A stretch of DNA of 64,000 nt from Tubulanus polymorphus (lineage: Eukaryota > Nemertea > Palaeonemertea > Tubulaniformes > Tubulanidae), in the NCBI RefSeq assembly GCF_964204645.1, contig NC_134025.1, positions 26,876,001-26,940,000 on the forward strand, in the 5' to 3' direction. Position 1 is the stretch's first letter; the number at the start of each line of letters is the position of its first letter. The notes below the pieces were generated by a model that was not told where the DNA came from, ran no database searches, and saw only the letters and a program-made list of their open reading frames with translations. Both the position numbers and the translations under genes were made by a program. Positions 1-64,000 of the stretch are shown in pieces.

Positions 1-3000
1 GACGACAATTTGATTGGTAACCACATATCTGGACAAGCTGCCAATCGGAAACCAACGGTAGACAATAGATCGCGCAGGAACGGCCACGCCCGATAATGAC
101 TTGAGCTTCTCGATGAAACGAACATGAATCAGACACGAGATCAAGTATGATCACAACAATACGCCCTTCTCAGCTGCTGATGAATTTCATGTCTCATTTT
201 TGAATATAGGTAAGGGTAAAATGTTTCGATTAAGCGTTTAATCGTTTTTGATGTATGGGCAAATCTATACAAACACTAAAGTGTATTTATTTTCTGTCTG
301 GCAAAAATAAAGAATGTAAATGTCACAGATGAGATGAGTATTGTTCAATGTTTCTAATGTTTACTCGCATACGTCTGTCAACATAAAAACATCCCCACCC
401 CCGAGGTAACCCAACTCCCTGAGTGGGAAATAAGACAAACGTTGTGTCTATCTTTACGTATATCACCGTAGGCAATGGAGACACGAAAAATGGAAAGTTA
501 TCAAAACCCAGGACTCGTAAAATACCCCGAATCATTAAACAGTTAGGTAGTGCATGGTGCCTGAATTTGTGGTTTTTATAACTCAACACCAGAGTGATCG
601 TATTTTTCAGTCGAATTAGGTGATTGATTGCAACAAAAATAATTCGGTAGCAATAAGTCGCATGGGATCTGACCTTTTAGCAAAGAATCCACACGGAGAG
701 CAGAATTGATTAATATACGATTTTTTATGCAACGAGAATCCATTTATTCGTGAACCAAAAAGCATGAATTCGGTTTTATTTAGTTTACTTGTCATTCATT
801 TCAAAAGAGGTTCTTTATTATAGTATTGTTAAATGGATATATTACATCGAGCTGCCTGAAAAATAAAAAAAATATCGGCTATCGCTCGCTCCGGAAATAT
901 CGAACTGGGCTTTGTGTTCGGTAGAACAGAAAATTGAGTCAAAGGTTTTTCAGACTGAACACTTTTTTCCGGTCCATTTACGGCACCATAGCTAGATAGG
1001 TCGTTGATCACGCTGATCCCTGGACACTAATACGAAATGTAGATCGATTGTCGAAGACTTGATAAATTGTACCACAACCAGAAACTACTCTCTCGGGACA
1101 ACTTTTCGCTGATTACGCATCTTTAGTATCACCCATGAGGGGAAGAATCCTAAAAACTGTCACCAACTTAATGCAAGTAATTGGATTTTGGCGAACAAAA
1201 TTGAGTAAGGGCTTTTCTAATGTCGGGATAACCTCGGCCTGTGTTCACTCTGATTGCTCGAAGGATATTGTTCTCACTGTATTCAACTGACATTCTGTCA
1301 AGGAACAGTATTTACCGGTGACATTTACGGTGTACGGAGGTGTTTCTAGAACGACCAGTCACCAGACCCAGAGGGTAGCTCGATACTTTCGTCCTTGTAG
1401 CACCGTTTACAATGTCTGTATAAACTGAGATGCAACTCCAGCAACCCTCCCTATCTAGCATTTAGGCATTATCCTGCTTGAATCCGAGGGGATAAGAATT
1501 TAGAGAACTATGACGGATGTTTCGATATGATCTTGTACATAGTCCCTATGGTCATGATGTAAATCACGACATATTTCAACCACGGCTATATAGCAAACTG
1601 GGCGAAGTTATTACCATATTTTCAGTAAGAGAAAATATAATCACCGGTTGCTCAATGCGCCAGGGAAGTGAAATTGAGTGGTGCTTGACAATGATGACAT
1701 TCTATAGTCTTTGCGGAGTCTTGATCAGCGTAGAAACGATGAAGATTGCAGAATTCAATTCAATCATGATCCGTGTGACATTTACCGCCTACAACTCAAA
1801 ACGCGCTTAATCTTCTTGAATCTTTTGATCCGGTATATTCTATATTTTCCCATCCTATACATACAGTAATTAGACTTCACTTGATTCTATCAGGTTTTAT
1901 GTGTACGCCTGATGACGGTGGCTGTGGGCGTATTAATTTGACAATCAGATTATCATCCCGCATGACTGTTTATTAGAAACAAAGCTTAAATCTGTTTTAG
2001 CTTTAAAAATACTGATACACATCAACTAATTTTGACTCCTGAGGCCATTCCCATAGTAACGAGTTGAAATTTCATTTACAATATATCATACAACCCTTAT
2101 TTCAAATTCTAACCAACAACTGAGGATATGAATCTGGTTCAAACAGGTTCATAATAACGACTGAGCAACCGATATTTACTAGACATTCTTGACTTGCTGT
2201 ATGACGATCCTATAGACCGCAAGACAAACTTATTCATAAATTCCCGAAACGTTCCATCGGCGGAATATTTTATCAAACGTGTCGATTATGTGATACGTCG
2301 GTGTGCGATCGTTCGTAATTTTCCGATAATATTAGAAATCGGTCACGTAGAACATATCCATCGTGATGTGTACAATAATTGACAATTTCCGACATGGAAA
2401 GTGTTCTCTTGTTACACAGCAAAATACGCCCAAATGAACAGTTGAATATTCACTCGTTGTGCCTTTTTGGTCAGTAGACTAGACGGTATAGCTGGCTAAA
2501 CAGCAGAATATCGGGAAGAGATTTAGATAATCCGAGCAGAAACTATCTTAATTCGTGGTACAAGATAGCTGCTTAACATCTGCAGCGCTATACTGGAAAT
2601 ATCGCACAATCATAAAACCGTTAACTAGTGACCATTCAAGAGATCAAAATCTATCTTCATCAATCAAGGCTGTAGTACTAACGTTTAAAGTAAAACTAAG
2701 AACCGTATTACGTGAATATAAGTGAATAATGCATACATAAGTATGTGCGTAACGTATTTTTCTGGATGGTTTTACGTAAACCAACTCTCAGTAGCCATCG
2801 TCAATTGCATTACCAGTTCTATGGTCGTATCCCACGAGAGTGCGGAAAACCGCAAGTAAATTCGCGAAATTAAAAAGTTGATTACGGAAACGAAGCTTAG
2901 AAGAGAGCTATATGCGAGTGTGTGAAACATTGCAATGAATATGAAATCAACGCTCCGTATCTTATGAAAAATTCACACAAATAGCTTTTTATAACCACGG

Positions 3001-6000
3001 TGTATCAGGCATTTGCTTATTGTTCGCATTCATTTTGTTCGATTATATTTGACAGCTTAGCTGTCAGTGACGCAAAAATCGCATTCTACGTGCCCATGGA
3101 ATCTATGGCATGCTTTGCCATCACTCCGGGATGTCCGGTCGCGCTCTATTATTGGTCACGTGATCTTCTGGAGACTCTAAAACGATTAGTTTGGATTTGT
3201 TCATCTCGATATTTCAACTTCAGAATCAAATTTTATCTAGATGAGCCCAGTTGGAGATTTCGGAGGCACCACGCCCTAGTCGAACAAAAATCACGCCCAA
3301 TCAAGAAAAAATACAGAATAGAAAAAGCGTTAAATCCTTTTGATATGTCGACATTAGTTGCGACACGCCGAGCTAAAAGGCGCCTAGCAATTGATTGACC
3401 GACGCTTATTTCAGAAATCTTTGACATTTAGGTGAAAATTAAACCCGCGGTGTTTATCGATATGCAAATATGGCAATCGAACGATGAGAATGAGTAAAGA
3501 TGTTTTGAATTGTTCCCGCATTCCGCGGCATGTACCTCGTTTACTATACGACGACATTACGCGATTCTGTGGCTCCGGTGACTTTATCGTGTTAACGTTG
3601 CACGGTTAAATGAATAAAGACGCTCGAATTCAGAACAATTCATCATCATCAGCTTAAATTTCAATAAAGCTAATAACATCGGTCGTTGCCGGATTGATTG
3701 AAAATTAATCATTACGTCGCATGTTTATTGCGGAAGCATGTGCGCTTGTGCGCTTTCCAAACGACGTCAAAGATAAAAAGTCGACGATATTCTCGTTACT
3801 GGGTCACTGGGCCGTAACTCAATAAGTCATGTACTATATTTCGTGCTTTCTGTTAATAGTTAATTGATAACTACTAGGGCTATGTGTGCACGGCAATTTT
3901 CTTACAAGGTCGGTGGCCAGCATCACCATTAACCCCCTCTAAGTAACAATAATATTTTATGCCCTCGTATCCGGTACGTACATGGACTAGGAAACCTTGT
4001 TCCGGCTGAGACCGTGTTACTTTTGTTTCAATGTTTTGCGTGACTTGGAATGACGATCAGAAAATCATGACAGTGATTACTGCGACTTAATGGGACAAAG
4101 ATAGACATTAATTAGGCGATTTACTGCTCTGAAGACATGGAACAACCATTTCGCTATCAGTTCGAGGGTATTTTATCACTAGATCACACTAGTTAAAACA
4201 CCAGGCTCCCTTAATGTTGACAATCTGATGCGATCGAACAGCGGATGATCGCCGAGTTTATTATTTGAACCCCTCAACGCAACGCTGTTATGTCTATAGT
4301 TTTCTGAGAGTAAATTGGACTAAATCGATGTAACAGGGTGCTCTGATCACAAAATGAAAAAGTGGCAAATTGAGAGAGAGCGTGCGTTAACCGATTGAAT
4401 ACAATATGAAATGAAATATCAGGTGTATATCAAGTTTAATAATGCACTATATTTCAAGGTCCATCAGGTGAGTGTAAGGATCGGCAGTCTAGAGAATATT
4501 GAACATCGTAGAAATTATAACCACTAAAAAGCTCGAAAATGCAAGTGTGAACTAAGTATACCAATCTACAAAGTGTCACAGGTTGTAGGCGAAAGCTATT
4601 CGTACTGTTTTGTTATTCAATCGGGGTCCTGCGATCTCACAGTAATTCACGGCGTTGATGGCTGTCTTATGTAAATCCTACAAGATATTTTACTGTTCTC
4701 ACCTGAATCTGAAATGAGCTTTTTACGACTTCCCTCATTTCTCGCACCGTCTCCACTCGTTCTCACGCCGTTTCGTGTGATGTCACGATGTTCAATTCAG
4801 GATGACGTGCGATGAAAATACGGTGACATTTACTACCGGCGCTTGGAAACTAGAATGTTTCTCAAAGGTGCGAATGTAATTTTTAATCATCTACGTAGAG
4901 GGTATTTGTTTAAGCTTTATTGATAATGCTTTTTTTCAAATATCGTATTCATATCACGAAGTTCCGGATCGATGACGCGTCCTTGCAATAAAATAATCAT
5001 TGATCTCAAGGTCTCAACCGCGTGACAATTTATTAAAGTGAAGTGACGCGTGTCACGCGTTTCGTGCGAAACTGCCTATGATTTTATCAATTCCGTGCAA
5101 ATTCTGAAATTGGATACGAAACATGATCGATGCTGCTAGTAATTTTTCAGTTCGTCGTCAGAACTATAGGCGGAGCGGGGCTCATCGTGTCTGGTACGAT
5201 ATAGTTGATGAGTCTTTAGATTATTGAGCGCACCCCCGACAAGATCGAGTTCATCGAGTAACCAAATATTCAAGACGTAAAAAATGTAGAGATAATTTTT
5301 CAATTTGTAACCTGTCAACTGTGTTCTACAAGGAAACGCGATTGGATTTCCAGTTAGGATGTTCGTACGGATGGCCAATCGCGTACTATCATCAATCATT
5401 ATTGTGAATTTTGTCTCCAGGTCAGTGAGACAATAATTCCACCAACAATGGTAACATTTTTCGGGATCAGGACATATTATTTTCGATTCTCAAGGTTTGA
5501 TGAGTTCATGTTTCACGCACGTGCTATTATTAGAAATATCCGCCAGCGCGTGAAAACCTATACCCCAACCAATTCATCTTCTTAGATTTTTTAAAGGTCA
5601 TGATCGCGAAGCAATTCCATTTTTACTTTTCATTATCCACTGCTGTCACGCCTGATGATCGATTCACAAGAAACAAGGCGGGATTAATGTGAACATTTGT
5701 TGTGGGTGTTTGTGGTCGACAAGCAAAGAAATTACATAATCCTGTTCCATTAACGATCAGCCGATGTAGATTCAGGAAACAGATTAGAAGAAATGCCCGA
5801 ACGACTTAAAATAACCGTCATTTTCGCATTATTTTCTCACGGTTGATGGCCGTCGACCGTTTCGTGAATTAATTCGTTGTCGCTTTTACAATAAGTCTCA
5901 TTTATTTGAATTAGGTTGAAGCCGTATTCAGCACGTTTCGAGCGCTCGCATTTTCTGATATAAGCAATGAACCATGGATGATCAAAACCTCATTTCATTA

Positions 6001-6079
6001 GTGAAATTTGAGATGCCGCGACTGCTACAACGGTATTCGGTCCAGTTGAATACGCTGATGTTATCCGAAAAAGTTGAGC

Positions 6080-6252
6080 GAAGACTTTAAGGGTCAACGT
6101 GTTTTTTTCTGATATGAGTGATAAACCACGTTGGCCTGAATGCTGTTATCACTAAAGGTCTTCACGTGAATGACTGGAGATGTTCGTGCTCCGACTGTCA
6201 AACTCCCATAGGGGTAATAGCTCGCCTTTTATCGAAGTTGCAGTCGGAGTGC
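6080..6252. repeat. Nested inverted-repeat cluster
   Basis: Three pairs of arms nest around one centre: GAAGACTTTA (6080) with TAAAGGTCTTC (6153), TCAACGTG (6094) with CACGTTGG (6127), and TGAGTGATAA (6115) with TTATCACTA (6146). A second hairpin follows at once, GTGCTCCGACTG (6186) with CAGTCGGAGTGC (6241). The pairing is seen directly. A degraded foldback MITE is one explanation, but no terminal repeats or target duplication were found. Confidence 0.35.
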
Positions 6253-9200
6253 GATTAGGCATTTGTCCAGTTGAGGTGTTTTACATAACGTGTCGGCCAC
6301 GATTAACGCTAACGCGTTTCTGCATATCGTGCTGGGAATTCTTTAATTAAAGTTGAATAAATCAACATCTGTAATGTGAAAGATTATGTAGTAATCATCA
6401 AATGTACTGTTCCCTGTGCTCCTTTGCTCTTAAATTGACTCCCTATAGTTGAAAGCACATCATTTTTACAACACTTTTGGGAATCGGTTGCATTGCCTTT
6501 TGAAAGGCATTTCAATGCATTCACCATAAAATTTCGTTTTCAAAGGTGATTGAAAAATATCTCCTTTCCGTCGTGGCTTTCAGGTGAGCGAATCGTTATG
6601 GCGTTATTTAAAATGAATGGGAGCTCATTGAAAGTACTAGTAAATCTAAATTTGAAACAAATCTAATGTAGGTTTTGTTATGAACTTTAAGCCTATACGG
6701 ACTACTTCAAAAACATTATGCGTTCACAAATGAAGTTCCGCTTAATTTCTAAAAGCCATTTTTCTTTGAGGCATTTTTCTTGATACGTGTCAAAAGACAC
6801 ATAAGTTTATCTTCACTATGGTTATCTATAACACCCCTAAATCAACTTCAAATCTTAATCCCATGGATCCTTGCGCACTGTACCGATAAATACGATTGCC
6901 ACAACTGAGATGTTCAAGAGGAACGGAGTTGCTTTTTGAGCGGAATATCTTAACTGAGATAAAGTCCTGTATCATATACGGGACTCAGTAATATCCCTGA
7001 TCTGTGAAAGTTCGCCTTTTTGATCCGAATAAGCCTTTATTTCAGCTCGCGTATGACCGTAAACCAGAGAAAACTTCATGAGTTTCTGTGATAACAACTC
7101 GGCTCACTTGTCAATCAGAGACAGCCTATCGATTGGCTCATGCTTCAAGTTTCTCATACAGCTGCTGAATGATTCATTAAATGTCATATATATTGGACAT
7201 TACCTGCTTGCCTGATCCGTAACTGATACACATCGATCACCACCTGATGAATCTAGTTATTTTCAAGCTGAGCAATCACAATTTTATGATTCATATATAT
7301 CGGAAAGAAATCTCACTGTCACTCATGACATACCATTTTGTAACTATTCTGGCATACTGAAAACTTGCCTCTGAACATTTGTTTCCAGTAAGTCTGCTAG
7401 GCCTATTTGTGTTCGTGAACTGTGATTTCGAAAATTAAAGGTACAACAAACCTTCAGCACCATCCAGATGACCCTTCAGTAATTGTTATTGGAGGTATCT
7501 AACGTAGGTGAGAGGCAACGTCATTTCTTTCATCATCTCTGTTACTAACGACCTCATCCCTGAACAATAGCCTTTATAATTACCTTTTCATTAGATGCAA
7601 TCATTTTTGGCTTTCGAAGCGGAGACTCGGATCTTAGAGATAATGCTTCTACTTACTTAACGACGGAACCAAAAAGATCTTCACGTCCACAAAATTGGTA
7701 TTGGTCATTTCTGAACGCACCATCAACTTCCTCATTCCCGAAGCGCGTTCGGGTGAAAATGATGAAGCCATTCGACGACTACTTGACGTTCAAGGGTCAA
7801 AGAAGGTTTATGGGCAAATAATGGTTCGTAACTCTGAGGCTTATAGCGTCACGAAAATGCATGTTGCCTTTAAAGAAAACAATGGCTGAAATTTAGCGAT
7901 CATTCGAAAGCGGAAAATCATTGTGGTGAATTATTTCTTAAGGACGGTGTGTGAATTGAGAAAACCTGCTCAGTGGCAATAGATTAGAAAACACGTTAAG
8001 TAACACCGACTCGTATTCCTTCTAATCATGAAAAGTATCTTGCATAATTCTTACGTATCCGGGCTCCGTTTCTTGACGGTGGTTATAATAACCTTGGAGA
8101 ATAGCTTAGTGATTGATTTAACAGTTTGGCTGTATCGGTTGGTTATAAATAATTCAGTCTCAACAAACCTCTTGCAAGTGGATGTTAGATCGAATTTCAG
8201 GTGTTGGCATAAGCAGAATCTATCAGATTTACTTGCATTCGTTCAGCGACCCTTTATCGGATAAAATGTACATATATGCATATCGAATGTAGAGTCAACT
8301 TGGCTAAATGGCTCGCTTAGTAGCTCAATAGTTTCTTCGATAAAATCGCCTCTAATTTCCGATGCATTTGTAAAAGTTCTACTGTATTGATGTTTATCTT
8401 CGTGAGAATTTCGTAGCTTTGACGCAGTTTATACGGTTTTCAAAGATTCTCGCTAAATCGATGGTGGATTTTTCAGTCACGCTTGAGGAATAAGTGGAAT
8501 TCCGTATCTATATGTCAGGAATTCTGTCTGATTGATTGAGCGGTGGTTGGCTTACGGTGCCGTCATTTTTGATTATTGCAACATACGTGTTCGACTGTAT
8601 TCAAGTTATTCTATTTGACTGAACTGCTATTTGTAGAACGCACAAGATATATAATGTATTACAAGTTTGCTCTAAATCATTCGCAAAAAGGTTAAAAGGC
8701 CTATTTATAAGGGTATCTATAAATTGTGTAAATTTGATACATTTTCCAAGTATCCATATTTCGAAGAATTGAATGCAATCCCAGAAACTAATACCAAAAG
8801 CGCGAAATGAAAAGAATATGAAGTATCCAAACAGATGCATTTTCTGATCCCACTTAATTGTAAAAAATGTAGACGCCAGATCGAGTTGTCGGACAGAATA
8901 ATTTTCTGACGTTGACAGCAGTAGAGTAGAAGCAGTTAGACATATCTAGCTGCAGAGATCATCATTCATCAAATTAACATCTGTCAACATTAGAAAGAAA
9001 ACATGAACGTTCAGGATTGATGTCGTCTTGATGAGCGTTTAGTTTGTAATATCATATATTTTGTCGTGTAAAACTTTTATTAGTTTTAGGGATTAGATTT
9101 CGACCTTGGCTAACTTTAGACCGAAGGCTCCGTTACTCCACGCTGTTTTGCGTAAGTTAAAGTAAGGGGTCAGTTTAGGATTAATTACTGCGCTCATGTT

Positions 9201-12200
9201 AGCTCAAGCTTTTCGGACATTCGCTTCCAACCAAAGGTCTAATCAGACTAACGTTTTGCCGCAACTGATGCCAAATTAACAGAATTGCGCCGTGGGTTTA
9301 TTAACATGCCTGGAACACCTGGCTTTCCTTCTATATCCCCTAGTTTCAACAGCTTAAATCGTGTTTGTACGCGAGCTACGAGTAAATTAATTAAAACATT
9401 TTGCCAACGAAGCAGATAAGCATGCTCTCAAATAGAACTGCAATCCTGTTACTATATCCATGCTATATAACATACATGCACCTTATTTCGTATGATTTGG
9501 CAAAAATACGGAGATACAAATTGATAATGATTTCTGAGTTCGTCATGAAGACGCTGTGTGTAGTAAACACGAAGAGTCCACATAATTTGATATTGGCAAA
9601 CAATCTTTTTATGAATAAAAGTATTCTTGCCATCAATTACGGCCCAGTGACATAAAAATGGGTAAACAACCAGGAAATTAATCGAAAAGTCATTGAATCG
9701 AGGCTATTTTCTGAACGAGGCAACGGCAATCGCCATCACGATACAATATTCATAATTAAACTTGAGCAACATTGTCGAGCTTTCTCCAAAGAGGATATAA
9801 ATTGAATTTTCGTGTCGACTACTTCACTCGCATTTAGCAAGGCAATGCCATCAGAAAGCTTTAGTTGTAGTTTTCATCGGTGAACAGTTTCCTGGTACAG
9901 GATATATTCGGCACGTACTGAGGTGAAACACCGCCTTTCCAGATACCAGAAACAAATTCATTTTAATCCAATGTCGCAGATTCAGAATAATGCGCATCAT
10001 CATATAGCTGTTCGTACATAAGTGTAATACGTACGGTAAGATGCGGAACATGTTCAATTTGTCAATGTAAGCATGTAGCTACAGTCTGACTTACTTCTGT
10101 AATTCAACATTTCTAGCCTGATTTAAAGATGCGTGTATAGTCAGGTACGTATAATCTACCCAACATTGCATAACAGATGATTTATATGCGATAACTATGG
10201 TATAAATATTGATAATGTATGCCATTGTTCTGGTGTACATCAGCATATACATATAAATGTTGTATGTTACTTCTTACAAACAGCGAAATAAGTTTTTTGC
10301 TTATCCGACAAGTTCTAGTAACAGCACTGTTCCAAGGTCGAAGACTAAAACCTACCGATGCTGCTTTATAATCATGTCTTTAGCCCGATGAAAAATCTTT
10401 GTGTCAAAAAGCTTTTCTCTTTTCTCCTTTCGTCTGTCTCTTTGATACGATTTTCATATACATATATAGACCACGCTATCAGATCGTTCATCCAATCAAA
10501 CATTCTTATCACGAATCACGACATCTGAAGCATTTTCTTCAATTGGATTGCTGTTAATCTTGAAAAGAAACTTAATAACATACCGTCACTGGAAAGCTGA
10601 GTATTCGGTATTTAATCATCCTAACACGATAGAATAAAGACGAACGAACATGAAAGGCTTTCTCCGATCCTATCGGGTATAGTCGGGCGAACAAGTTAAT
10701 TTCGTAATATAGCGTTTAGAGTCAAATGTCACATATTGCAATTATTCACGATAGTTAAAATGGAAATTTTATGTACGTGTCTCATCGACAGTTAAAGTGA
10801 ATGATAGCGAATGCGCGTGTGTGGTGATGCGACGATTCATTGTGTGTTTAAACAGTCGCTGCTTTACTGCCGTTTTCAGTGATACGGCAAGAAATATCAT
10901 ATCGTAAACGTTATGTGTTGATTTATTGAAGAGCAAAACCGCAAAGGCGACGTTATTGCCGCCGAAACTAATCCATCAGAAAATCGCCAAGTCGGATGGA
11001 CAGAAGGAAATCGACTATCATTCATCAGGTTTGGGTGCAGATCAGTTGGCCGCTAGCTGTAATAGTGTGGCAAAAATGAATGAGCTATGGTAATTATGTC
11101 AACGACGTTTATGCCGGGGCCATTAGCGGTGAATAAACGGCAAAAATGACTTTAAAAAAGGACGAGAGACTCTCATCATTGATAAATACTGGATATATGC
11201 CTTGTAACGAGAACCTATTTTGTCTGACACCACATATATCGTTGAGTTGGAATGAATTCTTGAGCCACTTTTATAAATTGAAACGTTTCTTCCTTCGCAA
11301 TGGAGATGGTTCATTCTGTTTTATCATGCCATACTTCACCAAACGAAGAAATTCTTTATTCGAGTAGAGCATTGTTCCATTAGTTTGTAATCGGATACCC
11401 GAGATGTCTCACTATAACATTACACAACTGTAACTAATAGGATGATGTCCTTTTTGTACTGTTGTTTTCGTCGGGGGAAATCATTGTAATATGTAGAAAT
11501 GAGTGAGGATTCTCGGCATTGCAACAGTATCGATAGATTATCAAGGAGCAATAGCGCCGTTACGAACACACAAATTGCCGATGTCGAGAACTTCGATGGT
11601 TTGAGAGCTAATTAGATGAGAACGAATGAAAACAAAAAGGCTTTTCATCTTAGTAGACATTTTACTTTCCTCTTCGTATCTTGTACGATTATTCATTTAT
11701 GTGGATCTTAATTTCCGGTCGTGTTGAAAGCGACTCGACACAAATGTTGCAATTAGTTTTTCTGGGAATTATGCAGGGAGGGGGTAATGAAATGGTTTTT
11801 AGAACGAAGCACTGTAATCAGATAATTGAATAAATTCGAAAACAACGGGGGAACTGCTGTCCCGTTAGATGAATTATCAGCATACCCTTCAAAATCCTAT
11901 TTACCTCATCGGGAATTAATTTGTAAATCGTCTAGTATTCTATCTTGCCATTTATAAAAGATTTTGGTGATAGGTATTGATTTTGTACAAAATGAATTAT
12001 GAAATCAGCAAGATACAAATCTATCTTACTTTCTGTTTGTTCCCTGCAGTGGTCTTTAATAGTTTTCTCGGAAAATATTTTCAAAAACCCGTTTCTTGGG
12101 CATGTTGGTTCTTTCGTGCGATGTTATCGTCACTTTCATTGAAATGCCACAACAGTGTGGTAGAAAGCCATTACGGCGTTTTGAATTTGAGACACCGAGG

Positions 12201-13486
12201 TGGGCGAAATCTGTTAGTTAAATGCATCGACACAAGTTTGCATGTACTGTGACCATAGTTACAAGTTATTAGATTGAATGGATATTCATCAAAATTTCCG
12301 GTTCGAAATAGGTGTTAGCGCGTAAACCCAATGGAGTTTATCGAGTATGTGCACAATCCGCTTATGAATGCATTCACGGTATAATTATCTTTATATGCCC
12401 TAAAAATGCCATTAACTTTACTTAATCTCAATCCATCCTAATCGATACGTTGAATCGTGTTACAATTAGGATTTATTAGTCCGTAAATTTCTTGAAGCAA
12501 ATACAAAAATGCATTATTCCCATGAAAGTCAAAATTTCTATAACACGTGCATTCTTGATATACCTACACTACCTATTACACCACCTACTCTTTTTAAAAC
12601 CTGATCATCAGGCTGTAAACGAGTATACTATATCGAATAAGCGAGGTCGCATTCTCGTTATTATAAAAACATTTCGATGCGTATCTTTTTTGCTTGCATC
12701 ATGTGTACGTGGGTATATCGACGCAACGAAGGAAGAATAGCATTATGAGGTAGCGTTACCGAGTCAGAAAATGTGCTGCTAAGGTGAAATAATGTTGAAA
12801 TGAATCGCTACTATTTCAAGATACATAAATAAATTGACAATAAAACGTATTTTCCGAGCGAACGAAATGAGAATTACCACTACACAAGCCGTCGTATTGG
12901 AACAATATTTCAAAGAGGTATAAACAGCGTTGAAAATAAACTATTAATAGATTTTGGTTCTTCATTAATTCTAGATTATCTAACTAGTTCCAGATAAGAC
13001 TTGGTATTTGCGCTATCATTAACCTTTGCTGTAGGCGGCAATTACTACTCAGACAGCACTTCAAAGACATCACGTATAAGTCGTAAAACCCGTGTATCAC
13101 GTCGAAATGGCGACCGATACCCTAACGTCCGGTACTTAAACCTGTTTGCGTATTTATGTCCAAGGGTGAGAGGTGAACGCAGCCATTAGTATCGGGGACT
13201 AGACATATTAAGGCCAGAGTAATATAATAAATCCGTGGATGAAGAGATGTCAGTTTCGAAGATGAAATCAATAGAAATCTTATTCATTTATCATTCAAGA
13301 GTCTACGAACTGACTTCTACTGACTTCCATTTCTGGTAATAGATAGAGGACCAAGAATCATTATCTGGTTTCCTGTATAATATTAATTGAGGTTTCATCT
13401 GCCCTCGAATTTCTATTGATTGTTGTCTAATCATCTCAAATTTAAGTCACAGTGATGTCTCTTCATCGTGGTGTTTCATTACGAAG

Positions 13487-13494
13487 TGACGTCA
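13487..13494. promoter_or_regulatory. Perfect CRE palindrome
   Basis: The octamer TGACGTCA is the full cAMP-response element bound by CREB/ATF dimers. It lies far from any supported gene, so a regulatory role is only possible. Other exact copies lie at 25651-25658, 36666-36673 and 38684-38691. Confidence 0.2.
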
Positions 13495-13573
13495 CACTGG
13501 CTAATATTGCACATAGAAAATAGTGGAGACGAATGAGTTAATTTTTTTCGTGGTGACGATTCCGTCTATTTTG

Positions 13574-13956
13574 CAGGGGCAGATACAAGGTGAGGGACCT
13601 GTTTTATACAAACTATTCCTTAGTTTCTACAGACCCCTCCAGGTCTAATTTACTGTATTTTGTATTACGCTTTGTACACTATGCTGTAAATCATCTTTGA
13701 AAAATAAAGTGTTCAAAGTTCAAAGGGGGTGTATACCCCCTAAAATGTCAAGTTGCCCTGAAATTTGACGGGAAAATGAAATATCAAACTGAGCCTAAAA
13801 AGCTTAAATTCATAAGCTTGTTTTTCTGTATTTCTAAAAAAAAATGAGTTCATGTTTTCCGATGACCTTTCTTTTAGAGTGTCCTTTTAATTAGTATGAT
13901 ATGCTCTATTTTGGAGGTGCATCCCTCCTTGAATCAGACCCTAGGTCCGCCCTTAC
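13574..13956. mobile_element. Possible non-autonomous hAT-like element
   Basis: The left edge reads CAGGGGCAGATACAAGG and the right edge, on the other strand, TAAGGGCGGACCTAGGG. These match at about 10 of 17 positions and resemble the CAGGGGCGGAtc-type ends of many animal hAT MITEs. Internally there is a segment ending AAAATAAAG followed by two TTCAAAG-like units (about 13700-13725), which looks like the 3' tail of a LINE or SINE, and a near-palindrome GGGGGTGTATACCCCC. No clear 8-bp target duplication is visible, so the call is tentative. Confidence 0.3.
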
Positions 13957-14612
13957 TTTGTCGTATTGTCAGACAAACCGCCATTGCATCGTTGTCAATA
14001 TTGCATGGCCATGAAACGGTGTAAAGCACTAAAAAGTGTACCGATTCCATTAACTAAAGCTCAAATGAATAACGAATTCCATATCGTCGTTTCAATTGAA
14101 TGAATGCCTGCAACGCATAGTGTTATTAACGACCAAATGCCGTTGTGATAATTTTGGTAAACATAGAGCCGCTATGCGGGCAAATATTAGAGAACTTTAT
14201 TGGATGAAATCTTCCTGCTCGAAGTTAATTTACGTTTTGTTTGCAGAAATCCAGAAAATCCACTGTTGCCTAGAGCGGAAGTAACGTTGTTTTCAATGGA
14301 CATGGCCACCGGAAGGGGTACCGATTGCAGGAAATTGAAAAAAACACATGATACGATAATAACCAAAAACTCCAAACGTTAATTCGCGAATGTGTGTTTA
14401 CTTTCTCCTCATCAGCAAGCTGACAACGACCATTATCGGATTATTCAGGAATTGATAAGCACAAAGAACACTCGCCATGATTCACTTTAACAACCTGTAT
14501 CGCTGTTGTGATTCTGTGCGTAAAATGAATGAACGGCGAATGTTCTGATTAGAGCACATTTTCTATCATCGGGGAACCCATCGACGAAGAAACAGCTGTT
14601 ATACTAACCATG

Positions 14613-14659
14613 TTAACCATGGACTCTAAAACGAATTCATTCTAGAGTCCATGTGTTAA
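14613..14659. repeat. 16-bp hairpin
   Basis: Left arm TTAACCATGGACTCTA (14613-14628) pairs with right arm TAGAGTCCATGTGTTAA (14643-14659) across a 14-nt loop. There is one bulged position and the rest pair exactly. The stem is shorter than a typical animal pre-miRNA stem (about 22 bp or more), so a miRNA is unlikely. It could be a recent foldback or a paired protein-binding site. Confidence 0.5.
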
Positions 14660-15685
14660 TGAATTTAAAATCGGCCACAATGTCTTGTAAACGGAAAACA
14701 TATCCAAGTTGAATACCCGAGATTAAGTGTTCTTCATGGATGTATTTTTCAATATCCATTTTCAATATCCTTATAACGCTATCGAACGTCCATCAAGTAG
14801 TGCGTGATAATGAAGACGATTATCTGATGAAATGAATGTTTAACGCTTGGAATGTTCATAAAATCATAGCCGTAATTTCATTAACTAACGTCATCACCAA
14901 TTTCCACCGAAAGGTATTCGTGTCGCAGACACCATGAATCCCTCGCAGATTATTGGATGGTATAAGTAAGATGCAACTCACTAAATACGTAGGTAATTAT
15001 TTCAAAGAAAAACTCGTATCAACACCAATACTAGAGGTACAAGTTCCTGATGGATCTTTGATCGAATAAATAGCAAATTTGCAATCTATTTGATCGGTGG
15101 TAAATCAACCATCTTTATTGTGAAAGCACCTCGGGTGTCTGTTTTTCAGATGCTGCATCGAACGATGTTTGTTCTCAGTGATTGCGATGAAAATTGAATA
15201 ACAAATCCACGTGAAAGTTATTCTCACGAGGTTAATATTCGACAGGGCATCCTACATTATCTGTAAAATTTCAGCTCGCCCAATCCGATGCGATAGGATT
15301 ACCGCTACCGGTTAAGGAAGTGCAAGTCTATTGAGGTTTCGCGTGGGTAAGTATACGTTTTTAAATTTCAGTCGATTTACAGCTAGCGAGAAAACCCGCG
15401 AATGCAATCACTATCAATTATTCAGGCTAATAGAACTTGTATTGAATCTTCGAATAAGGAATTAACTGTGCAAACCACATCGGTGAATACAAATATACGC
15501 ACAAAATAGGACTACGTTGTAAACCGATATAGATAGACTATGATGGATTACTGAAATTGCCGGCCATTTGGCATCAAGATAACTATTCACCTGTGCGTTA
15601 CATGGCTGACCCGTAAAATGAGAGGATAAGCATTAATTAACGTTAGGAGAATAATTATCAGGGAGAAATGTATATAAATATATAG

Positions 15686-15689
<4 letters not shown>

Positions 15690-15719
<30 letters not shown>
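15690..15719. repeat. (AT)n microsatellite
   Basis: An uninterrupted alternating AT run of about 30 bases, preceded by shorter interrupted TATA-rich stretches from 15670. Seen directly. Confidence 0.9.
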
Positions 15720-18700
15720 CTGACGAGCAATTTTCTCCCTGGTTGGCTGCACACCTTCCGTATCAAAACTATCAGAAGCCAACTTATTATTCCCAAGGTT
15801 TTAGGCAAATGGTCTCTCAAGTGCTCCGCTAAATGGCATCATTTGTATAAAATGCCTCAGCCGCATTTGTGCGCACACGTTTAACTGCATTGATCTTTAC
15901 GTGAAGTATTTTACAACATTTTGAGCAATTTTGTTCATGCCCTTCGGAATCGGAAAAGTAGTGACTAGATATTTCAAGATTGATCAATTAGTCAAGTCCT
16001 TTCATGCAACCGAAAGGGAGCTGACGATAAATCAAAGGAAGTAGTCTGGAGTCTTTCGAAATATCGTCTAAGTCCATTATTGCCTGCGTGATCCATATGT
16101 CTACAAGAAGAAATAGATTTCTGCAAAGAATCTATATAGCAAAGCATTTAAGCTGTGGAAATAATGTCGCACCAGTACTGTGTATCGGGTACTTTCGTGG
16201 ACGAAATCTGCCTCCACAAATATATTAATGGCAAAGTTTTAATGAAAAATGCCATGGCTTTTTTTTCGAGTCGGAGTGGCGCATCAATTTGACGGCAATA
16301 TATTTGAGATACTTGAATCTCTCGTAAATCACATTCGTGTGAACGAATTTTTGAAGTGCCATAAGAACCGCTGTGGATATTGTGGAGCCAATCAAATAAA
16401 CGGAATACTGATGGATTCGTGATTGCGTAAAAGAATATAAAACTTTGAAAACCGTATTATCAGAATTCGGTGCCTCGCGTAACATATCGGGAGAAAATCT
16501 ACAATCTACAAGATTCGTTGTCGTTCTGAAAATTATGACTTCAGGCTTTTGATGAATCGCGCGTGATTCACATTCAAGCGCTCAGAAAATTGATGAATAG
16601 TCCAAGAGTCGTTAAAACGTAATTCTACTACGAAGAATAGGATAATTACGTCGTGCAAGTCGTAAACCTCACTCAAATATTTCGAAATCACGAGATAATT
16701 CGATGAAAATTAATTGTGCTTGGCGAGGCTGGCTTTCTTTATTCGTTTTGCTTGTTTGACTTTTTTTTATTTTCGCTCGAGCCATTTTTCAACGTCTTTG
16801 AAATCGAGTTTTATCAATGAATACTGTGGCAAACACTTAATATAATTGTACCCGTTCCCATAACGTCAACTCATAAATCTCTTGTGGATACTTTACAAAT
16901 CATCTTTTAAAAAATCCCGACTTTGACATCACAGATTATGTAGTTTATTCGGTTACTTATCCTATCCTGGGTCTATATCCAATAACACTTTGGACCGTAG
17001 AACTCATATTTCCATAAAATTATACCAAATGAACTGCGATGAAATTATATATGCCGCAACACTCTCTCAGCCGCACATCATTAATCAAATTCAGAGAATA
17101 CCCATTTCATCTATTTTATCCAGGGAATTGGAAATACACTTCTACAACATACATATTTCAGATAGAGCTTTAGCACAATGGCAATTAATAAGCTTCGATA
17201 ATAAAAACATTTGATTGTTTGTTACATTATTTATAAATATGGAAAATACGAGCATTTCTGAAATGAAGATATGAACATCCTATGTTCATTCATCGAACGA
17301 CTTTCACATGAACAATGGCAAACTAGTGATCATTTATCTAACCCGAAAGAGACGTGAGGTCTTCTTCAGAAAATCGAATTTATCGCAATCCTGTCAGCCA
17401 GATCTTGTTAGCAGCTTTGTGTCAAGTAAAGCAGCTAGTGCTGAGCATATTTGCAGTCTAGCAGGCAATGACATTTCATTCAATTTGCAAAATAATATTT
17501 GCCGTGGCTTTATTGGGAACTTCTTGGCGAGAAAGTCTACAGATATAGTTTTTTCGAGCAATAATCTTTGGCGTTATTTCGGTATGAAGTAATACGCATT
17601 GGTAACGAAACAATAGGTCACAACGACTATTAGTTTGTCTCTCCCAATACAATACTTTAAAGAACATTTATTATTAGATGCCTTCGTGTTTACTGGTTGA
17701 ATACATCAAGGGTATCTATCAAATCGTCTGATACGTGACATTTCCGTCCATAGCCAGTGGTATTAATTTCCTCCCGTTCAGATCCCATTTATTTGTTTTC
17801 GTTGACATGTGAACATAATGCGAATACAGGTAGAAACACGCCCAAAACATGTCAGTTTCACTATTCTGTCAATTAAACCACCGTTCGGTTTCTTACCGCA
17901 AGGACTTCGATGGATAACCCAGGCTATTTTTTAAATTTTCTTCTTCAAAACGGTACACATTAGGCCCTATAGCATACCCAACGTTTCTTATTTTTTGTTT
18001 TTTTTGCCACTCGTGGCCGTCTAAGAAGAAAATAAGATTGTCATCATATTGAATATCATTCCTAGTAGTGTTCTTATCTTTTATCTGATATCGAATTTTC
18101 CTCAAAGGGCCATTCAGACTGGTAACCGAATTGTCAGGACTTTTGACGTGAACGAGGCAAACAGAATGATGTCGTTGTAGAGCAACTGTGTCTGTCATCA
18201 TCTGTTTTCTTGGAGATTATTGATGATAATGTCGCAATATGGCCGAATCCGTCGGAAACACGACTAAAACATTCCAATTAATTGCATCAAATCATTGATT
18301 AAATTTCCTGACAAAAAAGACACCGAGCACAATCAATCATTTCTAAGAAACTATCAGACGTAGAAAATACCAAGATAAATGGGCACTGATGTTTCAAATT
18401 TGAAAAGGAATTGCAGCGTTGAATTCCACAAGTTAAAAAGTATACCGTTGAAATTTAGTTTTGTCGATAGGATGCCTAAGATAAATGCTAAATGCGAGTG
18501 ACCTTGACCTCAGGTCATTATACGAGGACCTCGTGGCAAATAGGAAATCGTTCGATCGAGTGGAAGATCTGAAAAGAAAAGTTCCAAGCGTAAAGAGATA
18601 TGAGAAATGCAAATCAATCATGAACTTCATCGAAGATATCTGCATTCTGGAATGACACGCAAATGAGAGTACATGCTTCTCTTGTTTGTCCGTCCCTTAA

Positions 18701-21700
18701 ACCGCACAGAAATCTATCGTCAAGAAAAAAGAAATTGCACGCATAAATTATTCATGTCCCTCGTCATTTGCAACGCAAAGTCGTTACACAGCGGTTTCAG
18801 GGGAGACGGTACCTCCCAAAAGCAGTTGTCAATAAAGATAATTAAAGATTATAGTTCACAAGATTTGGAAAATTGTCTCGCATAAATAACAGAGCGTTTC
18901 AATTTGTCTTTGCCCATTGAGTATATATCTATTCGTGAATGAATTCAGTTACTTCAGTTTTGTTTTTTTCAGCGTGAACAACGCGTGGGAGTTTAGCCGT
19001 CCATTATACACGCATTTTTAAACTCTCCGATTGACTGGACTAAAAATAATGTCTGGAATTTTCACCTACAAACTGCTGAACGGAGTAGACGTATGAACGT
19101 GCTGTAATGAATCCACGTATAAGCGTGCATAAATTCTCAACTCAGCGAGAAAGCCAATCGAATGAATCAAGCAAAATTCACTTAATTCCTGGGTGAAATC
19201 ACTTCAGGACACGCATAGAAACACATCCTAATTGACTTGCGTGGAGTTAAATGCCTTAAATTTGAGTCAAATAGACCAAAGGGTGTAATCAGTTTCAACT
19301 GAACAATGTACGCTATACCAATCAAACTAATGGACAAGAGCGATCCATTTCCAATATTGTCCTGACCTTTGAATGATGTTACTATGGCCACGTACACAAC
19401 TGGATCGTAACCGATGCGAGTTTTTTCAGCTTTTCTAATTATCGAGATGCAGAGTGATGATGATGCATTTTCAACGGAAAAACCAAATAGATTGACCTTC
19501 TCTGTTCCTTCGATTAAGAGACGGATTTCCATTACATATGGATTTAGCGAAAGCGTCTGCCCGGATGATAATAGCGTATAGATTGAGTCTATGTCTGAGC
19601 TTTATATGAAAATGCCCACGGAAATGGATATTGGCTTCTAAATATATATCCGACAACTTGTAAATACCCAAAATCATATTAATGACAAGCGATAAAGAAT
19701 GTTTTTCGACCGTCCTCTTATCTGGAATATGACAAAAACGTTTTTTACGTATGCAAGTAATTGGTAGACGTCGTAAGGAATTTATAGTTCCATTAGCGGT
19801 TTCACGACACAGCTCGTTAATTGATCGTCATACTTCTAGACGGTTGATGGAAATAACCGGGAAAAAGAGGGCAAGAATTCCCTTCGTGACTGTTGACAGA
19901 AATACAAATGATAGAAAGTAGTTGTTCTATTCATCGGCATTTGGTTAAATCAGAAGATTCAGTGTCAGACTAGTGGCTTTAACCTCATTTCCGGTGTATA
20001 GCGTGTTGCATACCAATACTCGATACAAATGTCACCCCTATAAAGTAAGTGACTTAAATCCTAGCTGCGTCATGCATAAAATGATTAAGATTGCCTGACA
20101 CTTTATCGAGGAATCGTTGCATTGCGTGTTGGATTTCTGTAAATTCGTTCCCATGACACAGTCTTCGATTTGAATGTTTCCACAATACTATCAAGTCGAA
20201 TGTTATCATCGGCATTCATAAATTCTAAATTTAGGTAAGACAAAGGTGATATTAGATGGAAAAATGAACATGTTATTTCTTTCGAAATTACTCTGCACAT
20301 TTGCCATGTACCCGGGAGGTGAAGGAAAACGTTTTGATCCTTTCGAATTTCATTCACGGGTAAATAACCTGAGACAATTAGTTTTTCTTTGTTCGCTGAT
20401 TTGCCACAAATCGTTTTATCTTCGCCATATCGATTTCCTTTCTTTATACCCTAATAAAAAGATTGATGCCAACAATTGGTTTCGGGTAACCAATAAAATG
20501 AAGCTCGCGTTTTCCTGTTGATTCGGTGCATTTGCATTGATCATACGTTTTAGGCTCCGATAATCCGAAAAGTAACCGGCAACACGAATATTGACTAGCA
20601 TATACACGAGATATTCTATCTATTTTCCAATTCTTGTCTATCGGCATAAGTGTACCAGCACCGTGCAGTTCTACATGCAATCTGCCCGATTCTCACAACC
20701 AAACCGAAAGTTATGATTATTCGGTCGCTGTCATCATCAGATGTAGTCCCAGATAATCGGTTCACCTATTTCGCTTTGCTACGATATTATAGAAACAACC
20801 GATTGCTGAACACTAGTTGTGCGAAAACCACATATCCAAAAATATTCTAAGATACTTATGATTCTTTGAAATAGTCAGTTTAGTAACATGATTCTTCAGA
20901 AACCTTGCGCACATTTATAAAGGATATTTTACTTCTACATTTCAAAGGCGTTACGGAAATTACGAAAATAAAATATCTGAATAAAAGTTTTTAGGGTTTC
21001 GAGTACTAGATAATGATGCGGTTACTAAGTGCTCGGTTAGAGGAGGGAGGCGTCCATTTTTAATCGAGTGTGAGTAGTTGATTCCTGAAATCTTATCTTC
21101 CCAAGAATCCGATAAACTACGAAAATGATGCTTTCGACATTAAGATAGAGCTACGATGCTGTGATAAAAAAATAGCCGAAAAAACATAAACCGTTTGTTG
21201 GCTGATCAAGACGAAAATGGCGGATATAGATAAACTCCCTTAAGAAATATCCAAAATTGATGACGATTCAAATTAAAATCTAATCATAAACTCTATACAA
21301 TCAATGAAGCTTTTAACTTTTCTTCTCTCAAAAACAGGTGGTATACCTATATACCACTGACGTGTTACGAATTATTTTTAATTTCATATTCAAATCCACT
21401 CCGGTAAATAACCTCAAGTGTGAATGGTAGGAGTTTGAGTATCAGAGAACATTTACTAAACTAACAGGTGCAGAAAGTATATTTTTAGTAGTATGAAGCT
21501 TCTTAATGAATATCTGTATGTAAATGTGCCGGGTAAATGCATACGAAGATACAATCGCTGAGGCAACGCATAAAACCTGGACGTTATATATTAGAAAATG
21601 ACCACAACGGAAATGAACTTGTTTTTTATTCCTAACATATATGTGTGAGTCAACATTGATATGCATAGCTATTCGATCTTGAGCGATAAACATGGAATTA

Positions 21701-23847
21701 CTGGTTCTTATCAAAATACGACGAATAAGTTACATTTTGATGGTGTTTGTTGAAGATAGCATTCACGTACTGATTATGGATTGTTTCGAAGGTCCATTAC
21801 TGCTCTCCCCTTTTTCCCCGAAAGAAATAATTCAGTCCGTAGAAAGCTAGGTTATCAAATGCCTTTAGGTTAGAAGGATCCGATGTTGTTATGTGATAAT
21901 AAAGTCTGGGAGAACAGAATCTGCTCCTTAACTAATTAATAGACAGAACCTTGGGAATTCTACTACGATTGAAGCACCTCTGGCTGGACGAAGCTTAGCA
22001 TATTCAGTCCACGTTCAATTATTACAGATGATAACAGGATTTATCATCACACGATCGTCTTGAATAAGTTTCGATATTCATTTCATGCGATGTGTTGATC
22101 GAATGAAAATCTCCATCAATCACCCCGGAATAAAAACAAACAAGATCTTGCTCTTTGATGATGTAATCGTACTGGTGCGCGTTAGTTCACCCGTCACAAA
22201 ATTAAAAACAAACAGAAATAGACAAGAACAAAACGTGTACATGTTCGGGGGAAATGGGAGAGCAGTTCAATTTCCTATTAATGATTCCCCGGACGGTTGG
22301 CCGGTTGTGAATACGCATTTCGATGTAAACTAACCATCAAGGTCGTCAGTAGTTCAAAACAACACGATTCGTTACGTACCCGATGATGATTGCACGTACT
22401 TTCTGGCCGTACTCATATATATCTCATTGAAAATTAGTACGAATGGAAGCAGAAAAGTACAGGGGTTATTCTTTTACACGTTCCTTTCCCAAACGAGTGA
22501 CCTTTATACCCCACGATATACACGCGGCTTCCCGTGTCTATCAATTTACTAAATTTCAAACCCAGGGAAATCTCTGTTGCGTGACCTCATCTCTCAATTC
22601 GCTTCGAAATAGAAATGATTGCGATCCCCAGAGGAATCATAATGCATCAATTATTGATAAAGCCAGTTTAATATGGAGTGATATCGCGTGTAGTTTCGGT
22701 TACCTCTCCTTACGGGTTTAGTATATAAGGATGTTTAATGCATGTGATATGTTACACATGAGAGTTTTATAATGCGCAGAACAGTAACTTTACTATTTTA
22801 CATACTGATAGGCCGCTACTCTTGTTTCTTCGACAATTCAACTCAGCTAATGAGTGATTGCGTGTCACTTATCCCTGTTTTCCCATTATGAAAGTATAGA
22901 TAAGGCGACAGACGAATATAGAGTTGATACAATAGAAACAACATATCGCATCGCAAACGTGCCCACAATCTGCGTGTCCTCGGAGCATGCTGATGGTAAT
23001 GTTTCGTCTCATGGAAATATACGGTTGTTTTTTTTACTGATCTATTATTATGACGCTGATCAATCTCTCACTCCGCATCTGGCAATAACGTGTTGCTGTA
23101 ATGGAACTACTTTTCCTGGGCAAAGCTAGCTATTATTATTGACCGATGACCGATTACCCGTTAATCGCTTCCGGTAATGGGTCCTGCAATCGATTTATAG
23201 ACTACAAAAAACCGCATTGAAGTTATTACGACTTATCATACACACCCATCCGAAACGAAAAAGATACCTCAAGGAACACTTAATGCCGAATAAACGTGTT
23301 GAGGATTTTGAGCACAATAAAGATGCTTTATTGGCAAAATAACGATATTTTCTCATGAATAAATTATCGAGGTGATTGTTCGTACTACAAGCAAAAGCGT
23401 TAGAAATAGGAAGACCTTTCAGATGGGGGTTGTTGTTGGTATATAAGCCTCGTCTTTGGTTTCGTCAACAGGAAACTGTGCAAGTAAATTATGTCTTGGT
23501 GTATACCCTGTTTTTACATGTTCATAATTACCGAACTAAACGAAATTGATACCACAGTAATGCAATCATGTACATAGCGTAAATATACACATTCTAGATT
23601 ATTTGGGATCTACCATGCTAAGCATTATAAATATTTCACATAGCAAAAAAAGCTTTAAGGCAAATTAATGAAGAAAACTGCAAACATACTAAGTGGGGGA
23701 GATAATAAGACTAGCAGCTATAGGATGCAACGAAGGAAATGTTTCTGCTATGCATAAAATGGTACACTAGATGTGTATATAGTACTGTACGGTAAGTAGG
23801 TAGCATGCTATCTGTTTAAAGCTTGCTAAGAAAACACATCGTCCTAC

Positions 23848-24240
23848 CTTTTCTTTACGAATTTTAAGTCTTTCATCGGAACGTATTAAGCCTCCGGTAC
23901 CCAATTTAGTCTGGACAGCATTTGGTCTATGTCTTCGGACGCGGTTTTGTGCATTCGTATTTTCCACAATAACTTCCCGAAGATTGTCGATTGCGTCTAT
24001 CAACCGTTCTGTTGGATCGAGATTCACTTTCACCTCGGGACAAATGTTGAGCTGTGCACTATCCCGATTTTGGCTATTGGACTCACGGGTAGATTCCGCG
24101 TCGAAAAAGTTATCGTACGGCAAATCCACAGATCCGCAGTCCTCTTCCTCATCGTGTCCAGCATAGTTGGGAGGATTCGTGGCATCGTGTAAAACAGCAT
24201 TCATGAACTCGCCAGTCAGCTGGAATCGACTGAGCAACAT
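23848..24240 (-). CDS. Probable coding exon of an unidentified protein (partial)
   Basis: The minus strand has 131 open codons from an ATG at 24240 with an in-frame stop just upstream. They run into a good splice donor (AAG|GTAGGA, phase 0) at 23848. If the donor is not used, the frame continues to a stop at 23767. The peptide looks like real protein: an acidic stretch (HDEEEDCGS, about residues 29-37), an amphipathic segment (LIDAIDNLREVIVENTNAQN, about 78-97), then a basic tail ending RLKIRKEK. I do not recognise the family. The rest of the gene should lie at lower coordinates but no further exon was found. The ATG could instead be inside an internal exon, since a possible acceptor (GCTCAG) lies a few bases after it. 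Judged real on composition and splice signal only. Confidence 0.4.
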
Positions 24241-24636
24241 TTATATCCAGGAACAGACTACATTTGAAACAGAATTCTCCGTAAGTATTGCGGTCGAGTT
24301 TCGCGTATTGCTCCCCTCGGGATTGCCGAAATGTTCCGACAAACGACGAAACCTAGTCACGTGACGAACAAACCGCCAGTTATTAGAGGTTTTAAGTTCC
24401 TGTCTGAATTCGTTGGGCTGTTGGCCTCAGTAGCCAGGTGAGTTGTTATCAATGCACCAAGTAATTTGCTGTAATAAAATTACGTTAGATGAATCGACCA
24501 TAGCAACCTAGCCAACTGTTTGCTCTGGCAGTTGAGTGAAATCTCCAGCTCGAATACGAACGAATCAAGCAGCGAAACGTTCCATGCAACATCAGCTAAA
24601 ATTTTTGTATCGGCGCTAGTTTCGCTCGATGGCTGT

Positions 24637-24654
24637 GGCTGGCTGGCTGGCTGG
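24637..24654. repeat. (GGCT)n short tandem repeat
   Basis: About four and a half GGCT units in tandem, followed by GGTGG. Seen directly. Confidence 0.7.
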
Positions 24655-27549
24655 TGGTACGGAGAACGCAGAGCAGCGATCACTGCAAATGTTGGAAATA
24701 CCAAATAGCTACCTGACTCAGACTGACATTTGTATACTTCGCGTAGTAGAACTGCGTATCTTTGATCGATTCGATTGCTTCTCAACGCCTCATCACCTTT
24801 AGTAATAGTAAGAAAAATATGTATGAAAAAATATATTTGTGTTGGTTGAAAGCAGTTGTGCCATCTGGCTTTCGAGATAGCTATGCACACTAATTTCTTA
24901 ATAAAAATCGTTGACCATGACCTTGAAGCACGTGTTTAGGCACCCAAATACCTTCAAGAATTAGTTTGCCAGCTAATTAAAAGCCATTTAAGTCCTCAAG
25001 TATGTTATGAGTGATGAAATATTCGTCTCATTTGCCAATAAATTCGATCGGTAACTGAAGTGAAAATATAATGATGTAAGTATAAGTTACGTGAAGATAG
25101 CGTGCAACTGAGTTCATATCGTAAAGTGCAATTTTTATTTGATCGACAAAGCATTCGGTATTCAACACCCAGAGGGGTTTATGTCATTCCACGAGCTTAC
25201 CGAACGGCACGGGTCTTCGCCATAAGACGGTTTTTTTTCGTCTAGAACACCTTTATACAGAAAATAGCTACGGATTTAGAAGCTCTATACGTTATGGTGC
25301 TAGATCCATCATCGATGACAATTTTGCCTGTAAGCCTATCTCAAATGTAATGAATAATATTTGACAAGTTGTTTTGCTTGGATCCCCTTATCAAGATAAA
25401 TGTGTAACCATAATTTCAACTTTACTCGTGTGAATAAATAGCCTCACTAACTCACAAAAAGCCGTGGCACTGAAAATAAATTATTTAGCCGCGGTTTTTT
25501 TTCCCAGTATTTTGTCACACGCCAATTTACGGTTGAGTTACGTGATACAATCTTATGTATGGATTTATCGGACAAATCAAGAAGTGATCAATACTTAATT
25601 ATGCGGATTAACGTTCTACAAAGCCAGCTCAATATATATTAATCATAACTTGACGTCAGTAGGTATAAATATATTATATGTATGTATATGCGCACATGCA
25701 GTTATGTTGTTGTCTATACACAGCCCATGTGATGAATGCATCGTCTTTTTATCTTCCACGTAATGAGCCACATTTAATAATAGAACGTATGTATATATAT
25801 AGATGAACTACCGTGGGGGGACTTTCTAAATAATGTGTCCTGTTTTAGAATATTTCTAAGAATATAAATAGAAACAAAAATCTCAATCATGAATGAATTA
25901 AACACGACAGTTCGATTATCGCCGACCCATCCCCCGAAGGCTTAAATAGCCTTGTTATATGTAATGCCTAATTCGAGATGAAGCGGTTATTTTCGTCAAT
26001 ATATGAAACGGATAGAACCCGAATATTGACGCAGCCCGTGAGACCAATAAAGGTGCAACTGCTCGAAGAATTCACATTGATTGAGAAGGCTAGACCACAA
26101 ACAAGCTAAATTTACTGATATATGAATAATTCAGAAGTCGTGGACTCGATATACAGGTCCTGCAAATTTGACACAAAAGCATGATCCACGACGTACATTA
26201 TATTCATTAGGATGATAATCCCGTCCTCTGATTACACACATTCAATATGTACATCATCGTTTTGAACGGCTATTTTCATCAGTACACAGTTTTCATTTCA
26301 TTATCTGCATGAAAACCTATAATACAATTTCATTACGAAATTACTTACGTATTCATGATATTAGTTTTCTCGGCCTGACATTAAACTAGATACTAATATT
26401 CACCCATTAAATTATTAATTAATTCATCTTCATTATCTATTTTATACTTCGAATTGGTATTCGACAAATTTTATGCCGATTCCCTAGGTATATCTATGTA
26501 GTAGGTATCAAAATCGAGATTTTCGACTTGAGAATCAAGACCTGATGATGAACTCAATGGAATTCTAAGGCATTTTTAAGAGATGAAACAACGCATACAT
26601 AACGCATATATTGGGTACGTTGGAAAGTGATTAGACTAAGAAGCCTTCATTTGATACGAAGTTGTCATTTCCATTCATAAACCGTCTATTAGTTGATTAA
26701 AGAACAAGACAAATTTAGACATGAATACCTGCTGTTGCGGGTTTCTCTTATACGTCGATCTCTCATCACGTTTTTTCACGCGTGGAAATACGATAGCGAA
26801 ACGTGACGGTTTCGTGGCAGAAAGTGAAACCAGTCTTTTCTAGGTTTTCAAATTAGCGTCAGAGACGAGAGTTAAATTTGTCGTCTCTCTACGTACAATG
26901 AACCGAAACACCTAATCAAATTCAGATCGTGGAGAATTGAATTTTTACGTCCTTCCTGTTCAACTATTATCAAGATTCTTGTAGCACCTGTGCCAACTTA
27001 TACGTCGTGGAATTATTTCCCATCGACTGTGGTCGATATTGTCATTGGATAAAAGCTCCTAACTGCTTTAGAATTGATCAAGTTATTTATTAAAAGGTAT
27101 AATGCTTGAAATACGATACATATGAATGTCAAGTGTCCAGGTAGTGCAGCAGGGATATTGATAGGAAGGCTGCAGCGAGGGGCAGAACTTATCTTACAGT
27201 CGTTGTTCCTGTCTCTCCATCTATTCGAAATATCTTTCATTTCGGTACGTCTCTCCAATGTCTAAACCTTCAACGAAATAGCGATCATTTGCTTGAAAAA
27301 TCAATTCACAAAATTCATTTGGTCATTTCACTTTTACGGGCCCTAATAATGTTTATGGCACTTATTCCTTATATTGGTGGCAAAGAAATGTTTTACGATT
27401 ACACAGTTATCAAGTATAGAAAACAATTTGGCTTGTTTCATGTTAACTTCAAGTTTCGTAATATATCTTCCATGATCTTCAGCATTTTTTTCGTTTTGGG
27501 GGAGTTGAAACGGTTGTATTTTTAATACAACGAGTGGATTAGGCAAAAC

Positions 27550-28283
27550 CGCGGTTCTCGGCGCAACGTTACGTTTAGTTTACTTGGTAGCATTTAACAG
27601 AGGATCGTTTGTCATGTAACGTAACGTGAGAATGCAAGGAAAGCTGCGTTGAAACGCTAACGCTGCTACTAGCACTGAAATAGCCGATCTCGCTGCATTT
27701 CATGCTGGATTGACTGTAAGTTGTTAATACGCGTATGGATCCGTCAGCTGTGGAGGAGATGGTATCCCTCGGCGTACAGTGAATATATTAAAATAATGCA
27801 TGTGTTCAGCAAGTAGCGCCAGAAAGCAGAACGCCGGCAACGATTGGTTGCTACCAAGCGTTGGTTCCGCATAAAATTAGCCATATATGATGGTTGCCTA
27901 TGTGTAACTGTCTGTCGAAAGATTCGTATAATGATGCCATAATTTGGCCATATTTTGGCCCGGTTTGGAGGAAGTGCCGTTTGGAAAACCTTGAAATTAC
28001 ACACGGATTGTTTATTGGAAGGATTTGTGTTGTGTGGTAGCGGTACGTCATGCGAAATGTGCTCGACAGTTCTGCTTTCCTGCGGACAACATTGATACAA
28101 CTCGCAACTCAGACGCTCGATTCCCTCGATGGGATCGTGATATGGACCAACATGACCCTCGATCAACAAACGGATTATCGCTATTGCGAACTGGTTAATT
28201 TCAGAGTAGGAGTAAAAAAGGATTACTTGTTTGGTAGGAAAATCGTTCAGTGGTAGTGGATTGTAAACTGGAATATATTCATC
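27550..28283 (+). promoter_or_regulatory. Candidate promoter / 5' UTR of the GPR158-like gene
   Basis: This segment upstream of the receptor ATG is richer in G+C than the flanking DNA. A good donor (GACT|GTAAGT) at 27715/27716 and an acceptor (TTAATTTCAG) ending at 28204 would define a non-coding first exon and a short 5' UTR part of the coding exon. This is inference from signals only; no TATA box or initiator is convincing. Confidence 0.25.
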
Positions 28284-31200
28284 ATGGAGCCGTATGATTT
28301 AAGTTTGATGTTAAGTGTATTGGTTGCGCTGAGTGCACAGCTTCTGGCGGCTGTAGATGAAGGTCTCACGACAGGACACTTGGCCAGAAGTATTCGTTAC
28401 TCTGTTGATTCGGGGAGGTCAATCCAACCTCTGACATCTTTGAGTAGGAGAGACCTGCCGAAAAATGAGCTTCCGTCTCGTGAAGATATACAAAATCTTA
28501 TCAAAAAGGATGCGGTTTTCGCAGCTCTGGAACTGATTGAAGAGACGAAAGATTTAAACAATGAGAAGAATTGTACTCGCACAAGTTTAAATCATTTCAT
28601 TAATGATCATCATTATAAATTCCCTAGTAGTTCGCAAGTCAAGCAATTCACCCGTCAAATGGAAAATGCTGTAAAAACTGCCAATCTGTTAGGTAGTGTA
28701 TTTCAATCCGTGAAATCTGTAAAAAGTAATAATAACGTATATAATAATGGATTTTATTATTCTATCGTGCGCAGTAACTGTGAAAGTGATAGTACACTTT
28801 TTGGGTGTAGCATAGCATTTGCCCTTCATAAATACAATGGCATGAAGTCATTTTGCCCGTACGCCTACAGAGACAAGGGTTCTGGGCAAATCATTGTCAA
28901 AGACCTATCTAGGAATCTATACTACGCCCACAATAGAACCACAGGATGTGACTGGTTCACCAAGCAGCGAGAAAAAGATTTCTCATACTTGTACAAAAAA
29001 CATAACGTATCATTCCCGGTTCTGGAAGATGATGCTAGGAAAAGAATAAATAACGTGTCATTGATCATGGCAAGCAAGGATGAGGGTTATTGGTCACTAC
29101 CCTACTTCGACTGTCGCCATGGAAGCACGTGGCTGATAACGTATTCTGTACCATTCTTTGGGACGAACAAGGAATTCATGTAAGCAATATTTATTTTCTG
29201 ATTTGCATATCACTTTTTTATGGTATATATCGTATTTATACACTACGGTAATAGTCAGGAGCAGTAACTTTATAGAAGTCTCGAAAGCAGCTGTCGCAAC
29301 TAATATAACACATTTCTATGATAACATCGAATGTCGTTATTAAATTGACATTTCAATCGAGAATCGATTTCAGCACAGCCCTTAAATATTATGAAAAAAA
29401 CTTTGACCTAGCTAATTGAATTTCAATGCGTTTTCACGACATCGAATTTCAATATGTGCAAATAACATTTGGAGTGCAGCATTTCTGCTGAATTAATTCG
29501 GTTATGTCCGATTAAGAGTTCATAGAAAGTGGAAGGCAAAGCTTTGCCAAATGTATATTTACAGCATTCGTGGACATTATATCAACGTGGCCCATCCATT
29601 AACAGTCCTAATGCCTGTTGGCTAATAGACTCGATCAGGGTCGAACCATTGACTAACATCATACATAATCAAGACATGGCCGATATCAAGTACTTTAATC
29701 CGAGATATGCCTTCCTAGTGTTATTTTCCTGTTTTCTCCAAAAGCTACTTTGTCTGTAAGGTTAATTCTACTACTCGATCTAACCAGCTCCTGGACTACT
29801 CCTCGTGGTCGTACTATTTCCTTGCCTTCAGATTCTTTCATTACGATGTTTATTTTGTTTGGTAGTTTCTGTTTGCGAGTTTCTATCTTAAACAGTGTGA
29901 AAATGAACAGAAACAGTGTGAAAATGTGTACTGTGTAAATTGTAAGTGCGGTCGTTCGCTTTCAGGTGTTTTATGAATATCAATACGTGCATGTAGTTGT
30001 GGATAGTATGAAATGAAATGACTGTACCTTGTTTTGCTGTACAGATGGTTCTTTGTATATATTCATATATGATTTGTGTTGTAAGCTGAGAGAGCGATTA
30101 TGTGAGTGTGTGTGTGTGTGTGTGTGAATGTTATCCACTGTTTGCAGATGAGCAAGAAGTCGTAGAAGAACTGAATGAACGAAACGAAATGAATTCGACG
30201 GGTTGTTCCTCGGGTATATCACGGATGTTATGCATTCTGATATCGATTCTGATCGAGCCAAGAATAAATCAATTTAACCATAACTGTTACAAATATAATG
30301 AGAAGGGCGTTCTCCCTAGTTGTCAGAATTGGAACCTCACATCGATAGCCAATTATACAAACACGAACGGATCAAGTTTCGAAGATTGCGCTTGAACTAT
30401 TAGAAGATATGGTAAACCTGAAAAAACAAAAATAAACAGGCGGGGCAGACAACCAGCCAGACTGGTGGAAAACAGGAATGTGGATGGATGATAACTCGCT
30501 GCCAGCTACAATCACATCACCCGTGTGACGCTGTGTTGCTTATAGGGATACCTCAGTTGAACCCAACATTTTCATACGTGTCGTAACTTAATGTTATATA
30601 TCATCATAATTATCATCAGTACGAAACAGCAACAGATTATAATCGTCATCTTGTACAACTGGCACGTGCATCACGTGGCATAATTTATGAAATTATACTT
30701 ATACTGAACTCTTGCTCGTAGATAAGTGAATTCGCACTAATCTCGACGCAGAGCGGCATTAACATTAATTGCAATTGTGTCCTTTTTGTTATGAATAAGA
30801 GATCTTTCGTTTTTCGAAGGAATAATCTGCCAAATCCGATTCGTGGCATAGAATAAGATAGTGCACGCCTACGTCACTATTATCTTATAAAAGAATAATC
30901 TGACCAAATCAGATCGTCATTGAATTACGTGAATCACCGTGATGCATTTGATCCAGCGTCCCAAGACATCTCGCGCAGTATCTGACCAAGAGTGCAATTC
31001 CATACATGAGATATTAAGGTAATCAACCAAATTCTCGTGGACAGACCTACGGACACATACTATAATTTGTTCGCAAGGTGAACCACTGGTTGATGCGGTG
31101 GCAATCCATAATTAGGAAACACGGCCGCTTGTCCCGACGATGCATCAGCTGCCTTCGCTCGATGTTCCGTATGCAAATTAATATTTGCTCCTGTATGAAC

Positions 31201-34200
31201 GTGACTGTCTACGAACAGAGGCAGAGTTTAAGGGAATTATACCGTCCGATCGCTTGAAGCGTACGCCGTAAATCATAGCGATGCGTCAGTTCGACGAGAT
31301 GCCGTTACATAGACGGTCTTGTATCAGTGTCCACTAATTGACTATGCCTCATTACCTCTTTCAGCAACTCGTCGTCCTCGCTGAAGAATCCTATCGCTTA
31401 CTTAATTTCCGTGAACACATTTGCCGTGTTATATAGCAGCTTTTATTGACGTATTATTTTCCAATAATCCAAATCTGATCGACGCGAAAATATTTGAACT
31501 ACAAAAAGGCAATTTGTCATCATAGACAACCTTGCTTGCCACAGGATAAATTGCTTTGCCAAATTTCTAACATACTCGTCATACCCGTTTGTGTAATGGC
31601 TATTTTAAGCTGAATTATTATATATTTGGATACCGGAAGTAATTGGTCAGTCCTTTTTGGCGTGAATCGTGACTTGATCATGTAACGTGACCGCAGTTTT
31701 CTTTCTTTCAGTGCAAAACTTCACTTTATGTCCGAATGTTTGAAGGGTATTCGCTGATTCTTTCAAGGTCGTCGTAAAACAGTGGTTATGGGTATTAAAT
31801 TGAATGTAGCCTGTATACGCCTAATAGGAACGACTAGCACTATCTGAAGTTAATAGCGTTCAAATTCGATTAATTGTGCTAAACATGATTCAACTTTGGA
31901 AATTGAAAAATATTACTGAACAATAAGAACAGCTGTTTCACCGCTCGTTATGCATCGTCTAACCCTAGTTTCAGGCAGAAATCTATTTGCTTTGACAACG
32001 ACGTAAAAGGCATATGTTGCGCGACACATGTGCGTATATTATCAGCACGTCTCAAAAATACAAAGAATCAGTTGAAATAACTTAAAAAATCTGATTGACT
32101 TTTCTTCTCAGCATAGAGAATGATTATTATCATTTCACGGCTGGAATTATTATCAGTTGTGCTAAGCGACCTCTCTGGATGGTTCGGTGTTATCTGCCAC
32201 CACAATCATCTACGGTTTTAGTACGATGACGTTGTAAGCGTAATCTCTTACTTATTGTCACTTTCACAAATCTTAAGTACAAGGCACGTGCAACTGTACT
32301 TAAATATTGACGGACAAACCGTAGATTTTATTAATAGATTTTAGACGATTATTGTCGTAGGGATATGATATGACGGCAGCGCTTCTTATATAAGAAACGT
32401 CTTATGCGCATTAGCTGAATCAGTAGTAGCGGTAACTATATATAGTTTGTTCTTCGTTAAAGCATGTGGTCATTACACAACGACTTATTCTCAAACATGC
32501 CGCATGAAATCAATTTCCAAAATCAGAGACCTCTCTCAATTAACTACTATGGACCGTTCATAAAGGACGTAGGCAAAATATGCTGATTCTCCCCATCCAC
32601 CACCACATGGGGGCGTTCGCACAAATTTTCTATGCATGATGAACACGAAAGTTATAAGTTGGTTTCGGTATTTCCTACAAAACTCTACAATTTTGTAATT
32701 TTCGCTAGACACTTTGATGTATATGTATTTATGTGTAGAAGGCCAAATTGCTGTTAGAACGAAAATCTGTTTAAATCTGTCTACAAACTCGTTAACTGTT
32801 GTTACTTCTAAAACCACACCGCGTTAGGCACTGATTAATAATGATATAATAATAATGCCTCGGTGGCATCAAATGCAATTCGTGATATTGAAAATGTGGT
32901 AATTTCAACGGTTCAGTTGGTGAAAACTACTGAAATATTTATCGTTGCCATTCATTTACGTCTCCCTTGGTACAAATCCATTTTTGCCATGTTTGCGCGG
33001 ATTAATTATCGATTATTGGTTATCGGTTGATTGACAATAAATCGCCTATTAGTTACTGATTGACATCAATTCGTCAAGTTGATTCATAATGAAAAATTGC
33101 TACATTAAACAGAGTCGGTGTAATTACTGAAATAGTCAGAATCATCGTTCCCACTGGATATTGCAGTCAATGACGAGAGACCGTTGCTTTTCCATTCATT
33201 AGCGAAGTTATGGATTTGATTATTCGAATATTAAACGTATGTATAGACGAGATTTCATCATTATTTTTTTCTAATTACTCAGCCCCGTACGCAGCCTCTC
33301 TGTTGGGGAACATACGTGTTTAAGTTTAGGGGGAACTCATTTGCTTTCGTCGGGGAATTGGACGTCCTCCCTCCTTTCAAAATTTTGAAAATGTGAAGCG
33401 TTTTTAGATCGGTGGAAAAACAAACGAGAATCAAACGCCGTGCAGGAAAATCAGTGATGGGAAAACAGTTTCTAGAAATTTTCTTTGACACAAAGTAACG
33501 GAACTCAGGATTTCGTGGGGGTTCGTTCGCACCCAACGCGACTCGTAGGTCATCCTCTATTCATACCGTCAAAATGGTTGACTAATTCGTTGGTCATTCG
33601 TAATCCTATGATATCAAAGAAAAGAAAAGAAAGAAAAATGATTTTTTCGGCACTTATTTGATGAACGCTCATTTTCGGATGAGAATATTCGTAACGGATA
33701 AGTGCAGTTTTGTACATTTGAAGATGTTTCGTTTATCTCGTTACCGTGGTAGTATAGCCCATCGTTATGGCATCTTTCGCGATCTTGATGGTTGTATCAC
33801 TTTCCTATACATCCGTGCAGACGATGTCTGCAGTACTCCTCCACCGAGATTATAGGTTTTCGTTTCCATGGCAACTATTAAGCTTGGGTAGAAATGGGTC
33901 GAAAAAATTCAGGTTGTGGCGCATGTTTGCACGGCCATACAAGGAATATTCAAACCAAGGTCAATTTAGAAGCAAGATCAACTTGAAAATAGAATCCCGC
34001 GGTAAATCTTGTTTTTCTCTTTCGATCAGAATGATGGTTCAATTCGATATCGACATTTTTCTTAGGTTTTCATTGTACCCCTAGAATTAAAATTAAGAAT
34101 TTATTTCCAGTTAGTTTCGTGCTGACTTCGCTCGAATATCGACAACGCATTGCTAATTCTGACGTATTGATGAATGTACACTGTCATCATTTATACCTTC

Positions 34201-37200
34201 GGGTGAAACTTATGATTTTATCACTTTAGTAGAATAGTTTGCGGTTAATTTTGCCTTAGAGATTTTCTGCTAATATAATGAAGTGCCAAAGAGCATAAAA
34301 TCATCGCGTGGATTATAAGTGCATGGTAGTACGTCGCGTATATACTGATTCCATATGCATGAGTCCTTTTGCTACGTGCTCGTATTACGAGTCATATACG
34401 ATGACAGCCAGTGATATTTTTACAACGACAATTTCAGTTAAACAGATGTCCAAATACTCCTTCTCCCGCCTCAAATAGTAAAGCTACAATGCCACATGGC
34501 AAATTCGAATTCTGTCAGGTATTTTCGTCATAGTCCTAACTTGCGCACACGAAGATTCAAGATTGTTCCACAGACGAACTATGTTTCTATTATTACATCT
34601 ATACAATTATATTTTATATCTACACAATATCAATATCTTCTCTGAAATTAATAACAGTTTTTGTTTGATATAAGTAGAAGGCTAATAATATATAGTAAAA
34701 TTCATTCATTTTTCATGCTTGTACACCCGGCAACGTGACACTTCACTTTCCTCAGCGATAACTTCGAAATAATCGACTTTAACATCTGCAAATGCGTTAT
34801 ATTGAAGAGTCAATCCATACAGACTTATATTTGCATTGCAGCAAATTCAGAATACTACAAGTTTTCCCATGTACAAGAACACTTATACAACGCAGTGTTT
34901 CGTCACCTGAAACAGCATTTTGCGTCAATAATTGATGTACTGATGTAGTATGATATTGGAATATCTAGAGGCAGTAGTTGGAAATGTACGCTTAAGAATG
35001 TACATAACATCTACAAATTTCATTACATTTAACCGTATATCAAAATCATTATTTTATACATGATCACGTACGGTACGTCGTCAAAGGTCTGACAACTGTT
35101 CCCGCATGTACGTCACCGTTCAGATTCAGCCTCATGTTCCGACATCGATTCCACGTTCATCATAATCAGTTCTCTACCATATACCACATACGAATTAGAT
35201 GGTAATAATGCGGCAACCAGTAGTGAGCAAGAGTGACAACATCAATTTGTATCTCTCATTGTATTTATCAGCATATCCTTCACGTTAATCATAGAATTGC
35301 AATTAACTTTAGAACGTGTCAAATATATTGTTTATTGCGGAAGGGTTTTCGGCTTATTGACACCGTTTGAATGGGCATGGTACGGTATATGTGAACCTAA
35401 AGACGATGCGTATTACAGAATCGATAGGAACTGAGTCATTAACAGATGAAGAATACGATATGGAATAACATCAGTATCAGCAATATTACAAATGAAGTTC
35501 TTGTATTTCACATTTAATGTTCACCAGCCATTCGTCTTTAAACCTACGCTAATTGACAGTGCGCTAGCTAGTGACAAACCCGAGTGTAGTTTTCTTCACT
35601 AATGCAACTTATCCAGAATATATCTTCATTCTTCTTACTGGCGATATTTCGTCGCGATTGAACTCCACCCAGGTTATCAGTTCCGTCGTAAATTTGTCTA
35701 GTCGGAGAAAGATGCGAGACGAAACAATCTGTATATTTTTCTTACCATCGTGTCTCTTTCTGCTGTTCGCATGCGCAAAATAAGCGCCATCGCCATCTTA
35801 TTGTTCCTGGGAACTGGCGCTATCGTTACCATGCCAACATGAGCATCGATCTTACTGCAAGGAATTAATTAGGCTTAAGCAGTGCATTTAGTTGCGTATT
35901 TGATTGCCGTGAATCGCCGTTGTCGGCTGGTATACTTGATGGTTATACATGGTGCTATAATCTTCACCCCCGTCTATATGATCGCCGTATTTACGATTAT
36001 TGGTTAATATAACTGAAAGTTCGCGCATCGACAAAAAAACATCGTACGTCGGCATCGCTAAAGAAAACACTAGTCCCTTATCTTACGTCTTTTCCACACA
36101 CAAAAGAGAAACTCATCGCGAGTCCGTATCGGCGTACGCTTTGTTATTGTTGCAACTCCACTGGTATTTTTCCCAGTTCGAAGCGAATCCTAGTGGGTTA
36201 CCTAATTTTTCAAACGCTGGGTTCAATACCCGGGATAGTGCTACTCGACGTGGTTTTTAGATTTTGATATCGGAATAAAACTTTAATGCAAATGCACCGC
36301 GGAACTAGGAGCCACGAAATGCGCGTCCAGGCTGAGAGCAAAATGTAAAACATGATCCAGTCTCATCTTCACCTTCAGTTTATTATTGTACGCCACATAA
36401 TGTATTAATCTTTAGATGTAAAATCGTTGCAAAACCAGGAGAAATTCAGCATCAAATACTTCTTAAGATGAATTAATACGCAACATATAAATGTATGTTT
36501 AGGTTATTTAGACTTCGAAAATAGGACCAATAACTTCTTACAGGCAGACAAAAGCCACCTCTAAATCCTGGGTTGATTAGTCAGAGAAGAAATGCGACAA
36601 ATATAGCATCAAGTCGTCTATTTATTACCAAGATTCCGGTTTCTTCCTATTTAGACAGGGATTGCTGACGTCAGCAAACCCACGCATTTGGCTAAACGTC
36701 AACGTTGATCAAAGCACTAAAATAACCAATTGATAAAAAGCCATGTTCACCAGCCGCTGAAAGGATCCTGCCTCATGTGCAAGTCTTTCGATCGATGTCA
36801 TTAGATGCAATAGAAATAACCTTACTTTTTAGTAAAGTTGATTTCAGTATTTGCAATCAAAACCAAATTTTTACAAAATCCCCATTGTCCCAATGCCTTG
36901 GGCTTAACTCAAAATGATTATGGTAGTGTTACTTTGTAAGTTAGATCGATTAGAGGTATTTTGATCGAAATGGGCTTATCAGATATATATTGCCATATTA
37001 ATTCAAGCTGTGGAACCGGCGGTGAGTTCCATGCATACGTTCTCATGGGAATATGGAAATATTTTGGTTAGTTGGTTATGACCACTATCTAGGGTTATTT
37101 ATGAGTTAGGAAAGCCATCTTGTCTTTGATGTCTGATAAAGCATCAGGAAGTTGCATCTTGTTCGTTGTTAACGCGTTACGGCAATGCTGTAATGTTAGT

Positions 37201-40200
37201 AAGAATCTCGTCAGCTAAACTAACGATCAATATATATCGCGTCAGCTATAGCAACCATTCTTCAAGTACAAACCAAATACAGGAAATCGGTTTCATTCCC
37301 GCGATAAATGCTTCTGTGGTCCTGAAATGGCATTCTCTACTGAGCGACGCCAATTTCAGTGTTATACTAACGGTTCCGAATCATATGTCGAATATACGGT
37401 TGCCGAGAAACGATCGTCACTTAGCCAATCATTTTCACCAAATGCTTATCACATGATACCTTATCGCACTATTTTTGTCAAGTTTGACAAGTTGTTTTTT
37501 GCAATTTCTGATAATCGAAAGTGTTCTGGTTTACTTCATGGATATATAAGAAATTTCTCGACAAAATTCGTCGTTGCATTGAACAATGTATAACGGTACA
37601 ACCAATTTTATGTCACAATTTTATAAACCATAAACTAGGGAATACGTTTCTTGTTTCAAACGATATAGCTATCATATCAAAATGGATTTACTGAAGTATT
37701 AATTCCTGCTTGCACGCCATATTGTATCATTTGTGAGTAGCTGTTAATTCCGAGACTGTCGTCAAAATCGCAAATTAATTCTGGTAACTTCGTACGAAGC
37801 ATGCAATGTGATTTGAAAACCCACACATGCATGAAATGGTGTTTTCTAAATTAAATCATTTCACAAGATGATAATCAATGGCACCTCGCGTTGCCGTTCG
37901 GAATATTCAAAAATCCGTGAAGTTTTGGGGGATTGTCGCGTCGATTCAACGCTTAAAGACTAATATGACCGTGACGGACAGACACTAATTTAATTTTCTC
38001 AACGGATTTTCAATAAGTTTACATTTCAATCGGCTAGGATTAAATCAAAACCATCCTCATTTTTCAGACGGGAGGTTAAATAACTATTTTGCGCGTAATT
38101 GATTGATCGTATAGCTAATTACGATGTCTAATTATCATGTCTGGGTGGCGGAGAAAATCGAATTATCATTCAAGTTCGATGTAGTGCATTAATTACAAAA
38201 CGATGTTGAGCACTGCAGAGTCATAAACAATCGTTCCTGGAATGAATCTGTAAACACAGAATCTCGTCACGGAAACTATGAAACCGGTTTAATCGGGTGT
38301 AGATACTGTGCACTGACTTCCGCCGCATCACGAGCGAAAATTGCGTACGCAAAATAGCGCTGCGCGTTTTGCGCGGAATCGAGTCCACACACCGCACAGC
38401 TGGCAAAAATGCACAGAAGAAGCTGCGGCAAGTGTGTATGCACATCATAACATGTAAAATAATTCTAAAACAAATTTTGACTCAACCGAAACAGGGTGGT
38501 TTCCGAGGGTTCGAACCAACCCTTGTTTCAGCTCGTGCCCTTCCGAAAATCTCACGAAACAAACGGGTTCAATGCTGCCATTTTTAGAGAACCCACCGAC
38601 TTAGATCCTAGATTTGCCCCTGGAAAATTGCAGCATTCACTATATACATTTTGTAAACTTCCCATTATTCACCCCAGCCGACATGACGTCATGAGTAACT
38701 GGTCATATCGTTATGCTTGGTCGTAAGTCAGCTTGGGGTTTGGCCAAGCGGTTAGGGTCTTTTTTCCTTTAATCTTTTTTCCTTTGATTTTATTTTTCTC
38801 AGTTATTAAAGAGGTTACTTCGAAGAATGAAGTAATCATTTGATAAACTGAATTGGATTCATGTATTTGGCCTAGGTTACACCGATAACAAAAACCTTTT
38901 TGAATAAAAGCATTCAACATTCACTTTATTTGGAAGGTCCCCGATCAATGGCGAAAAAGACGCGTCGATTGAAAGCATACTTATACAACTACAAAAAATA
39001 TAATAATTACTGAAAACCATGTATGTTTATCAGGGGATGAAAATTCAAATCAGAATCACATGCCTCTTCTCATCACGTAGGCAATCGGCTGTGGTAATCC
39101 AATTTACGATTCAGTAATTTGATCAACAGCGCCGGGTCCAAAAAGATCCGTTGCTTTCCAATCATTGAGTCTATATAACACCGCTAAAAAGAACCAATAC
39201 CGAATAAGAAATGTAAAAGACTTGAATGGAGAGCTGTAGTTTTTTAATATCTCATCCTCGACATTATTTATTATGTACTTACACATTGTATAGTAAATAT
39301 AGCATATCATACGCAGGCGCGATGCACCTGTCAAGCTGAAATCTAGTAAAATAGTGCAGGAATCCACACTTTCATCCAACATGTATACATGATATCCCAT
39401 ATTGTCCTTATGCTACTGTTATATACATGCAAGATTTATATTTTACAACAGCAGTAGCAGGAAATATGTCACCAGAAAGAAAGGGTGAATGTGTAGTATG
39501 AATGCTTCTAGTTGATGGCAAGATCTGAAAATTGATTGCTATTTGCTAAACAATATTGTCGTTTTTAGAATTCTATCGATCGCGATCAATATCGACGACA
39601 TGTTCTTGAACGGGATTTCATTTATCTCCGAGAAGCAGAAAATGTAGCGACATTAAGTGAATACAATTCATTTTCGATATTAGAATAATACTGTCTCGGT
39701 CGACCGCGTGTTTTAACTGATAATTCAATAAACTGAATTACTTTTATGATCAGCGACTGCTATTTCTACATCTAATCCGCCATCTTTCTAAACAGATATA
39801 AAAGAACGAAAACAACGATCCGATTCTTATATCTAAGGCGTTATGCAAACAGTAACGCAACGAGTACCGTAAATCGGGTAAACCAGACGGGTGTGGCTTG
39901 AGACAATATGGCTGACGAATAATTGGTGCGTTGTTGATTCGAAGAAGCTCATATCCAAAGATTCACAAGTGAAATTGGTTTTGTTGTCAAGATAAGGTAT
40001 TGAAACAACCAATACCAATGAACGTATCGAGATATATGTGTATGATTTTTCGTTCAAATCGGGCTAGTATCAATTGCATCAATCACGCTCAGTTTTGTAT
40101 CTTGTTTTAAGTTTCAAATACATACAAAGACTCGTATCTTGTATCACAGTAAATATTCAGATAATACTTCGTCGTTTGTAGCATATCGTAACACGTTCAG

Positions 40201-43200
40201 TAACGAGTATCGCGAACACGTTCATCTTGAGATGGAGCGAAACTTACCATCCAAGTTGCATGCAATATCAATCATCATAATTATGCAGATTCTCGGCGTT
40301 TTGTCAGCAGCTTTTAATGTTACACCAGATAACCTTCAGACGTATGTTCTGGAATTTACAATTGCATACCTGTATATCTGTATCGATACAACATGCCTGA
40401 CTAACTCGATATATGTAAACTATGGGAAACGGAAGATGGTTATTCGAATAGTGAGGTACACTCGAACGAGTATGAAGTTGCAGAATAAAAAGCAGACAAC
40501 CGTTGCCGTACCATTCATATTACTGGAAATGTGCGAAGCATATTTCAACGCAGCCGATATACTAAATTATTCACGAGCGTTACGAAATGTGTTGGACAAT
40601 TGATGCGAAGCGCGCACCAAAGGTTAATTTGATTTAAGCCGCAAGCCGGGGACGAAACGGACAAAAGTGTTCTCACATACCGGTGCTGATGCAGCACTGT
40701 GAATTCAATGAAATAAAGCAATAATGTTTAGATATGGACATATCAAGCCTAGACTGCCTGTCAATAAATATCTACAGTTCCAGATCTCCACACATTTCAC
40801 ATTTTGGTCGACAAACCATCAAGAAGCAAAAGATACGCCGAGCTATCTCGCTCGATGGTCAGTTCGAATAAGACATGCCACAACAACGTTCGTAATATAC
40901 GAGCTGTTATACTGTCACATCAACCGCCATAACCGACTTGATAGCGAGAGGAAATGAATTATCCTTGAATATTGTAGCAGGTTATGCGTTCAGGAATATT
41001 GGCCTGTCTTGCGCTACTCTCGTTTTATTAATAAGATAAGTGCATGCAAGTATAGAATCACTGGGGTCTGCAGGTTTAACCATACTTACCACGACAGCAA
41101 ATAACTGTTTGCACAATGATACAAATACAGTTCCATTAGGCTCACGATGTTTGGCAACGTGATGCTCTTGGGAGTCCTGACAGATCTTAGGACAACTCTT
41201 CTTTTGAAGAATTATTAGTTTTAAGAATTCCATTGAGAGACGAAAACGACGATATAACTGTGTGCGCGTGTTCGCGTCTTTTCCTGGTTCTATACCCAAT
41301 GTTTTTCGTTTGATTTCGCTTCTGTTTTTCATGCTCTGTTTTGTTTGGTCGTTACAGGGGCGTTGTCGGTGTGGATATAGACCTGAAAAAACTCGACATC
41401 AACCAATGCGCCAATGACGGTGGTCTGTTTGCTAACACACACCGCTGCCGCGAGGAAACAACTCAGGTAATATCATCTCCATACGAAATTATCCAAAACA
41501 CGACATAATGAAACATTTACTGAGGCCGATTTTTGCTTTTTGAAGATGCTAATTGCAAATCTATTTTTTCAGTGTGTTCCAATTCCTGGCCAGGGCTTTC
41601 ATCGAGGCTCATATCGTTGTGAATGTAAAAAGGGCTTCTACTTCCCTCCTGCAGCTCCCGTCAACAAATACTTCAACGGTTCACAAGTGGAAGCGGCATA
41701 TATCTTGACAATTCTAACTAACAAAAAACACGACGAACTTGAATATAATACGGAATTTCAGTGTCTTCCATGTAATGGCTGTGAAAGTTGTACGGATGGT
41801 ACCCCATGTTATGTACAATATGACGTTATGTTGCGAGGTATTCCGCTCGGAATTCAAAGCTTCTGTATGACCATCACGTTAGTTTTGGGAATAATCATCG
41901 TCCGTTTACGGAAAACTCGGGTAAGTAGTGCAGACAGAAGGCTTTGTAATGATGGGAGAGAAAACCTAACAAAAGATTGGTTCAATAGATCCTATAAACA
42001 ATTTTCACTTGCGCCATATTTTTTTTTAAATTCAACTATCCAAGTAAACTCCAAAAACACATTCACTGAGAACCACAAGACATTTTTTTTGCTGATATTT
42101 AAGAATCTATTATCAAAATCATCATTTTGCTAGATTTCAGTTAAGTCGTTTTTCTCACGGCAACACCTTAATAGTATTATTGCATATATATCTTAATACA
42201 AAGCACGGTAATAATGAAATGGTTTTTGGGAAAACAAAACAAACAAAAAACATTATTAAAGTACAATATCGATTTCTAATGCTAATGATTATTGACTAAA
42301 GACAAATAACCTCTCATTTGAAAATGCAAAATGAACAACGCACTGAACAAGGTCGTCGGTTTTGCGTCCCTGGTAATTTCATAAATTGAATGAAAGAGAG
42401 AGTATAGGGGCTGCTTTTGAGCACGTTTTCTCATCAAAAGATACGTACAACCGAATTTATCAGCCATTAGCTCCGTGAAATAAGATGCATATTTACTTAA
42501 TTGAAGATATGTAGCTGGGTGTATATTTGAAGAAGCCGAATGAGAAAGCGTTGTTATGTTAGACGGTACGGCTGAATATACGTCGAACATTCTTGATAGC
42601 GGTTTATCTATCGGCCACGTATTATATGAATCGCTTTCGTAAACCAGCGAACAGGAGCGGCATGTTGGCAGATATCTGTCGATATTACGACACCTATACT
42701 ACATCTTAGATTCATTCTCGTCTGCTTGACGAACGACGGTGAAACGGTTGCCATGGGAAACCGTATCACTGAACTCCGAAACGCTTGAGGGTTTAGTTTC
42801 TGAGGTAGCGAGACTCACTCTCCAATGGATGCTGACAGAAAGGCGATGGATAATATATCTCTCTTCGATGCTGTTATACAAACTAGTTTTGATGTTGACC
42901 TAGATTATTAGGATCAAAATGACACTCGGATTCGTTTGACATCGAATATATCGTCTATATACTTCTTATATTCTGTGGTTGGCAATTAATCAGTACACGT
43001 CGTTGACAAGATAATACCACAATGACTTTCCATATTAGTTATACACCGTTAGTTAATATGCAAAGCGTGAAACGGTCAGCGACTCGTGGGATTGCGGTCG
43101 TCTCTAATAGCTATGATGATGAGCATTTTCGATGATCTATAACGTCGAGTCTACAATGAAAATTGCCAACCCTTAGAAAATAAATCTAATCGTTCAACAA

Positions 43201-46159
43201 GCCGTAAACGAACACCATAAATTTGGTTCATTTCATTTTATCCCAATAATTGATTCCTTAAATTTCTTTGATGGGTCTTCTATACTCCACTATATCAGTT
43301 TTGTTACTTCGTATCTCGAAATTATTTGCAAATCCACACATTCAAAGCTGATTTACGTATGAAATGATTCGAATATGAAGAAATATATAATTCTAAGAAA
43401 CTTTTCTTTCACAATAGGTGATGAAGTCCAGTATGTGGATCCTACTAGAAATCATCCTTATTGGGGCATTACTGCTGTACTCAACGGTAAGTTAGATATA
43501 GTCCCCAAAATACAATCCGGATCTTTGAAATGAAAGGCTTTCATTGGAATCAGATTTATAGAATACGAACTTTTCGTTTAATCGCCTCTCGATTGCTCGG
43601 CTATTTCAAGAAACGAATTCTCCGTTTGGAAAAACGATACCGTGAATCTGTACTCAATGAAATTGGCTCGATCTTGCAGTCCGAGTGTCTTTCATTCAAT
43701 GAGAATTAACTATTTTTTCAACAAGAAAGTATTTGTTTACATAAGATTGCGTTTCCCTCAGCACTATTTATTCAACCCAGTAGCGAAGTGTGAGAAGAAG
43801 CGCTGTCGGTAAAAATTCGAGAAAATAACGACTAACATGGAATGAAACAAATGCTCTCTAACCTAATAGAACAACGATCTGCATTATAGATTGTTATCTG
43901 AAACGGCAGAAAGATATCTGTAATTCGTCGTTTGCCTAACGATTCTTCTTAACGTCTTCTTCAGGTGGTTATCCAGTATTTTGAGCCAAATACCCAGACC
44001 TGCCTCCTAATACCCTGGTTCCGAGAATGTGGCTTTGCCGTGGTTTATGGTGCTCTTATTCTTAAAGTGTACAGGTAAAAATGCTTCGTATTTCAATCGA
44101 TCTATGCATTAGACGCAACCTTATATTAACCCACCCCCGTTTTCCAGGAAGAGATTTTCACGATTCTCAGAGAGAGAATTAAGACGCTGTTGACGACAAG
44201 CAGTCTGTCTAAAGGGCATAAGCGTCGTATTGACTAAGTTCTGTATTTTCCCTCTATCATTGTTTCGTGTTGCATTCTTTGAAAATCTAAAAATACGGCT
44301 CTATTCTCGATGCAGCTTCTTATCGATAGAAAACAACATAACCGGATATTTTTAGAATTATTTTGCGAACTATTTCGACCTCATCTTAAAATGGAAATTA
44401 CGTCGATGACGTGGATTATAAGTATTTTTGTTTCCCGATACCCAATGTCGAATTTCTTTAGTAAATAGGAAAATGTGCTATTCAAGTAAAATGAATTATC
44501 GTTAACATTATTGCAGAAATATTCGCACAAAAGGTTGTGTATTTTGTGTGTTCATACAATGACAATAATATAAAAAAAGTTTCTTCTGAATCTCTGTGGA
44601 TTCGAGTAAAAGGTAAATATTTTTGCTTTTCAGAGTTTTAGCTGAATTTCAGTCTCGAAAAGCACATCGAGTCCATGTGCGAGACCGCGATCTCCTAAAA
44701 TACCTTCTTGGCATAGTTTTGATAGTGATTGGATACATGTCAGCATGGACGGCGGTGAACATGGACCATGTGAGAGAAGGAGTGAACCTGCTTACTACCG
44801 GTGAAACTTCAGATAAGATCAAATTTCGAATATGTAAATCCCATTGGTGGGATTATGTTATTGAATTTGGTATGTATCCGAATATCCTACCTGTTTTAGA
44901 TGCTAAAGACAATTTTCATTAGCTATTTTCTAAAATTATCTCGATTTCCATTTATATCTAAATGTAAAATGTCAACAAAATCTAATCTATTTTATCATCA
45001 TTTTAGGGGAGTTTTTGTTCCTGGTTCTTGGTATATATCTTTGCTATTGTGTCCGGTCCGCCCCTTCAGAATACTTGGAGACTAAATTCATCTCTTGGGC
45101 TATATATAACGAAACCGTAATATCAGGACTCTTACACATTATAAGGTAGAATTTACGAAGATTTTGTACTCAAATCTCGCCTATAGATCGTTGACTTTTG
45201 ATAATAATTTGGAATAATTTTCAGACATTTTGTATGGCTACACGTGAATCCAGATTTTACTTTCCTCATGTATTTCATCCGCTGTCAACTTACCGTGTCC
45301 ACAACTTTAATTCTTGTTCTGGGACCCAAGGTAAAACAAAAACGAAAAATACATTCAATAATACGAAGACGAAAACCCTCAATCATGGAAAAACTGTAAG
45401 AGGATTTCGATGCTTCAACTCAAATGCATTGAGTGATTTACGAAAACAGAAACATCAAAATCCTTTTACAGTTTTTCTCTGATTGTGGGTTTTATTCTTC
45501 AACTGAATAAGACATTTCACTTGAAAACAAACTCCGTATCAATGTTTAAAATTTGCATAGATATGCATATTTTTTTAAGTGAATGGTTTTCTATTCTAGT
45601 TATGGTTCGCTCACCGACCACCAAGCGAGGACCAAATAAGAAATAGAGCATATTCGACATCAGATGTTCATGATACTATACTACCGGAATCTATGAAACT
45701 TCACGTTGGCGTGTCTTCCAACGGGGACGTTGATGTGGGAGAAATAAACCTATCCGAAATGGATCCTGAAGATATACGAGTATGTCCATATAATCGTAAG
45801 CAACACGCTGATTGATTAAAGGGTATTCATTCATCGTGATGTTTTATTTTGTTTTGCAGGCCGAATTGAAGAGGTTATACACCCAGCTTCAAATTTATAA
45901 AACTAAAACTATGCGAAAGGACAATCCGCATATATCGAAGCGGAGAGGAGGACGGAAACAAACGCACCGTCGTTTCTCATTACAACCATTCCACAAACAT
46001 CGTCATCATCATCACGAGGAACATGAGCACGAACTGTCAAAAACTCCCGAGGAGTCGACGAACAGTGCCGAAGGAGTAGCGATAACGTTAGATAGTGCAA
46101 ATAAGGCAGACGAAGTACATAATTTACCCAGTGTGACTTTCAAATCAGGTCATAAATAA
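28284..46159 (+). CDS. GPR158: GPR158/GPR179-like class C receptor, complete (10 exons, 830 aa)
   Basis: Exons: 28284-29179, 41358-41466, 41573-41920, 43418-43486, 43965-44074, 44634-44869, 45007-45145, 45225-45330, 45600-45779, 45860-46159. All have GT..AG introns and matching phases. Residues 1-23 are a signal peptide. An extracellular cache-type domain follows, with the family signature WSLPYFDC (270-277) and TYSVPFFG (286-293), continuing across intron 1 into GVVGVDIDLKKLDINQC. Next come an EGF-like Cys region (316-360), a Cys cluster (CLPCNGCESC, 399-408) and seven membrane helices between about 425 and 674. C487 before TM3 and C578 in loop 2 can form the usual class C disulfide. Vertebrate GPR158 is a glycine-responsive metabotropic receptor that acts through RGS7-Gbeta5; Drosophila homologues are Smog and CG31760. 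Ligand and coupling here are unknown. The tail (about 155 residues) is much shorter than in mammals and carries a His cluster. Confidence 0.93.
30106..30126. repeat. (TG)n microsatellite
   Basis: An uninterrupted TG run of about 21 bases inside intron 1 of the receptor gene. Seen directly. Confidence 0.9.
30820..30916. repeat. Direct repeats flanking a hairpin
   Basis: Two roughly 24-bp near-copies beginning GAATAATCTG (30820 and 30893) and ending near GAT(T)CG flank a hairpin formed by AATAAGATAGTG (30852) and CACTATTATCTTAT (30875). The copies differ by about four positions. It could be a small foldback insertion or a paired binding site. Confidence 0.45.
33280..33540. mobile_element. Possible MITE fragment
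   Basis: The edge CAGCCCCGTACGCAG and, 220 bp on, the segment CAGGATTTCGTGGGGGTTCG resemble ends common in animal hAT-type MITEs. The two edges are not inverted copies of each other and no target duplication is visible, so this may be a truncated or chimeric relic. The minus-strand open frame inside it (33279-33536) has no recognisable domain. Confidence 0.22.
35768..35799. promoter_or_regulatory. NRF1-like and YY1-like motif pair
   Basis: CGCATGCGCA (35768-35777) is close to the NRF1 palindrome, and GCCATCTT (35792-35799) is the core of a YY1 site. They lie 15 bp apart inside the receptor's first intron. AGCGCCA just before the YY1 core and TGGCGCT after it can also pair. In animals such motifs cluster at promoters, so an internal promoter is possible, but nothing else supports one. 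Confidence 0.25.
36663..36676. promoter_or_regulatory. Perfect CRE-type Maf element (C-MARE)
   Basis: TGCTGACGTCAGCA is an exact match to the 14-bp palindrome recognised by large and small Maf proteins (CRE-type MARE). The symmetry extends one base further on each side (T...A). It lies in intron 1 of the receptor gene. The match is seen; function is inferred. Confidence 0.4.
38492..38622. mobile_element. Possible short hAT-like MITE
   Basis: The stretch begins CAGGGTGGTTTCCGAGG and ends in a sequence whose complement is CAGGGGCAAATCTAGGATC, a typical hAT-type end. A 4-bp GAAA flanks both sides, whereas hAT normally makes 8-bp duplications. An internal GGGTTCGAACC resembles a tRNA B box but is more likely part of the MITE end. 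Tentative. Confidence 0.27.
38682..38693. promoter_or_regulatory. 12-bp ATF/CRE palindrome
   Basis: CATGACGTCATG is a perfect palindrome containing ATGACGTCAT, the preferred ATF/Jun full site. It lies in intron 1 of the GPR158-like gene about 2 kb after the C-MARE. Function unknown. Confidence 0.28.
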
Positions 46160-49100
46160 ACTAGTTATAGGTTATTACATTATACGCATTATATATATAA
46201 AAATAGTTATAAACCGTCGAATATGTTGAATCTTTTTTGTTACGTGGAAAAAAAACAAACTTTCGGTGTGTGACAGGTGATGATAATCTGTCATTTGTGC
46301 TCATAGGATACCGCAAGCTGATTATCTGTCTGGATTTATATTCACAGAAATTGGTGCTAGGGAGTTCTTCTGTCGAAACTTGCGTTTGGTCGTGTTTTAC
46401 AGAATCGATGCTGTAAACTGTTAATGCAGCATTTGTCGACTCGCTCGTGACCAGACGCATTCATTATTATTCTTCGTTGTGTATTTTATATAAAATTGAT
46501 ACGTCTTTGTCAGTGAATGATGATCGTTTTGGCTTGTGCATTATGAATTTAAAGATTCATGAAGTTGTATGTCGCGGAATTCGTAGCAATTTAATGTTTA
46601 TCATATATGCCACGAAGAAGCCATGTGTTGCTACTATTTTTACAACATATCATCGGTGATATTCTGATGCGCTGTGGTGTCAGTCTAACTTCGGAGTAGT
46701 CTGTTGGTCAGCGTGTATGATTGCAAACGGCTCAAGAGGTGTTTTAGCGACGGCGGCTATAATTGGTGACTACTACGGTCCTTTGGTGGTGTTTATGAAG
46801 GCTTTGGTACATTCTCCTCTATTTTGGACGAGATTATATATTTACCAATTCGTGATTAGGATAGGTGTTCATACTGATATACGTGGTGGTGCATGAACGT
46901 ACATATACGTCATCAGAATTTGCGGACTACGTGTACAAGCATTCATTCGGCCACGTGGCGCGGTTGATTGGTGGATTTGAAAATCAGATTCAGGTTATAA
47001 TAATACGTATACATACACTTTTCACAGTTATTGTCATCATGCATCTTTGGTGGACTTATCATGTGAATTTAGCTGCTTTGACATTAAGTGCTTTGTACAT
47101 TATGCTTTGTACATAAAGATATTTCTCAAATTCGTATCTTAGAAAATAATACGTCGAATCCCTTAACGCATTGGGATTATACATATACATAGATAAACTT
47201 ACATACAGAAAGGCAAAATATCTATATATCATTTAAACTAATTGTACATATTATCTCCTTCATTCATGTTATGCATATTTTCTCATTCATCAAGTCATTT
47301 TAGGTATTTTGCCGGACATATTATTTGTTGGTTATTAGATGTCAAACATCTTTCTATGTTGTAGTTTAAGAAACGTTGATAATGTGACGATCAAATAATA
47401 CATGAAACCTAAGGAAATGATGACGATATTTTAGATACTCATGTTGACGACTTGAAAATCGGGAGTAATGCCTTTTCCTCTGTCATGTAGTCGAGAATTA
47501 TCATTTTGTCAATTACAGCCGTGAAGTATCATGCTGAGCTATATCCTGAAAAAGCATCGGACATTGGACTTCCATGAATTCAATAACTCTACTACCAATC
47601 AATATCTTTTTCAAATTAATTTCAAAATCGAAACCAAACTTGCTGATAATCTTCACAATTCTAGACAACTTATCGTCCGTGTGTCTACCTCTTTATTAGG
47701 CAAGCACGATGAATATTTTCGGTGGGTCAATCTATAGTTTGAGATACACTATAAAAGAAAGCATGCTTTTTATTGTACATACTGCTATTTCTCATCACGT
47801 TAAATATCTTCCGTTTATTATGACTGCTAACATATGTTGGTGGTTGATTGTGATATGAATATATTCCAATCTAGGTTTTTATTTCCTTAGTAAATGTGTC
47901 ATTCCAGTGAGTTGCCAATAATGATTCATTTATTAAACTTACTGTTTTCTGAATACGTGTAGTTGATTCTTTTTTGAAAAAGTGCATCCTTTTAAAGATG
48001 AAATTACGCGTACCAGCATACCCGTGCATGTTATATATATAGATATACATATAGATGTATGGTTCGGGCTAGTAGATCACATTTTCTTGGAATTTGATTA
48101 AAAGTTGATATAAATTCTTCCATTTTAGTGTCACGTTGGTATGTATCAGTTGTTGATAAATTTCGTCACTGCGGCTTATGTAGGTGATTTTTATTTACGT
48201 GTTAAGTGATTTTTTTTAATCTCGGGTAGGGGTCTTTCGTCGATTCGATTCGATTCGACAAGAGACCATCACTATATCTTTCTCACTCTTTACGGTGATA
48301 ACTACATCAATCTTTCTGCGCACAAAATAAGCTTCTGTGGGATTTATTGTTCTTTTATAACGTAACTATAACGAAAGATTTTGTCGGTTTTTTAGATTTC
48401 TTCCGATTTGTGTTCTCTAGCTAGCTAGCTGAAAGTAGATCCGTGACGATCATCTCGGGTTGACCAGTTGCACAATTCTTGAATCAGCGGGAAATATTCG
48501 CATTGAAATCTCAAATTCTTCTAATTCCCGGTGTGCAGATGTAAAGCTAATGGGTTTGTTTGGTGGTGGACGTACTGGTGCTGTAAACTGAATCGAGATG
48601 TTATATACAGAATCCGTGCCATGGCCACCTATTTATCAGACCCTGTTCATAATAAGTATTTTGGGGGAACATATGAGCTGCTTGATTGTGATAATGTGCC
48701 ATTACACTATTTCAACAAATCACATGGCAGGTATAATGATATAATACAAAATTATTTTGTTACTTTTTTATTTACATTTTAATTTAATCAACCGGTTTGA
48801 TACTGGTAATCTGTCTTGTTTTTATCGTTTATCGTAGCGTAAAATATATTGCTATTGGTTACATATCTTCCAATCTTGGGGAGACCGATGCTATTTCAAA
48901 AGTTTGCTATTTCAAACAATTTTTCATACTTTCAATACATTATTAATACGATATGATATGGAGTATTCCTATTTTCATTTATGAATTCAAATATAGTATA
49001 TATTTACAATTTAAAAATTCTACATTGTTTTCCTTTTAGGAATATCGGTAAGATTATATTTAAAAAATCGTATTTCTTTTTTGAAAAAGTATAAAAAATA

Positions 49101-49653
49101 ATATAAACGTTTTCACAACCATCAAAGTACTATTTATCCATGAAATGAGGAAATCGAGGTCACTAATCGAAAACTTGTTCAATCATCGCTATCAATAACG
49201 GCGAAATCAAATATATTATTGCATGGTCCTAAATTTCAGAGGAACGCTGCTTTAGCGTCAGAATCAGATTTCCATCGTCATAGAATAAATATGACCAATT
49301 TAAATGTATATTTTTTACGAATACGGGTATATGTGTATATAGATACTAATGCATCATTAAGGTTACATTTGTGCGAATATAAGATGGTTTAACAATATAT
49401 TGATAGTAAAACAGATGGATTTTGGAAGCATCGTGTGCTAATTTAATGTAGAAATCAAGTTGTACATATACAGTGCTTCGATACCATTTTGTCATGTAAA
49501 CTTCAATCTCTGCTTATAATAAAGACCTTCCTAGAAGTGTTACGATACTTCATTTAAAAAGCTGATTACTTTTATGAGTTTTCTTTCTGTGGTTTTCCTG
49601 AAGAACTTCTCCTTGTGTATGGTGTATATTAGGAACTCGCGAATTTAAAAGTT
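46160..49653 (+). other. 3' region of the receptor gene, converging on gene A
   Basis: No gene is supported in this AT-rich stretch. An AATAAA overlaps the receptor stop codon (46155-46160). The next candidates are at 49284-49289 and 49518-49523, so the 3' UTR may be over 3 kb or the signal may be non-canonical. For gene A on the minus strand, TTTAAT (49443) would give a weak ATTAAA. Small runs of CTAG and GATTC units lie near 48.24 and 48.42 kb. Confidence 0.45.
47089..47114. repeat. Tandem TGCTTTGTACAT pair
   Basis: Two exact 12-base units (47089-47100 and 47103-47114) separated by TA, followed by ATAAAG. A similar GCTTTGTACAC..TATGCTGTA string occurs at about 13670, just before an AATAAAG, so both may be remnants of the same transposon 3' end. 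Confidence 0.4.
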
Positions 49654-51059
49654 TTAGGCTAGTTGAAATCGAACCAAAAGACACCAAAGAACGATCGCGC
49701 ATACTGAGATCATCATACAATGACTATTGTCCAACAGACTGACGCCCGAACTTGGAGTTGGTCTTGGAGGAGCACTGAAATTATTGGGCGCCATGACAAT
49801 TGTTGTTTTCACGCATCCAGCTGCTGTGGTATTTGTTACTGGATCCAACTTACATCCACTATAGTCATCAACAACCCACCAATTGCGAGGTGTAGGGATC
49901 GATTGTACAAAGTCCAGCCCTATATAATATAGATAACAAATATTAGAAGTGATAGGCTGATGGAACCCCGCATGGAAAAGTATTTTCTCGATAAAATTGT
50001 TAGGGGAAGATTCGAAAAACAGTACGAAGATTCCTACCTAATTTCCAATACACAAGTCCAGCTATAAGTCCAGCAAGTAATAGGCCCAATATCAAAGATG
50101 TGATACAACAGCAACAGCATCGACGTCTTCCGTCATATTCCAAATAACGACTATTTCGTGTACTGTACAGTTGTCCTCGTACTGGCCGATTTTTTACTAG
50201 AACATTTCTCTGAGAATGAGTAGAAGACGAACACCTATGTATGTGGCGTGTATTTGAGACAAATAAAACGAAAATAATGCTTACCCTTGAAACTCACCTT
50301 TGATGATGAAACAGTACGTACTGTGTTGGTTCTGGTGACGGATTGAGAGTTATCCGCCCTAATCGTAGTTGGAGTCATAGGCCTTGCACTGCGTGGCCGT
50401 TCCACGATCAACACTTCTGGTTTCTGTGGTTTGGGCTTTGACTTCATTTTCCTAGTCGGTGCAGATCTAGGGCGCTCCCTCGGAACTTCAACGACGAGAA
50501 CATCGGGAGATTTTTGTGGTATCGGTGATGCTGGTGGCGGCGATGGTTTGCGTACTTCTTTTTCCACGATGATAACCTGTGGTTGAGGTTGTACCGGTGT
50601 TGGAGGCGGTGGTGGTGTTGGCGTCTTCTGAACAACTACTGTCGGTGGAGGTGGATTTGGTGGTGGTTCTGATTTTGAAGGAGACGGCTGTCCAATCTGT
50701 ATATAAATCGGTGAAGCCGCCTGAGCATTAGGCGATGAAGCTCGTCTATCTGTTCCTTCGTAGTCTGGTTCAATGAATTGGCTTTCCGTTCGTAAATTAG
50801 AAATACTGCTACTCCGACTCGGCATTGCGGGTCTTTCCGGTTGCTTTGATGGCTTTTTTCTTCTACGATCCATTTCGTTCGCAGCTTCTAGAGTATGAAA
50901 GTAGGTTTTCCAGTCTTTCGTCCCAGCCTTTGACGGTGGAAGAGGTTTGCCTAATTTCCTGGCATGTTCAGCCTCATAGCCTCTGATTTTCCGCTTATCA
51001 CACTGATGACACCGTCCAGTGACGGGATCGCGGTCATGAAAATGATTACTACCTTCCAT
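49654..51059 (-). CDS. Gene A: unidentified Pro-rich, Cys-anchored membrane protein (3 exons, 399 aa)
   Basis: Minus-strand exons 51059-50298, 50209-50038 and 49919-49654, with introns of 88 and 118 nt in phases 0 and 1. There is no N-terminal signal peptide. Residues 10-20 (RDPVTGRCHQC) carry a CxxC pair. Residues 130-230 are very Pro-rich and hold four related motifs: TVVVQK (140), QVIIVEK (161), DVLVVEV (186), EVLIVER (215). A basic-Cys block (RRRCCCCC, 282-289) precedes one clear membrane helix (290-309). The roughly 90-residue ectodomain has WW, three Cys, NxT/S sites (N330, N352) and a hydrophobic C-terminal segment. Inferred topology: N-terminus in the cytosol, with the C-terminus GPI-processed or a second helix. 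It shares plan and intron phases with gene B, 1 kb away. I do not recognise the family; no function is claimed. Confidence 0.8.
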
Positions 51060-52026
51060 TTCTTGGATGAATGCGAATATTATCGAGGTAAATATTTGTA
51101 CTCTGTAGTTTATTTACACTTACCACGTACATGTACGTCGTTGACTAGAGTTCCTAACCGATAAATCCAATAAACAATCACCTCACCGACAAAATTCCTT
51201 CACAACAACATTGGTACCGTTACTAACTGCGTTATGGATATTTCTTGACATGACTGGTTCCACGATTATGTGAGGGCCTTTTCGAGCCATGAGATAGAAC
51301 GTTATTCTGACTATTTGTTTGTGAACTGATCACAACTGTCAGATTCGAGTCCATAAACAGCGTTTACGTGTTAATATTTGTTTAAAGCTAGGGATTTCTT
51401 GTTATGCTTAAAGGTTGCATCGATTGGTGGATTACGAGGTTTTCTTATACCTTTTACCTTTTTTACTGCAAATAAAACATCAGCGCATTGCTTTCCGACA
51501 GTTTTTGCGTGGCACCGAAAAAAGCACAGGCAAACTGTCAATTATCAAAATAATCGAGTTACGCTCAAATGAATAATATTCAATGAGTAGGGAAGAAACA
51601 TGATTCCAAAAATTAAGGATTGACGGCTCGACAATATAATACAGGCGACCGCTTTTGAAGTTTAACAAATATTTGCAAATATCATTTACCATGTATGTGT
51701 GTCAAACTGCTATAGGAACCGAACGTAAACATAACGGTAGTACGAATAAATTTTGTTAATAAGCAAATCAACAGCCAAGCGCTACTGAACATAAAACACC
51801 CACACTCTCGAACTTCTTGTAGGCAGATTGGGGTGTAAGTAAATTTGACCAGCTCATTGTCATTTTGTTGCACTGTCGGGTTAAACAAGTGTATTAAAAC
51901 TGGACGAAGAAACAAACAGTTGACTCCAACAAGTTTACAAACGTGACGGAATTTGATTGAATTGAGTTTAACATAAGAGAAAATCGACGAGATCTTTTGG
52001 AAAACATTTCATTCCTTACAGTGAAA
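51060..52026. promoter_or_regulatory. Bidirectional promoter interval of genes A and B
   Basis: The two coding starts point away from each other across 967 bp with no other gene between them, so regulatory sequence is probably shared. A pyrimidine-rich acceptor (ATTCCTTACAG) ends at 52021, six bases before the chosen start of gene B. Gene B may therefore have a non-coding first exon inside this interval. No TATA box is convincing. Confidence 0.45.
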
Positions 52027-53008
52027 ATGCCAATATCAAGTGGAGCCGGAGCCTGGCCAGCTAGCTACTGGCGGGAACCAACGAAGGTTGAACCGATGAA
52101 TGGAGCTTTTGACCACAGCTCCTCTTACAGTCAGAGACCTCCAATGCAGATATTACAGCAGCAAAAACAACCAGTTACAACATATCGGGTAGTAGAGCCA
52201 CGTTCTAGAGGCTGCTGCGGTCGAATGCTAAACAATAACGTTTGGCACGCAGGGCACAAGGTAGGTCGCTTACATTCTATAATTCAGATTGCAAATGATT
52301 GATGTTTTTACTTCATAAAGACTAATTTACAATTTTAGGGTTTGACTTCTGGGGTAATGACATCAGGGCAATTGTCCATGCATGGCTGTTGTACATTTCT
52401 ATTGGGATTGTTCATGCTAGCTTTACTGGCCGGAATTGCTGCAGCACTGTATTACGGAATAACAGGTATGGTACATTTTACTTCGATAGTTTAACTCCGA
52501 TAAATGGTAAATAAATGAAATAAGAACTGTTTTACGATATATTTAAGCCGCCATTGCTGCTGAGAACGCACGACGTTTAGCGATGCTGAGTCCTGGAGGA
52601 ATGCCAAATGATCGATTCTTTAGAGTCCATGGACTCGGTGTACCTTGCGTGTCGCGTCCCCCGGGTGGGGGTAATGTGCCCCCGGTTTCAGCCAGGCTTA
52701 AAATAGCAACTACGTTATCTGCAACAACTAAAGGGATCACAACTACTCTGAAAACAACGACTCCTCTTCGTACTACAACTACCACTCCTATCACGACCAC
52801 TCCACCTACCACGAAACCAGCAATTCCCGTTAAGACAACGTTACCAACAACTATTTATACGGGGAAATATTGTGACGAATTATCAACAGCGATTAATGAA
52901 ATCATCACAACCCCTGCATCAAAATCATCGCGTTCAATAAATGCTTCACTTGGACTTATTTCGCTGATGTCCATTGTCGTATCAGTTCTTCGTTACGGAC
53001 TGCAGTGA
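52027..53008 (+). CDS. Gene B: unidentified Thr-rich membrane protein paired with gene A (3 exons, 273 aa)
   Basis: Exons 52027-52260, 52339-52465 and 52548-53008; introns of 78 and 82 nt in phases 0 and 1. The ATG at 52027 is preferred over an in-frame ATG at 51997 because a splice acceptor separates them. The first 90 residues are polar, with a GCCGR block and no signal peptide. Then HGCC precedes a single helix (LLGLFMLALLAGIAAALYYG, 99-118). The ectodomain has a Gly/Pro patch (PPGGGNVPP) and a stalk of about 60 residues made largely of Thr and Pro, as in mucins. Next come a Cys (GKYCDEL) and a C-terminal hydrophobic tail after a small-residue stretch (SKSSRSINAS), compatible with a GPI signal, though Arg and Gln near the end are unusual for one. 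Probable diverged paralogue of gene A. Function unknown. Confidence 0.8.
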
Positions 53009-53143
53009 GATGGAGTAGTTGACCTGGATGGTGGACTTAACTGGTAGAACATCTAATGAATCGAGACCATAACATAGTTATTACCATTTCAGGATAATAT
53101 GACAAGTCGTTTTCAAATATTTGTATTGAACCATGTTTTAGAA

Positions 53144-53149
53144 AATAAA
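53144..53149 (+). terminator. Poly(A) signal of gene B
   Basis: A canonical AATAAA lies 136 bases after the gene B stop codon. It would give a short 3' UTR and leave about 180 bp before the candidate signal of the convergent GPCR gene. Confidence 0.6.
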
Positions 53150-53332
53150 ATTGCATATTTTCATACTGATGTATTGGTATTTTACTATTAGATTATCTGT
53201 TCAATGATTTTGTCCAACGATATTCCTGTATTGATAATGTTGTGATTACGGTAAACCAAATTATGGATTGGCAAGCAATCAATGGTAATGTATAACTAAT
53301 TTTTCTATTGATTGGAAATATTTTCTACTGAT

Positions 53333-53338
53333 TTTATT
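53333..53338 (-). terminator. Candidate poly(A) signal of the GPCR gene
   Basis: TTTATT on the plus strand is AATAAA on the minus strand, 174 bases past the GPCR stop codon. The two convergent genes thus end within about 500 bp of each other. Confidence 0.45.
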
Positions 53339-53511
53339 GATAAAGCCTGCCAACAATTTGAAAGTAGTTAGGTGTACGAATCGAAGGGAATGAAAATCGA
53401 CCAATTGTATTGATGACTTTCAAAAACTCGTTTCATGATGATTCAATAGATGAATGGATTTTCAATGTTAAAATTCATCTAGAGAATTGATTAAGTAAAC
53501 AGATATAGAAT

Positions 53512-54444
53512 TTACTGAATCTTCAAAAGCATGCGTGACTTATTGACGACAAATGAACGCACTTCCTTCCCCAATAGCAAATAAATGTAAAAATTCAAAG
53601 CGTAATTACAACTTTCAAGAAATGACAGGTACGTCGAGAATATCATTGCGTGTTGTTTCACCGGAATGTAAACGTTGATTGTTGCCGGTAACGTAGTTGC
53701 CATGAAAAACCCCGAAACGGTTACCAGCATGATCGTAGTGTGTCTGGCATTGGTCGCCTTGACATCGCTGTAACCAAAATCTACATATTTATAGAGATTA
53801 TATATTACCAGCAAATTTGAAATAATGATAATCATTTGTGGTATGACAAAGAGGTAAGCAACGATAAACTGATAAGCTATCCGTTGGTCAGCCGGGTCGT
53901 AATAGCACCCGTTTTCGTCAGAATATCTCATTATAACTATCCCATAACTGGCAGCAAGCGTGTTCGGCATTAGTGTCGAAACTATCACTACTCGAGCTAC
54001 ATTAGCCGTACATATTTGACGAGCTTTCAAAGGGAATAAAACTAAAACCAATCGTTCGACGGCTATTATTACAATCAGCCACGAACTTGTACATGAACAC
54101 GTGTAAACTACGAATTCGTATAAGCTGCATAGGAACTTCGTTCTGATGCTTATTTGGAAAAAGTATCCGACGACTGGGAGAAAAGATAAGTGAAGACTAG
54201 TTCCGAGATCTGAAACAGCCAATGCTGCCAGATAATTTGCGTACGAAAAACATTTGAAATTTGCATGTGTCATGACAATAAAACTGGCCACATTTCCGAC
54301 GAAGCCGATGCCGAATACTACTGATAAGATTATCAACAAAATGAAACGCAAAGTCCCTGGTATGCTGTTCATTCCATTTAGAACTACGAATGAATAATAT
54401 GGTCGACCTATGTTGTAAGTTAGTGACGCGTTCATATTCCTCAA
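53512..54444 (-). CDS. Orphan rhodopsin-type GPCR, intronless (310 aa)
   Basis: A single open exon encodes seven hydrophobic segments with class A landmarks: GN in TM1 (N51), LAVSD in TM2 (D79), C106 and C180 for the TM3-loop 2 disulfide, ERL in place of DRY (E130-R131), Pro in TM5 (P201), and NFYIY (284-288) in place of NPxxY. TM6 lacks the CWxP core but has LPA (P253). NxS glycosylation is possible at N5 (NAS). The short third loop and short tail (about 20 residues) fit small invertebrate orphan receptors, often placed near neuropeptide receptors. The ligand cannot be inferred. Other in-frame ATGs (M4, M25) are possible starts; M1 gives the fullest N-terminus. It is convergent with gene B and divergent from CNP. 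Confidence 0.85.
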   Translation of the reverse strand: MRNMNASLTYNIGRPYYSFVVLNGMNSIPGTLRFILLIILSVVFGIGFVGNVASFIVMTHANFKCFSYANYLAALAVSDLGTSLHLSFLPVVGYFFQISIRTKFLCSLYEFVVYTCSCTSSWLIVIIAVERLVLVLFPLKARQICTANVARVVIVSTLMPNTLAASYGIVIMRYSDENGCYYDPADQRIAYQFIVAYLFVIPQMIIIISNLLVIYNLYKYVDFGYSDVKATNARHTTIMLVTVSGFFMATTLPATINVYIPVKQHAMIFSTYLSFLESCNYALNFYIYLLLGKEVRSFVVNKSRMLLKIQ

Positions 54445-55389
54445 CTAAAACGTAAAAATGTTAACGACGCAGCCCACTTAAAAACAACACAATGATATTT
54501 CAGCAAAAAGTGAGCCAATCAATGCTCCGCAATGATGTATATATCAGTACGCATGATATCCGCGGACTGAGATCGATTCACTAAGCTTGGACATTTCTTG
54601 GATTTTTTTTTATATTCCACATCGGCACACATCGATATCATATACAAGATTTCGTTTAAATCAACCGGCTTAAAAGATACGGATAGTGATACGTATCACT
54701 GAATAAGAGGGGAGTAAGATATACGAAGGGTTTGAAACGGTGAAACAACTCCGAATGTGTTAACTGTTCGATATGTGCTGCCGCGAAATATATTCTGGCA
54801 TGTGAGTATGATTCGTTATACTACTTTATTACTGTCGCCATCTACAAAAGGAACGGGAATCCCTCGGAAATGCCCGTAGTAATAGTGTTGTTATGGAAAC
54901 GTATATCACCCAACGTAATAATGGGTTTGTAGAATAAAAATGAGATTTTATTATTCTCTATGCATAACGATCATATGTTATCTCATGACAAGAGTTCATG
55001 TTTGTGACAAAAAGCCAACGTGTCTAGACAGTGCTGTGGTAATAGTCAAGTCAAGTGCCAAATTGGGTTCGAACCCCATTGTATTTAATGCAAAGCAGGC
55101 TCAAATGAAGAATACTAAATGATATGCGTAATCGGTAGTTTTTGTACAATCTATTATCAAGGAATTCTGGATTCCGCGAGATCCTTCCCTGCCTCTGTCG
55201 AATGCAGGTGAAGGAATGTACGACTAACGAATGTGACGGTTTAGCGTTAGGCATCCAGTATTCTGCCGTACCGGGGCCCGACATACGTGTCAGGTACTAC
55301 ATTGTCACAGATGTCAAACAGGTAGACAACATTCGAACACGACGCTGAACCTGTATTTCCATACCAATAGTTATATATACTACGTTATA
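54445..55389. promoter_or_regulatory. Divergent interval between the GPCR and CNP genes
   Basis: The two coding starts face away across 945 bp. Several short open frames (55-78 codons) on both strands have no recognisable domain. GGGTTCGAACCCC at 55066 resembles a tRNA T-arm, but no matching acceptor or D-arm is present. The CNP transcript start is probably near 55.3 kb, where TATATATACTACG lies shortly before the ATG. Confidence 0.35.
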
Positions 55390-56797
55390 ATGGATATCTG
55401 GACTGGTGTCTTTACTGATAATTGTCAAACTGTGGAATTTCTAAAAGAAACGAAATGTATGTTCATTATGAGAGGTCTACCTGGATCGGGGAAATCGACT
55501 CTTGCACATCAATTAATGGAGACGTATACTGATTCCATAATTTGCTCGGCTGATGACCATTTCAAACAAGCTGATGGATCATATAATTTTTACGAAGCTG
55601 AGCTCAAAAATGCTCATGAATCCTGTCAATGGCGTGCGAAATCTGCCTGCTGTAAGAATAGAAATGTCGTTATAATTGATAACACTAACGTGAAAGCCTG
55701 GGAAATGAAAGCGTATCTAGAAATCGCAAACTCTCATGGTTATTTAGTTTACACAGTTCAACCAAATACCCCTTGGAGACGAAATGTGAATGAGCTGGCA
55801 AAGCGCAACAAGCATCACGTCGCCGTATCAATATTGCAGCGAAAGTTGTCGGCATTTGAAAATGTTTTGCCTATATACTACGCTTGGATTCTGACTGGGA
55901 AGGAATCTGAAAATTTGATCACCACGGCTCAACAGTTTCTTAAAATGTGCCTCGAAGTACGTCGAGTAGTAGACGAACTTCGTGACCACATCCCACAAAC
56001 TGCCTTAAAAGAGATGAGTAAGTTTGTTTGAATCATGGATAAAATATAGATAATTGCAATTAAGAATAATTAAGAATAATTAAGAATAATTGCAATGTAT
56101 GATTATGAATAATTAAATTGCAGAAGATCATCTATACTTTACAAGACAACATTTTTCTAGTTCAATACACAATATGCATTGCACCGCTATGTTTGACCAT
56201 GATACGTCCCGTTACCAGCCGTCCGGAAGAGCATTGAGCTACTCGACACTCGTCAAAGATGTCATGGGAACTGTAGATAAATTGAACGTCACCGGGTTCG
56301 TTATAACGACGAATTCATTTTGCGCGAAAGTGAAACTGAATGAGCAACAGTTGAAAATTTTCTATCGAGATTCCGATGACGGCGGTGGAAATTCGGCATC
56401 GGCGTCGGGTGCTACGAATTGCGGCGGACGCGCGGTTAATTCTTGGAGAACAAGACATGATTCTTATCCAGCCGGCTTTAGACAAACTAGGCATGCAAGT
56501 GATATTTCGGATTTGAATTCTCGATTTACGTCGCTTAATTTATCGTCATTGGAGGCGCCATTACCCAAAGGTACCCGAGCTCATATAACTCTAGGCTGCC
56601 GTGTCGGTGTCCCGCCCGTTACGGCCGGAAATGAACTTCTCATGATCAGTAAGCTGTGGGCTGCCTCGTCCTATAAGTGGAAACAGAAATGCGATTGTTT
56701 TGAGGTTACGTACTACGGAAATGGGATGTTTTTCGTAGATCTTAACAAGCCAATACAGGTGACCACAATTTTTGCCGGTCAGTTTGCTCGAAAGTAG
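55390..56797 (+). CDS. CNP: 2',3'-cyclic-nucleotide 3'-phosphodiesterase (2 exons, 433 aa)
   Basis: Exons 55390-56017 and 56124-56797, joined through a split Lys codon (phase 1) across a 106-bp intron. CNP hydrolyses 2',3'-cyclic nucleotides to 2'-nucleotides. The N-terminal half is a P-loop kinase-like domain (RGLPGSGKST, 28-37; VIIDNTN near 98-104). The C-terminal half is a 2H phosphoesterase with both catalytic motifs, HCT (228-230) and HIT (363-365, in RAHITLGC). Length is close to the 421 aa of the human enzyme. Two differences stand out: a polar Ser/Gly/Arg-rich insertion (about 290-352) between the two catalytic motifs, and a C-terminus (FARK) without the CaaX prenylation box that anchors mammalian CNP to myelin membranes, so this form is probably soluble. 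The start is just before the conserved hydrophobic strand and P-loop, as in vertebrates. Confidence 0.93.
56061..56090. repeat. Three tandem TAAGAATAAT units
   Basis: Three exact 10-bp units fill almost a third of the CNP intron (56018-56123) and are flanked by TTGCAAT-like strings on both sides. Seen directly. Confidence 0.85.
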
Positions 56798-57160
56798 AAA
56801 ACTCTGATTCTAACAGTTACAAGAAAGGCATTAAGAAGTGTCTATTTGCAAAGTTGCGTTACAATTCTTCTTTGTTGTTTATGCCTTGCAGAATATACGC
56901 ACGCGGTTGATTAGAATTTAAATACATTGGAATTAATTTGACGTTTTCAGCAATTTTTTTTCTTCTGATATTTTTTTTCAATCACAGGAACCGAGGTTAA
57001 AATACCATACATGATTAGTTACAATGTACGTAAACAGAATTGATGTATTTCGGATGTACGATTTGACATATAAGATCAAGATGACTGCAATGATCTGTCT
57101 CCTACTTTGTACTTGTTGGTTTAAAAACCGTTATTTTTAATTCTATCATAGTGCATCTTG

Positions 57161-58020
57161 TTCACTGGCAGAGCAATGAATTGTAATTCCATTGGATGTT
57201 TTAACCCAAGGCGATCATTCAATAAATTCTAAAGTGAATTTTTTTAGGAAAAAACTTTATTTTATCATCCTGTTCACTGGCACAGCAATAAATAATCTAA
57301 CATCTCACAGCTTTTGATGTTTGTGATTATAGTTTTAATATTTAACTAAAAGTTAACAACGGTCTATATTAATTGTACATGTAATTTTATATTTTTATAG
57401 ATTAACGTATGTATTTTACATTTATCAATTTAGTTCCCGGTCACACAGCAATAAATTGTAATTTTAGAGAATTAAGATTTGAAGAATCTTTTGTGGTAAT
57501 GCTTATATGCTTTTTGTGTGCTTGGTAAAGAAAACTTTTGAGTTTGTAATTTTCTTCGAAATGGAAACTATCGATTCGAAACGCCATCGATTCGATATGG
57601 AGAAGTGAGCTCGTCTCGGTCGGTTTCCAGCAGATAAATTTGAGAAAATATAGGATTCGAACCGTAATTTGTGACCAATCTAATCTCTATCTAATAATCT
57701 AAAATACAGCTTTTGCGTTTTTAATTATGTTTTTAAAGATGTTTAACCAATGGTTAATTGTAAGTGTAATTTTACGTTTTGAAGAATAGCATTGATCTGA
57801 AGCAGTAGCACTCATTGAATTATTGTTCACGGTACCGCAATAAAATAAGAGAATAAGATTTTAAATCCTTTGTGATAATGCTTTTTGTGAACGAAATAAA
57901 AAAAAGATCAAATAGCTTGTGTGTTTGTAATTTGCTTCGAAATGATAACTTTGACATCGCCATCGAAACGGGTGTGGTGCTCGTCTACGGTCTCAGTCGG
58001 TCTCGCAAATGATTTATGAA
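57161..58020 (+). repeat. Diverged tandem module carrying AATAAA signals, 3' of CNP
   Basis: Four related boxes start near 57161, 57273, 57436 and 57826; the consensus is about TTCACTGGCACAGCAATAAAT. The first has AATGAA in place of AATAAA. The third and fourth are followed by further matching sequence: TGTGGTAATGC with TGTGATAATGC, TTCTTCGAAATGGAAACT with TGCTTCGAAATGATAACT, then CGCCATCGA, then GCTCGTCT and CAGTCGGT-like strings. The region therefore grew by unequal tandem duplication. Further AATAAA copies lie at 57221 and 57895. It may be the CNP 3' UTR with alternative ends, or downstream DNA. Confidence 0.6.
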
Positions 58021-58856
58021 AGTAAGGAGCCGCGAAAAGCCACTGCACGAATTTGCTGATGCTGCGGACTGAATACATGTGCAGACATCGCCAAATCGTC
58101 AATCGCTTTTCGTTAATCACGGTGCTATTGCACTTTCGTACCTTCCTGAAAATGTATTTCTCCATATAAGGCCTTTTCTTTATTAGTCTACTAAAGTTCA
58201 GATTTTTCAAGAAAATAGTCGGAGGGCGAAAAAGATAAAAATTATAATAGGCATTTTGAAATGGAAGGGAACAGGAAAAAACATCATAACAAAAAATTAT
58301 TTTTATTGTTTGAGTATTTTCTACATAAAACCTCGGAAGGACTGCAGAAAAAGATAAAAGTGGAGTGAAAATTGTGAGGAATTTTATTCAAACGATGGAT
58401 GAAATGGAAAAAAATTCTAAACTTGCAAATCATGAGATTGAAAATTGAGATGAACATAACTTTTACATGGTACTAAAATTAGAAATTAATCAGAAATCAA
58501 CACTAGATTGAAAATCAAGACGAACTATCCAAAAAAACGAAAAGTTTTTTTGAAAAATTGTGATGAAATTACGAAGGAAGACTAAAGAAATTTTCTTTTT
58601 ATTTGATGATTTTTGCATTCTGGGAGGCGGTCCCGTACTCTAAAAATACTCGTCCAGCTCTTTGGCCGGCTTGTGAGGACAACATTGGCCGAACATCGGT
58701 TAGGGTACCGTACGGGTTACTAGTGGACTCTGGACGGCAAACCGAGCGCTATGGTTGTGGCTGATCAGCACATGCTAGTATAAACAACAACTCAAATGCT
58801 TCAAGGATACCAGGTACTTGATGTTATTTCACACTCGTACAAAATAATGTATTAAT
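58021..58856. other. Non-coding stretch between the CNP 3' module and the LINE
   Basis: No gene is seen. The first 580 bp is A-rich with long A and T runs. About 58620-58790 is richer in G+C and is the sequence beside the LINE 3' end. I cannot assign it; a SINE-type remnant is possible but unsupported. Confidence 0.5.
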
Positions 58857-61130
58857 ATAATTCAATTCAATTCAATTAATTCTTTATTGTTCCGTAACGT
58901 AGTTAAACATTATAAGATTAAGTACAATAAAGACAGGGGGATAAAATATAACATTTTAAAGATAGAGATAACAAAAACAATAACAGTTTAATATACATAT
59001 ATACACGATGTAGACAGGTTTTCAGTAAGTGAATCAGTGATAGTTTAATTAATGGATACTGCGACGTAACACTCAGATTTCAGATTGTTTTTTTTTCATG
59101 AGTTAGACCCTTTCTCGATGTATTTCCCTAAATATTTGGCCATTTCTATAGAGGACATTATAGTTACAAATTTGACTTTATCATTTACATTCGACATGCT
59201 AGGATATTGATTATAAAATTCAACAGATCTGTTCTTAAATTATCAAATTTTGCACACTCCATTACAAAGTGGAACTCATCTTCTACTACTTCGCATCTGC
59301 TACATAAGCGTTCTTCCCTAGGGATACCTAGGTAGCGCCCTTTCTCAATCATAAGTTTGTGTGCACTGAGTCTTAATTTGGTTAGAGCTGTCTTAGAGGA
59401 AATTGGAATGTTCAGTAGTAAATAGGGTTCCAAACTGAATTCTGTTTTGAAGATCTTATATGAGTCAAGTTTGTTAAAGCTTTGAATTTTTGTTTTCCAG
59501 AATATTTTATATCGCTCTTGGAGTATGTGTTTGAACCTTTTAATATGCTGATAGGTCTGGCCAACTTCTAACAGGTTGAGACTATTTGTAGCAGACAGAA
59601 TGGCTTTTAGGAAAATAGTCCAGTCATTTGTCTGGTTTTTCATAGAACTCAAATCTTTCACCGTTATATTTACAATACTATTTACATTTGTACACATGTG
59701 GTTATAAAAGTTAATTATACGGGAAAATGCATCTATATAAATCGGTAGTCTTCCTAATTCACCGAGTACTGCTAAATTGGTAGTTTTTTTTTGTTTACAT
59801 GCAATATGAATTTGCAGAATTTGACAGTTAATTTATTGAGTAGGTCATCCTTTTCCACTACTTCCTCAATTGGGAATGTACCCTTGTTTTTGAATATTTT
59901 CTTAGCAGTGCTCGTTTTTGGTAACCAAATCTCACAACCATATAATAGGATGGGTGTTACCAAAGTGTCAAACAGCTTTAACGATACATTGGGTGGACAA
60001 TCTTGAATACCAATCATTTTTTGAATACTGAACATGGCTCGGTTAGCCGATTTGAATAGATCTTCTCTAGCTTTGTTAAAACACCCTGATGCTGTAAATA
60101 TAAGTCCTAGATATTTGTACTCTTTTACTAATTCAACATTAATTCCATTTATATAAAAATGTGTGTTAATTGGTATATGGCCATTCTTATTAAAAATTAT
60201 TGCCTTACTCTTTTCAATGTTTATTTCTAAATTCCATTTTTGACAGTATTCTGCAATTTTGTCAAGGCAGTTTTGAAGACTATGTTTAGAATTCGACACT
60301 AATACAAGATCGTCGGCATATAATAGATAATTTATCAGCATGTCGCCCAGTGGAACTGGGTCACAAGACTCATCGAATATAGACATAATATCGTTAATAA
60401 AAATGTTGAAAAGCATCGGACTCAGAGTGTTTCCTTGTTGTAACCCAATATTTGAGCTGAATTTGCTGGATGTTTGGTACGTGTTAAGTTTCACTCTACA
60501 GGTGATATTCCGATACATACTTTCAATGATGCGAATGAAGTGATCTCCTAATTCTAATTGTTTCAATTTGTATATTAGACCCTGGTGCCAGACTGAGTCA
60601 AATGCTTTTCGGAAATCAATGAAACAGGTATAGATTTTATTGGATGAGGATAATTTCTTATCGACAAGTCTCTTTAGTGTGAACATATGATCTGTGGTCC
60701 TACATTTAGGCATGAAACCAATCTGCTGAGGTACAATCAAATTGTTTGATTTCAGTTGTTTTTCTGACATTCAGGATATGACAAAACACTTTACCGAGAC
60801 AACTGCTTAAGGTAATTCCCCTATAGTTATCGGGCAATGATTTATCGCCCTTTTTATAGAGAGGAGCAATCAGACCTTCAGCCCATGAATCTGGATAGAT
60901 AAGCCGCTAGAATAAACGTAGTTAAATAATTTTGAAAGGGGCTTGACAAGATAGTCTTTCCCGTACTTTAAAATTTCGTTGGTTAATCCATCAGGCCCTG
61001 GTGACTTGTTGTTCTTCAGGGCTGATAGAGCTTCCGAGATTTCTCTTTCCGTGATAAGAATGTCCAATTCAGTAAAAGTAGGTAAATCATTTGGTAAATA
61101 TATTAAACTTATGTAGTCTAGCTGTCGTTG
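58857..61130 (-). mobile_element. 5'-truncated non-LTR retrotransposon (LINE)
   Basis: The minus strand carries reverse transcriptase and C-terminal coding sequence, a 3' UTR of about 300 bp, an AATAAAG, and a (TTGAA)n tail (TTCAA units at 58861-58876 on the plus strand). This is the usual structure of a LINE copied from its 3' end. Nothing upstream of the RT N-terminus (no endonuclease) can be recognised beyond about 61.1 kb, so the copy is 5'-truncated. The family is most like the Jockey/I/CR1 assemblage; I cannot place it more finely. No target-site duplication was found. It lies between CNP and FAM50, opposite to both. Confidence 0.85.
59185..61105 (-). pseudogene. Frameshifted LINE ORF2 (reverse transcriptase)
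   Basis: Reading down the minus strand: an RT N-terminal part (KNNKSPGPDGLTNEILKYG, about 61050-60960); then SWAEGLIAPLYKKGDK and NYRGITLSSCLGK in a second frame; then the polymerase core with FIDFRKAFDSVWH, GLQQGNTLSPMLF and YADDLVLV (catalytic Asp residues intact); and finally a C-terminal zinc-like region CSRCEVVEDEFHFVMEC. Continuity breaks at three places: near 60900, near 60770, and in an A-run near 59790. Only these shifts interrupt it and no internal stop was noticed within the three blocks. The copy is therefore dead but fairly young. Confidence 0.85.
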
Positions 61131-61675
61131 TAGGGAACCCGTAACAACGACTGGTATTCAGAACTATTGATGATGATACCAGTTTCAATGGTGTCTGGAC
61201 TCTGTTTGTAACAAAAAATAAATGAAGCTTGTTCTTTGTTGTTTGTTTTCAATCAGTGCTAGGGGTTCCGTATTTAGCAGGGAATACCGGGCACTTGGTA
61301 GAGACGGTCGCTCAGCACTGGGAGACAACAACAATATTTCTAACCTGTGGGTTCAAACAACTCTCGACACCCCTGGGTAAAAAATTACACCCGGAACCGC
61401 CAAGATCGTCGACCGTCAGTAACTTTTGCCGATCTTTTAATAGCACACTGGACAACTTGTGCGAAGTAGAACTGTTGTGGCTAAATTTTCAATGTGGCAA
61501 GTCGTAACGTACGAGTTATGCAAATAAATGCGACTTTTATTGTTTTATTGACTTCAGTCATTCGCTACTTTTTTCTTATTTCAATTCAATTTTATCAACC
61601 GAGTGCTTAGTTGCACCATCGGTTCTCGATCATTTTACAAAAGTAGCGTTTGTATATATAAATATATGCGCATTT

Positions 61676-61737
61676 AACGTTAGCGATTGACGAAAAGCAA
61701 TTGACGATTGACGATTAGCGAATGACGATTGACGACG
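61676..61737. repeat. Degenerate tandem GATTGACGA repeat
   Basis: Six or so units of a 7-10 bp motif (GATTGACGA, AATTGACGATTGACGATT, GAATGACGATTGACGA) in tandem. Seen directly. Confidence 0.65.
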
Positions 61738-61755
61738 GTACCGGTATTCCGTAAC

Positions 61756-61765
61756 TGCGCATGCG
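61756..61765. promoter_or_regulatory. NRF1-like palindrome upstream of FAM50
   Basis: TGCGCATGCG is one base short of the NRF1 consensus (the next base is T where C is expected). NRF1 sites mark many housekeeping promoters in animals. It lies 1.1 kb before the FAM50 start codon, within a CpG-rich patch, so it could mark a promoter that predates the MITE insertion. Confidence 0.3.
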
Positions 61766-62209
61766 TGAATTACGGCGATATTATCGGCCAAGGTCGTGAG
61801 GCGCGGAAATGAGAAATAGCCATTTCGGGGTTTCTCACAATTTTAATATTCAAACATTCCTTTAGGTGAAGAAACGCCTCGTCGACTATCGGAGTAAGTA
61901 TTTAGTTAATTAGTATAGATCATGGAGCAACTGCAGTAGGCCTCTAATGGTTATGTACCTTATGAAATGCGGCTCTGACTGGGAAAAGGTGACTTCCTGA
62001 AACGAAAGAGGAGTCCTTTTTTTACTTTTTTACGTTTACAAAAAATTGACCAGGTCACCATCTTGATAATCCATGATGCAACTGTTTTACCAACATGATC
62101 CAACGCGCGCCCCTCGTCTATCTCAATCATACAAAAAGGCAGGAAACGATCATATCTCCGTAAATGCTTAGTCAATCCGCAAAACTTGGTTGGGACAGCT
62201 GACATCTTA

Positions 62210-62567
62210 AGCCTAGCGCACATCGACACTGCGATTGGAGACAACTAGTTGCAAGGCAGTTTTCGGCGCATGAGAGGAACTGGCTGGATACGATCAGTTG
62301 CTTGAATGTGTCGATGTGAGCGAGCTTACGATTGGTAAGCGTCGATCTATCTCCAGTTCCAGCCAGTTGCCCATGTTCTACTTTTGAGCAACTGGTTGTA
62401 CTCAATTGCAGTCATATCCGTCGATGTGCGCGCTCTGGATCTCGACGATCGACACGCGCCATGCAGTTGCTGCAACTGACCGGTTTTAACTAGATTTCGA
62501 TGTGCGCGGATTAACCGTTCGGTAGCAACTAGTTGTCTCCAATCGCAGTGTCGATGTGCACTAGGCT
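62210..62567. mobile_element. PIF/Harbinger-like MITE, 358 bp, complete
   Basis: Terminal inverted repeats of 43 bp (62210-62252 and 62525-62567) start AGCCTAG and differ at one position only (C/T at base 8). The element is flanked on both sides by TTA (62207-62209 and 62568-62570), the 3-bp target duplication typical of the PIF/Harbinger superfamily. The interior has no transposase and is filled with partial copies of CGATGTGCGCG- and CAGTTGCT/CAACTG-type strings in both orientations. The near-identical ends imply a recent insertion. Confidence 0.85.
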
Positions 62568-62894
62568 TTAGTTACCATATCATTGATGGTAAGCTTTTAT
62601 AATCGGATTTGGCTTGTGAAAATATCCGATCGTGAAACTAAACCGCAGACAGGTTTCTGACTTCTGACATCTCAGCAATCCCAACGAGGTATTCGGTTAT
62701 TTCCGATAAAGCATTCATGCTACGCCATCTGGTGGCTGCACTTTTCACTGTTAAGTCTTGTGGTGTTGTCTCAGTCTGACCTGCTGAGTCAGAGTGTCGC
62801 ATTTATTGTCACCGATATTCCAAGAACAATGATTAACTTAAAATACAATTGTTTTACTTCATAGTCTGTGAATTAAAGGGTCATCTTCCTCATC

Positions 62895-64000
62895 ATGACT
62901 CACTACAAAGGAGCAGCCAAAGAGGCTGGAAGGGCCATGATTCTGATGAAAAAACGACAAAAAGAACAAGAAGAGTTGGAATTGAGGAAGAAGAAAATCG
63001 AAGAGGAAATGAAAATTGGCAGCATCACCAATAAATTTGCTGCACATTACGATGCTATAGAACAACAATTAAAATCTGATACTATTGGTCAGTGTCGTTT
63101 ACACCCCATTAACCTTATTCATGCTTCAATCGATCGTGTTTGAATCACTGTAAATTTTTCATATAGGTCTAGTAACACTCGATGAAATGAAGGCCAAACA
63201 AGAGGTAGCTATCAAAGAGAGGGAAAAACAACTCGCTCAGAAAGATTACGAAGCTAAACTGATCATACAAAAACAAGAGTATGAGAGACAACAAAGAGAA
63301 AGGAAACAGGTAAAATGGCTACGCATTATGGTGGGCTCGTCCCTGCCTGGTAGGATTATTCATTACTGTAAGTGAATTTCAGAAATCTGCATTGTCTTTT
63401 GATATGGAAGAGGAAGATGATGATGATGATGATGACAGTAATGAAGAGGAGAAATACGACTTTAAGGAACCTAAACAACCTGTTTTCAAGAAAAGACGAC
63501 TCGGTAAGTCATATTCAAATTATACTTCTTTGACAAATTGATTTTAACTCTTCGTGGAAATACAATTGTCTTTCTTTTTCTATATAACCATTTACGAAGG
63601 AAAAAACCCGGATGTTGACACAAGTTTTTTGCCGGATGTCGATCGCGAAGAAGAGGAAAACCAACTTCGGTAGGATCAATAATACGAACAACTACAGGTG
63701 GTGCAATGTTTGGCATTTTTACGGTATAAATCGTTATTCTTTCATTTCAGGGCTAAGTTACAAATGGATTGGGCAGAAAAACAAGAAACGCTGAAAAATG
63801 AGGAGATAGAGATCGTGTATAGTTACTGGGACGGTTCGGGACATAGGCGTCAGTTGAAGATGAAGAAAGGAAATAGCATGCAACAGTTTCTACAGCGGTG
63901 TTTAGAGCAATTACGTAAAGAATTTCACGAACTGAAAACAATCAGCGTTGATCAGTTAATGTACGTGAAAGAGGACTTAATCATACCGCAACATTATACG
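62895..64000 (+). CDS. FAM50A: FAM50/XAP5 protein, 5' part (runs off the window)
   Basis: Exons 62895-63087, 63167-63309, 63383-63503, 63600-63669 and 63751 to the window end; all introns GT..AG and short (73-96 bp). FAM50/XAP5 is a conserved eukaryotic nuclear protein; human FAM50A is a spliceosome-associated factor. The N-terminus ([15 protein letters not shown]) and a long charged coiled-coil ([20 protein letters not shown]) come first. A poly-Asp stretch ([15 protein letters not shown]) and a nuclear-localisation-like block (KKRRLG) follow. The conserved XAP5 core then includes [23 protein letters not shown] and [15 protein letters not shown]. Only the C-terminal end of the protein is missing. 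The start codon follows CATC and opens the family's conserved N-terminus, so it is secure. Confidence 0.95.

Follow-up and report, generated by a model that had tools for sequence, protein, structure and literature searches.

Two genes, A and B, stand head to head in the window, the 64,000-nucleotide stretch of the Tubulanus polymorphus genome analysed here, and raise the question of whether they are relatives and what kind of membrane protein they encode. A first-pass annotation had described them as a divergent pair of membrane proteins of unknown family, attached to the membrane near both ends in the manner of tetherin and derived from one gene by inverted duplication. The mapped coordinates (Table 1) agree with the divergent arrangement and the 967-bp gap, and also with the predicted three exons per gene and intron phases of 0 and then 1 around a hydrophobic helix. 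Judged from their sequence, A and B appear to be two protein-coding genes of an animal nuclear genome and are presumably expressed. The size of the genome, its short introns and its gene content fit an invertebrate; COX1, sought in this genome, gave no match.

Table 1. Positions of genes A and B, their parts and their neighbours in the window
Feature	Position	Strand	Description
PDC sensor domain / GPR158/179 extracellular domain frames	28284-29180 and 41540-42130	+	Upstream; Pfam
Gene A	51059-49654	-	399 aa, 3 exons
Gene A exon 1	50298..51059	-	Residues 1-254, N-terminal, Pro-rich, mostly disordered, Cys 17 and 20
Three V-[IL]-[IV]-V-E motifs in Pro-rich region of gene A	50400..50576	-	Residues 162, 187, 216
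Gene A exon 2	50038..50209	-	Juxtamembrane segment, CCCCC, transmembrane helix
Gene A Cys run and helix	50045..50119	-	Residues 285-309
Gene A exon 3	49654..49919	-	Short ectodomain (2 Cys, 2 N-glycosylation sequons) and hydrophobic C-terminal end
Gene A hydrophobic C-terminal tail	49657..49719	-	Residues 379-399; candidate GPI sites S368, G370, weaker D375
Gap between start codons of A and B	51060..52026	.	967 bp
Gene B	52027-53008	+	273 aa, 3 exons
Gene B exon 1	52027..52260	+	Residues 1-78, CC at 63-64
Gene B exon 2	52339..52465	+	CC and transmembrane helix
Gene B Cys pair and helix	52387..52461	+	Residues 95-119
Gene B exon 3	52548..53008	+	Ectodomain with 2 Cys, then hydrophobic C-terminus
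Gene B Thr-rich mucin-like stretch	52709..52852	+	Residues 175-222, Thr 24/48
Gene B hydrophobic C-terminal tail	52949..53005	+	Residues 255-273; candidate GPI site S245
Rhodopsin-type receptor	53515-54444	-	One open frame, downstream of and beside gene B; 7tm_1, E 6.3e-15
AAA_33 domain	55390-56028	+	Pfam
CNPase domain	56174-56794	+	Open frame adjoining AAA_33
Reverse transcriptase open frame	59775-60770	-	Pfam

The introns of gene A measure 88 and 118 bp and those of gene B 78 and 82 bp, and all four have GT...AG borders. In both genes, a phase-0 intron lies 5′ of the Cys-preceded helix and a phase-1 intron lies just 3′ of it. An open frame of 292 codons contains exon 1 of gene A. For comparison, 100 random sequences of 64 kb were generated with the order-2 composition of positions 43501-53500; their longest stop-free runs had a mean of 164 and a maximum of 228, so the frame is longer than chance would provide. 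Furthermore, AATAAA or ATTAAA follows the stop codon at a distance of about 206 bases in A and about 136 bases in B. An error in either gene model or in both, through missed exons, a wrong start or lack of expression, is unlikely in view of this long open frame, the four canonical introns with their fitting phases and the poly(A)-like signals. The doubt arises from codon usage, which ranks the proposed frame top of six in only two of the six exons (A3 and B2), although this score is uninformative with its very small training set of only three Pfam-supported stretches.

The most hydrophobic stretch of each protein directly follows the Cys run A285-289 or the Cys pair B95-96, just as had been proposed from the first reading. 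Protein A has 284 residues ahead of its Cys run, 16% of which are Pro. A single-sequence AlphaFold2 model of its exon 1 product has a mean pLDDT of 54 and contains helices of at least four residues only at residues 18-36 and 50-67, with no other sizeable element. The corresponding model of the exon 2 product (57 whole codons) consists of one helix, at residues 20-56, with a mean pLDDT of 83-95 across residues 31-57. The three V-[IL]-[IV]-V-E copies in the Pro-rich region of A are arranged in tandem with spacings of 25 and 29 residues, and none of 20000 shuffles reached three copies of this pattern, which was picked after being seen. We take these motifs to resemble SUMO-interacting motifs. A likeness noticed by eye between 'VVEPRSR' in B and 'IVERPRSAR' in A was dropped, as a different stretch gave the best alignment, with P 0.32 (3000 replicates).

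In protein B, 94 residues precede the Cys pair and helix, and the ectodomain that follows spans 135 residues, including 15 Pro and 21% Thr. The ectodomain of A is shorter, at 69 residues with 8 Pro. Each holds two Cys, in keeping with the first reading, which had called for one or more. N-glycosylation sequons past the helix number two in A and one in B, the latter adjoining the tail. Both proteins end in the expected hydrophobic C-terminus.

Neither protein matched any Pfam family at E<=1 or any NCBIfam family, the latter collection having been made for prokaryotes, and the description of an unknown family is thus upheld for the profile libraries searched. In the PDB at E<=1, B had no match and A had only four weak, unrelated matches, the best at E 0.095. 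The organism's own genome (267.8 Mb in 77 contigs) was searched with residues 1-109, 255-312 and 313-399 of A and residues 1-78 and 79-165 of B, leaving aside the largely Pro- or Thr-rich segments A 110-254 and B 166-273. Apart from the query pieces themselves, this search, in which weak matches can be missed, yielded three spurious places and no credible further copy. Of the 58 residues of the A exon 2 query, one place (C8:9021997, E 0.0096) matched no more than residues 11-39, which form the juxtamembrane and Cys part; it was rejected for this reason and for its antisense position within a 725-codon open frame, located at L007 4187-6364 on the - strand elsewhere in the same genome. Another (C11:545311, E 1.1) has an internal stop and a best frame of mean hydropathy 0.07, and the one other genomic match of B exon 1 (E 4.47) has three stops.

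The 967-bp gap likewise has no second genomic copy, with only itself found at E<=0.01. Among viral contigs, two stretches fitted a pattern when residues 1-80 of A served as the query, and neither was confirmed. Keyword searches of the literature showed no described relative among the papers listed, which leaves room for published descriptions that they missed. The two genes are accordingly called orphans with respect to Pfam, NCBIfam, the PDB and their own genome as searched, and they are likely to be a lineage-restricted pair of surface-protein genes.

Evidence for a common origin of A and B comes from the helix exon. An ungapped alignment of the exon 2 products covers 23 residues with a score of 50, and in both proteins the residue that the phase-1 intron splits lies 26 places beyond the first Cys of the alignment (A286-A312 and B95-B121). 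Plain shuffling of exon 2 gave P 0.001 (2000 shuffles). The score of the helix parts alone was reached in 0 of 2000 shuffles, and that of helix and flank shuffled apart in 1 of 3000. With the Cys pair held fixed, P was 0.003 in register and 0.008 for the core only (100000 replicates each), and 0.017 for a local alignment (10000 replicates). Against random helices of assumed composition, P was 0.005-0.006 (20000 each). No similarity between A and B was detected in exon 1 (shuffle P 0.47) or exon 3 (shuffle P 0.39).

The helices were also compared with 83,572 overlapping, stop-free 26-residue frames drawn from 178,502 bases (the window and 12 loci), a rough yardstick given that the frames overlap and only 2,101 of them are hydrophobic. 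The helices of A and B were reciprocal best matches, scoring 44 each way. The next best score against the B helix was 32. Against the A helix, it was 42, in L008, the place that the genome search had singled out for its match to A, followed by 38 at position 2351 of L007, a site chosen on no such ground, and then by 29; the L008 and L007 frames are not hydrophobic (mean hydropathy 0.07 and 0.25). A separate comparison, in which 24 hydrophobic segments of the window served as decoys, was dropped because the two helices were themselves among the decoys. Repeats of 16-25 nt at positions 49000-53600 comprise eight direct families and four inverted pairs, and no inverted pair in this interval connects a coding exon of A with one of B. 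Taken together, the support for shared ancestry is modest and confined to the helix exon, for which the sequence comparisons leave common descent at about even chances. The first-pass annotation had inferred shared ancestry of the two genes; its claim finds some support in the alignment and in the place and phase of the intron for exon 2, and none in exons 1 and 3.

The main competitor to common descent is a chance head-to-head placement of two lineage-restricted membrane-protein genes that are not related to each other, a reading to which we give somewhat less than an even chance. It would treat the Cys residues, the Leu/Ala/Gly-rich helix and the intron phases as coincidence and common usage: phase 0 followed by phase 1 is a common combination, the product of the animal phase frequencies being 0.135. 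The dissimilarity of exons 1 and 3 speaks for this reading, and the likeness of the helices is weak after composition is allowed for. The B exon was not listed when A exon 2 was run against the whole genome at E<=10. Chance explains less readily that, measured against the ungapped alignment of 23 residues, the introns agree in both place and phase, or that the two helices are reciprocal best matches among the frames scanned.

The manner in which the two proteins sit in the membrane is a separate matter, compatible with either answer on ancestry. Over 15 residues, the charge of A is +3 ahead of the helix and +1 behind it, which makes a cytoplasmic N-terminus reasonable for this protein; the corresponding values in B are 0 and +1. 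Of the cytoplasmic N-termini proposed for both proteins, flanking charge thus favours that of A and not that of B. The sequons, the ectodomain Cys and the Thr-rich stretch all lie past the helix, which supports the placement of the ectodomains; for B, whose charge flanks do not favour a cytoplasmic N-terminus, the Thr-rich stretch itself suggests an outside placement. At the C-terminus, a simple home-made heuristic (omega/omega+2, spacer and tail) makes a GPI anchor possible, and a second transmembrane helix would fit equally. In A, the tail has a mean hydropathy of 2.13 behind G370 and 1.77 behind S368, while D375 has a hydrophobic spacer. The value for S245 of B is 1.46; S248, N252 and S254 satisfy the omega rule too, but with hydrophobic spacers. 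Both proteins might instead be two-helix hairpins with cytoplasmic termini at both ends, no GPI anchor and the ectodomain as an extracellular loop, and this prospect falls only just short of even. An Arg lies behind the hydrophobic run near the end of both tails (RFQLA in A, RYGLQ in B), as the positive-inside rule would have it, and the tail of the best GPI candidate of B, with its mean hydropathy of 1.46, has a polar end. Against a hairpin are the presence in both proteins of a candidate omega site with spacer and tail (G370 and S245) and the hydrophobic run of B, which at about 14 residues is short for a helix.

A further proposal takes its cue from tetherin (BST2/CD317), described in PMC3715405 as a protein whose cytosolic tail is short and whose ectodomain, mainly helical, forms a disulphide-linked dimer. 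If A and B were tetherin-like surface tethers, they would bridge membranes and perhaps restrict the release of enveloped viruses. In outline they do match the tetherin plan given there, with a helix behind an N-terminal part that may be cytoplasmic, ectodomain Cys and a possible C-terminal lipid anchor. The resemblance does not extend to the details: the C-terminal GPI anchor of tetherin has only a candidate counterpart in A and B, by our home-made rule; its ectodomain forms a mainly helical, coiled-coil dimer rod, whereas those of A and B are Pro-rich, Thr-rich too in B, judged by composition only; and the long N-terminal part of A contrasts with the short tetherin tail. Furthermore, neither protein matched the tetherin family in Pfam or the PDB at E<=1. 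Tetherin-like tethering is therefore very improbable.

In PMC3212813, plant NDR1 is described as GPI-anchored at its C-terminus, and a helix near its N-terminus, predicted to stay uncleaved, is proposed to act as a second anchor. As NDR1 shares the outline, the double-anchor plan is not peculiar to tetherin. The tetherin-type comparison of the first reading is not supported, in view of the missing sequence match and the Pro/Thr-rich ectodomains. The domain of the NDR1/HIN1-like family is LEA_2, and no such domain was found in the ectodomains of A or B by Pfam at E<=1. NDR1/HIN1-like (NHL) proteins possess conserved motifs of their own (PMC3212813), in contrast with A and B, which lack a Pfam match. 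Neither tetherin nor NDR1 is a family assignment for A or B.

Two simple patterns detected no TATA box in the region between the genes, where the observed/expected CpG ratio is 1.21, compared with 1.19 for the window. The latter value, taken over positions 1-64000, gives no sign of CpG depletion. Collagen IV alpha1 and alpha2 are encoded by a head-to-head gene pair, and their products are partners. A and B share this divergent arrangement, which could couple the expression of partners; unlike those of collagen IV, their co-expression and binding are hypothetical, as is the shared regulation proposed in the first reading. Among the neighbours, the two upstream frames are probably exons of one receptor gene, with the GPR158/179 extracellular domain exceeding the cut-off only in 41540-42130. 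The AAA_33 and CNPase frames probably belong to one gene, and the reverse transcriptase is probably part of a LINE. Scans of the window for tRNA genes and Rfam families found none. No neighbouring gene suggests a function in common with A and B.

Starting from the observed gene anatomy, helix-exon alignment and residue pattern, the best explanation as a whole is that A and B are helix-exon paralogues encoding signal-anchor proteins with a second C-terminal attachment and possible pairing; it extends by inference to expression, topology, lipidation, the second anchor, pairing and function, and is held tentatively, below the level of an even bet. An old inverted duplication would have produced both genes from one ancestor, at least in the helix exon. 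Each product would be a signal-anchor membrane protein with a cytoplasmic N-terminal region, Cys residues at the membrane face that are probably palmitoylated, one helix, and an ectodomain that carries Cys residues as well as glycosylation sites and is mucin-like in B. A GPI anchor or second helix would then attach the C-terminus.

Small residues occupy the same four helix places in the two proteins (A300, G301, A304 and G305 in A; A109, G110, A113 and A114 in B). The small-xxx-small pattern packs helices, and the matching faces, together with the head-to-head arrangement, suggest that A and B may pair in the membrane if they are made together. The long Pro-rich part of A, with its three V-x-x-V-E motifs, could serve as a cytoplasmic docking part, and the Thr-rich stalk of B would be the outward part. 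The fullest version of this account, an invertebrate surface module in which two diverged paralogues share a divergent promoter region, have an anchor at either end, pair by way of their matching small-xxx-small helices and combine a multivalent docking tail on A with a mucin-like stalk on B, is improbable.

Genes without a family are common in animal genomes, and as things stand A and B are an orphan gene pair whose relation is uncertain. If the preferred account of helix-exon paralogues is true, the helix exon would be the sole part still recognisable after the duplication, and A and B would constitute a doubly anchored membrane-protein pair beyond vertebrate tetherin and plant NDR1.
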